A stretch of DNA of 64,000 nt from an uncultured Candidatus Binatia bacterium (lineage in GTDB: Bacteria; Desulfobacterota; Binatia; Bin18): assembly GCA_958296235.1 (NCBI GenBank), contig OY282457.1:124001-188000 (forward strand), in the 5' to 3' direction. The notes beneath the pieces were generated by a model. That model had not been told where the DNA came from and ran no database searches. It saw only the letters and a program-made list of their open reading frames with translations. Positions 1 to 64,000 of the stretch are shown here, piece after piece (position 1 is the stretch's first letter; each line of letters begins with the position of its first letter). A program made the position numbers and the translations under genes.

Positions 1-2
1 CG

Positions 3-170
3 GAGAAGAAATTCTACAAGAGCTGCAAGCTGTGCGCCTATATGAAAATGATTACGCTCGAAGGGGTGCGGAACTCTCTGCGCGACGGACGTTTTGAGAT
101 TACGCTGCCGGAAGAGACCCGGGTCAGCGCCCAGCGTTCACTTGACCGTATGCTGGCGCTCAAGGCATAG
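3..170 (+). CDS. nadA: Quinolinate synthase NadA, C-terminal fragment
   Basis: Only the last 55 codons are in the window; the gene begins upstream. NadA condenses iminoaspartate with dihydroxyacetone phosphate to quinolinate in de novo NAD synthesis, using a 4Fe-4S cluster. The fragment has the C-terminal NadA pattern: a CKLCAYMKMITLEGVRNSL stretch in which the second Cys and the following Met-x-x-x-Leu-Glu-Gly fit the third cluster-ligand region, then a basic tail ending in RMLAL. It lies 9 bp before an NrtR-type regulator, which in other bacteria controls NAD genes, and this supports the call. The assignment rests on the motif and context only. Confidence 0.8.
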   Translation, partial: EKKFYKSCKLCAYMKMITLEGVRNSLRDGRFEITLPEETRVSAQRSLDRMLALKA

Positions 171-179
171 TATGCTCCT

Positions 180-866
180 GTGGGCAGAGCAAACGAGGGC
201 CAGCGCAGCGCAAAACAAATACCTCCGCGTGTCGCCGTTGATGCGGTGCTCTTTACCCTTACCCAGGGGGCCCTGCGCGCGCTGCTGGTGAAAATTAAGA
301 AGGGTGGGTTCGCCGGCCGTTGGGCGTTCCCTGGGGGGCTGGTGCAGGTAGACGAATCGCTCGATGCCGCGGCCCAGCGCGAGTTGTATGAAAAAACAGG
401 CGTGCAGGACCTCTACCTGGAGCAATTGTATACGTTTGGCAGTGCGACCCGGGACCCTTCCGCACGAACCGTGTCAGTCGCGTATTTTGCCCTTGTCCCG
501 CCGCTTGCGCAGACTCCCCATCTCGGGGAAAAATACGCGGACATTGCCTGGTTTCCGGTGCATGATCTGCCCGAGCTGGCCTACGACCATAACGCCATAG
601 CGGAATATGCGCTACGGCGGCTCCAGAGCAAATTGGGCTACGCGAATATTGTCTACAGTCTCCTGCCGCGGGAATTTACGGTTGCGGAGCTACAGGGGGT
701 CTACGAAATCATCCTCGATCGTCAGTTGGATCGACGAAATTTCAGACGAAAAATTATCAGTTCCGGTCTGCTCAAGCCCCTCTTGAAAACACGGCGGGGC
801 GCGCATCGACCGGCCCAACTCTATACGTTTTCCCAGCGCCAGCCCATGCAGCTTGACGTGCTATAA
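180..866 (+). CDS. NrtR-type Nudix transcriptional regulator of NAD metabolism
   Basis: 228 aa, GTG start 9 bp after nadA. Residues about 15-135 form a Nudix fold with the box at G53-V75. The box keeps G-x5-E-x7-R-E-L but ends Y-E-K-T-G-V, so the second Glu of the catalytic EE pair is Lys (K72). This degenerate box is usual for NrtR proteins, which bind ADP-ribose instead of hydrolysing a nucleotide. Residues about 145-228 (LLPREFTVAELQGVYE..., then RRNFRRKIIS) match the NrtR winged-helix DNA-binding domain. Known NrtR proteins repress NAD synthesis genes and are released by ADP-ribose or NAD-related ligands. Its position behind nadA suggests an autoregulated NAD operon; no operator could be checked because the promoter is outside the window. 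Confidence 0.85.
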   Translation: MGRANEGQRSAKQIPPRVAVDAVLFTLTQGALRALLVKIKKGGFAGRWAFPGGLVQVDESLDAAAQRELYEKTGVQDLYLEQLYTFGSATRDPSARTVSVAYFALVPPLAQTPHLGEKYADIAWFPVHDLPELAYDHNAIAEYALRRLQSKLGYANIVYSLLPREFTVAELQGVYEIILDRQLDRRNFRRKIISSGLLKPLLKTRRGAHRPAQLYTFSQRQPMQLDVL

Positions 867-959
867 CCGCCTGTGAGAGCCGGCTGCTGCGTGGTTGGGC
901 CGGGTAGCGATGTATGGTAGCGTGAGGGTCGGCTCACCGACCGAAAGGAGATGGTACGC

Positions 960-1406
960 ATGGTCATCCGTATCGTAGGCGCCCTCATGCTCGTCTTGGG
1001 ACTTGGGGCTGTGCTCGCTGCACCAGGGCACTCTCCGGCTATTGTCCTGGCCGAGACGAGTCTGGCTGCCGAAACCGGGCCTGCGCCAGAAAAGCAACAA
1101 GCGGCAAGACCGCTCTCAACCCCTGCCAGTCTGCCTGCTACCTTATCGCCAGACTTGTTCAGCGGAGCGGTCAAAGACGGTTACGTCATTGCCCAAACCA
1201 TCCCGGACGTGTTAGCCGGGCTGCACTGCTACTGTGGCTGCGATCGGTCCATGGGGCACGGTAACCTCCTGGATTGCTTTGTGGATGATCACGCCGCTGG
1301 CTGAATGCACTGTTTGCACGAAGCGCAGGATGCGCAGGCATTATTTGAAGCAGGAGCCCCGCCAGAAGTTATCCGGGATTTTATCGATCAGAAGTACGGC
1401 CATTAG
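960..1406 (+). CDS. PCYCGC-motif exported protein, probable selenoprotein (in-frame TGA as Sec)
   Basis: 148 residues if TGA at 1302-1304 is read as selenocysteine (residue 115). The ATG at 960 is preferred to the one at 951 because AAAGGAG (944-950) lies 9 nt upstream of it. Residues 1-22 form a signal or anchor segment. The core has the PCYCGC-family signature (C90-x-C92-x-C94), then a conserved block ending DCFVDDHAAG. In homologues as I recall them a C-x-x-C follows; here it is TGA-Met-His-Cys, i.e. U115-x-x-C118. The frame then stays open for 33 codons of family-like sequence to TAG at 1404-1406. A stem GCGC/GCGC with loop AGGAT (1323-1335) sits 22 nt after the TGA, as expected of a bacterial SECIS. 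A disabled gene or plain read-through are the alternatives. Confidence 0.65.
1323..1335 (+). promoter_or_regulatory. Candidate bacterial SECIS hairpin
   Basis: GCGC-AGGAT-GCGC can fold as a 4-5 bp stem (GCGCA pairs with TGCGC if the loop closes to GGA). The loop begins 22 nt after the TGA at 1302-1304 and has G among its first two bases. These are the usual requirements for SelB recognition of a bacterial SECIS (loop roughly 16-37 nt after UGA). It lies inside the coding region, as all bacterial SECIS elements do. The short stem is the weak point. Confidence 0.45.
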
Positions 1407-1419
1407 GGCAGGGCGCGAC

Positions 1420-2199
1420 CTACGCCTCTTTGAGATAAAAACGAACGCCACACACCTCCACCTGATCGTCCGACACCCGACGACCACGCTGCTCTGCCGT
1501 GGTCAGGAGCCTCTGGACATCCGTAACAACTATATCCACTCCGCCCAGACCATCTCCGCGTCCATCCATGGCCTCAACAAACCGCAGGTTGGCATTTTCC
1601 AGCGGCAGGCTCAGGCGACCGTGAGCGTCCTGCTGGAGTGGAAGGCCGGCGATATCTGCCCACCGCTGAGCCATTGATTGCGGGTCATGGGACTGCAACT
1701 CAACCGCTGAATAGCCGCTGACCACATCCGTCCGCCGGGCGGTGTCCCAGCCATCCCCACCAGCAGGTTCCCAATGTCCTTCGGGCTCGTTCTTCGGGTC
1801 CCAGTCAAGTTCAAAGAAGGCCCCCCCCGTGTCGCCCGGGTGGAGCTGCATACACTGAAAGCCGTGAATGTTCTGTTCCCAGGCAATACGGACGCCGAGC
1901 TCCTGCGCCCGGGCCTTACGCGCCTGTTGCGTTTCGCGGCTATCGCACTGGCAAATGACCATATAGCCGCCGTTGCCGTTGCGCCGTTGCAGAAAGCGAC
2001 CGGCCGCGGTGTTGTCTTTTGTCGGCGCGACGACCTCAAAAAAGTTTGAGCCGATTGGAAAGAGGGAGTTCTCCAGGCCGAAAACGCCCACGCCTTCATC
2101 AACAAAACACACCTCAAGACCGAATATGGATGTGAGGTCCTCGACCACAGGCGCGAGCTTGTCCGCAACGAAACAGATCTGTCGTAACCGTATAGTCAT
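1420..2199 (-). CDS. VOC / glyoxalase-like domain protein
   Basis: 259 aa, convergent with the selenoprotein candidate (13 bp apart). The ATG at 2199 is chosen over GTG at 2202 because AGGAGA lies 5 nt upstream. Two beta-alpha-beta-beta-beta modules are visible: residues 1-115 (RQICFVADKLAPVVEDL, IGSNFFEVVAP) and about 160-259 (YSAVELQSHDPQSMAQRW, then GGVDIVVTDVQRLLTTAEQRG). The pattern resembles the 'glyoxalase-like' VOC group with two fused modules. Metal-binding residues are not clearly conserved, so the reaction is unknown; dioxygenase, isomerase or binding roles are all possible. Confidence 0.7.
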   Translation of the reverse strand: MTIRLRQICFVADKLAPVVEDLTSIFGLEVCFVDEGVGVFGLENSLFPIGSNFFEVVAPTKDNTAAGRFLQRRNGNGGYMVICQCDSRETQQARKARAQELGVRIAWEQNIHGFQCMQLHPGDTGGAFFELDWDPKNEPEGHWEPAGGDGWDTARRTDVVSGYSAVELQSHDPQSMAQRWADIAGLPLQQDAHGRLSLPLENANLRFVEAMDGRGDGLGGVDIVVTDVQRLLTTAEQRGRRVSDDQVEVCGVRFYLKEA

Positions 2200-2338
2200 C
2201 ACGTTCTCCTCTCAGGGGTCAGCGTATTTTCGACTCTGATTCTGGTATCGGAACTCTCTGTGCATTTCTACCTGTCTGGCGCTTGCTCGGGCTGCGGGAA
2301 GTATTGTAACGTTGGACCTCAGATCACAAGGAGGCCCA

Positions 2339-2740
2339 ATGGCTCAAGCTGAACGTGGCAGTGTACTCACGGTCTTTGCCGTCCTGTTTGCTCTTCTGGC
2401 AATATCAAATTTTCTGAAACCCCTCCAGATTAATGAAACGACCGGCTTTGTGCTCTTCGGTTCCCGGCTGTCCGGGATGCCCAACGCGATAGCCGGCATC
2501 GTGGCCGGCCTCTATTTGTTCGTCTACGCCTACGGCATCTGGAATATGAAGCGTTTCGTTGTGGGCATGGCGCATGCGTATGCGCTGTACGTCATTTTGA
2601 ACCTCCTGCTCTTTATGTATCGCGATACCCCAGAGGCTAATCAGTTGGGTCTCTTCTACCTCCTCTACTCCATTGTTGGGGTGGGTGTCTCGCTGGGATC
2701 AGCTATTATCCTGACGAAGCGCAAGACCGACCTTGCGTAG
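2339..2740 (+). CDS. Small membrane protein of unknown function
   Basis: 133 aa. ATG 2339 is preferred to the upstream start at 2312 because AAGGAGG (2328-2334) precedes it at the right distance. Four hydrophobic helices are visible, roughly at residues 8-26, 47-67, 75-96 and 102-124, with a basic tail (TKRKTDLA) that predicts a cytosolic C-terminus. No catalytic motif is seen and I do not recognise the family. It is divergent from the VOC gene; the 140 bp between them would hold both promoters. Confidence 0.7.
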   Translation: MAQAERGSVLTVFAVLFALLAISNFLKPLQINETTGFVLFGSRLSGMPNAIAGIVAGLYLFVYAYGIWNMKRFVVGMAHAYALYVILNLLLFMYRDTPEANQLGLFYLLYSIVGVGVSLGSAIILTKRKTDLA

Positions 2741-2862
2741 GAGCCGCTGGGTCAGGGGCGAAAAAGAATATTCGACTAGCATTCTCACTGTTTGTCAGGT
2801 AAGCTAGGTACACATAGCACGAGAACGAACCGCGAGCAGGTCTCTTTTCCTTTGTAAGAAAT

Positions 2863-2897
2863 CCCGCTCAGAAGCGGGTCTCTGGTTGCCCAGACCC
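2863..2897 (+). promoter_or_regulatory. Two overlapping, mutually exclusive hairpins upstream of the helicase gene
   Basis: CCCGCT (2863-2868) pairs with AGCGGG (2873-2878) around a 4-nt loop. The GGG of that second arm also starts GGGTCT (2876-2881), which pairs with AGACCC (2892-2897). Because 2876-2878 belongs to both stems, only one can form at a time. The element lies about 110-140 bp before the DEAD-box helicase start, in an otherwise empty 260-bp gap. Confidence 0.4.
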
Positions 2898-3003
2898 GAG
2901 TTCCACGTTTCCCAGGTTCTGTTTAATAACCCGGTGCGCCGATACTTTGTCCGCGCCCCTATCCGTCCGTGCAGCTGGGCCGCGCGGAGAAAGAGATGGT
3001 CCT

Positions 3004-4275
3004 TTGACAACAGAGAGTATGCGGAACGATCCTGCCGATTGTTCCGAGTTTTCCGAGCTTGGACTGATGCCCGAGCTTTTACGCGCCCTTGAAGATGTCC
3101 AATACGAAACCCCAACTCCGATTCAATCCCAAGCGATTCCGGTTGCCCTGAGCGGCAAGGATATGCTCGCTTGCGCCCAGACCGGGACGGGCAAGACTGC
3201 CGGATTTATCCTGCCCATCCTGCAACGTTTCGCCTCCGAAGAGTCGAAAACCGTCCGGGCTCTGGTGCTGACCCCGACGCGCGAACTCGCCGTCCAGATA
3301 GGGGAAAGTGCCCGAACCTACGGAAAACACGTGCCGGTTCGCTCAACCGTGGTCTATGGGGGTGTCGGGCTCGGTCCGCAAACCGACCGGCTGCGGCGCG
3401 GGGTGGAACTGCTCATCGCAACCCCCGGACGCCTGCTCGATCACTTGAATCGGGGCAACGTCCGGCTTGCTGACGTCGAGGTGCTCGTTCTGGACGAGGC
3501 CGATCGTATGCTGGATATGGGTTTTCTGCCCGATGTCCGGCGTATCCTGGCCACATTGCCTAAAACGCGCCAAACGCTCTTGTTTTCCGCAACCATGCCA
3601 CAGGAGATTGAGCGTCTGGCCCAAGACACCTTGAGAGAGCCCGAGGTGATTGATGTCGGGCGACGGGCGACGCCGGTCGCGACGCTGCGCCACGTGCTCT
3701 ATCTGGTAGAAGCCGAACGCAAAAACGATCTGCTATCCTATCTCCTCCAGCACGGCAGCCTCAAACACGTTCTGATCTTTACGCGGACCAAGGTTCGTGC
3801 GGAACGCCTATCCAAGCGTCTGTCCCGGACGAACCGCCGGGTCGCCGCCCTGCATGGCGATAAGAGCCAGCGCGTCCGTACCCAAGTGCTCAATGATTTT
3901 AAGAGCGGAAAAGTTGATGTCCTGGTTGCAACCGATGTGGCCGCGCGCGGTCTTGACGTCGAGGGCATTTCCCATGTGGTGAATTTTGACGTTCCCAATC
4001 GAGCGGAAGATTACGTCCACCGCATCGGCCGGACCGCTCGCGCCATGGCAACAGGAGAGGCCCTCACCTTTGCCTCGTCCGACGAGGTCGAAGCGGTGCG
4101 CGCCATCGAGAGTCTGTTGGGAAAAGAGGTTCCACGCAAGATGATCAAAGGTTTTGAACCAACGCATTTCACCCTCCGCCGTTTTGCCAAGCCGGAGGCC
4201 TCGCGTGGGGCGCGTATTGCCAGCGGCGCCATCCGGCACTTCAGGCCGGGCGGCCGACGGCGGAAGAGCGCATAA
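3004..4275 (+). CDS. DEAD-box ATP-dependent RNA helicase, RhlE-like
   Basis: About 423 aa if the TTG at 3004 is used. TTG 2947 and ATG 3019 are also in frame; the family usually starts just before the FSELGL segment, so a start between 3004 and 3030 fits. All helicase motifs are in order: Q motif (YETPTPIQSQAIP), AQTGTGKT (I), PTRELAVQI (Ia), TPGRLLD (Ib), DEADRMLDMGF (II), SATMP (III), HGDKSQ, VATDVAARGLD (V) and HRIGRTARA (VI). A basic C-terminal tail ends RPGGRRRKSA. It unwinds short RNA duplexes in ribosome assembly or RNA decay. The gene stands alone, and the paired hairpins upstream could give temperature- or attenuation-type control. Confidence 0.92.
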   Translation: MTTESMRNDPADCSEFSELGLMPELLRALEDVQYETPTPIQSQAIPVALSGKDMLACAQTGTGKTAGFILPILQRFASEESKTVRALVLTPTRELAVQIGESARTYGKHVPVRSTVVYGGVGLGPQTDRLRRGVELLIATPGRLLDHLNRGNVRLADVEVLVLDEADRMLDMGFLPDVRRILATLPKTRQTLLFSATMPQEIERLAQDTLREPEVIDVGRRATPVATLRHVLYLVEAERKNDLLSYLLQHGSLKHVLIFTRTKVRAERLSKRLSRTNRRVAALHGDKSQRVRTQVLNDFKSGKVDVLVATDVAARGLDVEGISHVVNFDVPNRAEDYVHRIGRTARAMATGEALTFASSDEVEAVRAIESLLGKEVPRKMIKGFEPTHFTLRRFAKPEASRGARIASGAIRHFRPGGRRRKSA

Positions 4276-4399
4276 ATATTCTGAATGGATTGGCAATGAA
4301 GTCTCTCATTGCCAACGTCCCATCATCACAAAGTGGGGATTCCCCCAGTACCAGAGCCACAGTCAACCTGTAGATCAATTCACCATTATGCGTCACCAT

Positions 4400-4479
4400 C
4401 CGTCATTCCTGCAAAAGCAGGAATCCAGGCTCCCAGCCTCCGCGGCCGGCTGGATGCCGGATCACGTCCGGCATGACGG
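4400..4479. repeat. Interspersed palindromic intergenic element (80 bp)
   Basis: The ends are inverted copies (CCGTCAT ... ATGACGG). Inside are two hairpins, TTCCTGC-aaaa-GCAGGAA (4406-4423) and GCCGGA-tcacg-TCCGGC (4456-4472). This is the widespread 'GTCATTCC...GGAATCCAGGCT' type of intergenic repeat seen in many bacterial genomes. A weaker relative is present at about 54192-54232. It accounts for most of the 240-bp gap after the helicase and may act as a terminator. Confidence 0.75.
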
Positions 4480-4516
4480 GAGGCCCCTGCATGGCTGGGG
4501 CCTCGTGTGAAACGGG

Positions 4517-4909
4517 CTAGCCGCGCTCGACAAACTCCAGAATATTACCCTCGGGGTCCTTGATCATGGCGATCCGGGTACCGGGGCGGATTTCGGTTTC
4601 CGGGATGGTGAACTCCGCACCTTTATCCTTGAGGGCGGCGCACAGCCCGCTCAGGTCTTTGATCACAAAGGTGAGATAGCCGATGCCCAGACGCTTGCCA
4701 AAACCGTTTGGTGCGGCCGGTGGGACTTCTTTAGGGTCCATGAGCTTGATGTCACTCGTGCCGTGCCGGAAGCGATGGATGGTGCCAAAGGCGGTCGGCA
4801 CTTCCTCGGTCTTTTCCAGACCCAGGGTGCCCTGGTAAAAATCGAGCATGGCGCGGATGTCTTTGACAAAAATACCAACGTCAATCGAGTCTTTTGCGGG
4901 TTGTAGCAC
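4517..4909 (-). CDS. VOC family protein (glyoxalase/bleomycin-resistance fold)
   Basis: 130 aa, GTG start with AAAGGAG 6-8 nt upstream. It is a single VOC unit of two beta-alpha-beta-beta-beta modules (DVGIFVKDIRAMLDFYQ...; YLTFVIKDLSGLCAALKDKG...), ending in the typical IKDPEGNILEFVE with the last metal-ligand Glu. It is followed 23 bp upstream on the same strand by a glyoxalase I-like gene, and the two are likely cotranscribed. The substrate is unknown; a detoxification or epimerase role is possible. Confidence 0.8.
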   Translation of the reverse strand: MLQPAKDSIDVGIFVKDIRAMLDFYQGTLGLEKTEEVPTAFGTIHRFRHGTSDIKLMDPKEVPPAAPNGFGKRLGIGYLTFVIKDLSGLCAALKDKGAEFTIPETEIRPGTRIAMIKDPEGNILEFVERG

Positions 4910-4932
4910 TGGAAACTCCTTTTCTTGATCTT

Positions 4933-5328
4933 CTATCCGCGGGCGCCTTTGAGGTCGATCAGTTCGACCTTGTAGCCATTGGGGTCTTCAATAAACGCGA
5001 TAACCGCGCCGCCGTGCGCCATCGGGCCGGGCTCGCGGACGACGTTGATGCCTTTTCCCTTGAGTGCGTCGCAGGTCTGATAGATATCATCCACGCCGAT
5101 AGCCAAATGTCCAAAGGCGTTCCCCTGGTCATAGCTTGAGGTCCCCCAGTTATGCGTCAGTTCGACGACGGTGTTATTTTTTTCGTCGCCGTAGCCAACA
5201 AAGGCCAGGGTAAACTCACCGCCCGGATAGTCCTGTTTGCGCAGCAGCTTCATGCCCAGCCCGTCGCAATAGAATTTGAGTGATTCGTCCAAATCGTTGA
5301 CCCGGATCATGGTGTGTAAGAACTCCAT
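4933..5328 (-). CDS. gloA: Lactoylglutathione lyase (glyoxalase I)
   Basis: 131 aa, the usual length for bacterial GloA. The four metal ligands of the Ni-type enzyme are at expected places: H5 (FLHTMIRV), E56 (VVELTHNW), H74 (FGHLAIGV) and E122 (YKVELIDL). LHTMIRVNDLDESLKFY and ED-PNGYKVELI are hallmark segments. It converts the hemithioacetal of methylglyoxal and glutathione (or another thiol) to S-lactoylglutathione. It shares a strand with a second VOC gene 23 bp downstream. Confidence 0.9.
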   Translation of the reverse strand: MEFLHTMIRVNDLDESLKFYCDGLGMKLLRKQDYPGGEFTLAFVGYGDEKNNTVVELTHNWGTSSYDQGNAFGHLAIGVDDIYQTCDALKGKGINVVREPGPMAHGGAVIAFIEDPNGYKVELIDLKGARG

Positions 5329-5403
5329 ACTGTGCCCTCCTCGTATTCCTGAGATTCGCTCGTCCCTGCTCCTGCTTCCCCTATCCGGTTGTGACTCCGA
5401 CTG

Positions 5404-5880
5404 TCAAGCAAGACCGTCGCCGATCACCTGGAAGATTGCACGTTCTATCCGGGTCGCCTCGGCTTCGGAGACGTGGGCCTCGTACACCGGAAAAAGATCG
5501 CGTTCTTCACATCGAATATGCCGCTCTAAGAGGGTGCCAAATGACCTCAGTAATTCCGTCAGCTGCGGCCCGTCAGGAGACTGCTGGTCAATCTGATGCA
5601 CGAACTCCCGCATGGCCGCATGTTCGTGCATCAGCCGGTCGAGCAGGGCGGACGCTTGAGGCTGCATGGCCCGGATCGCCGGAAAGAGGATATCGGCTTC
5701 TGCGGCAAAATGGGGGGCCAGACCGCTCTTGAAAAAATGCACCGTATCGACCGCTTGCTCCTGCGGACTGTCGTGTGGCCGGCGCGTTTTGGGTAGCCCG
5801 TGTTTGATGCGGAACGCGAGAAGGAGGCCGTGATGATGCTCTCGCGAGAGGGCGACCAGGCTGGGATGACGCTTGGGCAT
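5404..5880 (-). CDS. Hemerythrin-like HHE domain protein
   Basis: 158 aa, ATG overlapping the parE stop codon by one base (TAATG), so translation is coupled to the topoisomerase gene. A helical bundle with metal-ligand candidates is visible: H15-H17 (SREHHHG), H57 and E61 (APHFAAEAD), H85/H87 (LMHEHAAM), and H121 with E125/E126 (ERHIRCEERDLF). This HxxxE pattern is that of bacterial hemerythrins, which carry a non-haem diiron O2 or NO-sensing centre. The role in this cell is unknown; the link to parE may only be positional. Confidence 0.85.
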   Translation of the reverse strand: MPKRHPSLVALSREHHHGLLLAFRIKHGLPKTRRPHDSPQEQAVDTVHFFKSGLAPHFAAEADILFPAIRAMQPQASALLDRLMHEHAAMREFVHQIDQQSPDGPQLTELLRSFGTLLERHIRCEERDLFPVYEAHVSEAEATRIERAIFQVIGDGLA

Positions 5881-7796
5881 TACACGTCTACGTCTTCGAC
5901 CTTGGGCGCCCGCTCCATGATAAAGCTGAAGCGCGGCTGGACATCTTTTCCCATCAGCGTCTTGATGGCTTTTTCGGTTCGCTTGACGTCCTGAATAGAG
6001 ACCTTGAGCAAGGTGCGCGTGCGCGGGTCAAGGGTCGTTTCCTTGAGAGTATGTGGATTCATCTCGCCCAAGCCCTTAAAACGCTGCACCTGGGCCTTGC
6101 CGGCCTGTCCATTTTGCTGGGCCAGCAGGCGTTCCTTGGCGGCGTCATCGTCCGCCCAGTGGACTTGCTTGCCGACCTCGATTTTATACAGCGGCGGCTT
6201 GGCAATATAGACCCGGCCGGCCTGAATCAGCTCGGGCAGGTGACGGTAGAAAAAGGTCAGCAGGAGCGTACAAATGTGGTTGCCGTCCGAGTCGGCGTCC
6301 ATCAACAGGCAGATTTTGTGATAGCGGAGCCTGGACAGATCAAACGTCTTGCCCACGCCGCAGCCCAAGGCCGACACAAGATCGTTTAATTCTTTATTGG
6401 TCAGGATTTTATTGAGTGAGGCCTGTTCCGTATTCAACACTTTGCCGCGCAGCGGCAGGATGGCCTGAAATCCCCGGTCGCGGCCCTGCTTGGCCGAGCC
6501 GCCGGCAGAATCGCCCTCAACAATGAAGAGTTCGCTGTTGGCCGGGCTGGTTGAGGAACAGTCGGCTAGCTTGCCGGGCAGGTTCAGACGATGGGAAACC
6601 GACCCTTTACCCCGCACGCTTTCCAATGCCGCGCGTGAGGCAGTGCGCGCCCGGGCCGCCAATATCACCCGCTGTGCAATCGTTTCCGCCTGGGAGCGGT
6701 TGTGGAGCAGAAAATTCTCCAGGGTGGTCCGAATCACGCTGTCAATTTGGGCGGCGGCTTCCGGGTTGCCGAGTTTTTCTTTGGTCTGCCCCTGAAACTG
6801 TGGCTGTTTGAGATACAGGCTGAGGATGGCGACCAGCCCTTCGCGCGTGTCATCGGCGGTAATGGTCATCCCTTTGGGCGTCAGGTTATTGACGTTGATG
6901 TAATTGCGAACCGCCTTGACAATGGCGGTCTTTAAGCCAGCTTCATGCGTCCCGCCGAAGGGCGTGGGGATGCCATTCACAAATGAGTGGATGCGTTCTT
7001 CCGGTGATTCCGTCCAGGTCAGCACGCACTCCAGGGGCGGCGCGGTGTCGCGTTCGATATGGAAGACGTCCTGAATAACCGCCTTTTTGTCGCCGTCGGC
7101 GAGCAGCTTGCGGAGGTAGGCTTTGAGGCCGTCTTTATACAGGAACTGCTGCGTTTGCCTGGTTGTCTCATTCCGAAAGACGAGCAGCAGCCCTTTGTGC
7201 AGATAGGCTTTGGCTTCCAATCTTTCGGTAATGCGCTCGGGTGTGAAGGCAATAGACGGAAAAATATCAGGGTCGGGGTGAAAGGTGAGGGTGGTGCCAT
7301 GTCCGCGCGCCGCGCCGATTTGTTTGAGTGGTGTTGTGGCCTTGCCGCGGCAAAAGCGCTGTTCCCACTCTACCCCATCCCGGCGGATATGGGCCTGCAT
7401 ATGGTCGGCCAGCGCATTGACGACGGAAGCGCCCACGCCGTGCAGCCCGCCGGAATGGGCGTAATTCCGGTCGCCGAATTTCCCGCCGGCATGCAGGGTG
7501 GTCAGAATCAGTTCCAGCGCGGGCTTCTTGAACTGCGGATGCAGGTCTACCGGAATCCCGCGGCCGTTGTCGGCCACGGTGACGGTCGAGCCGTCCTTAT
7601 GCAGGCTGACCTCAATACGACTGGCATGGCCGTTCATGGCTTCATCCACCGCGTTGTCAAGGAGTTCCCAGACGAGGTGATGCAGCCCCGTGCTATCAAC
7701 CCCGCCGATATACATGCCGGGTCGTTTGCGAACCGGATCGAGACCCTCCAGAACGGTAATATCCTTTGCCGTGTAGGCTTGCTTTTGCACTGCCAT
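5880..7796 (-). CDS. parE: DNA topoisomerase IV subunit B (GyrB-type ATPase subunit)
   Basis: 638 aa with ATG at 7796; the frame is open further upstream but homology starts at [20 protein letters not shown]. The GHKL ATPase motifs [22 protein letters not shown] and [14 protein letters not shown] are present. The transducer ends with QTKEKLG, and the TOPRIM domain carries [17 protein letters not shown] and [10 protein letters not shown]. Length and the lack of the Gram-negative GyrB insertion favour ParE over GyrB. It lies one base after the stop of the A-subunit gene, so the pair forms one operon. It decatenates chromosomes with ParC; whether the genome has a separate gyrase cannot be judged here. 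Confidence 0.88.
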
Positions 7797-7797
7797 A

Positions 7798-10182
7798 TTA
7801 CGCCTCAGCCTCCTCCACTCCGCCCTTCGCGCCGCGTCGGGCGTCGTTTTGCCGCACCCCAACCAGGGCCGATCGTTTGACCACCCGCCGGCCCTTGCCG
7901 GCCCGTTTACCTAACGGAATATCCCGCAGTGGGATTTTCCGCTCTTTCCCGTCTGTATTGATAACCGTCACACCTGCGCCGGGTTCGCTTGTGACCGCCC
8001 CAACCAAACGATCGTCTTGTTCCAGGCGCATGAGAATAACTCCGCGTCCGGCTCCAGATAATTCGGCAATATCTTCGGTTGGAAAAGCCAATATATACCC
8101 GGCCGCGGTAGCACACACCGTCCGTCCGCTACGCGCCGGCTGGACGGTAATAACGGCGTCGTCCGCGGACAAACGGGCGATTTTCCGCCCGTTACGGGTG
8201 GTTTCCTCGACACTGGGCTCAAAACGAAACCCCAGGCCCTTGGCCGTCGCCAGCAGCAGGGCCGGTCCCCGCTCGCCAGCAGCCTGGGGGGAGGCCGGGG
8301 GCGCGAACAGGTCGGTCCGGTCTGGTCTGGCCGCTCCCGCCCCATTCTGCTGGGCCGGGCTCTCTGGCCGGCGGTCGCGGATCAGACGCACTGTCACAAC
8401 CTGTTCGCCGTCCTGAAAATTGAACAGGGTCTGGATGGGTTCTCCATAGCCGGTGGTCGCCGGCACGCTGTTAATGCGTATGACGTAGAGTATGCCCCGG
8501 TTGGTGAAAACGGCCAGGCGATCGCGGGTTGTCCCCTGAAGAAGGGCTTTGATGGCGTCACCTTCACGCAGACGGGTGCTGGTTGGGTCCTTGAGTTCCC
8601 TGACGCGCTTAATCCAGCCATCCCGGCTGAGGACGACTGTCGCTTCCTCATGGACAATATAGGCGTCCGGGTCGTAATTGAGCTGCTCGCCCGCGCGCAG
8701 AGCCGTTCGACGGCGGTCGCCATACTGCTGGCCGAGCGCTTCCAGTTCGTCCCGTATGAGCGCCCAGCGCTGGCCTTCACTCCTCAACAACCGGCGCAAC
8801 TCCTGGGCGCGGGTTTCTTTCTCCCGGCGTTCGGTTTGAATTTTCTCGACTTCCAAGCGGGCGAGTTGGTAGAGGCGAATATCGAGAATGGCGTCGGCCT
8901 GGACCTCGGTCAATTGAAAACTGTGCTGGAGTTTTTCCCGCGCGTCCTGGCGGGAGGCCGCATTGCGGATGAGGCGGATAACGGTGTCGAGCTGGTCGGC
9001 AATCAGGGCCAGGCCGGCAAGAATATGCAGGCGGGTCTCCAGCGCGTCCAACTCATGCTCAAAGCGTTTGGTGACCACCGCAAAACGGAAGTCCAGGAAG
9101 TGCCGGCAGAGGTCGGACAGGGTGGCGCGCAGGGGTTGACCGACGTCCGGGTTGCCGGTTGGAACCAGACAGGTCAGGTTGACCGAAAAGGAGGTTTGCA
9201 GCGATGTATGCCGACATAAATACGCCATAGCCAACTCGTCCGAGGTATTGCCTTTGAGCTCAAGGACAATACGAATGTCGTCGGTCGATTCGTCCCGGAC
9301 ATCGACGACCTGCGGGATTTTCCGGCTGCTGACGAATTCGGCGATCTTTTCCACCAGTTGGGCCTTGTTGACGGTATACGGCAGGGAGGTAATGACGACC
9401 TGACGCTTGCCGCGCGGCAGACTCTCGATCTTCCACTCCCCGCGTAATTTAATCGTCCCCTGGCCCTTTTCATACATCTCGCGCAACTCGCGCTTGCTGG
9501 TCAGGATTTCCCCTCCGGTTGGAAAATCCGGGCCTTTGATATGCTTGAGCAATCCTGCGCTGGTCAGCGTCGGGTCGTCAATCATAGCCAGCAGGGCCTT
9601 GATGACTTCCGTAAAATTATGGGGCGGAATGCTGGTGGCCATGCCAACCGCGATGCCGCTGGCGCCGTTGAGCAGGAGTTGGGGAATACCGGACGGCAGG
9701 ACGACCGGCTCATCCAGGGTGGCGTCATAGTTGGGACGATAGGGTATGGTTGCGCCGCGCAGGTCGCGGAACAGCTCTTCAGACAGGGGCGCGAGCTTGG
9801 CTTCGGTGTAGCGCATGGCCGCGGCGCCATCGCCATCGAGCGAGCCGAAATTGCCTTCTCCCTGCACCAGTGGATAGCGCAGCGAGAACGGCTGGGCCAA
9901 GCGCACCATAGCCTCATAGGCGGCCTGGTCTCCGTGCGGATGATATTTGCCCAGGACTTCACCGACCACCGCCGCGGATTTGCGCGGCCGGGCATCGCCG
10001 CCGAGCCGCAGGTTTTGGTGCATGGCGTACAGCAGCCGGCGCTGGACCGGCTTGAGACCGTCACGGATGTCGGGCAAGGCCCGTGAGGTAATCACACTCA
10101 GGGCGTAGTTCAGATAGCGCGCTTCCGCTTCCGCCCCGAGGTCTGTGGTCAGGATTTGTTCCGCCACCGCCGCTTTCTTCAT
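7798..10182 (-). CDS. parC: DNA topoisomerase IV subunit A (GyrA-type breakage-reunion subunit)
   Basis: 794 aa from ATG 10182, which follows GGGGAGG on the coding strand. The winged-helix core has the catalytic Tyr at Y125 (MRYTEAKL) and a quinolone-resistance loop [13 protein letters not shown]. The position of the usual Ser (ParC S80 / GyrA S83) is Gln 86, while the acidic residue four places on is kept as Glu 90. A coiled-coil region ([18 protein letters not shown]) and beta-propeller-like blades follow, with no GyrA box (QRRGGKG) seen, so ParC is more likely than GyrA. The linker near residues 615-640 is rich in Pro/Ala. It is the first gene of the parC-parE-hemerythrin operon. Confidence 0.87.
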
Positions 10183-10262
10183 ACATCCACCTCCCCCCAC
10201 CGGATTATAGGCGAAGTCACGCCCGGTTCCAACGACCGCGGGAACGGCCGCTCACCTGGCGC

Positions 10263-11126
10263 TTATTCTTGCAAGGGACCAAAGAACTCCCGGGCCTGGG
10301 CAATCACAAAATCCGGTTTTTCTTCCGCAATAAAGTGACCGCACTCCTCGACCTGGCCGCCTTCGACGTTGTCCGCCACGCCTTGCCAGATCGGCACAAG
10401 ATTACCCAGGAAGGTCTGGCCGCCCCAGGCTCGGACGGGCATCTTGAGTTTTTCCGTGCATGAACTCAGGTTCTCTAGGTCTTCGTTGATGCCCGTGCGG
10501 TAATACTGGAACCCGGCACGCAGCGCCCCTGGCGCGGAATAGACCCGGACGTATTCGGCCACATCGGCGTCGGTGAACACCTTTGGGCTATAATTGTACA
10601 CGCTCGAATTATAGAAATGGCGCAAATAGGTTTCGACATTATTGCTCACCAGCTTTTCGGCCAGGTCGGGCATACCGGCGTGAAAGAAGACGTGCCACAG
10701 CCGCTGGGCAACCCCGAGGTCCATTTTGTCGCCTGTACGACCCAGACCCGGAATCATATCGAGGATCATCAGGCGCTCGACCATTTCCGGGTGATCGTAA
10801 GCCAGATAGTAGGCGACCGCGCCACCCCAGTCATGGCCGGTCAGGCCGATTTTCTCAAAGCCGAGTGATTGAACGAGTTCATATACATCTGAGGCCAGGG
10901 TGCGTTTGTCATAGCCGCTCAGCGGGCGCTCGGAATCTCCCAAGCCTCGCAAGTCGGGGGTGATGACCGTGAACTGCTCCGACAACGGACCAATGATCTT
11001 GTGCCACTCATAGCTGCTCTGCGGCCAGCCGTGAACAAAAACTAGGGGGTAGCCTGAGCCGGCAATCACATAGTGCATCCGAAAGCCATTGACCGTTGTC
11101 ACATGATGGGCGCCTGTGTCTGTCAT
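10263..11126 (-). CDS. Alpha/beta hydrolase, epoxide hydrolase / haloalkane dehalogenase-like
   Basis: 287 aa from ATG 11126, preceded by AAGGAGT. The alpha/beta core shows VFVHGWPQSSYEW (oxyanion-hole HGWP), TPDLRGLGDSERP, and the nucleophile elbow LTGHDWGG with Asp 99 instead of Ser. The Asp nucleophile plus HGWP is typical of soluble epoxide hydrolases and dehalogenases. The likely catalytic His is in EECGHFIAEE near the C-terminus. The substrate cannot be told. It is divergent from hemE across 99 bp. Confidence 0.85.
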   Translation of the reverse strand: MTDTGAHHVTTVNGFRMHYVIAGSGYPLVFVHGWPQSSYEWHKIIGPLSEQFTVITPDLRGLGDSERPLSGYDKRTLASDVYELVQSLGFEKIGLTGHDWGGAVAYYLAYDHPEMVERLMILDMIPGLGRTGDKMDLGVAQRLWHVFFHAGMPDLAEKLVSNNVETYLRHFYNSSVYNYSPKVFTDADVAEYVRVYSAPGALRAGFQYYRTGINEDLENLSSCTEKLKMPVRAWGGQTFLGNLVPIWQGVADNVEGGQVEECGHFIAEEKPDFVIAQAREFFGPLQE

Positions 11127-11225
11127 ACGGGTACTCCTTATTCCTGTTTTGTATCCGAAGCCCGGAACAGACGGCAAGAGGAGTGGGGCTGCCGCTGTCC
11201 GTTCCGTGTGGTAGGCTGGCCAGTC

Positions 11226-12260
11226 ATGGAGACGCCGGTTTTTCTACGCGCCTGCCGGAGAGAGCCCACCCCGTACACCCCGGTTTGGCTCATGCGACAG
11301 GCCGGGCGGTATATGGCCGAATACCGGGCCTTACGCGCACGGGTGCCCTTTCTCGAACTGTGCAAGACCCCCGACTTGGCCGCGCAGGTGACGCTTGAAG
11401 CGGTTGAACGCCTCGGTGTGGACGCCGCCATTCTCTTTTCGGATATCCTTCTTATTGTTGAACCTCTGGGCGTTGGACTGGAATTTTCCGCCGGCGACGG
11501 CCCTGTTATCCATCGCCCGGTTCGTTCGGGCCAGGATATTGGTGCTCTGCGTGAGGCGTCGCCCGAAGAATCCGTCCCCTTTGTATTTGAAACAATCCGC
11601 AAGATTCGCAGCAGCTTACCCAGCCATATCCCTCTGATCGGCTTCTCGGGCGCGCCGTTCACCCTGGCGTCGTATTTGATTGAGGGCGGTGCGTCACGGC
11701 AGTATCTGGAAACCAAGCGCCTCATGTATCAGGATTCCGGGGCCTGGCACGCGCTGATGGATCAATTGGTGCGGACTATCACCGCCTATGTCAATGCTCA
11801 GATTACAGCCGGCGCGCAGGCCATTCAGCTCTTTGATTCCTGGGTTGGCTGTCTGGCCCCCCAGGACTATCGAAGTTTTTTGTTGCCCCATATGCGGACG
11901 CTCATCCAAGGCGTGACGCCGGGTGTTCCCCTCATTCATTTCGGCACGGGCACGGCCGGCATTCTGGAACTGCTGGCCGAAGCGGGTGGGGATGTGATTG
12001 GGGTGGACTGGCGGGTCGACCTTGATGTGGCCTGGGAGCGGGTCGGCGCAGACCGAGCCGTCCAGGGCAACCTTGACCCTTTAGCTCTTTTTGCTCCACT
12101 CGATACCTTACGCCAGCAGGCGCAACGCATTCTGGAGCAGGCCAGGGGCAGAGAAGGACATATTTTCAACCTGGGACACGGTATTGTGCCGCAAACTCCG
12201 GTGGATAATGTGATTGCGCTGGTCGATATGGTGCACGAATTATCGAGTCGTCAAACCTGA
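11226..12260 (+). CDS. hemE: Uroporphyrinogen decarboxylase
   Basis: 344 aa from ATG 11226; the frame is open upstream but family similarity begins at FLRACRREPTPYTPVWLMRQ. Hallmarks are WLMRQAGRYMAEYR (substrate-binding Arg residues), LFSDILLIVEPLG (catalytic Asp), GFSGAPFTLASY and NLGHGIVPQTPVDNV. It decarboxylates the four acetate side chains of uroporphyrinogen III to give coproporphyrinogen III. It is the first gene of a haem operon with hemH and the protoporphyrinogen oxidase gene. Confidence 0.96.
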   Translation: METPVFLRACRREPTPYTPVWLMRQAGRYMAEYRALRARVPFLELCKTPDLAAQVTLEAVERLGVDAAILFSDILLIVEPLGVGLEFSAGDGPVIHRPVRSGQDIGALREASPEESVPFVFETIRKIRSSLPSHIPLIGFSGAPFTLASYLIEGGASRQYLETKRLMYQDSGAWHALMDQLVRTITAYVNAQITAGAQAIQLFDSWVGCLAPQDYRSFLLPHMRTLIQGVTPGVPLIHFGTGTAGILELLAEAGGDVIGVDWRVDLDVAWERVGADRAVQGNLDPLALFAPLDTLRQQAQRILEQARGREGHIFNLGHGIVPQTPVDNVIALVDMVHELSSRQT

Positions 12261-12305
12261 TACGTCACGTCATCAGAAAAACGCGATTTACGCCTCTGCC
12301 TTGAT

Positions 12306-13238
12306 ATGCACTACGACGCCGTTCTGCTGCTCGCCTTTGGCGGGCCGGAAAAAATGGATGACGTGCGGCCCTTTTTGGCAAATGTCCTGCGCGGTCGTCC
12401 CGTGCCGCCAACCCGTTTGCAAGAAGTCGTCCGACACTACGAGCTTTTTGACGGCCGCTCGCCTTTGAACGAGATTACCTTTGGTCAAGCGCAGGCACTC
12501 CAAGACCTCTTCGCTCAAGACGGAACCCCACTGCCGGTGTATGTAGGCATGCGGAACTGGCACCCCTATATAGCCGAGACACTGGAACAGATGCGGCAGG
12601 ATGGAGTGAAAAACAGCATTGGCTTCATTCTTTCCGCTCAGCAGAGCGAGGCCGGCTGGGAGCGGTATAAGACCAATGTGGCGGAGGCCAGAGAACGGTT
12701 GGGGCTGCTTGCTCCCCAGGTGAGCTTCACCCCTGGCTGGCATAATCACCCCTTATTCATTCACGCGGTTGCCGATCTGACAAAGCAGGCGTTTTCGTCT
12801 ATTCCAGCGGAGCGTTGGGGGGTGACACCTCTGGTCTATACCGCCCATAGTGTGCCGGCCTCTATGCCGAGTACCCAGGAATACGTCCGACAGGTCAAAG
12901 AGGGCGCGCGTTTGGTCGCGGAGCGCATCGGACACGAAAACTGGACCGTTGCCTATCAGAGCCGCAGCGGCCCGCCGCACGTGCCGTGGCTGGGGCCGGA
13001 TATCGGCGCTGCGCTCAAGGCCCTCGCCGCTCAGGGAGTGCGTTATAGCGTCGTCGTCCCCATCGGCTTTGTGTGTGACCACATCGAAGTCCTGTACGAC
13101 CTGGATACAGAGGCGAGAGAGATTGCCGAACGGAACGGTCTACATATGGTCCGCGCCCGGACGGTCAATACGCATCCAAGCTTTATACGGATGATCGCCG
13201 AGGTGGTCCGAGCGACCCTGAACCAAGAGGCCGGGTGA
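12306..13238 (+). CDS. hemH: Ferrochelatase
   Basis: 310 aa, 45 bp after hemE. Signature segments are LLAFGGPEKMDDVRPFL at the N-terminus, YTAHSVPASM with the conserved metal-site His, and VVPIGFVCDHIEVLYDLD, where the His/Glu pair forms the active-site pocket. It inserts Fe2+ into protoporphyrin IX (or coproporphyrin, if the organism uses the coproporphyrin branch). No Cys cluster is seen at the C-terminus. Its stop overlaps the next start by 4 bp (GTGA). Confidence 0.95.
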   Translation: MHYDAVLLLAFGGPEKMDDVRPFLANVLRGRPVPPTRLQEVVRHYELFDGRSPLNEITFGQAQALQDLFAQDGTPLPVYVGMRNWHPYIAETLEQMRQDGVKNSIGFILSAQQSEAGWERYKTNVAEARERLGLLAPQVSFTPGWHNHPLFIHAVADLTKQAFSSIPAERWGVTPLVYTAHSVPASMPSTQEYVRQVKEGARLVAERIGHENWTVAYQSRSGPPHVPWLGPDIGAALKALAAQGVRYSVVVPIGFVCDHIEVLYDLDTEAREIAERNGLHMVRARTVNTHPSFIRMIAEVVRATLNQEAG

Positions 13239-14740
13239 GCGTCGCATCGCCCGATAAGAAACCACCGCGCATGTCTCTGTCTCCAGCGAAGAACAGCAGG
13301 GTCCCCCATATCGTTATCGTCGGCGGGGGTATTGCCGGTCTGGCCGCGGCCTACAGACTCGAAGAATTGAGCCGGGAGCGAGAGCAGCCGCTTCGATTTA
13401 CTTTGCTGGAAGCCGGCGACCGGTTCGGCGGAGTCATTGCAACGGAACAGCGGGACGATTTTCTGCTTGAACTCGGACCGGATTCCTTTATCTCGGAAAA
13501 ACCCTGGGCTTTAGCCCTGTGTCGTCGCCTTGGTCTTGAGCCCGAACTCCTGGGCACCAACGACACGCGCCGGGCCACCTTTGTTGTCCACCAGGGGAAG
13601 CTTGAGCCCCTGCCACAAGGCTTCATGTTGCTGGCCCCCACCCAGTTTGGTCCTTTGCTGCGCTCGCGTATTTTTTCCTGGCCGGGCAAATTGCGCATGG
13701 CGCTCGATCTCGTGCTGCCCAGGGCCAGGGAACAAAGCGATGAAAGCCTGGGCTCATTTGTACGCAGACGGCTCGGGCGAGAAGCGCTCGAACGCATTGC
13801 CCAACCCCTCATTGGCGGTATCTATACCGCCGACCCCGACCAGCTCAGCCTGGCCGCGACCATGCCGCGTTTCCTGCACATGGAACGTGACTATCGGAGT
13901 GTGATTTATGCGCTCTGGAGAGCATCTCGGCGTAATCCCCAGACGACCAGGGGTGCGAGTGGGGCGCGCTGGAGTTTGTTTGTGACCCTGCAAACCGGTA
14001 TGCAGCGCCTCGTTTCCGCTCTGACCGAACGCCTCAGCCTCGGAACGCTGCGTCAGCGCTGTCCGGCAACGAGCGTCCGCTATCAGCCGGCAGGCCCGGA
14101 CGAGACCCGCTGGACGATAGGCTGCGCCAACGGCTCCAGCCTGCACGCCGACGGTCTTGTACTGGCGACGCCGGCCTTTGCCGCAGCGCAGCTTGTACGT
14201 GGACTTGATGGCGCTTTGAGTCAGCACCTTGCCAGCATTCCCTACAGTTCCACGGCAACGGTGAATATGGCCTATCGTCGCGACCAGATTCCTCATCCGC
14301 TGAACGGCTTCGGTTTTGTAGCGCCACGGGTGGAGCGGCGTTCCATTCTTGCCGGGACTTTTTCGAGCATAAAATATGCCGGGCGAGCGCCGAGCGGCTA
14401 TGCCCTGTTACGCGCCTTTGTCGGGGGCGCGCTTCAGGCCGAGCTGTCTGAGCGGGATGACGCTGAAATCCGCGCTCTGGTCCGCACCGAGTTGCGCCAG
14501 TTGCTTGGGATTGAGGCCGAACCCCTCCTGACCCGCATTGCCCGCTATCCGCAGTCCATGCCGCAGTATCGAGTCGGCCATCTTCAGCTCGTTGATAAGA
14601 TCGAAAAACGGGTGGCCGGGCATCCGGGTCTGGCGCTTGCCGGCAATGCCTATCGCGGCGTTGGTCTTGCCGACTGTGTGCGGAGTGGAGAGGCCGCGGC
14701 GGAGGCGATGTTTGACGAGTGCGTGGCCAAGCCGCTGTAG
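13235..14740 (+). CDS. hemY: Oxygen-dependent protoporphyrinogen/coproporphyrinogen oxidase (HemY type)
   Basis: 501 aa; the GTG start overlaps the hemH stop, so translation is coupled. The N-terminus has an FAD dinucleotide-binding motif (VIVGGGIAGLAAAYRLEE, about residues 26-44). This is followed by ELGPDSFISEKPWALALCRRLGL, a PPOX hallmark, and by LAGNAYRGVGLADCVRSGE near the C-terminus, the FAD-closing motif of the family. It oxidises protoporphyrinogen IX (or coproporphyrinogen III) with O2. Together with hemE and hemH it completes a late-haem operon; the intervening coproporphyrinogen step gene is not in the window. Confidence 0.93.
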   Translation: MSVASPDKKPPRMSLSPAKNSRVPHIVIVGGGIAGLAAAYRLEELSREREQPLRFTLLEAGDRFGGVIATEQRDDFLLELGPDSFISEKPWALALCRRLGLEPELLGTNDTRRATFVVHQGKLEPLPQGFMLLAPTQFGPLLRSRIFSWPGKLRMALDLVLPRAREQSDESLGSFVRRRLGREALERIAQPLIGGIYTADPDQLSLAATMPRFLHMERDYRSVIYALWRASRRNPQTTRGASGARWSLFVTLQTGMQRLVSALTERLSLGTLRQRCPATSVRYQPAGPDETRWTIGCANGSSLHADGLVLATPAFAAAQLVRGLDGALSQHLASIPYSSTATVNMAYRRDQIPHPLNGFGFVAPRVERRSILAGTFSSIKYAGRAPSGYALLRAFVGGALQAELSERDDAEIRALVRTELRQLLGIEAEPLLTRIARYPQSMPQYRVGHLQLVDKIEKRVAGHPGLALAGNAYRGVGLADCVRSGEAAAEAMFDECVAKPL

Positions 14741-14764
14741 CCGCACTCTGTCCTACAGGCCAAA

Positions 14765-16432
14765 TTAGCCCGATGTCTCTTCGAACTCAGCCTCTTCGTA
14801 GTCATCTGTGAGGACCTCTTGTCCTTGTCCATCAATAGTCTGCCGGATAATTCGGCTTTTGAGCCTCCGAGAAATAGCTTCGCACCGATGTTGAATGAAC
14901 TTCTCATAGTCATCTTCCCAGATTCCAGATGAATCGAGTTTAATCAGATGGGACTCCATGGTGCGGTCTACATCTGGATTCTGCCTTTTGAATTTGCCCA
15001 TATACTGCGATGGAGCTTTTGCTCGGATCTCTCGCTTGTTTAAGAAATCATCGACGATTGTAATATTGGCAATTTGATTGATCTGTATATCCTCAAATCC
15101 ATGCCCTTTGAGGTACGCCTTTGGAAAGAAGTGGTGGTAGTTTTTAGAATTCGCTCGTTTTAACCAATCGTTGCTTATCATGACCAAAGAGTTGTCCATA
15201 AATGACTTCGGCTGCTCGTGGGCAAACAGACAAAGAATCGCTTTGATAAAACTGCGGCCTGAAGCAAACCATCCGTTCTCCTTGATGAAACGTGGAGTGA
15301 TATCTATGGGATACTCATATGTGGGTAGCTTGCCCTTCAATATCCGATCGATCTTACGGATATCCTGGGCAAGACGGCTTTCAAGAGAGACGGAATACCG
15401 ACCCCCAAGAGATGTTCTCCAAAAGAAATCCCGAAGGTATTTCTGCTGATCTCTGGTCGGTTTATCGGGATGCTTGAAAAAGAAATATCCAAACGGGACC
15501 AGCAGAGATCCGTAAGGCATCAATTTCGATACCGGAATACGGTAATAGCTGCGAAAATAATCTACAGCGGAATAGATAGCTTGCGTAGCCCGTGGCCAAA
15601 CGTTGATGAACTTCGATTTGGAGAGTTTCAATATCTCCTTTTTCGAGCATTCTTTGACTAAAATGGCTGATACCGTTTGCAGAACTGTTGCGGCTGGGAT
15701 TGTGTCGTAGCCCACATCCTGTAGCCGCTCTACGAGGTTGTCATACTTAGCAGCTAGATCGAAGTCGCGCTTTGCATCGAAGGTTTTCGCGACCATTATT
15801 TCAAAGACCGAAAGGGGGCGTCCGGTTACATTGATTCGTGTGAAAATCTCAGTAGCCACGTCCAAGGGTGCTTCCCTAACCAACACAATCGAAAATGCGT
15901 ATGTTTCTAGGCGTCTCTTATACTCGGAGAGCTTGTCGTGAAGCTCCTTCGGGTATGATGCTAGGAATCTGAAATCCGCATTCAGTAAGTCAACAACCCG
16001 TACAAACGATTTTTTGTCGAAACTGCTAATATCAGTCGTGACGATTGATTCCTCGCTCTCCGCCCGAAGGTTGACGTAAACCTCGGCGAAGTCGTCCATT
16101 CTTTCCTCCCTCTTAACCTTGAGCCCCTTTGTGATTGCGTAGAGGCTTGTGAGACGCTGCTGTCCATCAAGCACGTGCTGAATAAACTCTCCTTCCGGCG
16201 TATCTGGTAGGGAGGTATCGCCAAGATTCCGTACGGTTCGGAGGGACTCCTTGGTCTTCCATAAGATGAAGGTGCCGATGGGAAATCCTTTCAGCATGCT
16301 ATCAAGCAGCAAGGCAGATTTCTCCTTCGTCCAGACGAAATCTCTCTGAAACTGTGGGATTTTTATTAGCCCTTGCTCAATATCGCTTAGGAGCGTCGAG
16401 AACGAGATGCTTTGTGGTTCCGGCTGGTTCAT
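14765..16432 (-). CDS. DUF262 plus HNH nuclease protein, GmrSD-like, probable defence gene
   Basis: 555 aa from ATG 16432; AAGGAA lies 9 nt upstream, and an in-frame GTG 10 codons earlier is less likely. The N-terminal DUF262 (ParB/sulfiredoxin-like) domain shows IPQFQRDFVWTKEKSALLLD, HVLDGQQRLTSLYAI and ATEIFTRINVTGRPL. The C-terminal half carries an HNH-type site, NYHHFFPKAYL ... NQIANITIVDDFLNKREI. In GmrSD and BrxU, this pairing acts as a nucleotide-dependent nuclease against modified phage DNA. Base composition is visibly AT-richer than both neighbours, which suggests recent transfer. It stands as a single gene between the haem operon and the ferritin-like gene. Confidence 0.85.
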   Translation of the reverse strand: MNQPEPQSISFSTLLSDIEQGLIKIPQFQRDFVWTKEKSALLLDSMLKGFPIGTFILWKTKESLRTVRNLGDTSLPDTPEGEFIQHVLDGQQRLTSLYAITKGLKVKREERMDDFAEVYVNLRAESEESIVTTDISSFDKKSFVRVVDLLNADFRFLASYPKELHDKLSEYKRRLETYAFSIVLVREAPLDVATEIFTRINVTGRPLSVFEIMVAKTFDAKRDFDLAAKYDNLVERLQDVGYDTIPAATVLQTVSAILVKECSKKEILKLSKSKFINVWPRATQAIYSAVDYFRSYYRIPVSKLMPYGSLLVPFGYFFFKHPDKPTRDQQKYLRDFFWRTSLGGRYSVSLESRLAQDIRKIDRILKGKLPTYEYPIDITPRFIKENGWFASGRSFIKAILCLFAHEQPKSFMDNSLVMISNDWLKRANSKNYHHFFPKAYLKGHGFEDIQINQIANITIVDDFLNKREIRAKAPSQYMGKFKRQNPDVDRTMESHLIKLDSSGIWEDDYEKFIQHRCEAISRRLKSRIIRQTIDGQGQEVLTDDYEEAEFEETSG

Positions 16433-16591
16433 GTCGTCATGTTCCTTCCTAATTTTGCCCACTGAACTTACAAGTTGGCCCTGTGCTCTGCAACCTGTAA
16501 CTCTATCCCTTACTCGACGTTTACTTGAGTACTCGGGGAGGGGTTGCTATGGTGCTGCCTTACTTCAGGCAACGGAGAGGGGTTGGGGCAA

Positions 16592-17356
16592 GTGATTCGG
16601 GTATTCCCCCGTATTGAAAACGCCAAGCTCATGGAGCTGTTTCGGAAAGGCGTCGAGGGGCAGTGGTCAGCGGCCGAAATTGACTGGACGCAGCCGTTGT
16701 CTCTCGACCGTCACGAACAGCGCGCTCTGGCTATGGTGCTGACCCCAATCTATCTGGGAGAGCAAACGGCTATGATCGGGGCCAGTTCGACCATCCCGCA
16801 GTGTTTTGCCGCCCATGAGACTGAAGCCCAACTCTATCTCTCCACCTTTCTTCTGGACGAAGCCCGTCATTTCGAGACCCTGACGCGATTCTATAACACC
16901 CTGAACCAGCGTCCGCTTGAAGTCCGCCAGCTCAAAGACATGTTCCGCTATCAGGCGCGCCTGTTTAAGTCGCGCGATCGGATTGAATGGCTGTGGGGGA
17001 TACTGCTCAGCGATATTCTTGCCCGCCATTTCTACAGCATTCTGGCAAAAGCCCATCCGACTTCCCTCTTTGCCACTATTGCGAGTCGAATTTTGCGGGA
17101 TGAGGCCCGCCACCTGGCATTTGCCGAGCTCTATTTACGCGCGGCCTTGGAACGTGAACCGCAGTTCGGCCCGGTCTTTCTCAAAATGCGAGACGAATTA
17201 TTACGGCTGATGGAGGCGATGTATGCGGCCCTGAAATCCGAGGCGCTTCTGATCGGCATTGATGGGCAGACCTTGTTCGGTGGGGTGAGGCGAGACATTG
17301 AGAACAAGGCCCGGCGTCTGCACCTCTCCGCAGCGGAAAGACCGGCAGAAGGATGA
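16592..17356 (+). CDS. Ferritin-like diiron-carboxylate protein
   Basis: 254 aa; GTG 16592 follows GGAGAGG. The helical protein has a carboxylate-bridged diiron pattern: E57 (YLGEQTAM), E90-x-x-H93 (LDEARHFE) and E171-x-x-H174 (RDEARHLAF). The helix that normally supplies another Glu has Asp 141 (LLSDILARHF). The layout resembles ribonucleotide reductase R2-like or AurF-like N-oxygenase folds, but length and motifs do not fit RNR. The stop overlaps the HMG-CoA reductase start by 4 bp, so the two are translationally coupled. An oxidase or oxygenase acting on a lipid is a reasonable guess, not a demonstrated role. Confidence 0.75.
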   Translation: MIRVFPRIENAKLMELFRKGVEGQWSAAEIDWTQPLSLDRHEQRALAMVLTPIYLGEQTAMIGASSTIPQCFAAHETEAQLYLSTFLLDEARHFETLTRFYNTLNQRPLEVRQLKDMFRYQARLFKSRDRIEWLWGILLSDILARHFYSILAKAHPTSLFATIASRILRDEARHLAFAELYLRAALEREPQFGPVFLKMRDELLRLMEAMYAALKSEALLIGIDGQTLFGGVRRDIENKARRLHLSAAERPAEG

Positions 17357-18657
17357 GTCGGCCGACCCCGCCCGCCAGGAATGTCGCCGCCGCCGGCTTC
17401 CCCCGTTGGCCGCGGGGGAATACGCCCCAATGGATTGCCGAACGCCAGGAACGCCTGCGGACACTGGCCCACTGGGGGCATGAATACCAGCATGTGTTAG
17501 ACGGCCAACTCGATGCGCTGCTCCCCTTCCAGGAGTGTCTGACCGGCCAGATGACACTGCCGGTTGGTGTTGTCGGGCCGCTGAGGCTGAACTGGGGGCA
17601 ATACGAACTCGACCGGCAAGGCCAACTGCACGAACGCAGCCGACAGGAAGACCAGGTTTTTGTTCCTCTGGCTCATACCGAAGGCGGGCTCTCAGCATCG
17701 ATTCAACGCGGCGTAACTGCCGTGGCGCTGGCCGGTGGCGTCTGCACCTATGTGCTGGCCGACCGGATTACCCGAGACTCGTGCTTTGTGTTCTCTTCTA
17801 CGCACGAGGCCCTTGCCCTGGCTGATTGGGTCAGCGCGCATGCCGCGGATATGGCCGCCTGGCTCAAAGACTCAGCCCAATCCTCCTTCCCCAGCCATTT
17901 GCTCAGCCGCCATGCGCTGCTGCGCGAGGTGCAGACCCATGTAGTCGGACCCATGTGCCACGTCTTATACCGTTTCACGACCGGCGATGCCTGTGGCCCC
18001 AATATGATGACGCGCAACGCCTATGCGCTCAACCATGCCTATATTGGCGAACGCTTCGCCGCCGAGTCCGGCATCAGACCGCTGCGGGTCTTTCTCGAAG
18101 CCAATATGGGCGGCGATAAAAAGCCGAGTCATGCCTTTTTTCAGTTTCCAGGGCACGGCAAGCTTGTCCATGCCGAAATCACGCTGCCCAATGCAATCCT
18201 GCGGCGAGTTCTGCGCGTTGAGGCTGCGGACATCCTGGCTCTGGAACATGCCGGACTCCACGGCGCGCACGCGAGTGGTATGCAGTCTTTTGCCTTTACT
18301 CCAGCCTCAGCCATCGCCGCTATTTTTGCCGCCACCGGCCAGGATTTGGGCATGGTTGGCACGAGCAGTATGGCGCAGGTGACGGTTAGCCCGGTCAGTG
18401 CCGGCCTGCACCTCTCCATTCGGTTTGCCGGCCTGGAAGTGGGCACGCTCGGCGGGGGAACGAGTCTGCCGCATGCGCGCTCGTATCTGCAACTGCTGGA
18501 CTGTTGGGGCGAGGGGAAGGTGTATCGGTTTGCCCAGATCATTGCGGCGACCGCGCTATGCCTCGAACTCTCAGCCTCGGCCAGCATGGCCGCGGACGGG
18601 AGCCGGAACTTCCTGCAAGCCCACCTTGAGCGCGGCGGGCTGCGAGCGAGCGAGTAA
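17353..18657 (+). CDS. Hydroxymethylglutaryl-CoA reductase, class I-like
   Basis: 434 aa. Motifs in order are LTGQMTLPVGVVGPL (substrate loop), PLAHTEGGLSASIQRG with catalytic Glu 110, TGDACGPNMMTRNAY (NADPH binding), NMGGDKKPS with the catalytic Lys, ATGQDLGMVGTSSMAQV with the catalytic Asp, and LEVGTLGGGTSLPHAR. The C-terminal AHLERGG may supply the catalytic His. It makes mevalonate from HMG-CoA and is uncommon in bacteria outside mevalonate users. ATGA overlap with the diiron protein and a lipid kinase 14 bp downstream suggest a dedicated isoprenoid or lipid cluster. Other mevalonate genes are not in the window. Confidence 0.88.
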   Translation: MSRPTPPARNVAAAGFPRWPRGNTPQWIAERQERLRTLAHWGHEYQHVLDGQLDALLPFQECLTGQMTLPVGVVGPLRLNWGQYELDRQGQLHERSRQEDQVFVPLAHTEGGLSASIQRGVTAVALAGGVCTYVLADRITRDSCFVFSSTHEALALADWVSAHAADMAAWLKDSAQSSFPSHLLSRHALLREVQTHVVGPMCHVLYRFTTGDACGPNMMTRNAYALNHAYIGERFAAESGIRPLRVFLEANMGGDKKPSHAFFQFPGHGKLVHAEITLPNAILRRVLRVEAADILALEHAGLHGAHASGMQSFAFTPASAIAAIFAATGQDLGMVGTSSMAQVTVSPVSAGLHLSIRFAGLEVGTLGGGTSLPHARSYLQLLDCWGEGKVYRFAQIIAATALCLELSASASMAADGSRNFLQAHLERGGLRASE

Positions 18658-18671
18658 AGACGAGCAAGCCG

Positions 18672-19577
18672 ATGCCTACGGCCCGCCTTATTGTCAACCC
18701 GACCTCGGGGGGAGGACGGGGAGCGACGCTTGCCCGCCAGGCCAGCCTGGAACTGCAACGGCGCGGATGCCCACACGAAGTGCTGTACAGCAGTTCGCCG
18801 ACCGACCCCGCTGCGCTGACCGCTCAGGCCGTTCGGGATGACTGCCCTCTGGTGGTCGGCGTGGGTGGCGACGGCTTAGTCCACGCGGTCGCAAACAGCC
18901 TGGTCGGGACGCCGACGCCGCTGGGCATTATTCCGGCCGGGCGCGGAAACGATATTGCTCGCGGCCTGGGTATCCCGCTGCGCCTGACTGAGGCGTGCGA
19001 GCTCATCGCTCAATATAGCGCGCGCGCTGCCCAGCCCGTCCCCCGGATTGACGTTGGGCAGGCGCATGAGCGCTATTTCTTGTCGGTTGCCCTGATCGGC
19101 CTCGCCGCAGAGATCAACCGCCGCTCAAACCTGCTGGGCCGCTTTCGCTTTAACGCGGCGTATTCGGCGTTGACCGTTCTCTCGGTCTTTCTTTCCGCGC
19201 CACAGACCTTCACGATTGGCTGCGACGGTCATGAGCAGCGCTGCTATAGCTGGCTGATTGCGGTCGGCAACGCCTGGAGTTCGGGGCGGGGCATGCAACT
19301 CGTGCCCGGCGCTCGGGTTGATGATGGTATCCTGGACGCCTGTGTGGCGCATGGGATGGGCAAGTGGGAACTCCTGCTGCGGGCTTTCCCGCGCGTCTTT
19401 AACGGCAGCCACATCCACCTGACTGGAATCGAGAGTCTGCGCGGAAGAGAAATGGTTATCCGTTCGGAAACCCCGGGAGATATTTACGCCGATGGCGAGC
19501 GCCTCGGCCCTCTGCCGGTCACGTTACGGGCCATTCCTCGGGCCTTATCGGTCATCCGCCCGGCTCACAATCGCTAG
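18672..19577 (+). CDS. Diacylglycerol / lipid kinase family protein (YegS-BmrU type)
   Basis: 301 aa. The DAGK catalytic domain is shown by RLIVNPTSGGGRG at the N-terminus, VVGVGGDGLVHAVANSL (the GGDGT motif, here with Leu) and LGIIPAGRGNDIARGLGIP. The C-terminal half includes AVGNAWSSGRGMQLVPGARVDDGILD, the usual lipid-kinase beta-sandwich segment. It phosphorylates a diacylglycerol- or sphingoid-type lipid with ATP. It lies 14 bp after HMG-CoA reductase on the same strand, so it is probably in that operon. Confidence 0.9.
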   Translation: MPTARLIVNPTSGGGRGATLARQASLELQRRGCPHEVLYSSSPTDPAALTAQAVRDDCPLVVGVGGDGLVHAVANSLVGTPTPLGIIPAGRGNDIARGLGIPLRLTEACELIAQYSARAAQPVPRIDVGQAHERYFLSVALIGLAAEINRRSNLLGRFRFNAAYSALTVLSVFLSAPQTFTIGCDGHEQRCYSWLIAVGNAWSSGRGMQLVPGARVDDGILDACVAHGMGKWELLLRAFPRVFNGSHIHLTGIESLRGREMVIRSETPGDIYADGERLGPLPVTLRAIPRALSVIRPAHNR

Positions 19578-19649
19578 GCAAACTGCCGGGGGTGTGGTAC
19601 ACGGGGAGCGGAGTTAGCGCAAGGATTGTTGCTGAAAAAAGGAGAGATC

Positions 19650-20426
19650 ATGGCCGTCCGGGAAGAGTTTCTTGATATCCGTGGCAAGAACATCCAAATG
19701 CTCAGCGGGGGGGCTGGAGACCCGCTGCTGTATCTCCATAGTGCGGGCGGCGAGGTGGCCTGGCTGCCTTTTTTCGAGCAACTCGCGCAACATTACACTG
19801 TGTATGTGCCCGGCCATCCGGGCTTTAGCCGCTCTGAGGGCCTGGATCAGATCGACACTATAGAAGACCTGGTTTTTCACTATACGGATTTGATGGATCA
19901 AATCGGACTCGACCAGCCCTATGTGGCCGGTCTCTCACTCGGAGGCTGGCTGGCCGCTGAACTCGCAACGCGCTATAGCAATCGCCTGAAAAAGCTCGCC
20001 CTGATCAACCCGGCCGGACTCCGCGTGCCCGGCTCTCCCATGGCCGATATTTTTGCGGCAAACCCACAGGAGACGCGTCGTTTAGTCTTCCATAGTCCCG
20101 AGTCGGACCTCGCCCGGAGCTTTATTCCAGATGATCCCCCCCAAGAGGTCCTGGAAAACGCCCTGCGTGCCCGCGAAGCCACGGCCCGGGTAGGCTGGAA
20201 TCCCTATTTATGCAACCCCAAGCTGCGCAGCCGGCTGTACCGGGTGACCGTCCCGACCCTGATTGTCTGGGGAGAGTCCGACCAGCTGATCCCGCTCGCC
20301 CACGGGCACGCCTATCATGCGGGGATTGAAGGTTCGCAACTGGCCATGATTTCCGACTGCGGCCACGCGCCGCCGTTTGAAAAACCGGCAGAAACCGTGA
20401 CGCATTTAAGCGCGTTTTTTCAGTAA
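19650..20426 (+). CDS. Alpha/beta hydrolase (serine nucleophile)
   Basis: 258 aa from ATG 19650, with AAAGGAG upstream; an in-frame TTG at 19626 is less likely. The core has LLYLHSAGG (oxyanion region), VYVPGHPGFSRSEG, the nucleophile elbow VAGLSLGGWLA with Ser 96, and a C-terminal DCGHAPPFEKP with the catalytic His. The family includes C-C bond hydrolases (MhpC-like) and esterases, and the substrate is not evident. It lies 72 bp after the lipid kinase gene and 36 bp before a methyltransferase gene. Confidence 0.88.
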   Translation: MAVREEFLDIRGKNIQMLSGGAGDPLLYLHSAGGEVAWLPFFEQLAQHYTVYVPGHPGFSRSEGLDQIDTIEDLVFHYTDLMDQIGLDQPYVAGLSLGGWLAAELATRYSNRLKKLALINPAGLRVPGSPMADIFAANPQETRRLVFHSPESDLARSFIPDDPPQEVLENALRAREATARVGWNPYLCNPKLRSRLYRVTVPTLIVWGESDQLIPLAHGHAYHAGIEGSQLAMISDCGHAPPFEKPAETVTHLSAFFQ

Positions 20427-20462
20427 CAGTCCAAACGGCCAGCAGCGGACCGCCTCCACGCC

Positions 20463-21125
20463 ATGAACCACCGTTTGACCCCGGACATGTTTGAGCGGCT
20501 CGACGAAAACGAGGACGCACTCTTTTATACGCTGCCGCGCAAACTGGTGCATATTGATGATGGAGCGATTGCCGCGGCCGGCCAATGTATCGCCCATACG
20601 TTCGCCCCCAACGGCATCCTCTTGGATCTCATGAGCAGTTGGCGCTCGCATCTGCCCGAAGGATTTGTGAAGCAAAAATGTATCGGACTTGGGCTTAATG
20701 CCGAAGAGATGGCGGATAACCCGGACCTGGATGACTATATCGTCCACAACCTCAACGCCGACCCGCAGCTCCCCTTTGCCGAGTCTGCCTTTGATGGGGT
20801 GGTCGTCACTGTCTCGATTCAATACCTGACCCGACCGGTCGAAGTTTTTGCCGAAGTGAATCGGATATTGAAGCCCGGTTGTCCTTTTCTGGTGCTGTAC
20901 TCCAACCGGATGTTTCCAACCAAAGCCATCCGCCTGTGGCAGATGTTGAGAGATACGGGCCGGGCCGAGCTGATTACTACCTATTTCCAGCAGGCGAGTG
21001 GCTACGAGGCCGCGGTCTTTGAGGACTGGAGCCCAAATCCGGGCGGCTCTGATCCCATGTTTGCCGTCTCTGCGCGCAAGCAAAACGCCCCGGACACAGC
21101 CGGCGCCGGCCAGAAAACCCGGTGA
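20463..21125 (+). CDS. Putative class I SAM-dependent methyltransferase
   Basis: 220 aa. The fold is suggested by ILLDLMSSWRSHLPEGF (degenerate motif I), CIGLGLNAEEMADNP (acidic loop region), LPFAESAFDGVVVTVSIQYL (motif IV, typical of Methyltransf_11) and VNRILKPGCPFLVLYSNR (motif V/VI). The usual GxGxG of motif I is replaced by Met-Ser-Ser-Trp, so cofactor binding is less certain. The stop overlaps the rnhB start by 4 bp. The substrate is unknown. Confidence 0.75.
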   Translation: MNHRLTPDMFERLDENEDALFYTLPRKLVHIDDGAIAAAGQCIAHTFAPNGILLDLMSSWRSHLPEGFVKQKCIGLGLNAEEMADNPDLDDYIVHNLNADPQLPFAESAFDGVVVTVSIQYLTRPVEVFAEVNRILKPGCPFLVLYSNRMFPTKAIRLWQMLRDTGRAELITTYFQQASGYEAAVFEDWSPNPGGSDPMFAVSARKQNAPDTAGAGQKTR

Positions 21126-21757
21126 CTTCCCGCCTGACTTATCCCACACTCGTTGTTGAGCAAAACCTGTGGCGAGCGGGGCTGCGCACCGTTGCTGGTG
21201 TAGACGAGGTGGGCATGGGGCCCCTCGCCGGTCCGGTGGTGGCCGCCGCAGTCGTCTTTCCCCCAAGCCAGTCGGACGCACGGCTGCCGGAGTCTTTTCC
21301 AGCCGGCGTGCGCGATTCCAAGACCTTGACGCCCAAGGCTCGGGAACGCCTTGAGCCGGAGATCCGTCAGATCGCAACCGGCATTGGCATTGGGCTGGTT
21401 GAGGCCGAGGAGATTGATCGGATCAATATTTATCAGGCTGGCTTGAAAGCCATGCGCCTGGCCCTCGATCATCTCTCGGTTCGACCCGAACACGTGCTGA
21501 TAGATGGTCGCGCGCTACCGGGCTATCCCATACCGCAATCGACTTTTACAAAGGGGGACCGGGATATTTACTCCATTGCCGCGGCCTCGATTATTGCGAA
21601 AACCTACCGCGATCAACTCATGCTTGAACTGGACCGCCACTATCCCCAGTACGGATTTGCCCGTCATCGGGGATACGGCACAGCCGCCCACCGTGAGGCC
21701 CTGCGCGCCTACGGACCGTGCCCGGCTCATCGCCGCTCATTTCGTTTGCTCTCGTAG
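21122..21757 (+). CDS. rnhB: Ribonuclease HII
   Basis: 211 aa, GTG start overlapping the previous stop (GTGA). The active-site residues are Asp 28 and Glu 29 in VAGVDEVGMGPLAGPVVAAA, a third Asp in HVLIDGRALPGY and the fourth in AKTYRDQLM. The GMGPLAGP loop and ASIIAKTYRD are RNase HII hallmarks. The enzyme removes ribonucleotides from DNA and RNA primers. The gene is followed after 62 bp by the E2 acyltransferase gene. Confidence 0.95.
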   Translation: MTSRLTYPTLVVEQNLWRAGLRTVAGVDEVGMGPLAGPVVAAAVVFPPSQSDARLPESFPAGVRDSKTLTPKARERLEPEIRQIATGIGIGLVEAEEIDRINIYQAGLKAMRLALDHLSVRPEHVLIDGRALPGYPIPQSTFTKGDRDIYSIAAASIIAKTYRDQLMLELDRHYPQYGFARHRGYGTAAHREALRAYGPCPAHRRSFRLLS

Positions 21758-21819
21758 TCCCGGTTCACTTTCAACCAGCCCCTCATGATGGCTATACTAA
21801 GAGAGGTCAGGAGGAGTGT

Positions 21820-23094
21820 ATGGCGACTGAAGTGATCATGCCGCGTATGAGCGACACTATGGAGGAGGGGAAGATCCTCAAATGGCTCAAAACAGTTGGG
21901 GAGCGGGTTGAGGTCGGCGATATTATCGCCGAGGTGGAAACCGATAAGGCTGACATGGAAATGGAAGCTCTGGATGACGGCTTTCTGACCGAGATTCGAG
22001 CCCAGGAGGGTGAGTCTGCCCCGGTTGGAGCGGTGATTGCCCTCTTGGGAGAAGAGGCTGAAATCGGCGTTGCCCCAACGCCACCGGCGCGCCCTGCACG
22101 CGCATCCGTAGCAACGCCGCCTGCCGAGAAAAGGCCGCCGGCCAAAGCCGGCCAGCCGGCAGCCAAGAAGGTGCGAAAAATCCGTGAGGCCGCGCCCAAG
22201 AAGCCGCCGGCCCGAAAAAAGGACGAACGGATTCTGGCCTCGCCCATTGTGCGGAAGATCGCCGCGGAGCGCGGTATTGAACTCGCTACGGTGCGGGGCA
22301 GTGGGCCGGGCGGGCGGATCATTAAGCAGGATATTGAAGGCGCTGAGGCCATGCCGGTGGCGGCCGAATTGGAGACCCCGCGGGCCTCTGCGCCGGCAGT
22401 CAGCACGCCAACCGGAAGGGTCGAGCCATTTTCCCGGATGCGGGCGACGATTGCCAAACGTATGGCCGACAGTATGCGGGCGGCGCCGCATTTTTATGTC
22501 ACCACTGAGATTGATATGTCCGAGGCCGTTCGCCTGCGGACCTCGCTGAAGCTGAGTGACCGGGTGAGCGCCGATGTGACCTACACCCATTTATTGGTCA
22601 AGGCGGTCGCGGTTGCCTTGGGGCGTCACCCACGGCTGAATGCGTCCTTTAGCGGGAACGGACGGGAACTCAAGGCTGAGATCAATGTCGGGATTGCGGT
22701 TGCCCTTGATGACGGCTTGATCGTGCCGGTATTACACGGCTGTCAGGCCATGTCGCTGCTGGACATCGCCGCCCAAGCCAACGGGCTGGTGGAACGGGCG
22801 CGGACGGGCAAGCCAACGCCGCAGGACCTCTCTGGAGGCACCTTTACCATTTCCAATTTGGGCATGTATCCTGTAGAGCACTTTACCGCGGTGATTAATC
22901 CGCCCCAGGCGGCGATTCTGGCGACGAGCGCCATTAAAGAGCGCCCCACGGTCAGAGATGGGCAGGTGGTCATCTCGCGGACCATGATGGTAACACTGTC
23001 GTGCGATCATCGGGTATTGGATGGGGCGACCGGTGCCCAATTTCTCGAAGAACTGAAGAATTTACTCGAAAATCCCGTCGGTTTAATGGTGTAA
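21820..23094 (+). CDS. Dihydrolipoamide acyltransferase, E2 of a 2-oxoacid dehydrogenase (pyruvate type)
   Basis: 424 aa from ATG 21820, after AGGAGGAGT. Domains in order: one lipoyl domain (residues 1-78) with the lipoylated Lys 43 in EVETDKADME; an Ala/Pro/Lys-rich linker; a peripheral subunit-binding domain near 137-172 (ASPIVRKIAAERGIEL); a second linker; and the catalytic domain with the active His in CDHRVLDGATGAQF. It carries the acyl group between E1 and CoA. E3 follows after 9 bp, then lipB and lipA. No E1 genes are present in the window. It may be acetyl- or branched-chain specific. Confidence 0.92.
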   Translation: MATEVIMPRMSDTMEEGKILKWLKTVGERVEVGDIIAEVETDKADMEMEALDDGFLTEIRAQEGESAPVGAVIALLGEEAEIGVAPTPPARPARASVATPPAEKRPPAKAGQPAAKKVRKIREAAPKKPPARKKDERILASPIVRKIAAERGIELATVRGSGPGGRIIKQDIEGAEAMPVAAELETPRASAPAVSTPTGRVEPFSRMRATIAKRMADSMRAAPHFYVTTEIDMSEAVRLRTSLKLSDRVSADVTYTHLLVKAVAVALGRHPRLNASFSGNGRELKAEINVGIAVALDDGLIVPVLHGCQAMSLLDIAAQANGLVERARTGKPTPQDLSGGTFTISNLGMYPVEHFTAVINPPQAAILATSAIKERPTVRDGQVVISRTMMVTLSCDHRVLDGATGAQFLEELKNLLENPVGLMV

Positions 23095-23103
23095 AGGAGC
23101 GCA

Positions 23104-24489
23104 ATGGAACGCTACGACTTGGTGGTCATTGGAGCGGGGCCGGGGGGCTATGTGGCAGCGATTCGAGCCGCCCAGCTTGGCCTGAACGTCGCGGTAGTGG
23201 AGAAAGACCAGCCCGGCGGGGTGTGCCTGAACTGGGGCTGCATCCCGTCGAAAGCCATTTTGACTTCGGCCGAGATGTATGAAGACCTCAAACACGGCGA
23301 GCCCTACGGCATTAAGGTCAGTGGGCTGTCCTTTGATTATCCCCAGGTCATCAAGCGTTCGCGCCAGGTTGCCGGCCGACTGGCCAAAGGGGTGGAATAC
23401 CTGCTCAAAAAGAACAAGGTGCCGCTCCTCAAGGGAATGGGCCGGCTGGAAGGCAACAATCGCGTGGTGATCGAGGGTCAGGAGACGCAGCAGGTCGAAG
23501 CCGAGCGCATTCTGATTGCCACCGGTTCCCGCGAGCGAACCCTGCCCGGCCTTGAGGTTGATGGCAAGCAGGTCTTAACCAGTTATGAGGCCCTGACAGA
23601 GCAAGCCATCCCCGAATCTCTCGTCATCATTGGCGGTGGGGCGATTGGGGTGGAGTTCGCCTATATCTACAGCACGTTTGGCTGCCGGGTGACGATTGTG
23701 GAAATGGAAAAGCAACTCCTGCCTGGGGTCGATGCCGAAATCGCCAAGGAGTTGGAACGCGCGTTTAAGAAAAAGGGCATCGAGATCCTGACCCAGACCA
23801 TGTTTCACAGTCTGGAAAAATATCCGGGCCGGGTCGAGGTCAACCTGGAGAGCGCCGGCGCCCTCAAGGAACGCACGGCCAATAAAGTCCTGGTGGCTGT
23901 CGGTCGGGCTCCTATGAGTGCCGACCTTGGTCTGGAAGAGGCCGGGGTCGGGCTTGAGCGCGGTTATGTGCAGGTCAACGCGCAAATGCAAACCGCCAAT
24001 ACCGCACTCTATGCGATCGGGGATGTCAATGGGCCACCGCTCCTTGCTCATGCCGCCTCAGAAGAAGGTATTGCCGCGGTTGAATACATGACCGGCGAAC
24101 GGGAGAAAGGGCTGGACGCCTCCCGCATCCCGGCCTGTATCTATTGTCAGCCGCAAGTGGCGGTCTTGGGGCTGAGCGAAGAGCAGGCCCAGGCGCAGGG
24201 CCACGAAGTCAAAGTCGGGCGATTCCCGTTCCGCGCCCTGGGTAAGGCGCTGGCTGCCGGCCATGACGAAGGGATGGTCAAGCTGGTCGTTGATAAAGAA
24301 TATGGTGAGATCCTTGGCTGCCACATTGTCGGGCGCGGCGCGACCGACCTCATTGCCGAGGTCGGTCTGGCTCGAACGCTGGAAGCAACCACCGCCGAGT
24401 TGAGCGAAACCGTCCATGCCCATCCGACCTTGTCTGAAGCGATTCTGGAAGCCGCGCTGGACGCCGAAGGACGGGGGATTAATTTTTAG
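23104..24489 (+). CDS. lpdA: Dihydrolipoyl dehydrogenase (E3)
   Basis: 461 aa. The FAD motif is VIGAGPGGYVAAI (residues 8-20). The redox-active disulfide is C41/C46 in GGVCLNWGCIPSK, the NAD motif is VIIGGGAIGVEFAYIYSTFG, and the C-terminal His-Glu pair lies in VHAHPTLSEAI. It reoxidises dihydrolipoamide and passes electrons to NAD. It belongs to the E2-E3-lipB-lipA run, whose gene order implies coordinated making and lipoylation of the complex. Confidence 0.96.
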   Translation: MERYDLVVIGAGPGGYVAAIRAAQLGLNVAVVEKDQPGGVCLNWGCIPSKAILTSAEMYEDLKHGEPYGIKVSGLSFDYPQVIKRSRQVAGRLAKGVEYLLKKNKVPLLKGMGRLEGNNRVVIEGQETQQVEAERILIATGSRERTLPGLEVDGKQVLTSYEALTEQAIPESLVIIGGGAIGVEFAYIYSTFGCRVTIVEMEKQLLPGVDAEIAKELERAFKKKGIEILTQTMFHSLEKYPGRVEVNLESAGALKERTANKVLVAVGRAPMSADLGLEEAGVGLERGYVQVNAQMQTANTALYAIGDVNGPPLLAHAASEEGIAAVEYMTGEREKGLDASRIPACIYCQPQVAVLGLSEEQAQAQGHEVKVGRFPFRALGKALAAGHDEGMVKLVVDKEYGEILGCHIVGRGATDLIAEVGLARTLEATTAELSETVHAHPTLSEAILEAALDAEGRGINF

Positions 24490-24521
24490 GCCGGCGTGAT
24501 AGCCCGGTCCGAGCAGCTCCG

Positions 24522-25205
24522 ATGAAACTCGCGTGTATAACCCCCGGCTTAGTGGACTACGCTACCGCGTTAGCCTGGCAGCAGACCTTGGTCGAACAAC
24601 GCATAGCGGCTGAGATTCCAGACGCTCTCGTTCTGCTCGAACACCCCCTCGTGTTCACCTTGGGCCGGGGGGGCGACGAGCGCTATCTGCTCGACCCTGG
24701 TCAGGCGCCGGTCCATCGCGTTGGTCGCGGCGGGGAGGTGACGTTTCACGGGCCGGGCCAGCTGGTTGGCTATCCCATTCTGGACCTGAAACAACACGGC
24801 AGAGACGTTCACCGCTATCTGCGTCTGCTCGAAGACGTTATCATCGCCACGCTTGCCGAGTGGGACATTGCCGCCACTCGGAGAAACGGCCTCACCGGCG
24901 TGTGGGTAGGAACTGACAAAATCGCTTCAATCGGTATTGGCGTCCGCCGCTGGGTGACGTTTCACGGCCTTGGCCTGAACGTGAATACTGACCTGTCGTA
25001 TTTCTCTGCTATTGTTCCCTGCGGACTGCCTGGGGTGCGCATGACGTCCATGCAGGAATTATTGAAGGCAGCGCTTCCGCTCGATACAGTGCAATCAACG
25101 CTGGTCCGAAGCTTTGCTCGGATATTTGGACATCAGGAGATCGTATGGAACACGAGCTTGCAGACGCCCGTTCTCAAGCCGGAACGTCTGGCAACCGTCC
25201 CGTAA
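24522..25205 (+). CDS. lipB: Octanoyl-[acyl-carrier protein]:protein transferase
   Basis: 227 aa. Signature segments are LEHPLVFTLGRGGDERYLL, RGGEVTFHGPGQLVGYPILDL, TDKIASIGIGVRRWVTFHGLGLNV with the catalytic Lys, and VPCGLPGVRMTSM with the catalytic Cys. It transfers octanoate from ACP to apo-lipoyl domains such as that of the E2 upstream. Its 3' end overlaps the lipA start by 61 bp, which is longer than usual. Confidence 0.95.
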   Translation: MKLACITPGLVDYATALAWQQTLVEQRIAAEIPDALVLLEHPLVFTLGRGGDERYLLDPGQAPVHRVGRGGEVTFHGPGQLVGYPILDLKQHGRDVHRYLRLLEDVIIATLAEWDIAATRRNGLTGVWVGTDKIASIGIGVRRWVTFHGLGLNVNTDLSYFSAIVPCGLPGVRMTSMQELLKAALPLDTVQSTLVRSFARIFGHQEIVWNTSLQTPVLKPERLATVP

Positions 25206-26050
25206 AGCGTCGCCACCCGGACTGGATTAAAGTCCGCATGCCGGCCGGTCCGGGCTATACGCAGACCAGGGCGATTGTCTCGACGTTCAAGCTCAACACA
25301 GTGTGCCAGGAAGCCCAGTGTCCCAATATCGGTGAATGCTGGGGACACGGCACGGCGACGTTTATGCTCATGGGCGACAGCTGTACTCGGAACTGCCGGT
25401 TCTGCGCGGTCAGTCACGGCCGCATGATGGCCCTTGACCCCGGAGAACCCCGCCGCGTGGCTGAGGCGGCCCGGAAAATGAACCTCTCACATATTGTCGT
25501 CACATCGGTCAACAGAGATGACCTGCCGGACGGTGGCGCCCAGCATTTTGCCGAGACCGCGCTCGCGATCAAAGACCTGAATCCCGACTGTACGATTGAA
25601 GTGCTGACCCCCGATTTTCAAGGGAACGAAAGCGCTGTTGTCACGGTTGCCGCATCGCCGATCGAAATTTTCAATCACAATACCGAGAGTGTGCCGCGGC
25701 TGTATAAACGGGTTCGACCGGGGGCGAAGTACGAGCGCTCTTTACGTGTCCTGGAGCAAGCCAAAGCCGCCCGCTCGAACCTGAAAACCAAAACCGGCCT
25801 CATGCTCGGTCTGGGCGAGACCTATGCAGAACTCCTGACCGTCTTCGGCGACCTGCGAGCGGTGGAGTGCGATATCCTGACGCTCGGGCAGTATCTCCAA
25901 CCGTCGAAGGAACAGCTCCCGGTTGAGCGCTACGTCCATCCTGATGAGTTCAAAGCCTTACGGGAAGAGGCGCTGAGTCTGGGCTTTCGCCATGTCGAAT
26001 CCGGCCCGCTGGTGCGTAGTTCGTATCACGCCTGGAAACATGTTGAATAA
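25145..26050 (+). CDS. lipA: Lipoyl synthase (radical SAM)
   Basis: 301 aa; the ATG at 25145 follows CAGGAGA. The LipA-specific auxiliary cluster is CQEAQCPNIGEC (C-x4-C-x5-C). The radical-SAM cluster is CTRNCRFC (C-x3-C-x2-C), and the C-terminal RSSY serine ligand motif is present (VRSSYHAWKH). It inserts two sulfurs into protein-bound octanoate. Starting inside lipB, it is translated from an overlapping frame and is probably coupled to it. Confidence 0.97.
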   Translation: MEHELADARSQAGTSGNRPVKRRHPDWIKVRMPAGPGYTQTRAIVSTFKLNTVCQEAQCPNIGECWGHGTATFMLMGDSCTRNCRFCAVSHGRMMALDPGEPRRVAEAARKMNLSHIVVTSVNRDDLPDGGAQHFAETALAIKDLNPDCTIEVLTPDFQGNESAVVTVAASPIEIFNHNTESVPRLYKRVRPGAKYERSLRVLEQAKAARSNLKTKTGLMLGLGETYAELLTVFGDLRAVECDILTLGQYLQPSKEQLPVERYVHPDEFKALREEALSLGFRHVESGPLVRSSYHAWKHVE

Positions 26051-26068
26051 GGAGGGGGGAGAAATTCA

Positions 26069-27019
26069 ATGGCGCTGCCAAACAAAGTGAAAATCGTCGA
26101 TCTGACTGCCCGAGATGGCTTAGAAGGTTTTAAGCATTTGGTCCCGGTAGACTTTCGGATTGAGTTGGTCAACCGACTCTCCGCGGCCGGCTTTCCTGCT
26201 ATTGAAGTGGGAGAGTTTGTGAGCCCCAAGGTCATTCCGGCCATGCAGGGCTCGGATCAGGTTGCCCAACAGATCGAACCGAAACCGGGTGTGGAGTATA
26301 GCGCGCTTGTGCCGAATATGCGCGGGTTTCAGGATGCGCTTAAAGCCGGGGTGCATGTCATTACGATCTTTGGCGCGGCTACTGAGCAGTTCAGTCAGGC
26401 CAATATCAATTGCTCGGTTGAAGAAAGCTTCGGACGCTTCGAGCCGGTTGTTGCCGCGGCAAAAGAACATCATGTCAAGGTGCGCGGAGCGGTCTCGTGC
26501 GTTGCCGGCTGTCCGTATGAGGGCGATGTCAACCCTCAAGCAGTCGGCAGGCTGGTCAAAAGATTCCACGCTATGGGCTGTTACGAAATCGCCCTTGGCG
26601 ACAGCATTGGGGTCGGTACGCCGCGCTCCATCAAAGCCATTATCCAGGCCTGCGAGGACCAGGGCGTCCCTGCCTCGGTATTAACCGCGCATTTTCACAA
26701 CACCTGCGGAATGGCGCTGGCCAACTGCTATGCTGCCCTGGAAATGGGAGTGTCCATTCTTGAGAGCGCCTGTGGCGGGCTGGGTGGCTGTCCAAATGCG
26801 CCGGGCGCAACGGGCAATCTGTCCTCAGAAGAGTTGGTCTATATGCTGAACGGCCTTGGGATTGAGACGGGTGTGGACCTTGACCAGGCTGTAGCCATAG
26901 GCAGATGGGCCACAGAGGCGATGAACCACCGGCTTGATTCCAAGTTGGGAGAAGCCATGACTAATCCCAATATGACCTATTTTGAGAAGGTCGTCCGTGA
27001 GCCAGAGGCTCTGGCCTAG
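26069..27019 (+). CDS. mvaB: Hydroxymethylglutaryl-CoA lyase
   Basis: 316 aa, preceded by AAGGAGGGGGGAG. The DRE-TIM metallolyase features are VDLTARDGLEGFK (catalytic Arg-Asp), GDSIGVGTPRSI, TAHFHNTCGMALAN (metal His pair) and GGLGGCPNAPGATGN with the conserved active-site Cys. It cleaves HMG-CoA to acetoacetate and acetyl-CoA in leucine breakdown. Usual RDGLQNE is RDGLEGF here, a small departure near the active site. HMG-CoA reductase is about 7.4 kb away, so HMG-CoA may be both made into mevalonate and degraded. Confidence 0.9.
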   Translation: MALPNKVKIVDLTARDGLEGFKHLVPVDFRIELVNRLSAAGFPAIEVGEFVSPKVIPAMQGSDQVAQQIEPKPGVEYSALVPNMRGFQDALKAGVHVITIFGAATEQFSQANINCSVEESFGRFEPVVAAAKEHHVKVRGAVSCVAGCPYEGDVNPQAVGRLVKRFHAMGCYEIALGDSIGVGTPRSIKAIIQACEDQGVPASVLTAHFHNTCGMALANCYAALEMGVSILESACGGLGGCPNAPGATGNLSSEELVYMLNGLGIETGVDLDQAVAIGRWATEAMNHRLDSKLGEAMTNPNMTYFEKVVREPEALA

Positions 27020-27030
27020 CGAGCCTCCGG

Positions 27031-27897
27031 TCAGAACTTCTCCTCGACACGCAGAAACGAGGCGAACCGGGGAATCCCGGCTTTGGTATAACCCTGGTGC
27101 TTGAAACGAATGGTGCTGCCGACCGGCGGCGGGTTGTTGCGCTCCGCATCGGAAAAACCTGAGCCAATGGCAAACCGGACACCGTTTGACAATTCAACTC
27201 GCAGTGACCCCAGCCGTCCCGTATTGCGCCCTGAGCCGGGCAGATGCTCAAGCACAACGGCCCGGGCTTCCTGAAACGTTTTGACTTTCAAAATGGTGGC
27301 CGAACGCCCGACGGTATAGGCCGATTCGGGTTGGCGTAAGATCAGGCCTTCCCCGCCCAGCGCTTCGACTTCGGCGAGTTTTGTCCGCAGATGCTGCTCG
27401 TCCTGGCAGACTTCGTGTTCGATAACGGACACATAGGGGTTGGGATGCTGCTGAAACCATTCGCGGGCAAAGGCCAGGCGTTGCTCAAAGCCGCCCTCGG
27501 CCTGGGGCGCGTCAAAAACCATATACCGGACGGACTTCCAGCCGTCGTGCGGTGTTTGGCGTCGGACTATGCTAACGGTCTCGGCAAAGCGCTGCCGCCC
27601 GACCCATAACTCCCCGTCTAACGGCGCGGACGGAAAATTCTCGGTGAACCAGACCGGTGCGGCAAACACGTTGCCCGACCGAGAAACGAGTTGTTCACCC
27701 GTCCAATATCCGCGCACGCCGTCCAGCTTCTCGCTCATCCACCAGCCCCGGATGTCCATATCCGGCTCCCAGGTCTGAGCCTGCATGACCGGCGCGGACC
27801 GGGGTTCCGCAAACAAAAATGACGGAGCGAAAAAAAGAACGAAGACAAGAGCCAGGCCGGTCAGGCCGTACGAGCGTGGACGGAACGTTTGCAGCAT
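27031..27897 (-). CDS. Minimal ATP-dependent DNA ligase with export signal (LigE-like)
   Basis: 288 aa from ATG 27897; the frame is open 63 codons upstream but lacks coding character. Residues 1-30 are a signal peptide (basic start, LTGLALVFVLFFAPSFLFA). The adenylation motif is SEKLDGVRGYW with nucleophile Lys 57. Later motifs are PLDGELWVGR (III), YMVFDAP, GGEGLILRQP (IV) and ILKVKTF (V), followed by a small OB fold (TIRFKHQGYTKAG). There is no DNA-binding domain, as in the Lig E / periplasmic group. A role in exogenous DNA uptake or biofilm DNA has been proposed for such ligases. It is convergent with mvaB. Confidence 0.85.
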   Translation of the reverse strand: MLQTFRPRSYGLTGLALVFVLFFAPSFLFAEPRSAPVMQAQTWEPDMDIRGWWMSEKLDGVRGYWTGEQLVSRSGNVFAAPVWFTENFPSAPLDGELWVGRQRFAETVSIVRRQTPHDGWKSVRYMVFDAPQAEGGFEQRLAFAREWFQQHPNPYVSVIEHEVCQDEQHLRTKLAEVEALGGEGLILRQPESAYTVGRSATILKVKTFQEARAVVLEHLPGSGRNTGRLGSLRVELSNGVRFAIGSGFSDAERNNPPPVGSTIRFKHQGYTKAGIPRFASFLRVEEKF

Positions 27898-28105
27898 GGT
27901 GATCTCAGGAGAGTTTTTTATTGAGGCAAGTAGTGAAACAGGAGGGACTATAGAAACGAATTTCTCCAGCGTCAAGCTATGAGTGCGGACACCTCCATTC
28001 AGCGACGGGAAGTATAGCGGCAGAGGACTGAACAGCGACGAAGCGCTCTCCCTTTCTTCTTCTCGGCCCTTGTTGGGTAGTATCACTATTGATATCCTCC
28101 CTCAT

Positions 28106-28354
28106 ATGGCTGATACCGTGATGTTCCTCAAGGCGCTCCGTAACAATCCCAAAGGGGTACGGTTCGCGGATCTCGCCAAGGTGTGTGACGCATACTTTGG
28201 CGAACCGCGTCAGAAAGGCACGAGCCACCGCATCTACCGCACTCCCTGGCCGGATGACCCCAGAGTGAATATTCAGAACGTCAAGGGGATGGCAAAACCC
28301 TATCAAGTTCGCCAAGTCATCAAAGCGATTGAGAAATTGGAGGGCATGAAATGA
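28106..28354 (+). CDS. hicA: HicA-type mRNA interferase toxin
   Basis: 82 aa from ATG 28106. The dsRBD-like HicA fold shows FLKALRNNPKGVRFADL and GTSHRIYRTPWPDDPRVNIQ, with the catalytic His of the G-T/S-S-H-x-x-Y motif, then KPYQVRQVIKAIEKLE. In known systems it cleaves mRNA when free of antitoxin. Its last codon overlaps the antitoxin start (ATGA). The 208 bp upstream carries no other gene and should hold the promoter and operator. Confidence 0.85.
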   Translation: MADTVMFLKALRNNPKGVRFADLAKVCDAYFGEPRQKGTSHRIYRTPWPDDPRVNIQNVKGMAKPYQVRQVIKAIEKLEGMK

Positions 28355-28680
28355 CGACTCACTACACCTACCGCATTACCTGGTCCGCCGAAGATAACGC
28401 CCATGTTGGCCTGTGTGCAGAATTCCCTTCGTTAAGCTGGCTGGCCTCTACTCCGGCTAAGGCTTTGGCCGGTATCCAGCGGCTGGTGCGAACCTGTATC
28501 GCGGATATACAAGCCACCGGAGAAACTCCGCCGGCACCACTGGCTGACCGGACCTATAGCGGAAAGTTTATGGTGCGCGTACCCCCAGCAACACACCGCG
28601 CTCTCGCCCTACAGGCAGCAGAGGAGGGGGTGAGTCTGAACCGGCTGGTGAGCGCGCGCCTCGCCAATGACGCCATGTGA
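28351..28680 (+). CDS. hicB: HicB-type antitoxin
   Basis: 109 aa, 4-bp overlap with hicA. The N-terminal HicB fold (YRITWSAEDNAHVGLCAEFPSLSWLA...) is followed by a ribbon-helix-helix-like C-terminus (SGKFMVRVPPATHRALALQAAEEGVSLNRLVSARL). Such proteins bind HicA and repress the operon. The toxin-first order is common in hicAB loci. The pair looks intact. Confidence 0.88.
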   Translation: MTTHYTYRITWSAEDNAHVGLCAEFPSLSWLASTPAKALAGIQRLVRTCIADIQATGETPPAPLADRTYSGKFMVRVPPATHRALALQAAEEGVSLNRLVSARLANDAM

Positions 28681-28705
28681 TTGAGTCAGATCAAGCCCAT
28701 CCCAT

Positions 28706-29758
28706 CTACTCCCCCGCCGGCATGACGTGGGTGGCGAAGTCGGTCATCTCTGCCTCTCCACCGGTTATGCAGACCTGGCTGATGCCCAACTCCTTCATCT
28801 TCCGCACCCGCTCCTGAAGCTCCTCGGGCGTACCGGTCAGCGTGGTTTCCTTGATCATCTTTTCCGTGACCAGTGGCGCGTGTTCCGGCTTAAACGCGGC
28901 GCAATAGTCCGTGTAGAGGTCCAGATGACGGGTCTCGATCGGGGCGTCCGGGGTGCGATAGGCGTCCTTAAAGGCCATGAGGTCATCCCGGATGTCTCCC
29001 GGCAACTGAAAGGGGTCCTGCACCGACAGGGCGAAGATATTGCACTCCGAAGAAACCAACGGGCCGACTGCCTGCTGAAGGTCTTCCAGGGTTTCTTCGG
29101 GTTTTCTCAGGTGGAAGGCTGTAACCACGGTGACGTAGACGTCTTCCAGGCGTTTACCGGCGCGTTCGGCGCCGCGTTGAATATGGTCCAGCGTATATTT
29201 GAGCAGGCCGTCACCCACCGTGCCGAAGAGGATCACGCCGTCCCCGATTTCCCCGGCCAACTCCAGCGTCTTGGGGCCGCTGCCAGCGACGTGAATCGGA
29301 ATGGGGTTCTTCAGATTGACGAACTGGCTGTCGGGGTTGAGAAACCTGATCTGGCGCTTGCGCTCCCCCTCTTGATACGGAACGGTATCTCCTTTCAGCA
29401 GGCCGCGACACACCTCTACATTGGCCCGCAAATCTGCCAGCCGGGCCGCCGGCATACCGAGCGTCCGGCGGGCGGTATTGCCCGTCCCGATACCCATGAT
29501 GACCCGGCCCGGAGCGAGCACATTCAGGGTGCCAAAGCTACAGGCCGTTACCGGGGCAATCCGCGAACTGGGGTTGGTCACGTTGGTGCCGAGTTTGATC
29601 GTCCTGGTATGGGTGGCACTCAGGGCCATGCACTGGTACACGTCGCTCCAGACCATCTGGGAATCCCCGAACCAGGCATGGGTATAGCCCTTGTCCTCGG
29701 CAATCATGACGTCTTTGTAAGCCTCAACGTGGGAAAGAAAAATCACTCCGTAGTCCAT
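28706..29758 (-). CDS. LLM-class flavin/F420-dependent oxidoreductase
   Basis: 350 aa TIM-barrel protein of the luciferase-like monooxygenase superfamily. Segments MDYGVIFLSHV, AWFGDSQMVWSDVYQCMAL, KLGTNVTNPSSRIAPVTA, GRVIMGIGTGNTARRTLGM and IPIHVAGSGPKTLELAGEIGDGVI are close to the methylene-tetrahydromethanopterin reductase-like group that uses F420. Whether this cell makes F420 is not shown by the window. It is followed upstream by a repeat-rich gap. The substrate is unknown. Confidence 0.88.
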   Translation of the reverse strand: MDYGVIFLSHVEAYKDVMIAEDKGYTHAWFGDSQMVWSDVYQCMALSATHTRTIKLGTNVTNPSSRIAPVTACSFGTLNVLAPGRVIMGIGTGNTARRTLGMPAARLADLRANVEVCRGLLKGDTVPYQEGERKRQIRFLNPDSQFVNLKNPIPIHVAGSGPKTLELAGEIGDGVILFGTVGDGLLKYTLDHIQRGAERAGKRLEDVYVTVVTAFHLRKPEETLEDLQQAVGPLVSSECNIFALSVQDPFQLPGDIRDDLMAFKDAYRTPDAPIETRHLDLYTDYCAAFKPEHAPLVTEKMIKETTLTGTPEELQERVRKMKELGISQVCITGGEAEMTDFATHVMPAGE

Positions 29759-29788
29759 TCCTACCTCCTTGTTATATGCTCTTTCGCT

Positions 29789-29914
29789 TTATGCCTCGGC
29801 CCCAGGGAACTCAAACTCCAGTGTCTCGATGACACGGCCTGGCGCTTGCTCATCCCAGGCAAGGGTCTGTAATTGCCCGACTGTATCTGGCGAGAAGAAT
29901 CGTTGGTAGTACAT
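29789..29914 (-). CDS. Possible 41-aa ORF or gene remnant upstream of the LLM gene
   Basis: An ATG-started frame of 41 codons (MYYQRFFSPDTVGQLQ..., ending EFEFPGAEA) lies 30 bp before the LLM gene on the same strand. Composition is protein-like, but there is no convincing ribosome binding site and no family match I can name. Immediately upstream lies a repeat element, so it could be the 3' end of a gene cut off by that repeat. The rest of the 400-bp gap (29759-30162) holds only the repeat and no other gene I can support. Confidence 0.25.
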   Translation of the reverse strand: MYYQRFFSPDTVGQLQTLAWDEQAPGRVIETLEFEFPGAEA

Positions 29915-29926
29915 CACTTTGAAATT

Positions 29927-30010
29927 TCCCCCTCACCCCAGCCCTCTCCCTCCGGGGGAGAGGGAGCAGCTATTCCCTCCCCCCGTGAGGGGGAGGGCCA
30001 GGGTGGGGGG
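29927..30010. repeat. CCCTCACCCCAGCCCTCTCCC-type palindromic repeat
   Basis: Contains the hairpin CTCTCCCTCCGGGGGAGAG and a second C/G-rich hairpin, CCCTCCCCCCGTGAGGGGGAGGG, in shorter arms. The outer ends (CCCTCACCCCAGCC and GGCCAGGGTGGGGG) are imperfect inverted copies. A related copy lies at 36804-36841. This type of short intergenic repeat is common in many high-GC genomes and has no established function. Confidence 0.7.
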
Positions 30011-30162
30011 CGCTGAGCCGGTAGAAGTGAAGGGAGAGGTGAAACTGAGACACTACCTGGATATGGATCGGTTCATTGCCTTCATTCGCGTAGTAAGAAT
30101 AGACGCCACCCTGCCATAATCAGGACTGTCGGCATTCGGATTTATCCTCTAGGGACCCGTTT

Positions 30163-31155
30163 CTAAACAACTTTCAACAACTCATCTCTTTCACTGTAGA
30201 CAAACCGCACAGCCTGGCCGTTCCGCCGCGCCCGAATGCCGGCCTCTGGCGTGACGGTTCCAATGACCTGAGCGGGAATGGTCTCTGACTGAAAAATACG
30301 TTCGAGAGTCGGCCATTTATCCGCAGCAATGGTCAGGAGCAGGGCGCCGGAACTAATCAATCCGAGTGGGTTGATACTGAAGTGCTCACATATGGCTCGG
30401 GTGGAGGGAAGGGTGGGAATGGCATCGAGGTCAATCTGCATCCCGAGGCCGCTGACAGCGGTCAACTCGTACAGCCCCATTGCTACACCGCCCTCTGTCG
30501 GGTCGTGCAAGGCTGTCGCGCCGTGTTGAGCGGCTAACAGGGCTTCTTTAACAATGGAGATTCCCCATGTTGTGCGGATATGCTGCGCCTCATTCTGAAG
30601 CTCCGGTGCAAGGATTTCCTCCAGTTCTTTGCGCTTCTCGGTAAATACAATACTTGTTCCTTCAAGACCGGCCGTCTTGGTCATGACGACCAAGTCTCCG
30701 ACCCGGACTCCCTGGGTGGTCACTAATCGGTCCTTGGCGACCACACCCATCATATTGCCGACAACGACCGGCTGAGACACCGCCGCGGTCACTTCCGTGT
30801 GGCCCCCGGTAACGCTAATGCCCAAATCCCGACAGGTGGCGTCAATCTGGGCAAAGACCTGTCTGACGCGGTGTTCCGACGTATCAGGTGGAAAGAGGAG
30901 GCAGGCTTGAAACCAGGCCGGCTTTGCGCCCATGGTCGCGACATCGTTGGCATTGATATGTACGGCGTACCAGCCCACGTTGTCGGCTGTGAATGTCACT
31001 GGGTCGGTTTTGACCACAAGGTACTGCTCGCCCATGTCGAGAACGGCGCAGTCCTCACCAAACCGGGGGCCGATGAGGACCCGCGGGTCTTCCGTCCCCG
31101 CATGTGTGATGCAGGTTTTAAGAAAATCGGTCGGGAGTTTGCCAGGGAGAAGCAT
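30163..31155 (-). CDS. AIR synthase-related protein, HypE-like
   Basis: 330 aa from ATG 31155. PurM/HypE fold features are FGEDCAVLDMGEQYLVVKTDPVTF (ATP-binding strand), VHINANDVATMGAKPAWF, VTGGHTEVTAAVSQPVVVG and LHDPTEGGVAMGLYEL. HypE proteins dehydrate a carbamoyl group to cyanide for NiFe hydrogenase, but here the C-terminal Cys needed for that (a PRIC-type ending) is absent: the protein ends ERDELLKVV. No hydrogenase genes are nearby. The SelD-type N-terminal Cys/Sec is also absent, so it should not be called selenophosphate synthetase. It may use ATP on another substrate. Confidence 0.8.
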   Translation of the reverse strand: MLLPGKLPTDFLKTCITHAGTEDPRVLIGPRFGEDCAVLDMGEQYLVVKTDPVTFTADNVGWYAVHINANDVATMGAKPAWFQACLLFPPDTSEHRVRQVFAQIDATCRDLGISVTGGHTEVTAAVSQPVVVGNMMGVVAKDRLVTTQGVRVGDLVVMTKTAGLEGTSIVFTEKRKELEEILAPELQNEAQHIRTTWGISIVKEALLAAQHGATALHDPTEGGVAMGLYELTAVSGLGMQIDLDAIPTLPSTRAICEHFSINPLGLISSGALLLTIAADKWPTLERIFQSETIPAQVIGTVTPEAGIRARRNGQAVRFVYSERDELLKVV

Positions 31156-31184
31156 GGATGCCCACTCCGCGTGTCGGGCGAGCC

Positions 31185-32588
31185 TCACTCCGCTATTGTT
31201 GCGGCAGGGTTCGGTTCTTCGGTTGCCGCTCGTTCTGTCTCCCCACCGGATACCGCGGCACTGGTTTTGGCCTGTGCCAGACCCGCTTTTTCCAGATCAG
31301 CGACAACGACCTGGAGGAATTGATCCGGGTGGAGGTGGCTCTTGGCCGCGGTTCTGACCTGCTCAAGCGTCACCGACCCAATAATGCCTGGATAGCGATC
31401 CGGGTAATCGAGTCCCAACTCGTAGAATTCGAGAACCGGGAGCATCCCGGCGACATCCGCGTTGGAAATGAGCCGGAGCGGGAAGCTATTGACGAGATAG
31501 GATTTTGCCGCTTCAAGTTCCTCTTCGGTTGCCCCTTCTTCCCTGAAGTGCCGAATGACGGCCAGGGTTTCATCAATGGCCTGCTGGGCGCTTTCATTCT
31601 TGGTTTGCAAGGCAACAGTGAAAGGCCCCGGATGCTTACGAGCGGAGAAGTAGCTGCCGATAGAGTAGGCATAGCCTTGCTCTTCTCGAATGCGGTCCAT
31701 GAGGCGCGAGCCAAATCCCCCGCCACCGAGAATGTGATTCATGATCAGAACGGCGTAATAATCAGGATGCGAGCGGGCGATGCCTGAGTGGCCGATCATG
31801 ATATTGGCCTGGGTGACTTCTTTATTCAGGTTGACCTGTTGGGATGCTCGCTCGGGCGGGTCCGGCCACGAGAAATCGGGCAGGTCGGCCGCTTGCCAGC
31901 CGGCAAAATGAGCGGCGAGGAGGGAGTCGATCTGGTCCTGAGTGATTTCTCCGGCAACGGCGATAATGGCATTATTGGGACGATAATAGGTGGCGTGAAA
32001 CTGCTTGATATCAGCCGGCGTAATGCGCGCCAGCGTCTCTGCCTGGCCCGAGATCAACCGTCCGTAGGGATGCTGAGGGTAGAGATGCTCTTTGAAGGCT
32101 TTGCCGGCAACCCAGCCGGGGTCTTCCTGGTTGCTGTGCAGATGGCCTTCAATCTCTTTGCGGATGCGCTCGAATTCGTCCTGGGGGAAGGTGGGGGACA
32201 GGACGACCTCGGCCAAGAGGGCGAAAGACCGGTCCAGGTTCTTGGTCAAGGTCGTCAGGCCGATGGTCGTGGCGTCGTTGCCGGCTTCAACCGATAATGA
32301 CGTTCCCAGGAAGTCGAGTTCTTCGGCCAGCGCCTGGGCGGAGTAATGCCTGGTCCCGCGCGTGAGTAATGCGGCGGTGAGATTCGCCACTCCCTGTTTG
32401 CCCTGCGGATCAACCGCGGCACCGGTTTTGAGGATCATGCTGAGCACGATCATGGGCAGGCCGGGGCGCTCGGCAACGAGCAGCGTCGCATCGTTATCGA
32501 GCACGGTCCGGCTGCCCAGCGGCGCGGCTGAGAGAGACGAAGCAAGACCGAGGCTGAGCATAAGGCCGATAAGAAGGCATCGAGTCAT
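31185..32588 (-). CDS. M16-family peptidase-like subunit lacking the zinc motif
   Basis: 467 aa with an N-terminal signal peptide (LIGLMLSLGLASSLSAAPL). It is a two-domain insulinase/MPP-like protein. The position of HxxEH holds GVANLTAALL with no His, so it should be inactive by itself. Conserved structural segments are present (YYRPNNAIIAVAGEI, GHSGIARSHPDYYAVLIMNHILGGGGFGSRL with the Arg/Tyr-type M16 C-terminal motif). It lies 45 bp downstream of an active M16 gene, so the two probably form a periplasmic heterodimer. Confidence 0.88.
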   Translation of the reverse strand: MTRCLLIGLMLSLGLASSLSAAPLGSRTVLDNDATLLVAERPGLPMIVLSMILKTGAAVDPQGKQGVANLTAALLTRGTRHYSAQALAEELDFLGTSLSVEAGNDATTIGLTTLTKNLDRSFALLAEVVLSPTFPQDEFERIRKEIEGHLHSNQEDPGWVAGKAFKEHLYPQHPYGRLISGQAETLARITPADIKQFHATYYRPNNAIIAVAGEITQDQIDSLLAAHFAGWQAADLPDFSWPDPPERASQQVNLNKEVTQANIMIGHSGIARSHPDYYAVLIMNHILGGGGFGSRLMDRIREEQGYAYSIGSYFSARKHPGPFTVALQTKNESAQQAIDETLAVIRHFREEGATEEELEAAKSYLVNSFPLRLISNADVAGMLPVLEFYELGLDYPDRYPGIIGSVTLEQVRTAAKSHLHPDQFLQVVVADLEKAGLAQAKTSAAVSGGETERAATEEPNPAATIAE

Positions 32589-32633
32589 AGCATACTTCCT
32601 TCAAGCGATAAGAGGCGCGAACAGGAACATGGG

Positions 32634-34043
32634 TCAATGCGCACCCCGACGCCCGGGGCCTCCCTGGGGGACTTCCCGAATGGGCGTGCCGTCCGGTTCC
32701 AGGATACCGACGGTCCGGTTCGTATCGATCAGATACTTTTGCGCCACCTGTCTGACCTGTTCCGCTGTGACGGCCCTGAGGCCAGGAATGACCTTGAGGA
32801 TGAGACTCCAGTCGCCAAGCGCGGCGTACTGCCCGAGTTGCAGAGCGCGATAGAAGAACGAGTCCTGGGCATAGGTAAAACTCGATTCAATCAGATTCTT
32901 GGCCCGCTCAAGCTCTTTTTCCGTTACCAGTGTGGTTTTGAGCCGGGCGACCTCTTCAGACAAGGCCTGTTCCGCGGCCTGCCAGGTTTTCCCCGGAGCG
33001 ACCCGCATGGACAAGGTAAAGAGTGTGGGATCGAGTGAGGTGCGGTCATACCCGGCGTTCGCACTGAGGGCAATCTGCTGGTCTTCAACCAGCGAGCGTT
33101 GCAAACGGGCGCTCCGACCGCCGCCCAGAATCGTGGCCGCAATGGAGAGGGCAAAACTCTCGTCCTGGGTGAAGGTCGGGACATGATAGCCGGCAATATA
33201 CAGCGGCAGCGATGCCGGGCGCTTGAGAAAAACGCGCCGTTCGCCCCGCTGTAGAGGTTCCACTGAGGTGACCTCGGGAATTGCCGGCCCGGCCGGAACC
33301 TGGCCAAACGTCCGGCGGATACGTGGCAGGAGAGTCGCCGGGGTCACGTCCCCGGCGATCACCAGGATGGCATTGCCGGGAGCGTAATAAGTCTGACGAT
33401 AGGCTTTGACATCTGCCAGGGTAACCGCCTCCAGGTCGTGCATCCAGCCGACAACGGGCCAGCCGTAGGGATGAGCGGTAAACGCGGCGGCACTGACCTG
33501 CTCCCACAAATCGGAGCTTGGCTCATCCGCCGTCCGCAGCCGGCGCTCTTCCATGACAATTTTCTGCTCCGACAGAAAACCTTCCTCATCCAGCATGACA
33601 TGGGCCATGCGGTCCGCTTCGAGCTCAAGAAAGAGGTCGAGATGCTGGACTGCCGCACTTTCAAAATAGACGGTCTGGTCGGCAGAGGTGAACGCGTTGA
33701 GCCGCCCGCCACGTTCCTGAATCAAACGAGAAAATTCGCCTTTGCCATAGGTCGGCGTTCCTCTGAACATCAGGTGCTCAAGCAGATGAGAAATGCCGGT
33801 GATGCCCGGTCGCTCATTACGTGAGCCAACTTGGTACCAGACCTGAAGGGTGGCGACAGGAGCGCGATGGTCTTCCAATATGATGACAGTCAGCCCGTTG
33901 TGGAGAACGTGTTGCGTGACCTGCCAGCCACTCGTGTCGATGGGTTGGCTCTGGCCAGCCCGAAAGCCAACCAGGAGGATGAGTACGCAGCCGAGCGCGG
34001 AAAAGAATCTCACCAGTTGCCGCGGTATAACCATAGGAGTCAT
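32634..34043 (-). CDS. M16-family zinc peptidase, active subunit
   Basis: 469 aa from ATG 34043 (34034 is a second option). An N-terminal hydrophobic segment (FFSALGCVLILLVGFRAG) directs export. The zinc site is H86-L-L-E89-H90 in GISHLLEHLMFRGT, with the third ligand Glu at about 165 (SEQKIVMEERRLR). The C-terminal domain has PTFTQDESFALSIAATILGGG. It is paired with the zinc-less M16 gene downstream; similar pairs form an oligopeptide-degrading complex in the periplasm. Confidence 0.92.
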   Translation of the reverse strand: MTPMVIPRQLVRFFSALGCVLILLVGFRAGQSQPIDTSGWQVTQHVLHNGLTVIILEDHRAPVATLQVWYQVGSRNERPGITGISHLLEHLMFRGTPTYGKGEFSRLIQERGGRLNAFTSADQTVYFESAAVQHLDLFLELEADRMAHVMLDEEGFLSEQKIVMEERRLRTADEPSSDLWEQVSAAAFTAHPYGWPVVGWMHDLEAVTLADVKAYRQTYYAPGNAILVIAGDVTPATLLPRIRRTFGQVPAGPAIPEVTSVEPLQRGERRVFLKRPASLPLYIAGYHVPTFTQDESFALSIAATILGGGRSARLQRSLVEDQQIALSANAGYDRTSLDPTLFTLSMRVAPGKTWQAAEQALSEEVARLKTTLVTEKELERAKNLIESSFTYAQDSFFYRALQLGQYAALGDWSLILKVIPGLRAVTAEQVRQVAQKYLIDTNRTVGILEPDGTPIREVPQGGPGRRGAH

Positions 34044-34124
34044 AGTTGCGAACGCCAGACCTGTTTGCAAGGGGAGGGCGGACCGGAACGAGCGGGCAAA
34101 AGCCCAGCGTAAGAGGCCGGCGTT

Positions 34125-34646
34125 TCAGTACACCCATTCCCCTTTGGTGTAGCGAAATATCTCGGACACCTGGCTGGTCTCGGCCTGTTCAAACAGGCCG
34201 TTGATCGCCTGTTTTTTTGTCTTCCCTACGCTCCGCATGGTCTTTTTGTAATAGGTCAGGATACCGATAAAAGGGGTGGCCTCTGATTGGGTCAGCTTGA
34301 TCCTGGTATAGCGATAGGGAAGATAGCCGATATATTCGGCGACAAATCCCTCCTGTGTTTGTGCGATCTGCATCCTCTTTTTCTGAAAGTCTTCTGTCTC
34401 TGCCAGCTTCCGCATCCATTTGCGGGTAAAGACATCGAAGCTCGCCCGGGCTTGATCTTCCGCCTCTTCCCCGGCTGAAGGGCCGGGGCCGGAGGGCGTT
34501 TGGTTTTGCGCAGGTTGGGCCTCTCCCGTATGAGGCGGCGGAGCGCCTTGCTGAGAAGATGTCTCCCCGGCGGTCGCCAAGCTGAAGAAAACGAGCACGA
34601 GCAAGCCGAGAGCAAAAATATGGAAAAGGTATTGAAGTGACAGCAT
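34125..34646 (-). CDS. Exported or anchored protein of unknown function
   Basis: 173 aa. A hydrophobic N-terminus (YLFHIFALGLLVLVFFSLATAG) is followed by a low-complexity Pro/Gln/Gly/Glu-rich linker (residues 28-62) and a folded C-terminal part with FDVFTRKWMRKLAETEDFQK and AEYIGYLPYRYTRIKLTQSE. The C-terminal part looks alpha/beta, with a GYLPY-R-Y-T motif. I do not recognise the family. It sits 81 bp from the M16 pair on the same strand and may be cotranscribed with it. Confidence 0.75.
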   Translation of the reverse strand: MLSLQYLFHIFALGLLVLVFFSLATAGETSSQQGAPPPHTGEAQPAQNQTPSGPGPSAGEEAEDQARASFDVFTRKWMRKLAETEDFQKKRMQIAQTQEGFVAEYIGYLPYRYTRIKLTQSEATPFIGILTYYKKTMRSVGKTKKQAINGLFEQAETSQVSEIFRYTKGEWVY

Positions 34647-34715
34647 ACAGGTGGGATGCGAAAGGGGCAGGGCTGGTTTTTCTCACCAAGCGCCCGCCCC
34701 GGTAGTGCTGGGTAT

Positions 34716-34743
34716 GGCTGAGACACGCCAGCGTGTCTCAGCC
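34716..34743. terminator. Perfect 13-bp inverted repeat, possible terminator
   Basis: GGCTGAGACACGC (34716-34728), a 2-nt spacer, then GCGTGTCTCAGCC (34731-34743). It lies just downstream of the OmpA-like gene (minus strand) and before the next minus-strand gene. No T-run follows on either strand, so Rho-independent termination is not certain. A protein-binding palindrome or an mRNA-stabilising hairpin are alternatives. Confidence 0.5.
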
Positions 34744-34759
34744 TGTGCAGAGCGATGTA

Positions 34760-35452
34760 TCACTCACCGGCAGATTGAACGATGAGTTCCGCCCGTCGGT
34801 TCATGGCCCGGCCTTCCGAGTTGTCCGTCCCGTTGTCGTTCGTATTGGGGGCGACCGGGTCATTTTCCCCACGTCCGACGGCTTCGAGACGACTTGCGTC
34901 TATGCCTTTATCAGCCAAGTACGCCCGTACTGCGGCGGCACGCTCTTCTGACAAGCTCTGATTATAGGACTCAGAGCCTATCGAGTCCGTGTGCCCCTCG
35001 ATAAGGACGGTACGATCCGGATTATCCTGAAGAATCTGGACTGCTTCATCCAGGACGGGCTCGAACTCAGGCTTCACATCCGACTTGTCAAAGTCGAAGT
35101 TAATCCCGCGCAGGATAATCTCCTTGGGTTCCGGCGGTGGCGGCGGCGGTGGTGGCGGTGGTGGCGGTGGGGGCGGCGGTGGTGGGGGCGGTGGTGGCGG
35201 TGGTGGCGGTGGCGGATCGTCCGCCGAATAATAGCCTAAGACCGCACCGACCAGGGCCCCAATTCCGGCCCCGGCCCCGACTGCCGCATCCGTATCGTTG
35301 TCACTTACTCCGCTTCCGGCCGCGGCTCCAATACCGGCGCCAAGGGTGGCGCCGTAGAATGCACGCTTCTGTCTTTCCGTTGCGCAGCCTGCAACCAGAA
35401 AGAGGAGGGCCATAACCCAAACAAAATGAAAGCCTCTACCTCCTCGAATCAT
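34760..35452 (-). CDS. OmpA-family lipoprotein with glycine zipper and 28-proline linker
   Basis: 230 aa from ATG 35452, with AGGAG close upstream. A lipobox (FLVAGC) gives a lipoprotein signal peptide. Next comes a glycine-rich segment (GATLGAGIGAAAGSG, then GAGAGIGALVGAVLGYY). It is followed by exactly 28 consecutive Pro codons (35132-35215, mixed CCG/CCA/CCC), then an OmpA C-terminal domain (FDFDKSDVKPEF, LIEGHTDSIGSESYNQSLSEERAAAVR) that binds peptidoglycan. The layout is like Pal/OmpA anchors. The proline run would need EF-P for translation and may span the periplasm as a stiff rod. Confidence 0.9.
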   Translation of the reverse strand: MIRGGRGFHFVWVMALLFLVAGCATERQKRAFYGATLGAGIGAAAGSGVSDNDTDAAVGAGAGIGALVGAVLGYYSADDPPPPPPPPPPPPPPPPPPPPPPPPPPPPEPKEIILRGINFDFDKSDVKPEFEPVLDEAVQILQDNPDRTVLIEGHTDSIGSESYNQSLSEERAAAVRAYLADKGIDASRLEAVGRGENDPVAPNTNDNGTDNSEGRAMNRRAELIVQSAGE

Positions 35453-35594
35453 CTCCTGATCTCCTTTCTTTCCTGTGGGCCTGTCCGAAAAAGGACTCCT
35501 CCGAACGGAAATACCTTGCCGACCCCTAACAGAAAACATGTACTCCGACAAGATCAAAACTGAGGGACACGAAGACGTCAAGCCGCTCAGTGGC

Positions 35595-36782
35595 TTACGA
35601 CCGTAATGCCGCAAGACCAGGCAGGTCTCCCGATTCGAGAAAGGCCAGGGAAGCCCCGCCTCCAGTTGATAGATGACTGATCCGGTCGGTCAGGTCTGCC
35701 TGACTCAAAGCCGCAACCGTATCTCCGCCCCCAGCAACACTGAAACAGGACGAGAGGGAGGCGACCGCTTGCGCCAGAGAGCGGGTCCCTCGATCATACG
35801 GAGACATTTCAAAAACACCCATAGGACCGTTCCAGAGGATAGTCCTGGCAGACTGCACAACTGCCCGAAACGCGGCAATACTGTGGGGTCCGATGTCTAC
35901 CCCGAGCTGAGTATCGGGAATATCAGCTCCCGTCGTAGCGACCGCCGCGGCTCCTGCGCTCAGCTCCGCTGTCACAATATGATCTTGCGGGAGATGAATG
36001 CTGACGCCCCGCTGTTGAGCCTGTTGCAAGACCTTTCTGGCCTCGTCAATTTTCTCCGGCTCGACCAGTGAGCGGCCGGTTTTTACCCCTTGTGCCCGCA
36101 AGAGGGTATAGGCCATAGCGCCACCGATGATGATAGCGTCTGCGCGCGGCAGCAGGCTGTGTATCAGTCCGATTTTGTCCGACACTTTTGCTCCACCCAG
36201 TATTGCCACAAAAGGGCGGTCCGGCGCAGACAAAAGAGAGGACAGCGCCTCAACCTCCCGGCGTACAAGAAATCCAACCCCTTTGTCCTCGAAATGCCGC
36301 CCAACGCCCACAACCGAGGCATGCGACCGGTGGGACGAGCCAAACGCATCATTCACGTAGACGTCGGCCAAGTCGGCCAGCGCGCGACTGAAGGCCGGAT
36401 CATTCGCTTCTTCCTCAGCATGGAAACGCAGATTCTCAAGCACGACGACCGCCCCGGCCGGAAGCTGGCTGACCTGGCGTTGCACCGCCGGCCCCACACA
36501 ATCCGGGGCGAGACGCACCGGACGACCCAGCAGCTCCTGGAGGAGCGCTGCCACCGGTTTGAGACTGAGGGCCGGTGTGACGGTTCCCCGAGGACGCCCC
36601 AGGTGAGACGCGAGCAGGACGGTCGCACCCTGAGCGAGAGCGTACTGTATGGTGGGCAAGGCTTCCCGCACCCGCGTTGCGTCGCCTACTTTTTGTTCCG
36701 ACGTCAAGGGCACGTTAAAATCAACGCGGATCAGCACGCGCTTCTGTGCCAGAGAGAGATGCTCAATTGTTTTGAGTGCCAT
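35595..36782 (-). CDS. pgk: Phosphoglycerate kinase
   Basis: 395 aa. Hallmarks are RVLIRVDFNVPL, LLASHLGRPRG (substrate loop), VYVNDAFGSSHRSHAS, AILGGAKVSDKIGLI, NGPMGVFEM and the nucleotide loop GGGDTVAAL. It makes ATP from 1,3-bisphosphoglycerate in glycolysis or consumes it in gluconeogenesis. It is a single gene between the OmpA-like gene and lon. A repeat lies directly upstream, so its promoter must be short or lie within that repeat region. Confidence 0.96.
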   Translation of the reverse strand: MALKTIEHLSLAQKRVLIRVDFNVPLTSEQKVGDATRVREALPTIQYALAQGATVLLASHLGRPRGTVTPALSLKPVAALLQELLGRPVRLAPDCVGPAVQRQVSQLPAGAVVVLENLRFHAEEEANDPAFSRALADLADVYVNDAFGSSHRSHASVVGVGRHFEDKGVGFLVRREVEALSSLLSAPDRPFVAILGGAKVSDKIGLIHSLLPRADAIIIGGAMAYTLLRAQGVKTGRSLVEPEKIDEARKVLQQAQQRGVSIHLPQDHIVTAELSAGAAAVATTGADIPDTQLGVDIGPHSIAAFRAVVQSARTILWNGPMGVFEMSPYDRGTRSLAQAVASLSSCFSVAGGGDTVAALSQADLTDRISHLSTGGGASLAFLESGDLPGLAALRS

Positions 36783-36803
36783 GTGGTCTTGGCGTCATTA
36801 TAC

Positions 36804-36841
36804 GCCCTCTCCCCTGGGGGGAGAGGGCTGGGGTGAGGGGG
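36804..36841. repeat. Second copy of the CCCTCTCCCC/GGGGAGAGGG repeat
   Basis: A C/G palindrome CCCTCTCCCC-tggg-GGAGAGGG followed by CTGGGGTGAGGGG, the inverse of the element at 29927-30010. It lies between lon (3' end) and pgk (5' end), both on the minus strand. Confidence 0.65.
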
Positions 36842-36883
36842 CTTCGGGGACGCCGCGCCCCCCATGCTGGGTTGTATCGCATA

Positions 36884-39328
36884 TTAGGAGGGCGGAACCT
36901 CGGGCTGAAATCCGGCCGGGGCGGCGGTGACGTCAACCGGGGTCGCTTCCAGCGCCTGCTCAAGCACCTCGTCGATAAACTCAACAAAGCGAAACTGCAT
37001 TTCCTCTCGCACCGCGGGCGGGACATCCTCCAGGTCTTTTTCGTTGCGTTGGGGTACGATGACGGTCGTGACGCCGGCTCGCCGGGCTGCCAATACTTTT
37101 TCTTTGAGACCGCCGATAGGCATCACTTTTCCCCGCAGGGTAATCTCGCCTGTCATGGCAACGTCCTGACGGACTTTGCGACCGGTCAGCAGGGAAGCCA
37201 GGGCCGTCACCATAGTAACCCCCGCAGAGGGGCCATCTTTGGGAATGGCACCCGAGGGGACGTGGATATGGATATCGCAATTGTCATAAAAATCGGCCGG
37301 AATACGCAACTGGTCGGCCTGGGAGCGGACATAGGACAGGGCGGTTTGGGCCGACTCTTTCATCACGTCGCCGAGGTGGCCGGTCAGGGTCAGGCCCTTT
37401 TTCCCAACCATGCGGGTCGCCTCAATGAACAGGATATCGCCTCCATTCGGCGTCCAGGCCAGCCCGATAGCGACTCCGGGTCTTTGGGTGCGCTCGGCCA
37501 CTTCAGGGAAGAATTTAATCGGTCCCAGCATATCCGAGACTTTCTCCTGGGTCACGGTGATTTTTTCTGTGTTCCCTTCGGTGACGCCTCGGGCGACCTT
37601 GCGACACACCGCCCCAATCTCGCGCTCCAGGTTCCGAACGCCGGCCTCGTGGGTATAGCCCCCCGCAATACTCAACACCGCCTCATCGCTAAATGCGATC
37701 TGTTCGTCTGTGAGACCATGCTCGACGACCTGTTTGGGAATAATGTGGCGCTTGGCAATTTCGAGCTTTTCCTCCTCCGTATAGCCGGCCAGTTCAATAA
37801 CCTCCATACGATCCTTGAGGGCCGGCGGAACCGGCTCCAGGTAGTTGGCGGTAGTAATGAACATGACCTTGGACAGGTCGAAGGGGACTTCCAGATAGTG
37901 GTCGGAGAACGAGAAATTCTGTTCGGGATCCAACACTTCCAGCAGACCCGAGGCCGGGTCGCCGCGAAAATCCATGCCCAGCTTGTCTATCTCGTCCAAC
38001 ATGAACAGCGGGTTATGTGACCCGGCAGAGCGCAGGGACTGAATGATGCGGCCCGGCAGAGAGCCGATATACGTCCGGCGATGACCGCGGATTTCCGCCT
38101 CGTCTCTGACCCCGCCCAGGGAGAGGCGGACAAACTTGCGGCCCATAGCCCGCGCAATAGAGCGTCCCAGCGACGTTTTGCCGACCCCCGGAGGACCAAC
38201 GAAACAGAGAATGGGTCCCTTCGAGTCCTGCTTGAGCTTACGCACGGCCAGATATTCGAGGATACGGTCCTTGATTTTCTCCAGGTCGTAATGGTCTTCG
38301 TCCAGGACCTGGCGGGCGTGCGGAATATCCAGGTTGTCGTCCGTCATGACGGCCCAGGGGAGGTGAATGAGCCATTCGAGGTAGGTCCGCACCATCGAGT
38401 GTTCTGCCGACTCGGGGGGAATGATCTTCAGGCGCTCGAACTCATTATTTGCCGCCTTGAGCGCCTCCTCGGGCATATTGGCCTCGTCTATTTTCTGGCG
38501 GAGGTCATCCAGTTCATTGGAACGGGAATCGCCTTCTCCCAGCTCCTTTTGAATCGCCCGCATCTGCTGGCGTAAATAAAATTCTTTCTGGTTTTTATTG
38601 AGCTCGCTCTGGACCTGGGACTGGATTTTATTCCCCAGCTCAACCAGTTCGACTTCCCGGTTCAGAATGGCGGACAGCTTTTCCAACCGGGTGCGGACAC
38701 TCAAGGTATTCAACAGGTCCTGTTTTTCATCAACCGAGATATTGAGGTTCGAGCCAATCAGGTCCGTCACCTTGGCCGGGTCTTTGATGTTCATGACCAC
38801 GCCCTGGAGTTCATCCGGCAGGTAGGGAACCATAGAGACGAATTTGGCAAATTGGCTGACGAGATGGGCTTGCCGCGCGTCCAGATCGCGGGATGCTTCC
38901 GTTTCGTTCTCCAGCGGCGTGACCTGCGCGCGATAATAGGGCTCGATTTGTTCGTATTCTCGAATATCGATCCGCTTCAGCCCCTGGACCAGAATACGGA
39001 CGCTGTCGTCCGGGTATTTCAGCATTTTCAGGATCCGACCGGCACTCCCACGCGAAAAAAGAGCCTGAGGGCCAGGGGCTTCATCTTCTGGATTCTTCTG
39101 GGCGGCTAAGCCCAGAAGATTATTGCTTTTCCGGCAGTCTTCAACCAGCTTGAGGGAGGAGGCGCGTGAAATCAGGAGCGGGACAATGGCGGAAGGAAAG
39201 ATGACGACGCCCCGCAGAGGCAGGATCGGGAGTTCTTGAGGAAGTTCGACGTCACTCAGGTCTTCTTCAAACCCCACAACCCTCTGTTCAGTGATTTCTT
39301 CCCCTGCACCGACCTTGCTGTCTGCCAT
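36884..39328 (-). CDS. lon: ATP-dependent protease Lon
   Basis: 814 aa from ATG 39328, after GGGAGGAGACCT; the upstream extension of the frame is not coding. Domains in order: LON substrate-binding domain (about 30-230, ELPILPLRGVVIFPSAIVPL), coiled-coil, AAA+ module with Walker A GPPGVGKTSLGRS and Walker B MLDEIDKLG, then the peptidase domain with the Ser in PKDGPSAGVTM and the Lys in GGLKEKVLAARR. It degrades misfolded and regulatory proteins. Upstream are 213 bp shared with the divergent HAD gene. Confidence 0.96.
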   Translation of the reverse strand: MADSKVGAGEEITEQRVVGFEEDLSDVELPQELPILPLRGVVIFPSAIVPLLISRASSLKLVEDCRKSNNLLGLAAQKNPEDEAPGPQALFSRGSAGRILKMLKYPDDSVRILVQGLKRIDIREYEQIEPYYRAQVTPLENETEASRDLDARQAHLVSQFAKFVSMVPYLPDELQGVVMNIKDPAKVTDLIGSNLNISVDEKQDLLNTLSVRTRLEKLSAILNREVELVELGNKIQSQVQSELNKNQKEFYLRQQMRAIQKELGEGDSRSNELDDLRQKIDEANMPEEALKAANNEFERLKIIPPESAEHSMVRTYLEWLIHLPWAVMTDDNLDIPHARQVLDEDHYDLEKIKDRILEYLAVRKLKQDSKGPILCFVGPPGVGKTSLGRSIARAMGRKFVRLSLGGVRDEAEIRGHRRTYIGSLPGRIIQSLRSAGSHNPLFMLDEIDKLGMDFRGDPASGLLEVLDPEQNFSFSDHYLEVPFDLSKVMFITTANYLEPVPPALKDRMEVIELAGYTEEEKLEIAKRHIIPKQVVEHGLTDEQIAFSDEAVLSIAGGYTHEAGVRNLEREIGAVCRKVARGVTEGNTEKITVTQEKVSDMLGPIKFFPEVAERTQRPGVAIGLAWTPNGGDILFIEATRMVGKKGLTLTGHLGDVMKESAQTALSYVRSQADQLRIPADFYDNCDIHIHVPSGAIPKDGPSAGVTMVTALASLLTGRKVRQDVAMTGEITLRGKVMPIGGLKEKVLAARRAGVTTVIVPQRNEKDLEDVPPAVREEMQFRFVEFIDEVLEQALEATPVDVTAAPAGFQPEVPPS

Positions 39329-39541
39329 AGGTCTCCTCCCATAGTGTTCCCGGTACTTTCTCAGGCTGTCCAAAACCATAATACATGGTCTCTGCTTGCA
39401 CAAGTAGGAAACTCCGGTTAAAAACTTCGGCACTCTGAGGACGAAAACGTCAGGAAGGGCTGCGCAAAAGATCAGCCTCAATCTTGTCGGGACTTATCCG
39501 CGGAAATTGCCGGACGCTCAGGGCATGTGTAAAGGACTGGC

Positions 39542-40291
39542 GTGAAACATTACGACGCTGTGCTGTTTGACCTCTTTGGCACTATTGCCCTGTTTAATCC
39601 GGGGAAATTGCCGGTTTTTGAGTGGCAGGGGCAGACGACACGCTCCACGCTGGGCCGGCTGCGCGAGGTGGTGACGGACGTGGTTCCGTCAGTGCCTTTT
39701 GAACGGTTTCATCAGGCCCTGGGCGAAGTGAACCGGGAACTCGGCGCAATCCGTTCAGCAGAAATGCGTGAAATCAGCTCTGCGGAACGATTCCGTCGCA
39801 CCCTGGTCCACGCCGGCCTGGACGACACCCCTGAAACCGCTCGTTTAGGGGCCTCTTTGTCTCTGGCTCATATGGACCTGCTCGCCCACGCGACCGAAGT
39901 CCCTCCCGCACACACCCAGCTCGTCGTTCGCGTGAGCGAACACTACCCGACGGCTCTTGTCTCAAATTTCGATCATGCTCCAACTGCGAGACGGGTGCTT
40001 CAAGAAGGGCAGGTCGCCGACTGCTTTCGCTGTACGGCCATCTCCGCGGAACATGGCTGGCGCAAACCCCACCAAAAGATATTTCATGATACGCTCGCCC
40101 AGTTGCAGGTTGCGCCCCAATCCGCCCTGTTTGTCGGCGATTCTCCGCATGACGATGTGACCGGCGCGCAACGGGCGGGGATGGATATCGCCTGGGTCAA
40201 CGCCTCCGGGGCTGCGCTTCCTGTGGACTGTCCACGCCCCCAATACACGATTCGGGCCATCCCGGAGTTGGCCTCGCTGCTGTTTCCATAA
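39542..40291 (+). CDS. HAD-family hydrolase
   Basis: 249 aa, GTG start. Motif I is VLFDLFGTIALF, where the second Asp of DxDGT is Phe (D-L-F-G-T), as in many HAD phosphatases and 2-haloacid dehalogenase-like members. Motif II is ALVSNFDHAPT, motif III includes HGWRKPHQKIF, and motif IV is FVGDSPHDDVTGAQRAGM. An alpha-helical cap lies between residues 20 and 105. The substrate is unknown. It is followed 43 bp later by a LOG-like gene. Confidence 0.85.
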   Translation: MKHYDAVLFDLFGTIALFNPGKLPVFEWQGQTTRSTLGRLREVVTDVVPSVPFERFHQALGEVNRELGAIRSAEMREISSAERFRRTLVHAGLDDTPETARLGASLSLAHMDLLAHATEVPPAHTQLVVRVSEHYPTALVSNFDHAPTARRVLQEGQVADCFRCTAISAEHGWRKPHQKIFHDTLAQLQVAPQSALFVGDSPHDDVTGAQRAGMDIAWVNASGAALPVDCPRPQYTIRAIPELASLLFP

Positions 40292-40334
40292 AACGTGGAC
40301 GCGCATGAATAGCTGAACGACCGCCGAGCCACGT

Positions 40335-40817
40335 ATGCCACGCAAGATCCAAATCGCCGTTATTGGTGACAGCCAGCCCTCGGCGGAAGTCGCCGGCTGG
40401 GCAGAGGAGGTTGGCCGGCTGATTGCCCAGCGCGACGCCGTCGTTGTGTGCGGCGGACTCGGCGGTGTGATGGCCGCGGCCGCCCGAGGCGCGGCGCAAA
40501 ACAAGGGCACAAGTGTCGGTATTTTGCCAACGTATGAGGCGACCAGCGCCGCGCCTGACATTGCGATCACCATCCCCAGCGGGCTTGGGCACGCCCGCAA
40601 TATGCTGGTCGTCGCCTCGGGAGACGCGGTGATTGCCCTGCCTGGCGCGACTGGAACGCTGTCCGAAATCGCACTGGCGCTGACGCTTGGAAAAACAGTG
40701 ACTGCCATACAAGCCTGGTCCCATATTCAAGGGGTGTCCGTCGTGCAGACCCCCCAAGACGCGGTGCGCCAGGCGCTTCACGCTGCCCACAAAAATGTCT
40801 CAATTGGTGGAAATTGA
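40335..40817 (+). CDS. TIGR00725 / LOG-like nucleotide-binding Rossmann protein
   Basis: 160 aa. VIGDSQPSAEVAGWAEEVGRLIAQ opens a Rossmann-type fold. VVCGGLGGVMAAAARGA is the GGxxGxM loop, and ALPGATGTLSEIALAL corresponds to the PGGxGTxxE motif of LOG/YpsA-type phosphoribohydrolases, with the Glu present and the second Gly replaced by Ala. The C-terminal region lacks the longer LOG segment. A role in nucleotide processing is possible but unproven. Confidence 0.8.
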   Translation: MPRKIQIAVIGDSQPSAEVAGWAEEVGRLIAQRDAVVVCGGLGGVMAAAARGAAQNKGTSVGILPTYEATSAAPDIAITIPSGLGHARNMLVVASGDAVIALPGATGTLSEIALALTLGKTVTAIQAWSHIQGVSVVQTPQDAVRQALHAAHKNVSIGGN

Positions 40818-40821
40818 GACA
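40796..40821 (+). terminator. Hairpin at the end of the LOG-like gene
   Basis: TGTCTCAATT (40796-40805), a 6-nt loop, then AATTGAGACA (40812-40821), a 10-bp perfect stem that includes the stop codon at 40815. No T-run follows, so it is only terminator-like. Confidence 0.4.
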
Positions 40822-40882
40822 CGGTCGCAGACACCCTGTATAAGGATCTGCCCGGAACAGGTGAATAACGAAAGGAAAGCGT

Positions 40883-41155
40883 ATGCCGCCCAAGGATTCT
40901 CGCTCTGCAAATGACGCAGAGGTCGCCATGAAACGGGTTGATAAATTTCTTCGGCTCCTCACCTTCCAACTGTTTTTTATCATCGCCCTTTTGGCCTATC
41001 TGGCCTACCGTCCGCAGGCCGGCCGGTATCAGGTCATCCCTCCGCAGTCGGTCATGGAAGGCACTATTATTATTTTCGATACCGTCCTGGGGAAAGCCGG
41101 TGGCACATCGGTTGAGGTTCGTGAGCGGGACGACGCTGCCGCGCCGTTCGACTAA
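40883..41155 (+). CDS. Small single-pass membrane protein of unknown function
   Basis: 90 aa; ATG 40883 follows GAAAGGAAAG. A hydrophilic start (residues 1-24) precedes one membrane helix at about 25-44 (LLTFQLFFIIALLAYLAY) and a 45-residue tail ending DDAAAPFD. A shorter start at 40928 is possible. No motif is recognised. An LLM gene follows 56 bp later on the same strand. Confidence 0.55.
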   Translation: MPPKDSRSANDAEVAMKRVDKFLRLLTFQLFFIIALLAYLAYRPQAGRYQVIPPQSVMEGTIIIFDTVLGKAGGTSVEVRERDDAAAPFD

Positions 41156-41211
41156 GACCGGAGCGCCCCCTGGCATCACCGGTCCTGTACGGTCAGACAA
41201 AGGAAAAACGT

Positions 41212-42174
41212 ATGTATCCATTAGGTATTGTCCTTTCGACGGCAACTGCCGCGCCCCCACAGGAGTTTGTTGAAATCGGCCGGGCTGCCGAGGACAAGGG
41301 CTTTGACGCTGTCTTTGTCAACGAAGGTCGGGGGGATGCCTTGGCGTGTGCCGAAGCGATTGCGTTGGGAACGTCCCGCATCAAGGTGGGAACGAATATC
41401 GCCAATATCTATTTCCGCCATCCTTTTCTGGCCGGCATGACCGCCACCACTATTTCGGAGCTCTCGCAAGGGCGGATGATACTCGGACTGGGCATGAGCC
41501 ACCGCCCGTTGCTCGAATCCCTGGGCATCGCGATGGAGCAGCCGCGTCAGTATATGCGTTCGTATGTGACGGCGCTGAATACCCTGTTTCGTGGGGAGTC
41601 GCTGAGCGCCTTTCATCGTCCGCAGCAGAGCAACTATGGCGTGCCGGTCTATGTGGGGGCGGTGACCGCTGAAAGCGCTGAAATCGGCGGCGAGCTGGCT
41701 GATGGGATTATGCCGTTTCTGCCGGCCTTGCCCTATCTGACGCAGCTCGTTGAGGCGGCCCAGGCCGCGGCGCGGCGCGTGGGACGGGAGCCGGACCAGG
41801 TCGGTTGTATTGTGAGTATCCCGACATTTATTTCAGACGATATTGAGCAGGCGCGCTCGGCAGCGCGCTATAATCTGGCGTTTTTCGGGAATCTGCCTTT
41901 CTATCGTAAACAATGGCGACGTTGCGGCTTTCGGGATGAAGTTGCAGCCATGCAGGACGCCTGGAAAAGCGGCAACCGCCGGGCTGCGGCCGCCTGTGTG
42001 TCCGAACTCATGGTGGATCAGGTCTGCGTGTTTGGTCCTCCCAGCCAGTGCCGTGAACAGCTTGCGGCCTTTCATGAAGCCGGCGCGGCCATGCCGGTCC
42101 TGGCCGTCAGCCCGGTCAACGAAGACCGCCTGGTGGCAACCCGGAAAGCGCTTGACCTGCTGGCGCCGGGATAA
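41212..42174 (+). CDS. LLM-class flavin/F420-dependent oxidoreductase
   Basis: 320 aa; AAGGAAAAACG precedes the ATG. The luciferase-like TIM barrel shows PLGIVLSTATAAPPQEFVEIGRAA, GTNIANIYFRHPFLAGMTA, GRMILGLGMSHRP and VPVYVGAVTAESAEIGGELADGIMPFLPAL. It is similar in kind to the LLM at 28706 but clearly not a recent duplicate. The cofactor may be F420 or FMN, and the substrate is unknown. Confidence 0.87.
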   Translation: MYPLGIVLSTATAAPPQEFVEIGRAAEDKGFDAVFVNEGRGDALACAEAIALGTSRIKVGTNIANIYFRHPFLAGMTATTISELSQGRMILGLGMSHRPLLESLGIAMEQPRQYMRSYVTALNTLFRGESLSAFHRPQQSNYGVPVYVGAVTAESAEIGGELADGIMPFLPALPYLTQLVEAAQAAARRVGREPDQVGCIVSIPTFISDDIEQARSAARYNLAFFGNLPFYRKQWRRCGFRDEVAAMQDAWKSGNRRAAAACVSELMVDQVCVFGPPSQCREQLAAFHEAGAAMPVLAVSPVNEDRLVATRKALDLLAPG

Positions 42175-42260
42175 AGACCGTCGGGGTCCATACGCTCCAG
42201 TCTTCGTCCCGCTTCTGGGTCATATATAAACGAATCTAATGCAATTTTAACGAAGAATTC

Positions 42261-42311
42261 ATGTTGCTTATGTTGCTGGATGAATGTTCAGCTTTTATAG
42301 TGCTGCAACAT
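42261..42311. promoter_or_regulatory. Direct and inverted ATGTTGC repeats, possible operator
   Basis: ATGTTGC occurs at 42261-42267 and 42270-42276, and its inverse GCAACAT at 42305-42311, in the AT-rich 160 bp between the LLM gene and the DUF1329 gene. The spacing is compatible with an operator. There is no other evidence. Confidence 0.25.
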
Positions 42312-42335
42312 GGACGTTGGGGTAAGGTAGTATTC

Positions 42336-43697
42336 ATGTCCCGTAGCTGTATCGCCTGCTGTGTTCTGCTCATCTGTGGTGTTCTCGCATTTCCTGGTTT
42401 TGCCCTGGGAACCGAGTCGGAAAGCGAGACCAATAGTGAAAAGGACCTGTCACCAACCCAGCGAACCTGGAAAACGGTCGAAGAGATGTCTGCGGAAGAG
42501 TTGGCCCAGGTCCAGCTTGAGGGCGATACGCCGCGTCATGCCCAGGTCCCGTATCTTCCCGCCGAAGCCTATCCGTTCGTCCCGCCGTATACAGCCGAGG
42601 AAATGGGCTACCGCGCCATGGAATTCACACCGCGCACGCGCTGGTCATCTGTCGTGGCCAACTCCTGGGCGTCTATTGCGCCGCAAGGGGTACTCCTCAA
42701 CCCCGGCACCTCCATCACCTTTGTCAACTACGCTTCCGAAACAAGCGGGGTGGGCAAAGTCCTGTCTGCCGCGCCCGGCGCAGAGGTCTATCGCTCGCTG
42801 AGCCAGGCGATTGCTCCGCCCGCGGCCGAAGGCGGCCAGTGGCTGGCGATCCGGTATCGGACGGACAAAGAACATATCACCAAGGAAGAGCGCTTCGCCT
42901 ACTCGTCTTCCATTCGACGGGTGCGCCACCAGGCCTCGCCGCGGCGTCAGAGCAATTTCCCCAACATGGCCCTCACCCCGGACGATGCGTGGGGACGGGC
43001 CGCCTGGGAGTTTTCGTGGCGGCTGCTCGGCACCGACATACTGTACCAGACAGTCCGTTTTCCGAACACGCGCCCGACCATGATCCTGCGCAACGGCGAA
43101 ACCGGACAGTCTCGGACCGTCCAGACCGCCAGCATCAAGCTCATGGGGGAGGTCTTTCCGCACTATACGCTGGACGGCGGGGTTGAGTGCTATGTGGTTG
43201 AGGCGGTGGCGCGCCCGGAGTGGTTGCCCGACTATTATATGCCCCGTCTTCTGTATTGGCTGGAGAAATCCTCATTCTTCCCGCTGCGCGGAGAGCAATA
43301 CGGACAGGACGGGGAGCTTGACCATGTTGAGGTCAGGCTGGCTGAGTTTTTCAATCCCGGACGCAAAGAACTGGGTTACGGCACCCTGCTTCTTTCCCAC
43401 TGGGACCTGCGGACAGACATTATGTCCTATATGGTCAATGACAGCCACAAGATAATGGATTGGAAACCGGAAGAAGCAACCGTATTTTTCAGCCCGGACT
43501 TCATGCGTCGCCAGTGGCATCTCGATACCTCCATCAAGACCCAAGCGGCCGTCTCTCATCCAGACGAGTACTTCATGCGCCCGGCGGTTGAGGCCGATAA
43601 ATTTCCGCATGAGCGTCCGATCAATCTGCCGCCTGACATGGCGGCCCGGATTCAGGCCCAGAACGCCGCCGGGCGTTTAGTCTTTGACGGCGCCTAG
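42336..43697 (+). CDS. DUF1329-like outer-membrane-associated protein
   Basis: 453 aa from ATG 42336, with a signal peptide (CIACCVLLICGVLAFPGFALG). The body is beta-rich with WLAIRYRTDKEHITKEERFAYSS, RRVRHQASPRRQ, DDAWGRAAWEFSWRLLGTDILYQTV and YYMPRLLYWLEKSSFFPLRGEQY, resembling DUF1329 proteins that fold like lipoprotein carriers (LolA/LolB-like). DUF1329 members occur beside hydrocarbon or steroid degradation and RND export genes. The usual length is 420-460 aa, so it appears complete. The function is not established. Confidence 0.72.
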   Translation: MSRSCIACCVLLICGVLAFPGFALGTESESETNSEKDLSPTQRTWKTVEEMSAEELAQVQLEGDTPRHAQVPYLPAEAYPFVPPYTAEEMGYRAMEFTPRTRWSSVVANSWASIAPQGVLLNPGTSITFVNYASETSGVGKVLSAAPGAEVYRSLSQAIAPPAAEGGQWLAIRYRTDKEHITKEERFAYSSSIRRVRHQASPRRQSNFPNMALTPDDAWGRAAWEFSWRLLGTDILYQTVRFPNTRPTMILRNGETGQSRTVQTASIKLMGEVFPHYTLDGGVECYVVEAVARPEWLPDYYMPRLLYWLEKSSFFPLRGEQYGQDGELDHVEVRLAEFFNPGRKELGYGTLLLSHWDLRTDIMSYMVNDSHKIMDWKPEEATVFFSPDFMRRQWHLDTSIKTQAAVSHPDEYFMRPAVEADKFPHERPINLPPDMAARIQAQNAAGRLVFDGA

Positions 43698-43746
43698 ACC
43701 ACTCTCATTCCTTGCCCCCGCCCCACGCATGGGATAGGCAACGGAT

Positions 43747-44301
43747 ATGCGCGCGCGCTACGGCATGGTTCATGGCCGCTTTCAGCCCTTTCATACCGGC
43801 CATCTGCACTACACTCTGGAGGCGCTCAAGCGCAGTGAACATCTGATTATCGGCCTCACCAACCCTGACCTATCCGAAACGCAGTCAGAAGCTGCGGATA
43901 CCCAGCGGCATACACCGGAGGCCAACCCCTTTACCTTTTTTGAGCGGCAGCGGATGATTCGGGCCGCCTTGGTCGAGGTAGCGGTTGAGCCGAGTCGTGT
44001 CTCCATCGTGCCTTTTCCCATTCATGCGCCCGAGCGCTGGGCGTATTATTGCCCCAAGGAGACTGTGCAGTTTATCCGCGTATTCTCGGAGTGGGGCCAG
44101 GAGAAAGTCGCCCGCCTCCAAGCGGCAGGATGGCAGGTCGAGGTCCTTGACCCCGGCGCAACCAAGCGGGAAAGCGGCAGTGCGGTCCGCCGCGGCTTAA
44201 TCCAGGGACAAGGCTGGGAACAACTCGTGCCGCGCAGCGTAGGCGCAGTGCTGAAGCAGATTGGAGCCCCCGAGCGACTGGCTCGATACGCTCCCTCGTA
44301 A
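43747..44301 (+). CDS. Nicotinamide-nucleotide adenylyltransferase (NadM-type)
   Basis: 184 aa. GMVHGRFQPFHTGHLHYTLEAL is the HxGH-type nucleotidyltransferase signature. TNPDLSETQSEAADTQRHTP is typical of archaeal-type NMN adenylyltransferases (NadM). The C-terminal KRESGSAVRRGL corresponds to the ISGTxIR loop, with changes. It would join NMN and ATP to NAD. The next gene starts 9 bp later. It is worth noting beside the NAD-related nadA-NrtR genes at the window start. Confidence 0.82.
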   Translation: MRARYGMVHGRFQPFHTGHLHYTLEALKRSEHLIIGLTNPDLSETQSEAADTQRHTPEANPFTFFERQRMIRAALVEVAVEPSRVSIVPFPIHAPERWAYYCPKETVQFIRVFSEWGQEKVARLQAAGWQVEVLDPGATKRESGSAVRRGLIQGQGWEQLVPRSVGAVLKQIGAPERLARYAPS

Positions 44302-44310
44302 GCGCTGCGC

Positions 44311-45645
44311 ATGTCTTCCTTGCCTATTCTTTTCATTATTCTTGACGGGCTGGCCGACCGGCCACAGCCTGGCCTGAATGGAAAAACTCCGCTTGAGGCG
44401 GCCCATACCCCACACCTCGATCAACTGGCCGCCCTCGGCGCTACGGGCTTACTCACGCCGCTCGCGCCCGGTATTCCCCTGGAGAGCGAGACAGCCCACT
44501 TCATTCTGTTTGGCTATGGGTTGGAGACCTTTCCTGGCCGGGCTGCGTTTGAGGCTATTGGCCGGGGTTTTGAGGTGCCGCCCGAGTCCGTCGTGCTGCT
44601 GGCGAGTTTTGCCCAGACAACGGTGATTGACGGCAAAGTGCGTCGAGATGCCCTCTTGTGGGAAAAACGGCAAGCCAGGGACGAGGCGGAGTGCGCCCGG
44701 CTGTGCGCAGCCATTGCCGCGTACGAAACACACGGCCTGCAATTCGGGCTGGCCTCCTGTGGACGCTGTGAAGCCATCCTGACGCTGCGCGGCCATCCGA
44801 GCCGGGATATTACAGATGTCGATCCATTCTATAACAACGCCTATGTTGCGCAGGCTCAACCTCTAGCGGAATCCCCGCACCCACAGCATGCCGCGCGTAC
44901 TGCCGACGCGCTCAACGCCTATCTCGGCTGGGCGCATTGCCAACTCAGCCAGCATCCGCTGAACTGGGAGCGCCAGGCGCGTGGGAGCGCCAGTATCAAT
45001 TTTTTACTTACCAAGTGGGCGGCGGCGCGGCCCGATATTGTGCCGTTTCAGGAGCAAAACGGTCTGCGCGCAGCCAGCATTGAAAACTCTCCGTTGTATG
45101 TCGGAATCGCCCGCGTCTGCGGTATGACACCAGTTACCACCCCACGGGTAGCCGACACGACCGCGGACTTCAGGCAGAAACTACGGACCGCGAACTCCCT
45201 CTTCGCCCAGGGGTATGAATTCGTGCATGTCCATTCCAAGGCCCCGGACGTGGCCGCCCATCACAAAGACCCGCTGGGCAAAATACAGGCCCTTGAGGCG
45301 CTCGATGCTGCGCTCGGTCCGGTTGTCGAGCGCATGACCAATCACGCCGACCTGCTGGTTGTGGTGACCGGCGACCACGCCACGCCGAGCAGTGGGCCGC
45401 TCATCCATTCGGGCGAGGCCGTGCCCATGCTGCTTGCCGGCGGCCCCAATGTCCTGTCTGACCCGGTAAGCACGTTTCATGAACGGGCGGTGATCCGTGG
45501 CGGGCTCGGCCATATCCGTGGGGCGGATGTTATGCCGTTACTGCTCAATACGACCGATCGCATACGTTTATACGGCGTGCGGCATCAAGCCGAAGCCCGG
45601 CCGTATTGGCAGTGGCGGCCCGAACCGTTTCGGGTTAAAGAATGA
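44311..45645 (+). CDS. apgM: 2,3-bisphosphoglycerate-independent phosphoglycerate mutase, ApgM type
   Basis: 444 aa. The alkaline-phosphatase fold shows ILFIILDGLADRPQPGLNGKTPLEAAHTPHLD (first metal Asp), ESETAHFILFGYGLETFPGRAAFEAIGRG, VHVHSKAPDVAAHHKDPLGKI and VVTGDHATPSSGPLIHSGEAVPM, the metal-binding His/Asp clusters of the archaeal-type enzyme. The expected catalytic Ser (often G-Y-D-P) appears as ESETAHF here. It interconverts 3- and 2-phosphoglycerate, complementing pgk. It forms a pair with the NMNAT gene upstream. Confidence 0.85.
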   Translation: MSSLPILFIILDGLADRPQPGLNGKTPLEAAHTPHLDQLAALGATGLLTPLAPGIPLESETAHFILFGYGLETFPGRAAFEAIGRGFEVPPESVVLLASFAQTTVIDGKVRRDALLWEKRQARDEAECARLCAAIAAYETHGLQFGLASCGRCEAILTLRGHPSRDITDVDPFYNNAYVAQAQPLAESPHPQHAARTADALNAYLGWAHCQLSQHPLNWERQARGSASINFLLTKWAAARPDIVPFQEQNGLRAASIENSPLYVGIARVCGMTPVTTPRVADTTADFRQKLRTANSLFAQGYEFVHVHSKAPDVAAHHKDPLGKIQALEALDAALGPVVERMTNHADLLVVVTGDHATPSSGPLIHSGEAVPMLLAGGPNVLSDPVSTFHERAVIRGGLGHIRGADVMPLLLNTTDRIRLYGVRHQAEARPYWQWRPEPFRVKE

Positions 45646-45724
45646 CCGCACGCCTCAGCTTACAAGCTTGGTCATGATATCCGTAACAAACCAACTCAAT
45701 AGCCTCCGGGTCGTGCATGCCTTC

Positions 45725-47522
45725 GGTTTATCCCCGCGTGTGCGGGGGAACCTCAAGGTTATATCCAGCGTAATGGACAGGCTGCGGTCTATCCCCGCGT
45801 GTGCGGGGGAACCCTTCCGCGCCGGGTTCCGCCCGCCTGTCTTGACGGTCTATCCCCGCGTGTGCGGGGGAACCTGACGTGTCGATATACTCGAACATCT
45901 TTTTCAGGGTCTATCCCCGCGTGTGCGGGGGAACCCCTAGGAAAGCATTGTTAGTCTCTACCCCGTCAGGTCTATCCCCGCGTGTGCGGGGGAACCCTAT
46001 GGTGGCTGCTGAGAGACTTTATTCCTGGGGGTCTATCCCCGCGTGTGCGGGGGAACCGCTCAGCAACAAACTCTTCCACGCTCGGCAAGAGGTCTATCCC
46101 CGCGTGTGCGGGGGAACCCCCAGCCGTGCCGGGCAGGCTTCGCCCCCAACAGGTCTATCCCCGCGTGTGCGGGGGAACCTGGGGCTGATATGTCTCCTCG
46201 CCTTATTGACCCGGTCTATCCCCGCGTGTGCGGGGGAACCCCATTCTTCTTTGAGACCAGCTTTTTCCCCAAGGGTCTATCCCCGCGTGTGCGGGGGAAC
46301 CGCGCTAAGGACTGCTCACAGTTGTCGAATGCTAGGTCTATCCCCGCGTGTGCGGGGGAACCCGTAAGGCTAAGGTTTACCTTAAAAAAGGCGTAGGTCT
46401 ATCCCCGCGTGTGCGGGGGAACCGGCGCTAACCGGGGCGGCGCTAACCGGGGCGGCGGGTCTATCCCCGCGTGTGCGGGGGAACCATCTATACCCCTTTT
46501 ACCCTTTTTTTAGGGCGGGGTCTATCCCCGCGTGTGCGGGGGAACCGGCTTCCTCCTTTGTGATCCATAGTGCGCAATAGGTCTATCCCCGCGTGTGCGG
46601 GGGAACCGCCTTGCCCCGCATCGACCCCCTCGGTCCCAAAGGTCTATCCCCGCGTGTGCGGGGGAACCCGGGCTGTATCCTCCTCGGCGGGCTCGACGAG
46701 GGGTCTATCCCCGCGTGTGCGGGGGAACCTAGCCGGTCTGGCCGGGGTTCCCCACCGGCGGCGGTCTATCCCCGCGTGTGCGGGGGAACCCGTCGCAGCC
46801 GGTAGCCTCCAGCAGTCAATGGAGGTCTATCCCCGCGTGTGCGGGGGAACCGCCTTGACGAATTTGCTCTTGATCTTCGAGTCCGGTCTATCCCCGCGTG
46901 TGCGGGGGAACCGACGGGAACGAGTTGATTCTTGATCCCGATGAGGGTCTATCCCCGCGTGTGCGGGGGAACCTCCATTTCCTCTTCTTCTCCTCTATCC
47001 TCCTCAGGTCTATCCCCGCGTGTGCGGGGGAACCCCATTGCGGATTCTATACCACAATAAGTCAATCGGTCTATCCCCGCGTGTGCGGGGGAACCACGTC
47101 GACGCGCGTCAAAGGACGATAGGACAACGGTCTATCCCCGCGTGTGCGGGGGAACCCTGTAGCCTTTCTCGTTCGTCCCGACTGGAAAAGGTCTATCCCC
47201 GCGTGTGCGGGGGAACCGCTTCTGCGTTAAGGAATGATGCTCTTCCATCAGGTCTATCCCCGCGTGTGCGGGGGAACCGATTTGAAACCGTCAATAACCG
47301 GCAAGTCAAAGGGTCTATCCCCGCGTGTGCGGGGGAACCTAGCTTGAACTTGCTCCCATACAGCCCTAACCAGGTCTATCCCCGCGTGTGCGGGGGAACC
47401 GTTTGATGACCTAGATGTCACAACTAGAGAGTAGGTCTATCCCCGCGTGTGCGGGGGAACCCCGCGCGCGTTGGGGATGATTCGGTCTGGCCGCGGTCTA
47501 TCCCCGCGTGTGCGGGGGAACC
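45725..47522 (-). CRISPR. Type I-E CRISPR array, 30 repeats and 29 spacers
   Basis: A 28-nt repeat read on the plus strand as GGTCTATCCCC ... GCGGGGGAACC. On the transcribed minus strand it starts GGTTCCCCC and ends GGGGATAGACC, giving an AUAGACC handle like the AUAAACCG of E. coli I-E. The period is 61 nt throughout except for one 62-nt unit (repeat 12 to 13, at 46396 and 46458), so spacers are 33 nt, one of 34. Transcription runs leftwards from the cas2 side. The leader-distal repeat (45725) has one change (TTTATCC), the usual ageing of a terminal repeat. By my count the first spacer base on the crRNA strand is T 13, C 8, G 8 and A 0 times. Confidence 0.99.
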
Positions 47523-47603
47523 TCTACTGAGTTTATTAGACTTTTTGCCCCTATAAGTCTATTCTCCGGCGTGTAGAGGGACGCCGTTCAGATTATCAAA
47601 GAG
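47523..47603 (-). promoter_or_regulatory. CRISPR leader with an in-register degenerate repeat
   Basis: This 81-bp AT-rich stretch separates cas2 from the first intact repeat. Within it, 47556-47585 (AGTCTATTCTCC ... GAGGGACGCC) is a decayed repeat that starts exactly 61 bp from the first intact repeat at 47495. The sequence between (47523-47555) is spacer-length, AT-rich, and ends with a T-run. The decayed copy keeps GTCTAT and GCGTGT and can still pair TTCTC with GAGGG. The region should hold the leader promoter and adaptation signals. Confidence 0.7.
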
Positions 47604-47909
47604 CTATTTGTCCTGAGTCTGGCGGGTTCGCCGCGACAAAATGAGACCCTCTTGGTCCACTAACTCGACCGGTGGCGACCCCAAGACTCGCACGCCTTGT
47701 CCCCCTGGCTCACGTGGGTCCTGCCACGTCATGACAATAGATTGGCCTCCCAACTCAAGGAACCATTCCTCTATCACCGTCCATATTCGCTCTCTGACGC
47801 TACGAGACAACCTCGGGGCAGTGTACACCCCAGGAGCAATCTCAATCATGCAGGAGGCCAGAAACCCACGGGTACGCGGGGCAACGTCACGTGTCACTAC
47901 TACTGTCAT
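47604..47909 (-). CDS. cas2: CRISPR-associated endonuclease Cas2, subtype I-E
   Basis: 101 aa. MTVVVTRDVAPRTRGFLASCMIEIAPGVYTA and RIWTVIEEWFLELGGQSIVMTW are typical of the Cas2e (CT1978) group. It is the dimeric centre of the Cas1-Cas2 integrase that captures new spacers. Its start lies 23 bp inside the 3' end of cas1, so translation is coupled. The last gene before the leader, it matches the standard I-E order. Confidence 0.95.
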   Translation of the reverse strand: MTVVVTRDVAPRTRGFLASCMIEIAPGVYTAPRLSRSVRERIWTVIEEWFLELGGQSIVMTWQDPREPGGQGVRVLGSPPVELVDQEGLILSRRTRQTQDK

Positions 47910-48768
47910 CGTCGTCCAGCAATTTTATTATCCGATCAATCATTTTCGAGATGAGCCTGGTTTCTCTGAATCGCCGACCCGCCAATCGTCGGACATGCCG
48001 TTCGAGCGGTATCCGGCCATTGTTGTGATGCTGGCCCACTGCCTCAAATGCGACCGGGATGGTGACTTCAGTTCGGTAGAGGTCGGCAATGTCCAGACAA
48101 AAGGCGATAGACGCATCCTCGTGAATAAAGCCCAGGGGCGGCAGTGTTCCGGTTGCGGCTACGGCAACAATAGCCGCGGCTTCGATGGCCGTGGCCGCGT
48201 GGTTGATGGCTTGGTTCGGGGCGTCGGCGATATCCGGGTTTTGTCGGTCGTAGCGGCGTCCATGCCACTCAATGCCATACTTCTGCGCCAGCAGGCTGTA
48301 GGCCGTTTTCATCCGCGCGCCTTCGATCCCTCGCAGGATGGATATGTCCTGTTCGGGCAGCACCTCACCCAAACGCCAAGCGTACATGCGCCGGGCCAGG
48401 CGAAGTCGTGAGCGCATATCGTTCCAGAGTTTTGCCTGGCGGCGCGCTCTTCTCGAATCGTTCGGCCCGAAAGGTTGGGCGCTATACATCCGTACACCGT
48501 CTTCCCCAACAGCGACGAGGCCGGTCCCGTGACGGGCGAGAAGACGGAACACGTCGTGGCTCACGGTTGAGCCCGGTCCCAGCAGGATGAACGAGATATT
48601 CTGAAACGGAATGGCGTAATCGCCGGCAGCCATATCCGGCGACCCGGCGGTCCGAAAATGCAGCGTGCCATCCTCCACGGTGAGATTCCCACGCGCCAGC
48701 CACAGCAGACCGTGGCGGTCGGCGTGCGGAATCCGCGCGGCCTCAAGTCCTAATCTTCCTTTCAGCAC
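47887..48768 (-). CDS. cas1: CRISPR-associated integrase Cas1, subtype I-E
   Basis: 293 aa, GTG start after AAGGGGA. The metal-binding residues of Cas1 are a Glu in LRGIEGARMK, a His in LGFIHEDAS and an Asp in FCLDIADLYR, corresponding to E. coli E141, H208 and D221. It catalyses spacer integration with Cas2. A tail rich in Asp/Ser (LLDDDDSSSDT) is present. A 66-bp gap separates it from cas6e, enough for a separate promoter. Confidence 0.96.
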   Translation of the reverse strand: MLKGRLGLEAARIPHADRHGLLWLARGNLTVEDGTLHFRTAGSPDMAAGDYAIPFQNISFILLGPGSTVSHDVFRLLARHGTGLVAVGEDGVRMYSAQPFGPNDSRRARRQAKLWNDMRSRLRLARRMYAWRLGEVLPEQDISILRGIEGARMKTAYSLLAQKYGIEWHGRRYDRQNPDIADAPNQAINHAATAIEAAAIVAVAATGTLPPLGFIHEDASIAFCLDIADLYRTEVTIPVAFEAVGQHHNNGRIPLERHVRRLAGRRFRETRLISKMIDRIIKLLDDDDSSSDT

Positions 48769-48834
48769 AGCGTCCCCTTGAAATATATGTGATGGCTATA
48801 TTTGCACGGCGGTCCGGCGTGCGGCCAGTCTGCC

Positions 48835-49578
48835 CTAGGCCGGCCGCAGGAGCAACATCCCGTAGCCGTAGGCGCGGTGCCGTCCAATACCTTGGGTCAG
48901 CAAGGCGGTGAAGGCAGCGGCATCAGTAATGGTCAGGACGCCCCGCATGATCGCGTCCGGCCCTTCGCTGTGACAGGCACGAAGCTTACGCACGGCGCGA
49001 GTACGCTGAAATGAGCGTAACTCCGCGGACTCCAACCTCGCGCCGCCTCTGCGGTCGAACTGGTCGGACAACCACTCGCGGTACACTTCTTCACGGCTGT
49101 ACGGCATCTCCTTTTTCGGGTACTGCCTTGCCTTCAGTTGGAAGGCGTCCCGTTCCCTGCCAGGGCGGCCTTCCGCGTTGCGGCTGCGACGCACGACGGG
49201 ACGAATCCGCGTCTCAAAGCCCAGCCGCTTGCCTTCCCGCCACTCCGTCGGCATTGGTTTGCTGTTGATGGTGTGACCGGGGAAGATTTTTGCCTGCAAG
49301 GGATCGGCGTATATGCCTGCCGATTCACGCAAAGCGTCAGCCTCGGTGTGTCCGTAGCCGTACAAAACGCCGCATGCCGCACCGCGCGGCACAATCAAGC
49401 GAAAGGGCTTGGGGGCCAGGTCGCCGAAACATTCGGTGAGCAGACAGTGCATGGCGTGGTCGGCGTCCTGAAGGCGCTTGCCGCCCATCCAGCGCTGAAA
49501 ATTGCGTACCCTGATGTCGGCGCGGATCAGTTGAAGCGGGGCCACCAGCGAATCGGTTGATGTGGCAGTATCCATCAT
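48835..49578 (-). CDS. cas6e: CRISPR RNA endoribonuclease Cas6e (CasE/Cse3)
   Basis: 247 aa from ATG 49578, preceded by AAGGACGAG; the longer open frame to 50022 only overlaps cas5. Two ferredoxin-like folds are expected. The N-terminal PLQLIRADIRVRNFQRWMGG and the C-terminal glycine-rich loop GIGRHRAYGYGMLLLRP are family features. It cuts the repeat hairpin to release crRNAs and stays bound to the 3' stem in Cascade. A catalytic His is expected near the N-terminus; H29 (DADHAMHCLL region) is a candidate. Confidence 0.92.
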   Translation of the reverse strand: MMDTATSTDSLVAPLQLIRADIRVRNFQRWMGGKRLQDADHAMHCLLTECFGDLAPKPFRLIVPRGAACGVLYGYGHTEADALRESAGIYADPLQAKIFPGHTINSKPMPTEWREGKRLGFETRIRPVVRRSRNAEGRPGRERDAFQLKARQYPKKEMPYSREEVYREWLSDQFDRRGGARLESAELRSFQRTRAVRKLRACHSEGPDAIMRGVLTITDAAAFTALLTQGIGRHRAYGYGMLLLRPA

Positions 49579-49579
49579 T

Positions 49580-50326
49580 TTACTCGTCCTTTGCCGTGGA
49601 AAACCGGCTGTGTTCGATAGCGCCTTCGCATACCAGTCGCCCGCCGCCGTGCAGCCCGGATGTCCAGTTACGCTGGTCGGTGAGCATATAGCTGCGACTG
49701 GGAGTGACCTCTGCCTCGCCTTCACCGTCCGGCCAGAGCGCCCGTATGGAGTCCAAATGCGGTGCGTCAGCGGACAGAGGTACGGCCAGCAGCGCTGCCA
49801 GGGCTGTGTCGCCCTGGCTGAAATCGCCGAACAGGGAGCCCGACGGCAGGCACGGCTTGCGTCCGATGAACAGCGGGCGGGCCGGTTCCTGCAAAGCCGT
49901 GGCCAAGTTATCCAGCGTCGGGTTCTCCTCCTCTGGCTCCAGACGCAATGCAACGCGCACCCGCATATCGGTAAAATAGTCTCGGTGGCGTAAGTGGGGC
50001 GCGTCATATGTAGCCGCCCCACCAGCGCGACCTTCAGGGACTCCTCGCGTAGTCCAGCCCTGGTCGTTGCCGCCTAACTGTGCCGTCTGAAAATCGGTGA
50101 GCCTCGCCCTAGTCGCTGGTTCGCGGTCAATACGTGCGGCGAACACCAGCCGGTCTTGCAGGCGTTGGTGCAACTCCCGCTCAATCCGTCGCCAGCCCAG
50201 GGCGTTGGCCAACAGCCCGGTCAGCATGGAGGCCGCCGGAAACCAGCGGATAACGCCGTAATTGTCGATAGTTTCCCCGCCGAAGGCCATGAGTGGAGCT
50301 TCGAGAGACACAATCAGATGGCGCAT
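49580..50326 (-). CDS. cas5: Cascade subunit Cas5e (CasD)
   Basis: 248 aa. RHLIVSLEAPLMAFGGETIDNYGVIRWFPAASMLTGLLANALGW is the Cas5e N-terminus; the FxxPxxSxxxG-like pattern and the C-terminal GEAEVTPSRSYMLTDQRNWTSGLHGG fit the family. It caps the crRNA 5' handle and abuts Cse1. It lies 2 bp after cas7 and 1 bp before cas6e, tightly packed in the operon. Confidence 0.93.
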   Translation of the reverse strand: MRHLIVSLEAPLMAFGGETIDNYGVIRWFPAASMLTGLLANALGWRRIERELHQRLQDRLVFAARIDREPATRARLTDFQTAQLGGNDQGWTTRGVPEGRAGGAATYDAPHLRHRDYFTDMRVRVALRLEPEEENPTLDNLATALQEPARPLFIGRKPCLPSGSLFGDFSQGDTALAALLAVPLSADAPHLDSIRALWPDGEGEAEVTPSRSYMLTDQRNWTSGLHGGGRLVCEGAIEHSRFSTAKDE

Positions 50327-50328
50327 CG

Positions 50329-51498
50329 CTACACCGCCTCACCGTTCAGCACTGCCCGTGACGCCCACGCCGCCAGGTCGTCAAGGCATAGACGTTCGGC
50401 GTTAGGAACGTCACAATCCTCAACCGACATCAGCCGTCGGGCCTCCTTTGCGCCGTAAGCAGCATCCAGTTTGCCTAAGTATTGAGATAGGGCGCTGGTA
50501 GCGACGGCGACCTGAGCCTTAACCGGGCTGCGAAACGCATTCGCCAGGCTGCGCGGTTGGCGTGTCCCCGCCTCAATCAACATCAGGTCAGCGCAGGCAT
50601 AAGGCGCGGTGGAACCGAGTTTTGCGCCGGGCGACACAGTGGCAATCAGATGCACCAGGTGGTCAACCACCTTGCCTGTGAGGTCTTTATCCGCGCTTTC
50701 CCAGGCGCTGGCAGCACAGCCGGTCAGGTTGGACACCAGCCCCGGCACGTCCACGACAACATAGCCATAAAATAGCCCTGCGGTCAGTTCCATGTCGCCG
50801 ATGTGGGCCGCGCCGGCGTCTTCGTCATTCTGCTGCAAGTCATCCACCACCGAGAAGTAGTCGCTCTCGCTTTCTTCCTGATGCACAGTGAAGGCGTGAG
50901 CGACATGAATGGCGGCATCAATGTTGGCCGCAGGGTCGGATGTCACCATGCGTCCGAACAGCGCCCCTACGAGTCCGCCGGGGAGGTCGGCACTCTGTCG
51001 CATTGCGCGGAAATTGTTGCCTTCGCCTTTGCGCGTATGAAACAGGTCTTTCGCAGCAGTCTCGGCGGCTTCGGCGTCATCACGATGTTTGGTGCAAATG
51101 GCGGCGGCTTTATCCCGCAAATACTCCACTTCGGGCCAGCCCAGCAGCAGGGGTTGGCGACCGCTTTCCGAATCGCCTTTGTCGCCGTATACGCCTTTGT
51201 TGAAAGCAGTTTCTACCGCGTCCAGCACTTCGTTAGGAATGTCGCCTGTGTCCCGCAGCGGCTGAATGACTTTTCGCTCAACAACATTTCGGGAGCGCAC
51301 CGCGTCGGGCTCAATGGCAGTCAGCGCAAACTCGTCCTCGGCCACGCGCCAGTGTCGTTTGAGGCACTGCGACGAGATGCGGGTACGCACCGCGTCACCG
51401 AAGGGCATCCGCTTGGCCAGACCGCTGTCGTCGCGGTTCAGCAGCGCGGCGGGATAGGAATGAAGGGTGTGGATTTGCAGAAAACGTGGTGTGGGCAT
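50329..51498 (-). CDS. cas7: Cascade backbone subunit Cas7e (CasC/Cse4)
   Basis: 389 aa; AAAGGAG lies 8 nt before the ATG. RFLQIHTLHSYPAALLNRDDSGLAKRMPFGDAVRTRISSQCLKRHWR is the highly conserved Cas7e opening, where the Arg/Lys residues contact crRNA. ADLPGGLVGALFGRMVTSDPAANIDAAIHVAHAFTVH and SVVDDLQQNDEDAGAAHIGDMELTAGLFYGYV follow. Six copies form the Cascade filament along the guide. A 51-bp gap separates it from cse2. Confidence 0.96.
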   Translation of the reverse strand: MPTPRFLQIHTLHSYPAALLNRDDSGLAKRMPFGDAVRTRISSQCLKRHWRVAEDEFALTAIEPDAVRSRNVVERKVIQPLRDTGDIPNEVLDAVETAFNKGVYGDKGDSESGRQPLLLGWPEVEYLRDKAAAICTKHRDDAEAAETAAKDLFHTRKGEGNNFRAMRQSADLPGGLVGALFGRMVTSDPAANIDAAIHVAHAFTVHQEESESDYFSVVDDLQQNDEDAGAAHIGDMELTAGLFYGYVVVDVPGLVSNLTGCAASAWESADKDLTGKVVDHLVHLIATVSPGAKLGSTAPYACADLMLIEAGTRQPRSLANAFRSPVKAQVAVATSALSQYLGKLDAAYGAKEARRLMSVEDCDVPNAERLCLDDLAAWASRAVLNGEAV

Positions 51499-51549
51499 GG
51501 TGAAAAACTCCTTTGTCTTCTTTCGCTGTTTGTGGATACAGATGCGTCT

Positions 51550-52155
51550 TTACTCGTCGGTCGATTGGGAACTGCGATACTTGGCCTGGTAATAGGCTCG
51601 GGCGATATTCCTGCGGATGTCTTCGGTCCGTTCTTCGTCATAGCCGTCGTTGAGAATAAAGCGGGCCATTTCACTCCAATTAAAAGGCTGGTTGGCAGAG
51701 GCCAGCATCCGAAACAGGCGTGCCAGCAGCGTGCGGAGAATAGAGCCACGTGCCGTCAGCAGCCGATTCAGGCGCGACTCGCTGTAGTACCCGGATTCCC
51801 CCCGTTCGGATTCCCCGCCCAGAAACAGCGCCCGGCCAACTGGTATGATGCCGTTGTGAGCGGTACGGTTTTCGCCGCCCGCGGTCGGGGTCATGAGCGC
51901 GATGCCGTGCAAAATGAGCGCCCATTTGGCTTCCACGGTGGGGTTGCCCAGCAAGTTTCTGCTGGCCATGAGCCGCCAGAACACTGCTGAGTCGGGCGCG
52001 TCCGGGTCCATGCGGCGCAACGCAGCCAAGTCGCCGCGTTGGAAGCCCTCGCCGGCCATCTGCTTGGCGAAGCCGGCAGCAATAACGCCCCAGGACTGGC
52101 GTTCGCCGTCTGCCTTTTGCGCCTCGGATGGAGTAACGTTTGGTGTGTGGGTCAC
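51550..52155 (-). CDS. cse2: Cascade small subunit Cse2 (CasB)
   Basis: 201 aa, GTG start overlapping the cse1 stop by one base. Helical small-subunit features are GDLAALRRMDPDAPDSAVFWRLMASRNL, ENRTAHNGIIPVGRALFLGG, SRLNRLLTARGSILRTLLARLFRMLASANQPFNWSEMARFIL and IARAYYQAKY. It dimerises along the Cas7 filament and stabilises the R-loop. The very tight junction with cse1 shows co-translation. Confidence 0.93.
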   Translation of the reverse strand: MTHTPNVTPSEAQKADGERQSWGVIAAGFAKQMAGEGFQRGDLAALRRMDPDAPDSAVFWRLMASRNLLGNPTVEAKWALILHGIALMTPTAGGENRTAHNGIIPVGRALFLGGESERGESGYYSESRLNRLLTARGSILRTLLARLFRMLASANQPFNWSEMARFILNDGYDEERTEDIRRNIARAYYQAKYRSSQSTDE

Positions 52156-53741
52156 TATGCACCTCCTTCGTGGGTATCGAAAAGAAATGGCAGTCCGTTG
52201 TTGCCTCGTAGACGACCTTCAAATAACCCTTCGGCGTTGACGCGGGCACGGTAACGATGGATAGCCGGGCAGGGCAGGGAATCCTCGGCGGCCTGCAAAG
52301 TACGGCGAGCGTGGTCGATTACACCATCCGTGCCGTTCATCAGCCATGTGTTACGGACTGTCTGCCGTTCAGCATCAGTGGCCTCAAATTCGGTTTGTAA
52401 ATCCTCGAAGAAATTCGTATCAACGATCTCATCCAGCTTGTTCAGCCAGGGACGAGCCAGGGCGCGATGTTCGGGACTCACTTTAGCGCTGTCGCCTCGG
52501 GCGGCGAACACCTGGATGGCGTGGCTGAGAATGCGCTGGATGGCGCTAACCTGCTCGATACGCTCCCGTGCAATCTTGCCCAAGTCGTCCACCGCCGTGG
52601 TTCGCCGGGTCATGGCTCTGCCGACCGTTTTGGGCCGTAGAGGGATGATGCGTTCGTGATAGCCTTCTGTTTTGCCCTGACCGCGAACCATGCCGCGTGC
52701 CACCAGGTACATAGGTTTCGCAGAGCGTTGCTCCATCGGGAGCGGACGTAATAGAGGTGGCCACTGCCAATCTTCTGACGTGAGGTAGTCAGTGACCCGT
52801 TTGTAGGTAAAGCCGCCGGCAGCCAGTGTCAGGGGCAGACCGTCGCGTTTCGTGTTGATAGGAACCCACGGATCTCCAGTACGCCCTTTCAGGTCTTTCC
52901 CTGCAATCCGTGCCGCTTTGGAACTCGTTCTGATTGCGCGCAAGCGGCCTCCCGCGTCGGAGCGCAGTCGTATCCTGCGGCAGACCTCAATATAGAACGG
53001 GTCAAGATGGTTCAGCAGCAGCATTTCTGTGGGCGTTCCGTCCCACGGCAATGTCCATAGCAAATCTGCGCCGCGATCAGACATTTGATACTCGTCCATC
53101 AGTGTCAAGCGATGCCCCAGCAGAGCAGTGATGTCGCGCCGAATGTGGGCTCCCAATCTTTCGGAAGGTGTCAGGGTGAAGGCCGTCCGGCTGCCTAGCC
53201 CACCGTTCATCCGGGAGATGCCATAATTCCCCGCGCCGCTGAACCCCTCCATCGTTTGTAGTGTAACCAGTGCGAACAGCCATTCGTCAGGAGCGGCCTG
53301 CGTCGCCACAGCGGCTTTCAGATCGTGGTTCTTGGAGGTGACGAGCATGTCCAGTTCGTCGGGTGTGGCGACAGTGCTCTTGTAATCTTTCTCACGTTCC
53401 GTAGAGGAGGCCGGGGGCTGCATGAAGGCGGGTTTAGTGATGTCGTCAACTACAAGCTGCCAGGGCTCGTCGTCGGGATAGCCTGGCGTCAACGCGCGAA
53501 TAATACGTAGCCACTCCACGGCATTTTGGGGCGGCTCGGCCAGCCCGGCCCGGTGCATCGCCATTACGCCTAACTGCCCCAGAAAGGCGTGCCCGGCGTG
53601 GCGCTGATGGGGCCGGAGTGCGGGAAAGGCGTCTACTTTGTCGGCCATTAACATGGCGTATACCTCAGGAAGGGACGCCTCGACTCGGGAGCCGTCCGAG
53701 GCGTTCGTGCGAATAACCGGTTCGTTCAATATATTGAGCAT
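52155..53741 (-). CDS. cse1: Cascade large subunit Cse1 (CasA/Cas8e)
   Basis: 528 aa from ATG 53741, which has AAGGA 10 nt upstream and begins with the family-like LNILNEPVIRTN; ATG 53798 and GTG 53816 are in frame but add a non-homologous leader. Hallmarks are FPALRPHQRHAGHAFLGQLGVMAMHRAGL, FSGAGNYGISRMNGGLGSRTAFTL and LLWTLPWDGT. Cse1 recognises the PAM and recruits Cas3. It is the first Cascade gene; a 58-aa ORF lies between it and the predicted promoter at 54043-54071. Confidence 0.93.
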   Translation of the reverse strand: MLNILNEPVIRTNASDGSRVEASLPEVYAMLMADKVDAFPALRPHQRHAGHAFLGQLGVMAMHRAGLAEPPQNAVEWLRIIRALTPGYPDDEPWQLVVDDITKPAFMQPPASSTEREKDYKSTVATPDELDMLVTSKNHDLKAAVATQAAPDEWLFALVTLQTMEGFSGAGNYGISRMNGGLGSRTAFTLTPSERLGAHIRRDITALLGHRLTLMDEYQMSDRGADLLWTLPWDGTPTEMLLLNHLDPFYIEVCRRIRLRSDAGGRLRAIRTSSKAARIAGKDLKGRTGDPWVPINTKRDGLPLTLAAGGFTYKRVTDYLTSEDWQWPPLLRPLPMEQRSAKPMYLVARGMVRGQGKTEGYHERIIPLRPKTVGRAMTRRTTAVDDLGKIARERIEQVSAIQRILSHAIQVFAARGDSAKVSPEHRALARPWLNKLDEIVDTNFFEDLQTEFEATDAERQTVRNTWLMNGTDGVIDHARRTLQAAEDSLPCPAIHRYRARVNAEGLFEGRLRGNNGLPFLFDTHEGGA

Positions 53742-53829
53742 CAGTCGTTCATCCTTGACGGAGTTTTGGATCGAGAACGGCGCGTTGGTCCGGTAAGTCA
53801 TAAGCCATGAAAGCACCTTCGCTGAGGCG

Positions 53830-54006
53830 TCACGCTCTTTGCGCCTCCTGATTTTCGGACATCAGCGCAATCGTTGTTAGGAGCGCTTCCTTCTGGTATC
53901 GGAGAGCATCACACTCGGTTTCCATCGAATCAAGTTCCTTCTCGACTGCGCACAGTTGGATTCTGAGGGTATGCAGGATATGGTTAGTGTCACTTGGCTC
54001 TTTCAT
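53830..54006 (-). CDS. 58-aa coiled-coil ORF, first gene behind the Cascade promoter
   Basis: ATG 54006 is preceded by AAGGAG with 8-nt spacing; an ATG at 54024 overlaps that site and is less likely. The protein (MKEPSDTNHILHTLRIQLC..., ending MSENQEAQRA) is mostly one predicted helix with a heptad-like Leu/Ile pattern and two Cys. It shares no motif with known Cas proteins or with anti-CRISPRs I know. It is the first ORF after the promoter that the crRNA-like RNA would target. It could be a leader peptide, a small Cascade accessory or a toxin-like factor. Confidence 0.55.
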   Translation of the reverse strand: MKEPSDTNHILHTLRIQLCAVEKELDSMETECDALRYQKEALLTTIALMSENQEAQRA

Positions 54007-54031
54007 TGGTCCTATCTCCTTCATTGCGGTG

Positions 54032-54042
54032 GTAGTGCAAAG
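54032..54042 (-). promoter_or_regulatory. Seed-length protospacer of the crRNA-like RNA at the Cascade promoter
   Basis: The minus strand reads CTTTGCACTAC here, identical to bases 2-12 of the mini-array spacer (54123-54133). The three bases 5' of it on the same strand are AAT, the end of the -10 box and a plausible AAN-type I-E PAM. Matching stops after 11 bases, apart from scattered identities. Such seed-only pairing lets Cascade bind without triggering Cas3 cutting. The site covers the expected transcription start at about 54036. Confidence 0.75.
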
Positions 54043-54071
54043 ATTGTAGATAATTGTGGGATGTTGGTCAA
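54043..54071 (-). promoter_or_regulatory. Sigma70-type promoter of the small ORF and Cascade operon
   Basis: On the minus strand: TTGACC (-35, 54071-54066), 17 bp, TACAAT (-10, 54048-54043). Each box differs from consensus by one base, and the spacing is optimal. The start would be near 54036, giving a short 5' UTR with AAGGAG before the ATG at 54006. It should drive the 58-aa ORF, cse1 and the downstream cas genes. Confidence 0.75.
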
Positions 54072-54081
54072 CCCAAGTCGA

Positions 54082-54109
54082 TTGAACCCCCAAAGCGAAA
54101 GAATGCAAT
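54082..54109 (+). promoter_or_regulatory. Candidate promoter of the crRNA-like RNA
   Basis: TTGAAC (54082-54087), 16 bp, TGCAAT (54104-54109) on the plus strand. The predicted start at about 54115-54117 falls on the first bases of the AUAGACC handle. The RNA could thus carry its own 5' handle without an upstream repeat cut, which would explain why the left repeat keeps only its 3' part. The -10 box matches consensus at four of six bases, so this is a weaker call than the Cascade promoter. Confidence 0.5.
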
Positions 54110-54110
54110 T

Positions 54111-54182
54111 GGGGATAGACCGCTTTGCACTACGACGCTTGGGCGTCTAGCGCAAATTCCCCCGCACACGCGGGGATAGTTG
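54111..54182 (+). ncRNA. Degenerate single-spacer mini-CRISPR, CreR/CreA-like crRNA-resembling RNA
   Basis: Left half-repeat GGGGATAGACC (54111-54121), a 33-nt spacer (54122-54154), then a right repeat (54155-54182) keeping TTCCCCCGCACACGCGGGG plus ATAG but with altered ends (AA- and -TTG). Both sit in the exact 61-nt register of the main array, on the opposite strand to it. The right repeat keeps the full Cas6e hairpin, so a crRNA-like guide could be made. Spacer bases 2-12 match the DNA next to the Cascade promoter's -10 box. CreA and CreR RNAs of other type I systems have this half-repeat / seed-match design and repress a toxin gene or the cas operon. Confidence 0.75.
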
Positions 54183-54191
54183 CCGGTAACG

Positions 54192-54232
54192 CAGACCGGG
54201 AGCCCAGTGCATACTTTCGTAGGAATGACTGG
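54192..54232. repeat. Degenerate relative of the GTCATTCC intergenic repeat
   Basis: Read on the minus strand it resembles the left half of the element at 4400-4479 (CCAGTCATTCCT, then a CTGGGCTCCCGG-like segment). It fills part of the 120-bp space between the crRNA-like RNA and the DUF433 gene. No gene is seen in that space. Confidence 0.45.
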
Positions 54233-54301
54233 ATTAGGTGGAAGTGACGTGAGCAGTGTACAGGAGCGCGCAAAAATCTTACAGATGAACTGGGAAGGAC
54301 C

Positions 54302-54535
54302 ATGCAACCGGACTATACGGAAATTATCACAGTCGAGCCGGGCAAACGCGGCGGGAAACCCTGCATTCGTGGTCTGCGCATCACGGTCTATGACGTTCTG
54401 GAGTATCTGGCGTCTGGGATGACTGAGCCTGAAACTCTGGCCGATTTTCCCGACCTGACCCGTGAGGATATCCGGGCGTGTCTGGCATTTGCCGCTGAGC
54501 GGGAGCGTCGCCTGGTAGCCATTCCGCCAGAATGA
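54302..54535 (+). CDS. DUF433 antitoxin-like protein, orphan
   Basis: 77 aa; GGAAGGA precedes the ATG. The DUF433 signature is clear: GKRGGKPCIRGLRITVYDVLEYLASGMTEPETLADFPDLTREDIRACLAFAAERE. It is a winged/HTH-like antitoxin that normally pairs with a DUF5615 PIN-like toxin starting MRLL-x-D-E-N and overlapping by ATGA. Here the overlapping ATG exists (54532) but reads only Met-Arg-Leu-Leu and then a stop (TAG 54544-54546), and cas3's end follows 30 bp on. The toxin has been lost. Confidence 0.85.
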   Translation: MQPDYTEIITVEPGKRGGKPCIRGLRITVYDVLEYLASGMTEPETLADFPDLTREDIRACLAFAAERERRLVAIPPE

Positions 54536-54546
54536 GACTGTTGTAG
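54532..54546 (+). pseudogene. Remnant start of a DUF5615-type toxin gene
   Basis: ATG-AGA-CTG-TTG-TAG overlaps the DUF433 stop in the usual ATGA manner. Met-Arg-Leu-Leu is the common opening of DUF5615 toxins. The frame ends at once and the next gene (cas3, convergent) ends at 54576, so the rest of the toxin has been deleted. Confidence 0.5.
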
Positions 54547-54575
54547 CCGGCGAAACAGCGCGGCGAGTATGCTGC

Positions 54576-57257
54576 CTATACCCGGCGCAGTCCCAGCCGG
54601 TCGTACCGGAAACGGGATTCACCCATGCAGCATATAAAACCGCGGTCTTCCAGGTCGGGAACGACCGGCTGATCGTCGGTCGCTTCGCCGGTCAGATGGG
54701 GGGCCATATGGTGGGGTATCGTCAGCCGTGTAATATCCCCTGCGCCGAACGGACTTGGCACTGGTGGGTCTAACTCCGCTTCAATGCCCTCATCACCCAG
54801 TCGAGTGCGTATGCGTTCTTCGTCACTCCCGAATACAACCTCACGGTTGTCATCGCCAAAAAAGGATTTGTCGTAACGAACGAGGGCGCTCCGCGCGGTC
54901 AGGGTTCCGGCCAAGGTTGCCCCGGTCATACGATTGGCGTGGATTTGCCAGGCGTCGCCCAGTTCGTCGGTTATGGCTTTCAGGGCGTCGGGGTGGGTCG
55001 TTCGTTCCACGAGTTCCCGATTCATTGCCGGGATACGCCATTCCGGGTAGTGGAGAATCAGCCGCCGTGTGGCCTCAAGCACACGCAAGTCCTCGTAGAC
55101 GAACCCGTGCGGTCCCAGGCCATTCCGACCGGGACCTTTGGACAGCAGGGGCGAGAGGTCATCCCCATCCGGCATCAGCACAATGCAGGTGGGTGTGGCA
55201 TAGCCAGGGGGCCGGTCCTCTCGTTGGTGGCGGTGCAGCCGACCGATGCGCTGAAGCAGCACGTCCATCGGACACAGGTCGGTAATCAACAGGTCCGCGT
55301 CTATGTCCAGCGATTGCTCCAAGGTCTGCGTCCCCACAATAATGCGGCCGCCGGGCGGACGGTCTTTGCCGATCTGCTCCTCGACTGCTTTGTCCAGCAC
55401 GAGCCGGTCTTCCCGGGCAAACCTGCCGTGGTGGAGGGTGAGAATGCCGCGACAGGCGTAGAGCAGGCCACTTTCGCTCTGGTCAATCATTGCCTCCACC
55501 GTCTGCTGGGTATCAATGGCGTATTGCACGGTATTCCGTACCACCAGAACCTTGGCCCCGGCGCGGGCCGCGTGCAGGGCACGTTGGGCCACCTGGGCGA
55601 AATCTCCTATGTCCGAGATGGCCTCAACCCGAACCGTTTTGTTCTTGCCGTTGCCATTTACAGCAATAGTATTTTCGCCGGTACGGGTCGTGACCGTGGG
55701 GTAGGGGGTCTCGATAGCGCCGTTCAAAGACGGCGGGTTACCGACAACCGACGAGGACCCGCCGGACAACCAGCGAGAGCGGGCCACGGAGCCGAGCGTG
55801 GCAGACATCAGGAGGGCATACCCGCCAGCCCCGATATGGACACGTAGTAAGTCTTCGAGAATGACGCGCATATAGGGGTCGGAGGCGTGAACCTCGTCTA
55901 CCACCAGCAAATTGCGCGACAGGCAGGCGGCGCGCATATGGGCGTGCTTGACTTTGAGGGTCGCCATCATCGCCTGATCTACGGTGCCCACGGCAATCTG
56001 GGCTGCCAGGTAGCGCTTGGCGCTCTCGGCAGCCCAGCGGCGTTTTTCGGTCAGAATGTCGGGGTGATCGTCCCACCACACCTCGTAGTTCGGCAGATGC
56101 TTGCCCGTAGCCGCTCCGGCGCGGACATAGCCGGGGACCGCCAGCACGGACTCTGGGATAACTTCTTCGGGGAACAGCTTGTCAATGAATTGCGTGATGC
56201 GCCCGTGCATCTGGCTGGCTGCCGCACGGGTAGGCAGGGCAAAATACAATCCATCCACCCGCCGGGCTCGATACAAATGGGCAAATCGCCACAGTGCGGC
56301 CTCGGTTTTGCCGGAGCCGGTTTCTGACTCGATTATGACCAGACGCTCGTCCAGCGGAACCGTTATTGCCGCCTGCTGAATAGGGTTGGGCCTTGCGTTG
56401 GGGATACTGAACAGGGTGTCAAAATCCGGCAGGGCAGGCAGGGCGTGAAAAACGCTCCGCTGGCTGTCGATATTCAACCCGATTTCCGCGACCGCGCGCT
56501 GGGCGTTGTGCCGGGCAGTCTGCATATAGTCGTCACGGGGCTCAGCGCAGAACGGGAAGTGGATTTCATCGGAACCAATCCAGTCGGCCAGCATGCACAG
56601 GCCCAGAAACATATGCTGAAAAGCGGGATCGGACGGGAGAAATGGCCCACCGGCTGCAAAGGCTGCTTGGAACCAGTCTCGCACCAGCCGACCGATGCGT
56701 TCTACGCCATGCCGGGGATGCAGTGCGCCAAAAGGCTTCCAGATTCGGGAGTTCTTGAACCGGGGTTCTGCCATATTCAGTGGCCGGCCGTGGTGGGACA
56801 GCGCAGCCACAAACAAGCCGCAGACCGTCTCCCCGTCACAATCGTCCCAAGACTCGGTAGCGTCCCACCACCAGCCCAGGGCGTTGAAGAACCAGTCCGC
56901 GGTTTCGGTATCGTCGCAGTTCAGCACCGGCGTCAGGTCGGCGATATGTCCGGCGGAGCGTGGGGGGCGCGTATCTGTGGGAAAGTCGGATTCCTGCCAG
57001 ATTCGTGTTTGAAAACCGACGTTGACCTTGCCGATGTCGTGTAAGGCCGCCAGGACTGCCAGCCGCGCCGCAGTCACCGGAGCAATATCGTTCAGCTTGC
57101 CGGTCTTTGCCAGGCGCTGTCGGATGGTCGGCTGGGCCAGCAGGGCCTCAAAGCAGGCTCCCACATCGGCCATGTGGTGTTCCAGCAGGTGAATGCGCTG
57201 TGGGTTTTCGCGGTCGGATTTTGCCCAGAAGACCTGAGTATATGCTGCTGGTGGCAT
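54576..57257 (-). CDS. cas3: CRISPR-associated helicase-nuclease Cas3, subtype I-E
   Basis: 893 aa. The N-terminal HD nuclease shows LLEHHMADVGACF, LAALHDIGKVNVGFQ (the HD pair) and ALSHHGRP. The SF2 helicase carries IESETGSGKTEAALWR (motif I), LVVDEVHASDPYM (motif II, DEVH), LLMSATLGS (III), VGTQTLEQSLDIDADLLITDLCP (V) and LLQRIGRLHRH (VI). It nicks and degrades target DNA recruited by Cascade. The gene starts 3 bp after the stop of a truncated GST gene and is separated from cse1 by a 0.8-kb insert with the crRNA-like RNA, so its expression may not follow the Cascade promoter. Confidence 0.96.
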   Translation of the reverse strand: MPPAAYTQVFWAKSDRENPQRIHLLEHHMADVGACFEALLAQPTIRQRLAKTGKLNDIAPVTAARLAVLAALHDIGKVNVGFQTRIWQESDFPTDTRPPRSAGHIADLTPVLNCDDTETADWFFNALGWWWDATESWDDCDGETVCGLFVAALSHHGRPLNMAEPRFKNSRIWKPFGALHPRHGVERIGRLVRDWFQAAFAAGGPFLPSDPAFQHMFLGLCMLADWIGSDEIHFPFCAEPRDDYMQTARHNAQRAVAEIGLNIDSQRSVFHALPALPDFDTLFSIPNARPNPIQQAAITVPLDERLVIIESETGSGKTEAALWRFAHLYRARRVDGLYFALPTRAAASQMHGRITQFIDKLFPEEVIPESVLAVPGYVRAGAATGKHLPNYEVWWDDHPDILTEKRRWAAESAKRYLAAQIAVGTVDQAMMATLKVKHAHMRAACLSRNLLVVDEVHASDPYMRVILEDLLRVHIGAGGYALLMSATLGSVARSRWLSGGSSSVVGNPPSLNGAIETPYPTVTTRTGENTIAVNGNGKNKTVRVEAISDIGDFAQVAQRALHAARAGAKVLVVRNTVQYAIDTQQTVEAMIDQSESGLLYACRGILTLHHGRFAREDRLVLDKAVEEQIGKDRPPGGRIIVGTQTLEQSLDIDADLLITDLCPMDVLLQRIGRLHRHQREDRPPGYATPTCIVLMPDGDDLSPLLSKGPGRNGLGPHGFVYEDLRVLEATRRLILHYPEWRIPAMNRELVERTTHPDALKAITDELGDAWQIHANRMTGATLAGTLTARSALVRYDKSFFGDDNREVVFGSDEERIRTRLGDEGIEAELDPPVPSPFGAGDITRLTIPHHMAPHLTGEATDDQPVVPDLEDRGFICCMGESRFRYDRLGLRRV

Positions 57258-57260
57258 GTC

Positions 57261-57656
57261 TTAGCGTTTCTCGTATTGACCGCTGCCGAACAGCAGTTTC
57301 TTGGCCTGCTGGTCCATCTGCTGGGGGGAGCGGCTCTCTTCTTGGAGCACGGCGAGCCCTTTCTGGACCGCCGGCCGCGCGCTAATAGCGTCGTACCAGC
57401 GCTTGAGGTGCGGATAGTCTTCCAGCTTCTGCCCCTGATTTTCATGGTAGCGCAGCCAGGGGTAGGTCGCCATGTCGACAATCGAGTAGTCGCCGGCCAA
57501 ATGCTCAACCTCGGCCAGCCGGGTGGCGACCACACGGTACAACCGGCTGGCTTCATGCGTATACCGATTAAAGGCATGCCCGATCTTTTCTGGCGCATAT
57601 AACCGGAAGTGATGCGCCTGTCCGAGCAGAGGACCGATCCCGCCCATCTGAAACAT
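57261..57656 (-). pseudogene. Glutathione S-transferase, C-terminal domain only
   Basis: 131 aa matching only the GST C-terminal helical domain (FQMGGIGPLLGQAHHFRLYAPEKIGHAFNRYTHEASRLYR, then AGDYSIVDMATYPWLRY). The thioredoxin-like N-terminal half, about 90-100 residues, is missing. An in-frame TAG lies about 17 codons upstream of the ATG, and beyond it no GST-like sequence is seen in any frame. The stop is 3 bp from the cas3 start, so the deletion may have placed cas3 under the old GST transcript. Confidence 0.8.
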
Positions 57657-57810
57657 CCTGCGTATTCCGCCCTGTGGATTCTCCTAGCACGTAGCCTACC
57701 CAAGACCATCGGCTGTGTCGATCTCGGCGCTTCCGCGTGAGCGTCCCGGCCTTGTCAGAACCGGTCCATGTGTGAAAATACAGAACAGGCGTCAAAAGAA
57801 GGATAGCTGC

Positions 57811-58920
57811 ATGCCACGACCCTTGCGCTTCGGGACCTATGTTGAATTTCAATGCCCGCCGGGCAAAGATCATGCCCAGTTGATCGAAGATGTGATCGCC
57901 CTGGGTATTCATGCCGACCAGCACGGTTTTTCCGTTTTCACGACGCTCGAACACCCGTTCTTCGAGCAGTTTGCCATTAATCCCAATCCGTTAGCCCTGT
58001 ACTGTACCCTGGCCGAGCGGACCAGCCGGATTCGTTTCCGCACGCTGTGCCATACGCTCCCGCTGCATAATCCCATGATTCTGGCCGGCGAAATCGCAGA
58101 AGCGGACATTCTGACCAAGGGCCGGATTGAGTGCGGGGTAGGGCGGGGACACGCCTGGCTGAATGAGCCGGCCAATATCGTGCTGGAAGAGAACCAGGAG
58201 CGCTATGTTGAGGCGCTCGATATTCTGATCAAGGCCTGGACCGAAGAGCGCTTCTCGTACGACGGCAAGTATTACCAGGTCAAAGACCTGTCGGTGGTGC
58301 CCAAGCCCTACCAGAAACCGCACCCCCAGATTTTCCAGGTCGGCACCAGCGCCAAGTGGTTCAGCCTGGCGGCCCAAAGAGAGTGGGGCGTCTGCATTGG
58401 GGGGCCGGCTCCAACTGCGGTGTTTCGGGAACCGGCCACGCTGTATCGTCAGGCCTGCCAGAAGGCGGGCAAACCCTCCTATCTTGGCTGGGTTAAGGCC
58501 ATCTATATTGCCGAGGATGACCAAACGGCCCTGCGCGAGGCCGCACAGCCGGTCCGTCATTTTATCGATTTCAACGTATCGCCGATGGACTCGCTGGCCA
58601 GACATACCCAGACAGAAAAGCAGCGCTTGATCGACGCCGGCTATGCGTTTTACGCCGCGGATGATTTCCCGAACTTACGCAATCTCTCGTATGAGGAACT
58701 TGTCGAGGCCGGCATCGTGTGTGTTGGGTCGCCGGATACGGTGGGCAAACAACTGCTCGCGCTGTGGAAAGAGTTTCGGTTCGACGAAATGATAGTGATT
58801 AGCCATTATGGCGGCATTGACAAAGACCGGGCGCTGAGAACGCAGGATTTATTCGCGAAAAAAGTCATGCCGATGATGCAGGCTGAGGTGCACAAAGAAC
58901 TCAGTTCGGCTTCCGCATAG
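57811..58920 (+). CDS. LLM-class flavin-dependent oxidoreductase
   Basis: 369 aa from ATG 57811. The bacterial-luciferase alpha-like fold shows FGTYVEFQCPPGKDHAQLIEDVIALGIHADQHGFSVFTTLEHPF, LCHTLPLHNPMILAGEIAEADILTKGRIECGVGRGHAWL and FSYDGKYYQVKDLSVVPKPYQKPHPQIF, typical of FMN-type LLM monooxygenases. It starts the same-strand cluster running to the window end. The substrate is unknown; the Rieske gene 24 bp downstream suggests a shared catabolic route. Confidence 0.9.
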   Translation: MPRPLRFGTYVEFQCPPGKDHAQLIEDVIALGIHADQHGFSVFTTLEHPFFEQFAINPNPLALYCTLAERTSRIRFRTLCHTLPLHNPMILAGEIAEADILTKGRIECGVGRGHAWLNEPANIVLEENQERYVEALDILIKAWTEERFSYDGKYYQVKDLSVVPKPYQKPHPQIFQVGTSAKWFSLAAQREWGVCIGGPAPTAVFREPATLYRQACQKAGKPSYLGWVKAIYIAEDDQTALREAAQPVRHFIDFNVSPMDSLARHTQTEKQRLIDAGYAFYAADDFPNLRNLSYEELVEAGIVCVGSPDTVGKQLLALWKEFRFDEMIVISHYGGIDKDRALRTQDLFAKKVMPMMQAEVHKELSSASA

Positions 58921-58944
58921 CTGCTGAACGCGCAGGGGAGAGAG

Positions 58945-60168
58945 ATGACAACCGCTATCTTTGATGTCAACAAGCGTTGGTCGGAAGAGTATCCCGAGTT
59001 GGGAACCGAGCCCGTGCCAACCGAGCCCTGTATTTCTCCCGCCTATTTTGAGTTGGAGCGCGAACGGGTGTTCCGCAAGGTCTGGCTCTACGTGGGCCGT
59101 GAGGAAGAAATCCCCCGTCCCGGCGACTATATGGTGCGTGATCTGAAAGCCTGCCGGACTGCGGCTATTCTTGTCCGCGGACACGATGGCGCCATCCGTG
59201 GCTTTCATAATATCTGCTCGCATCGCGGCAATAAGCTGGCCTGGGAAGCGAGCGGAACCTGTCGGAAGTTTTCGTGCAAATTCCACGGCTGGGTCTATGA
59301 TACGCACGGCCAGTTGGTCGGCGTGCCGGACGAAGCGTTTTTTCACAACTTCGACAAAGCCGCCAACGGCCTCGTGCCGGTGGCGACCGCGGTGTGGCAA
59401 GGGTTTCTGTTTGTCCATCTGGACCCGCGGCCGGCGCAGTCGCTGGCGGATTATCTGGGCGATTTGGGCCAGCGCATGGGCAGCTTTCCGTATGCCGACC
59501 TGACTGCGCGCTACGCCTATCAAACGGAGATTCGGTGTAACTGGAAAGTCGCCCTGGACGCCTTCTCCGAGGGCTATCATGTGAACGTGATCCACGGTCA
59601 GTCCTACCCGGACACGTTTACGGGCAAGAATAACCCCATGTGTCATCTGCCCGAAGTCCGCTTCTACGGCCCGCATCGCTCCTGCATTGTGTACGGCAAC
59701 CCCCACCACAATCCGAGCCCGGCCGCGGCGGTGGCCTATCGCTTCGGCGAGACGGTGACCAAACGGTCCGGGGCTCAAGACCAGCTCCCGCCTGAGGTGA
59801 ATCCTACCCGGAGTGCGGAATTCGGCTTTGATCTGGACGTGATCTTTCCCAACCTGATCCTGCACGTGTTGCCGGGTATGTGGTTCACGCATCAGTTCTG
59901 GCCGCTCGACGTGGACCGGACGCTGTGGGAGGGCCGCGCTTACTGGCCGCCGGCCACAACGCCGGGCGAACGGTTTGCCCAGGAGTTCAACAACACCGTG
60001 CTGCGAAACGCCTGGCTCGAAGACACGGGGACTATGGAAGCAACCCAGGAGGCGCTCTCCTCCGGGGTCAAAACCCACTTCCATCTGCAAGAGCAGGAAA
60101 TCCTGATCCGCCACAGCTACAAAGTGCTCGAAGACTATGTTGGCTTTTACGCCAACGGGAACACCTAA
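58945..60168 (+). CDS. Rieske non-haem iron ring-hydroxylating oxygenase, alpha subunit
   Basis: 407 aa; GGGAGAGAG precedes the ATG. The Rieske 2Fe-2S site is C91-x-H93 ... C111-x2-H114 (NICSHRGNK ... CKFHGWVYD). The mononuclear iron site is formed by the D205 bridge with H212 and H217 (LDAFSEGYHVNVIHGQ), plus a later carboxylate. The enzyme needs an electron-transfer reductase, which is not in the window. It may hydroxylate or demethylate an aromatic or alicyclic substrate. A small unknown gene follows 10 bp later. Confidence 0.93.
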   Translation: MTTAIFDVNKRWSEEYPELGTEPVPTEPCISPAYFELERERVFRKVWLYVGREEEIPRPGDYMVRDLKACRTAAILVRGHDGAIRGFHNICSHRGNKLAWEASGTCRKFSCKFHGWVYDTHGQLVGVPDEAFFHNFDKAANGLVPVATAVWQGFLFVHLDPRPAQSLADYLGDLGQRMGSFPYADLTARYAYQTEIRCNWKVALDAFSEGYHVNVIHGQSYPDTFTGKNNPMCHLPEVRFYGPHRSCIVYGNPHHNPSPAAAVAYRFGETVTKRSGAQDQLPPEVNPTRSAEFGFDLDVIFPNLILHVLPGMWFTHQFWPLDVDRTLWEGRAYWPPATTPGERFAQEFNNTVLRNAWLEDTGTMEATQEALSSGVKTHFHLQEQEILIRHSYKVLEDYVGFYANGNT

Positions 60169-60178
60169 AGAAACGGCT

Positions 60179-60520
60179 ATGGCCACACGTTTACCCAAAC
60201 CGTTTGCCGACCTCGAAGTGTTTGTGGCGGACTGGTCGCTGGCGACGCAGCGCGAGCGGGAACAGCAACGCTCTGCCAGCAGCGCCGGAGAACTCACCAC
60301 CCTGTATCAGGTCCTGCTGCCCCGGCTCGACGCCATGCTGGAATACTTGAACCAATACGAACTGGCCACACTCCCCGCAGACGCCAAACGGCTCTTTTAT
60401 CTCAGCCTGTCGTTTGCCGAGATCGCCCCGTTTGTCGAATGCTATAAGGGCGAGCCGCGGGTGCCCAACAGCTTTGACGAGTCCCGTTTTATTGCGGTCC
60501 ACGCCGACCGCTTACCCTGA
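60179..60520 (+). CDS. Small protein of unknown function downstream of the Rieske gene
   Basis: 113 aa from ATG 60179; the frame is open from 60137 inside the Rieske gene. It is helical, with LPRLDAMLEYLNQYELATLPADAKRLFYLSLSFAEIAPFVECYKGEPRVPNSFDESRF. No family is recognised. Strict spacing between its neighbours (10 and 15 bp) implies a single operon. It could be a partner or small subunit of the Rieske oxygenase. Confidence 0.7.
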   Translation: MATRLPKPFADLEVFVADWSLATQREREQQRSASSAGELTTLYQVLLPRLDAMLEYLNQYELATLPADAKRLFYLSLSFAEIAPFVECYKGEPRVPNSFDESRFIAVHADRLP

Positions 60521-60535
60521 AGAGGGAGAGGACCC

Positions 60536-61045
60536 ATGCCTGAGGTCGATATTCAGCAGCTCGTGGCCCGTGTCCAACGCCTGGAAGACATTGAGGCGAT
60601 TAAGCTCCTGGTGGTGCGCTACGCCCAGGGCGCGGACCGGGGCAATGATCCCGATATTATGGTTCCCCTGTTTACGGACACCGGAGTCTGGGACGGTGGG
60701 AAACGCTTTGGAGTCTACACCGGCAAAGAAGCCATTCGTCAGTTTCTGGCTGAGTCGGGCGCGTTTATCGGCTGGACGCTACACTATATGGTCTCGCCGG
60801 CGGTAGACGTGGACCCCGCTGGCCAGACAGCCAAAGCGTTCTGGTATTTATGGGAAACGGCCAATATGCCCAACCGGGAGAGCGGGGAAGACGACGCCTT
60901 TTGGATCGGCGGCACCTATGAGAGCGCACTGGCCAAACAGGCCGACGGGGCGTGGAAGTTCACCCGCGTGGCCCTCGATCTCAAACTGCTGAGCCCGTAT
61001 GCAGAAGGCTGGGCCAGGAAACAGCTACCCGCTGAAAAGCCGTGA
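60536..61045 (+). CDS. SnoaL-like / NTF2-fold protein
   Basis: 169 aa, AGAGGGAGAGG before the ATG. A cone-shaped NTF2 fold is indicated by VQRLEDIEAIKLLVVRYAQGADRGNDPDIMVPLFTDTGVWDGG, YTGKEAIRQFLAESGAFIGWTLHYMVSP and TYESALAKQADGAWKFTRVALDLKL. Members act as isomerases, dehydratases, or as beta subunits of ring-hydroxylating oxygenases. The position two genes after a Rieske alpha subunit fits a beta-subunit-like or downstream isomerase role, which is an inference. Confidence 0.82.
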   Translation: MPEVDIQQLVARVQRLEDIEAIKLLVVRYAQGADRGNDPDIMVPLFTDTGVWDGGKRFGVYTGKEAIRQFLAESGAFIGWTLHYMVSPAVDVDPAGQTAKAFWYLWETANMPNRESGEDDAFWIGGTYESALAKQADGAWKFTRVALDLKLLSPYAEGWARKQLPAEKP

Positions 61046-61060
61046 GGGGGACAAAAAACC

Positions 61061-62185
61061 ATGCGTATCGAAACCGCCGCCTATATTGCAATCGACCGTG
61101 CCAAAACCCTCCAGGAAGAGCCGGCCTGTGGACACAATCGATGGCATCCCGATATCGAGCCGGTCGCGGAAGTCGAGCCCGGCCAGGTGGTCGGGCTGGA
61201 AACGCGGGATGCTTTTGACGGCTTTATCAGCCCGGCAACCACCGCGGCTGATTTGCAAAACGCCAATCTCGGCGTTGTGCATCCGCTGACCGGGCCGGTT
61301 TATGTCAAAGGCGCGCAACCCGGTGATGTGCTGGAAGTCACCCTGGTTGAGGTCGAGCCCCAACCTTTTGGCTTTACCGTCCAGGTGCCGGGCTTCGGCT
61401 TTCTGCGAAACGACTTTACCCAGCCGTATATCGTGCGCTGGACGATTGAGAACGGTTTTGCGACCTCCGACGACCTGCCTGGGGTGCGCATTCCCGGCGC
61501 GCCTTTTATGGGGGTCATCGGCCTGGCGCCCTCGCATGAGCTGCTGCAACAGATTAACCAGCGTGAAGCCGCGCTGGCCGAACGTGGGGGTGTCGTCCTG
61601 TTGCCGCAGGCCAAAGACGCGGTTCCCGCACAGGCCGGCATTGCCTCGACCGCCATGCGGACCATTGCCCCGCATGAGACCGGCGGGAATCTGGATATCA
61701 AGCAGCTGACCAAAGGGACGACCATCCGTTTCCCGGTCTTTACTCCGGGTGGCTTATTCTCGGTCGGTGACGCCCATTTCGCGCAAGGGGACGGGGAAGC
61801 CTGTGGCACCGCGGTCGAGATGGGCGCCACCTGTTACTGTTCTTTCAAAATCCTCAAGGGTCTGGCGGCGCAGCACAATATTCGTGAGATTCAGTTTTAT
61901 CGTGAGGATTATTATACGACGCCGGAGATGGCCGCTCCCAAACGCTTCTTTGCCACCACCGGCCAGTCGTATGCGCGCGACGGCACTGCCTACTCCGAGG
62001 ACGCCACCCTGGCCGCGCGCAACGCCTTGCTCAATATGATCGATCATTTAGTGAGCGAGCGCGGCTATACCCGCCAGCAGGCCTACGCCATTTGTAGTGT
62101 GGCGGTAGACCTGAAAATCAGCGAGCTGGTCGATGTTCCGAACTTTGTGGTCTCGGCATTCTTACCGCTCGATATTTTCGTGTGA
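61061..62185 (+). CDS. Acetamidase/formamidase-family amidohydrolase
   Basis: 374 aa; GAGGGGGAC precedes the ATG. Features are HNRWHPDIEPVAEVEPGQVVGLETRDAFDG, NLGVVHPLTGPVYVKGAQPGDVLEVTL, IPGAPFMGVIGLAP, GGNLDIKQLTKGTTIRFPVF and GDAHFAQGDGEACGTAVEMGA, all typical of the formamidase fold. The usual function is hydrolysis of short amides to acid and ammonia. Its place in the Rieske-LLM cluster suggests a substrate with an amide bond. Confidence 0.9.
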   Translation: MRIETAAYIAIDRAKTLQEEPACGHNRWHPDIEPVAEVEPGQVVGLETRDAFDGFISPATTAADLQNANLGVVHPLTGPVYVKGAQPGDVLEVTLVEVEPQPFGFTVQVPGFGFLRNDFTQPYIVRWTIENGFATSDDLPGVRIPGAPFMGVIGLAPSHELLQQINQREAALAERGGVVLLPQAKDAVPAQAGIASTAMRTIAPHETGGNLDIKQLTKGTTIRFPVFTPGGLFSVGDAHFAQGDGEACGTAVEMGATCYCSFKILKGLAAQHNIREIQFYREDYYTTPEMAAPKRFFATTGQSYARDGTAYSEDATLAARNALLNMIDHLVSERGYTRQQAYAICSVAVDLKISELVDVPNFVVSAFLPLDIFV

Positions 62186-62214
62186 GGCCGTCGCTGACAG
62201 TGGAGGACCAGGCG

Positions 62215-62880
62215 ATGAAACAGACCCGCCACGACTTCATGCAGACCGCCCGAGATCGAGCCAAGGCCGCCATTCGGGCCGGTCGCACCCAAGACGCCCT
62301 GCAAGCCGTTGACGACATATGGGAAGAGGGCCGTCCGATTCATGACTTATATGGTGATATGTCTGCCGTTTTTCTTGACTACATCCAGGAAAAGCTGGGG
62401 GAAGATGCAGTGGAAGAAGCCTGGCGCTATGTGGGCGAAAAACTCTGGCGGCCAGTGCTGGAAGCGTATCGGGACAAAGACCCGGCCCTGCTGGCGACAA
62501 CGTATGCCATGTTCCTGCGCTCGCACGGCTACGACTTCACCTGCGAGGAAGACGACGAAAAGTTCCAGTTTTTCCTGCACTACTGCCCGAGCGGAGGGCG
62601 GATGCTCCAGGAGGGCAAGGCCGCAACCTCCGCGCGCCATCCCACAGCGCTCGGGGTGACGAAGCGGCCCCACGCCTGGAGTTTTCACCAAAAAGACGTC
62701 CTGTATTACTGCGGGCATACCAAGCTCTGGTTTGACACCCAGCCCCGTGAATGGGGCATGGATGTGTTCCAATCCGAGTATGGCGAGTTTAACGACAAAG
62801 GCGAGGTGGCAGGCCGGCCCTGCGCGGTCACGATTTACAAGCAGCCGCGCCCTGGTCCTGCCGCGTCCGAGCGACACTAG
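62215..62880 (+). CDS. Unknown Cys/His-rich protein in the oxygenase cluster
   Basis: 221 aa from ATG 62215, after GGAGGA; an in-frame GTG at 62182 would overlap the amidohydrolase stop by 4 bp. A helical first half (MQTARDRAKAAIRAGRTQDALQAVDDIWEEG...) is followed by a segment with conserved-looking Cys and His: FFLHYCPSGGRML, HAWSFHQKDVLYYCGHTKLWFD. The pattern C-P-S-G-G-R-M ... Y-C-x-H suggests a metal site and brings to mind thiazoline-carboxylate hydrolase-like proteins. The function is not known. Confidence 0.7.
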   Translation: MKQTRHDFMQTARDRAKAAIRAGRTQDALQAVDDIWEEGRPIHDLYGDMSAVFLDYIQEKLGEDAVEEAWRYVGEKLWRPVLEAYRDKDPALLATTYAMFLRSHGYDFTCEEDDEKFQFFLHYCPSGGRMLQEGKAATSARHPTALGVTKRPHAWSFHQKDVLYYCGHTKLWFDTQPREWGMDVFQSEYGEFNDKGEVAGRPCAVTIYKQPRPGPAASERH

Positions 62881-62883
62881 CGC

Positions 62884-63573
62884 ATGGCAAGGGGCGATCA
62901 TCTCAGCGTTCGGCGCGGCTGGTACACCCACCACGCGATTGATCTTGGAGACGGATATGTCGTGCAGTACGGGCGCGGGGTGTCAGGTGGCGTCAACGCC
63001 ACGGTTCAGGTCAGTTCCTATGAAACCTTCTCCAAAGGCCGGCCGCTGGAGGTCGTCGACTCTCCGGCCTCGTATGCAGCGCATGAGATTGCGCTCCGGG
63101 CGCTGAGCTGCATCGGTGAGCAGAACTATCACTTGCTGTGGAATAATTGTGAGCATTTCGTCAGCTGGTGCCGCAGCGGTCACCGCCAGAGTCAGCAGGT
63201 GGACCACTTCATGCAGACCGCCTCCGAAGTGGTCACCAAGGTGGCCGCCGGTTTGGTTGTCACGGGCGCGGCCAGACTGGCGCTCAAGGCTTCGTCCACA
63301 CTCTCCACCAAAGCCGCGAGCCGGGTGGCAACAACGCCCTGGCTGCTTGCCGTGGACGCCGCCCAACTGCTTGCCGAATCAACGGCGAGCGCGCTCGGGC
63401 GGGAGAAGAACATAGCGAAACGTACCGGTCAAGCGGTTGGAGCCGGCGCCTCGGCCGGGATAGGCGCGCTCACCGCGGGCCCGGTCGGGGCGGCGCTCGC
63501 CGTTGGTCTGTGGGCGGCAGGAGAAGCAGTGGGAAAAGCCCTCTCGTCTGGGGCACGACGCCCGTCAGCTTGA
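62884..63573 (+). CDS. LRAT-domain (NlpC/P60-like) protein
   Basis: 229 aa. The permuted NlpC/P60 LRAT domain (residues 1-100) has MARGDHLSVRRGWYTHHAIDLG with the catalytic His 16/17 and NYHLLWNNCEHFVSWC with catalytic Cys 89 in NCEHF. A long hydrophobic, Ala/Gly-rich C-terminal half follows (ITAL-type; SAGIGALTAGPVGAALAVGLWAAG), likely membrane-associated. Such proteins act as acyltransferases or thiol hydrolases on lipids. A second frame with protein-like sequence runs from about 63551 to TGA at 63629-63631, so a frameshift near the C-terminus is possible. Confidence 0.85.
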   Translation: MARGDHLSVRRGWYTHHAIDLGDGYVVQYGRGVSGGVNATVQVSSYETFSKGRPLEVVDSPASYAAHEIALRALSCIGEQNYHLLWNNCEHFVSWCRSGHRQSQQVDHFMQTASEVVTKVAAGLVVTGAARLALKASSTLSTKAASRVATTPWLLAVDAAQLLAESTASALGREKNIAKRTGQAVGAGASAGIGALTAGPVGAALAVGLWAAGEAVGKALSSGARRPSA

Positions 63574-63651
63574 GGCGCTGTACTGGCAGTTGCGCGAGTC
63601 CGGGGCCCACGGGACGCCTGTCTATACATGAATCCGCCTGTTATACATATG

Positions 63652-63699
63652 CCTGAGCGGTGAGGCGCCTGAGCGGTGAGGCACCTGAGCGGTGAGGAG
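63652..63699 (+). repeat. Three tandem 16-bp repeats before the SET gene
   Basis: Unit CCTGAGCGGTGAGGCG, copies at 63652-63667, 63668-63683 and 63684-63699; the last two bases vary. The third copy ends GAGGAG, which lies 9-13 nt before the GTG of the SET gene and could serve as its ribosome-binding site. Confidence 0.8.
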
Positions 63700-63708
63700 A
63701 GCGGAAGC

Positions 63709-64000
63709 GTGCCAAAGAAGAAAGTCGTGCATACGGCTGACAGCTTTGAGATCAAGAAGTCTCCTGGCCGTGGAAAGGGGGTGTTTGCCAAAGTTCGCAT
63801 CAAGAAAGGCGAGACCATCGGTTATTACACCGGCGATATCATTCGCGACTGGCACGCAAACCGGGAACCCCACCGCTCCTCGCGCTATCTGATGTGGGTG
63901 TGCAAAAACCACTGGATTAACGGGGCTGGGCCACGGTCGAACTACACCCGCTACATCAATCACAGTAACAAGCCTAACGCTGAACTGATCATTTCGACAC
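63709..64000 (+). CDS. SET-domain protein, 5' part (cut by window end)
   Basis: 97 codons from GTG 63709 with no stop before the window ends. SET hallmarks are KKSPGRGKGVFAKVRIKKGETIGYYTGDII at the N-terminus and NYTRYINHSNKPNAELI, the N-H-S-x-x-P-N SAM-binding and active-site motif. Bacterial SET proteins methylate lysines in proteins. The repeat upstream provides the likely Shine-Dalgarno. It is the last gene of the cluster seen here. Confidence 0.85.
   Translation, partial: MPKKKVVHTADSFEIKKSPGRGKGVFAKVRIKKGETIGYYTGDIIRDWHANREPHRSSRYLMWVCKNHWINGAGPRSNYTRYINHSNKPNAELIIST

Follow-up and report, generated by a model that had tools for sequence, protein, structure and literature searches.

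An uncultured Candidatus Binatia bacterium carries, between cas2 and the first intact repeat of a CRISPR array, a stretch of leader DNA that resembles a worn copy of the repeat. Is this stretch a genuine old repeat, and if so, what would keep it inside a leader? The window, which is the whole stretch of 64,000 nucleotides that was analysed, sits in a 4.62-Mb chromosome and contains a CRISPR-Cas locus on the minus strand in the order cas3, cse1, cse2, cas7, cas5, cas6e, cas1, cas2, leader and array. Eight genes from cas3 to cas2e in one locus, a repeat of 28-29 bp and a period of 61 bp place the system in type I-E. In a profile search, the genes of the locus except cas3 exceeded the cut-off of their own I-E models, and cas3 passed cas3_core and cas3_HD, not PRK09694. 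The features on which the analysis rests are as follows.

45725..47522, minus strand: CRISPR array of 30 repeats of 28 bp, with the leader at its right-hand end
47495..47522, minus strand: repeat 1, the first intact repeat and probable insertion site of new spacers
47523-47603, minus strand: leader of 81 bp, between the cas2 stop (47604) and repeat 1
47523..47555, minus strand: 33-bp leader segment from the worn repeat to repeat 1, with an inner run of 23 invariant in four genomes
47537..47561, minus strand: inverted repeat TAGACTT-N11-AAGTCTA, from the end of the worn repeat into the 33-bp segment
47556..47585, minus strand: degenerate repeat within the leader, reading AGTCTATTCTCCGGCGTGTAGAGGGACGCC on the plus strand
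47567..47586, minus strand: inverted repeat CGGCGT-N8-ACGCCG, a predicted substitute for the hairpin of the intact repeat
47593..47603, minus strand: boxA-like element CTCTTTGATAA immediately after cas2 (motif match with at most one mismatch)
47604..47909, minus strand: cas2 (Cas2e; TIGR01873)
47887..48768, minus strand: cas1 (Cas1e; TIGR03638)
48835..57257, minus strand: cas6e, cas5, cas7, cse2, cse1 and cas3 of the same locus, by profile matches

Register of the worn repeat

The array itself is undecayed, with 29 of its 30 repeats identical and one mismatch in the last; 28 of the 29 spacers measure 33 bp and the remaining one 34 bp. On the minus strand repeat 1 reads GGTTCCCCCGCACACGCGGGGATAGACC, and the leader runs from the boxA-like CTCTTTGATAATCTGAAC through the worn copy GGCGTCCCTCTACACGCCGGAGAATAGACT and the 33 bp to repeat 1. 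The element after cas2 is presumably a boxA, a sequence that serves antitermination in CRISPR leaders. The first-pass annotation had described a degenerate repeat in exact register with the array, separated from it by an AT-rich stretch of spacer length, and both descriptions were confirmed: the distance from the start of the copy to repeat 1 is 61 bp, and the gap of 33 bp has the length of a spacer and a G+C content of 33%, against 58-60% in the window.

At the spacing of 61, 17 of 28 ungapped positions agree with the repeat. When spacings of 58-64 were allowed, a fraction of about 0.0004 of 5,000 single-base shuffles of the leader equalled the copy. When the leader was shuffled by dinucleotides 20,000 times, 26 of the shuffles attained the copy's gapped score of 11. 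Could a GC-rich stretch of leader resemble the repeat by chance? A score of 11 is indeed not rare, being reached on either strand by 20 of 1,550 overlapping 81-bp stretches of the window (some of which overlie an ectopic repeat near 54157) and matched at many distances upstream of 84 surveyed arrays on both strands; considered by gapped score and without its register, the window's own copy appears only suggestive. Against chance stand the spacer-length spacing and the same orientation, and a reverse-complement control yielded 0 of 84 leaders in register below p 0.05. Chance similarity is further disfavoured because same-genus relatives carry the copy, two of them with a better match to the repeat than the window: G002 and G006 score 15, which 0 of 20,000 shuffles attained for each, and G003 scores 13. 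We consider chance resemblance very improbable. Judged from these sequences, the copy at 47556-47585 is a real old CRISPR repeat that this genus now carries as a fixed component of its leader.

Relatives and the survey of type I-E leaders

Of the seven genomes in the genus, four carry a cas1 of this type, and the same four carry the leader and the copy; the other three have no such cas1 and no such leader (leader matches at E 0.17 or worse). Conserved sequence at a constant position upstream of repeat 1 was found at 4/4 same-genus loci with this cas1, where the copy and the following 33 bp are shared with little variation and 33 bp separate the copy from repeat 1 in every genome, so the earlier suggestion that the copy is part of the leader holds. 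Relatives lacking any repeat-like sequence at this spot had been named as a sign of chance similarity: within the genus no such absence was seen, but nearly all wider relatives are without the copy.

The copy reads TACACG in all four genomes. The arrays of G002, G003 and G006 have GTACACG repeats, whereas the window's own array has GCACACG, and the Cas1 tree nests the window's genome within the genus, between G006, which branches off earlier, and G002 plus G003 (support 94/80). As the copy matches the relatives' T and its genome is nested in this tree, it seems to have kept the genus's apparently older letter while its own array changed. The shared T might also be a coincidence or a double change, because the outgroup repeats (L022, L016) read CACACG.

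Further out, the Cas1 proteins of L022 and L023 in the Entotheonella clade are sister to the genus (support 100/99). L022 shows a 16/28 in-register match at spacing 58 (p 0.0018), with a free-placement score that 1,003 of 20,000 shuffles reached, and L023 has no in-register copy. Those Cas1-tree relatives (57-66% identity) whose leaders were readable have neither a clear copy nor the leader motif GGTRGA and still hold arrays, and such a copy is therefore not generally needed. For weak leader matches elsewhere in the family (E 0.1-0.9), five contexts were read, and these showed no array-like repeats by eye. Two side observations concern G003. One in-frame TGA was reported inside the cas1 match of its locus L012; the stretch of the G003 array that was read contains 72 repeats. 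At L139 of the same genome, the last array repeat is followed by a worn one of a different I-E type (GTCTTCCCCACGCATGTAGGGGTGAACCG), perhaps the trace of a second CRISPR system.

At which repeat are new spacers taken up? Each of the four arrays has the conserved 33 bp directly against repeat 1 and, beyond that repeat, a first spacer unlike those of the other three; in none has the copy been duplicated by insertion. Because the first spacers differ and the copy is unduplicated in these natural arrays, we infer insertion at repeat 1; the earlier idea that acquisition now starts at the second repeat is in effect supported. In the stretches compared (30, 72, 3 and 33 repeats), which for G002 and G006 are limited by arrays running into contig ends, no spacer pair agreed at 24 or more letters, and among the four arrays, two of them cut by contig ends, there were no shared old spacers to prove array order. 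The copy differs from a functional array repeat in that its palindrome is lost and its adjoining 33 bp is common to four genomes. By this comparison the 33 bp is conserved leader and no live spacer. A viral origin of the segment was considered and set aside: no sequence in viral_contigs matches its invariant core of 23 bases exactly, and the single viral match to the core of the copy, with no repeats in the 351 bases read, was taken as chance.

To place this leader among others, type I-E loci were gathered by Cas2 and Cas1 searches, and 84 leaders were kept. The 84-leader counts cover loci with a detected array and include some close relatives of each other. Eleven loci duplicating another were skipped before the counts (L001-L008, L019-L021); also left out were nine further repeats of another locus, three loci of unclear orientation (L068, L070, L104) and one with a short upstream region (L117), and L012 was dropped as a duplicate of the leader end of L010 though the copy is present there (score 13). 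At shuffle p <=0.01, 4/84 leaders (L009, L010, L011 and L116) had a repeat-like stretch within 100 bp, oriented as the array repeats are; L066 came next at p 0.012, making 5/84 at 0.05, and the opposite strand of the same leaders gave 0 at 0.01 and 1 at 0.05. Gapped scores of at least 15 within 150 bp were confined to L010, L011 and L116, with L092 and L052 matching farther upstream. With the spacing fixed at 58-64, seven of the 84 fell below p 0.05, the best being L009, L011, L010 and L022 (p 0.0004-0.0018). Thus a repeat copy is no general rule of I-E leaders, since only 4/84 carry one at p <=0.01. Clear copies appear to be rare by these scores, found among the 84 in the genus and in one unrelated leader, with the sister Entotheonella locus weakly in addition.

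The unrelated leader, L116, belongs to a genome of the class of G532 and has a solitary repeat, almost intact, that lies roughly 88-116 bp ahead of repeat 1, directly after the apparent cas2 stop and before boxA; this repeat could be a cut site parting the cas mRNA from the pre-crRNA. Like the window's copy, it is single, lies upstream of repeat 1 and stands outside the array; unlike that copy, it precedes boxA, is nearly intact and is out of spacer register. Elsewhere in the survey, the last 45 bp of the leaders at L013, L074 and L014 contain perfect inverted repeats of 8-9 bp just before repeat 1 whose letters differ and which may represent a covarying leader hairpin; in the same family, L076 and L078 have no perfect inverted repeat at that place.

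Possible roles of the leader copy

Two motifs recur in the surveyed leaders. BoxA-like motifs (<=1 mismatch) were present in 53 of the 84 (1.2 expected) and recur at fixed distances, e.g. -40, -58, -97 and -120. GGTRGA was present in 29 of the 84 (1.4 expected), 28 of these 29 at -53 to -55, and we infer that it is the integrase-anchoring motif of I-E leaders. The genus leaders L009, L010 and L011 possess the boxA-like motif and lack GGTRGA (best 4/6 letters), also near -54, where the anchoring motif would be looked for; the copy covers -54, the position of the phased GGTRGA in 28/84 surveyed leaders. None of the 29 GGTRGA leaders is among the loci in the Cas1 tree. The remaining earlier suggestion, an ancestral anchor, is conceivable given the copy's position over -54, but relatives with related Cas1 have neither the copy nor this motif.

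In E. coli, I-E leaders hold an upstream integrase-anchoring sequence and an IHF site. Here, too, a DNA element lies some 35-60 bp before repeat 1, the leader adjoins cas2, and the genome has genes for both IHF subunits. The locus differs in that the element is repeat-like, GGTRGA is absent and there is no clear IHF site in the leader (best 7/9, shuffle p 0.30-0.44). By the PRK models, IHF alpha scored 125 bits (cut-off 111) and beta 120.5 (cut-off 115), and the matches of both subunits fall short of the TIGR cut-offs. For type I-F, the available text of PMC12259127 describes that IHF folds the leader and that the integrase recognises the leader.

Our preferred reading, which we hold tentatively and at somewhat less than an even chance, is that an old repeat was captured by the leader and kept as one of its elements. 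A repeat-plus-spacer unit beside the old leader would have been frozen, the ex-spacer may have turned into the end of the leader by which repeat 1 is marked, and the worn repeat would be retained as a leader DNA element, most probably an upstream site at which the Cas1-Cas2 integrase docks or is positioned, with IHF perhaps bending the DNA between this site and repeat 1. Loss of the processing hairpin would also prevent crRNA production from the leader segment. A related version, which we regard as unlikely, has the leader absorb a repeat-spacer unit such that the ex-spacer marks insertion and the ex-repeat serves as a second Cas1-Cas2 dock that accepts no spacers.

The variation among the four genomes bears on whether the copy is kept at all, or is a neutral fossil, an ex-first repeat left behind when insertion moved on and conserved through recent ancestry and nearby leader elements. 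The copy is far more degenerate than any repeat of its own array, it has lost its hairpin, and near relatives manage without it, all of which such a fossil would explain. Yet in the four-genome alignment the copy varies at 4 of 30 columns (three substitutions and one gap), about three times less than third codon positions (114/286 in cas1 and 35/95 in cas2, pooled 149/381; Fisher p 0.005), in a test that has little power with four close sequences. The 33-bp segment varies at 5/33 columns (p 0.008), the boxA part at 2/18 and the whole leader at 11/81 (p 5e-6), so that the copy is about as constrained as the remaining leader, not more, and conservation spans the whole leader. On balance the neutral fossil is rather unlikely.

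RNA structure offers another account of the same conservation. The first-pass annotation had noted that TTCTC...GAGGG in the copy can still pair. These letters may pair, but the hairpin predicted for the copy is instead CGGCGT-N8-ACGCCG; the copy has lost the CCCCGC-GCGGGG hairpin of the repeat. In RNA, this CGGCGU-N8-ACGCCG stem would stand after boxA and before a second stem (TAGACT-N13-AGTCTA in L010 and L011), and the two together might tune antitermination or shield the leader from Cas6e, so that it yields no crRNA. Its 6-bp stem is identical in L009, L010 and L011, boxA-like motifs are common in I-E leaders, as the survey found, and the predicted fold of the leader with repeat 1 contains two stems plus the repeat stem (z -2.05). 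However, the leader RNA alone folds no better than shuffles (z -0.73), the copy alone reaches z -1.13 in its own form and -0.49 in the relatives' form, and the sole stem change, in L012, breaks the innermost pair. We judge an RNA element distinctly unlikely.

The possibility that the worn repeat, the 33 bp and repeat 1 form a CreA/CreR-like RNA steering Cascade to a promoter is scarcely credible. It draws on an ectopic CreA/CreR-like pair in the same locus at 54112-54179 and on six of the last eight repeat letters being kept in the copy (AATAGACT against GATAGACC). Against it, the hairpin needed for cutting the 5' handle is lost, and the genomes differ at the seed end of the 33 bp but are identical at its far end. 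The window's seed pattern matches only itself in its own genome, as does that of G006; the seeds of G002 and G003 have 3 and 2 further exact matches in theirs, all five inside stop-free stretches of 264-750 codons and one beside AAT, and a reversed control pattern was about equally frequent. The best match within 400 bp of the copy covers 7-8 of 10 letters. A CreA/CreR guide was rejected for the leader copy, no promoter target pairing with positions 1-5 and 7-11 having been seen. Like the worn repeats described in the available text of PMC8501985 and PMC12737573, the copy lies near a cas operon and outside the growing array; it differs from them in that its 33 bp has no visible promoter target and the copy lies inside the leader.

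The preferred reading, a captured repeat serving as a docking site, can also be set beside adaptation in Streptococcus. Mutants of the leader-anchoring site in S. pyogenes insert spacers beside a repeat other than the old first one. Ectopic acquisition in type II-A (PMC5338259, PMC7999890) resembles the present case in that insertion occurs beside a repeat that is not the original first one; it differs in CRISPR type, and here the state would be old and fixed throughout the genus.

An ectopic repeat pair between cas3 and cse1

The same locus holds a second set of worn repeats, which is weightier than the leader copy and whose putative job is clearer.

54112-54179, plus strand: ectopic worn repeat pair between cas3 and cse1
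53830-54108, minus strand: small ORF between a promoter-like site and cse1, with no NCBIfam match

Two pieces of repeat make up the pair, a worn end (GGGGATAGACC) and a core (TTCCCCCGCACACGCGGGGATAG), with a stretch of 34 nt between them. Its guide CTTTGCACTACGAC matches CTTTGCACTACCAC at 54042-54029 (minus strand), with AAT before the match, and this target lies just downstream of a promoter-like TTGACC-N17-TACAAT (by eye) that precedes the small ORF and cse1. Two further loci show the same arrangement: in G002 (L149) the guide TCTTACGGTACGAT matches TCTTAGGGTACTAT, and in G527 (L150) the guide CTACGCGCTACCAT matches CTACGAGCTACAAT. The 14-letter pairing has mismatches only at positions 6 and 12, in the window's genome only at 12, and its letters differ at each locus. 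Shuffled guides equalled the pairing in 1, 0 and 0 of 2,000 trials at the three loci. A scan of 24 regions returned these three pairs and no others, a reversed-guide control returned none, and neither G003 nor G006 of the same genus has such an ectopic pair. The Cse1 search found cse1 sequence in 23/23 fetched regions, mostly from near its start and in L182 from residue 116.

According to the available text of PMC8501985, letters 1-5 and 7-11 of CreA pair upstream of creT and changes at 6 and 12 are tolerated; that of PMC12737573 describes CreR guides that repress the cas operon. In the window, positions 1-5 and 7-11 of the ectopic guide pair with a promoter-like site that has a PAM-like triplet. 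Since this pairing pattern is that of CreA/CreR as given in these texts, the pair at 54112-54179 fits that kind and looks like a putative CreR (or CreA) gene. In L150 a relative of the small ORF precedes cse1 (50% over 52 aa, E 1e-13), and L147-L149 gave none with a convincing E-value; the ORF might encode an accessory protein or a guarded toxin. Three loci in which different guide letters pair with their own promoter region argue that I-E systems use self-control.

The leader copy bears on how an integrase singles out the first repeat and on the origin of leaders. No report of repeat copies captured by I-E leaders was found among the open-licence matches listed. A leader with an old repeat visible in it at a distance of one unit would be a natural example of a leader that has shifted by a single unit, and if the leader did capture this unit, leaders could grow by domesticating units of the array.
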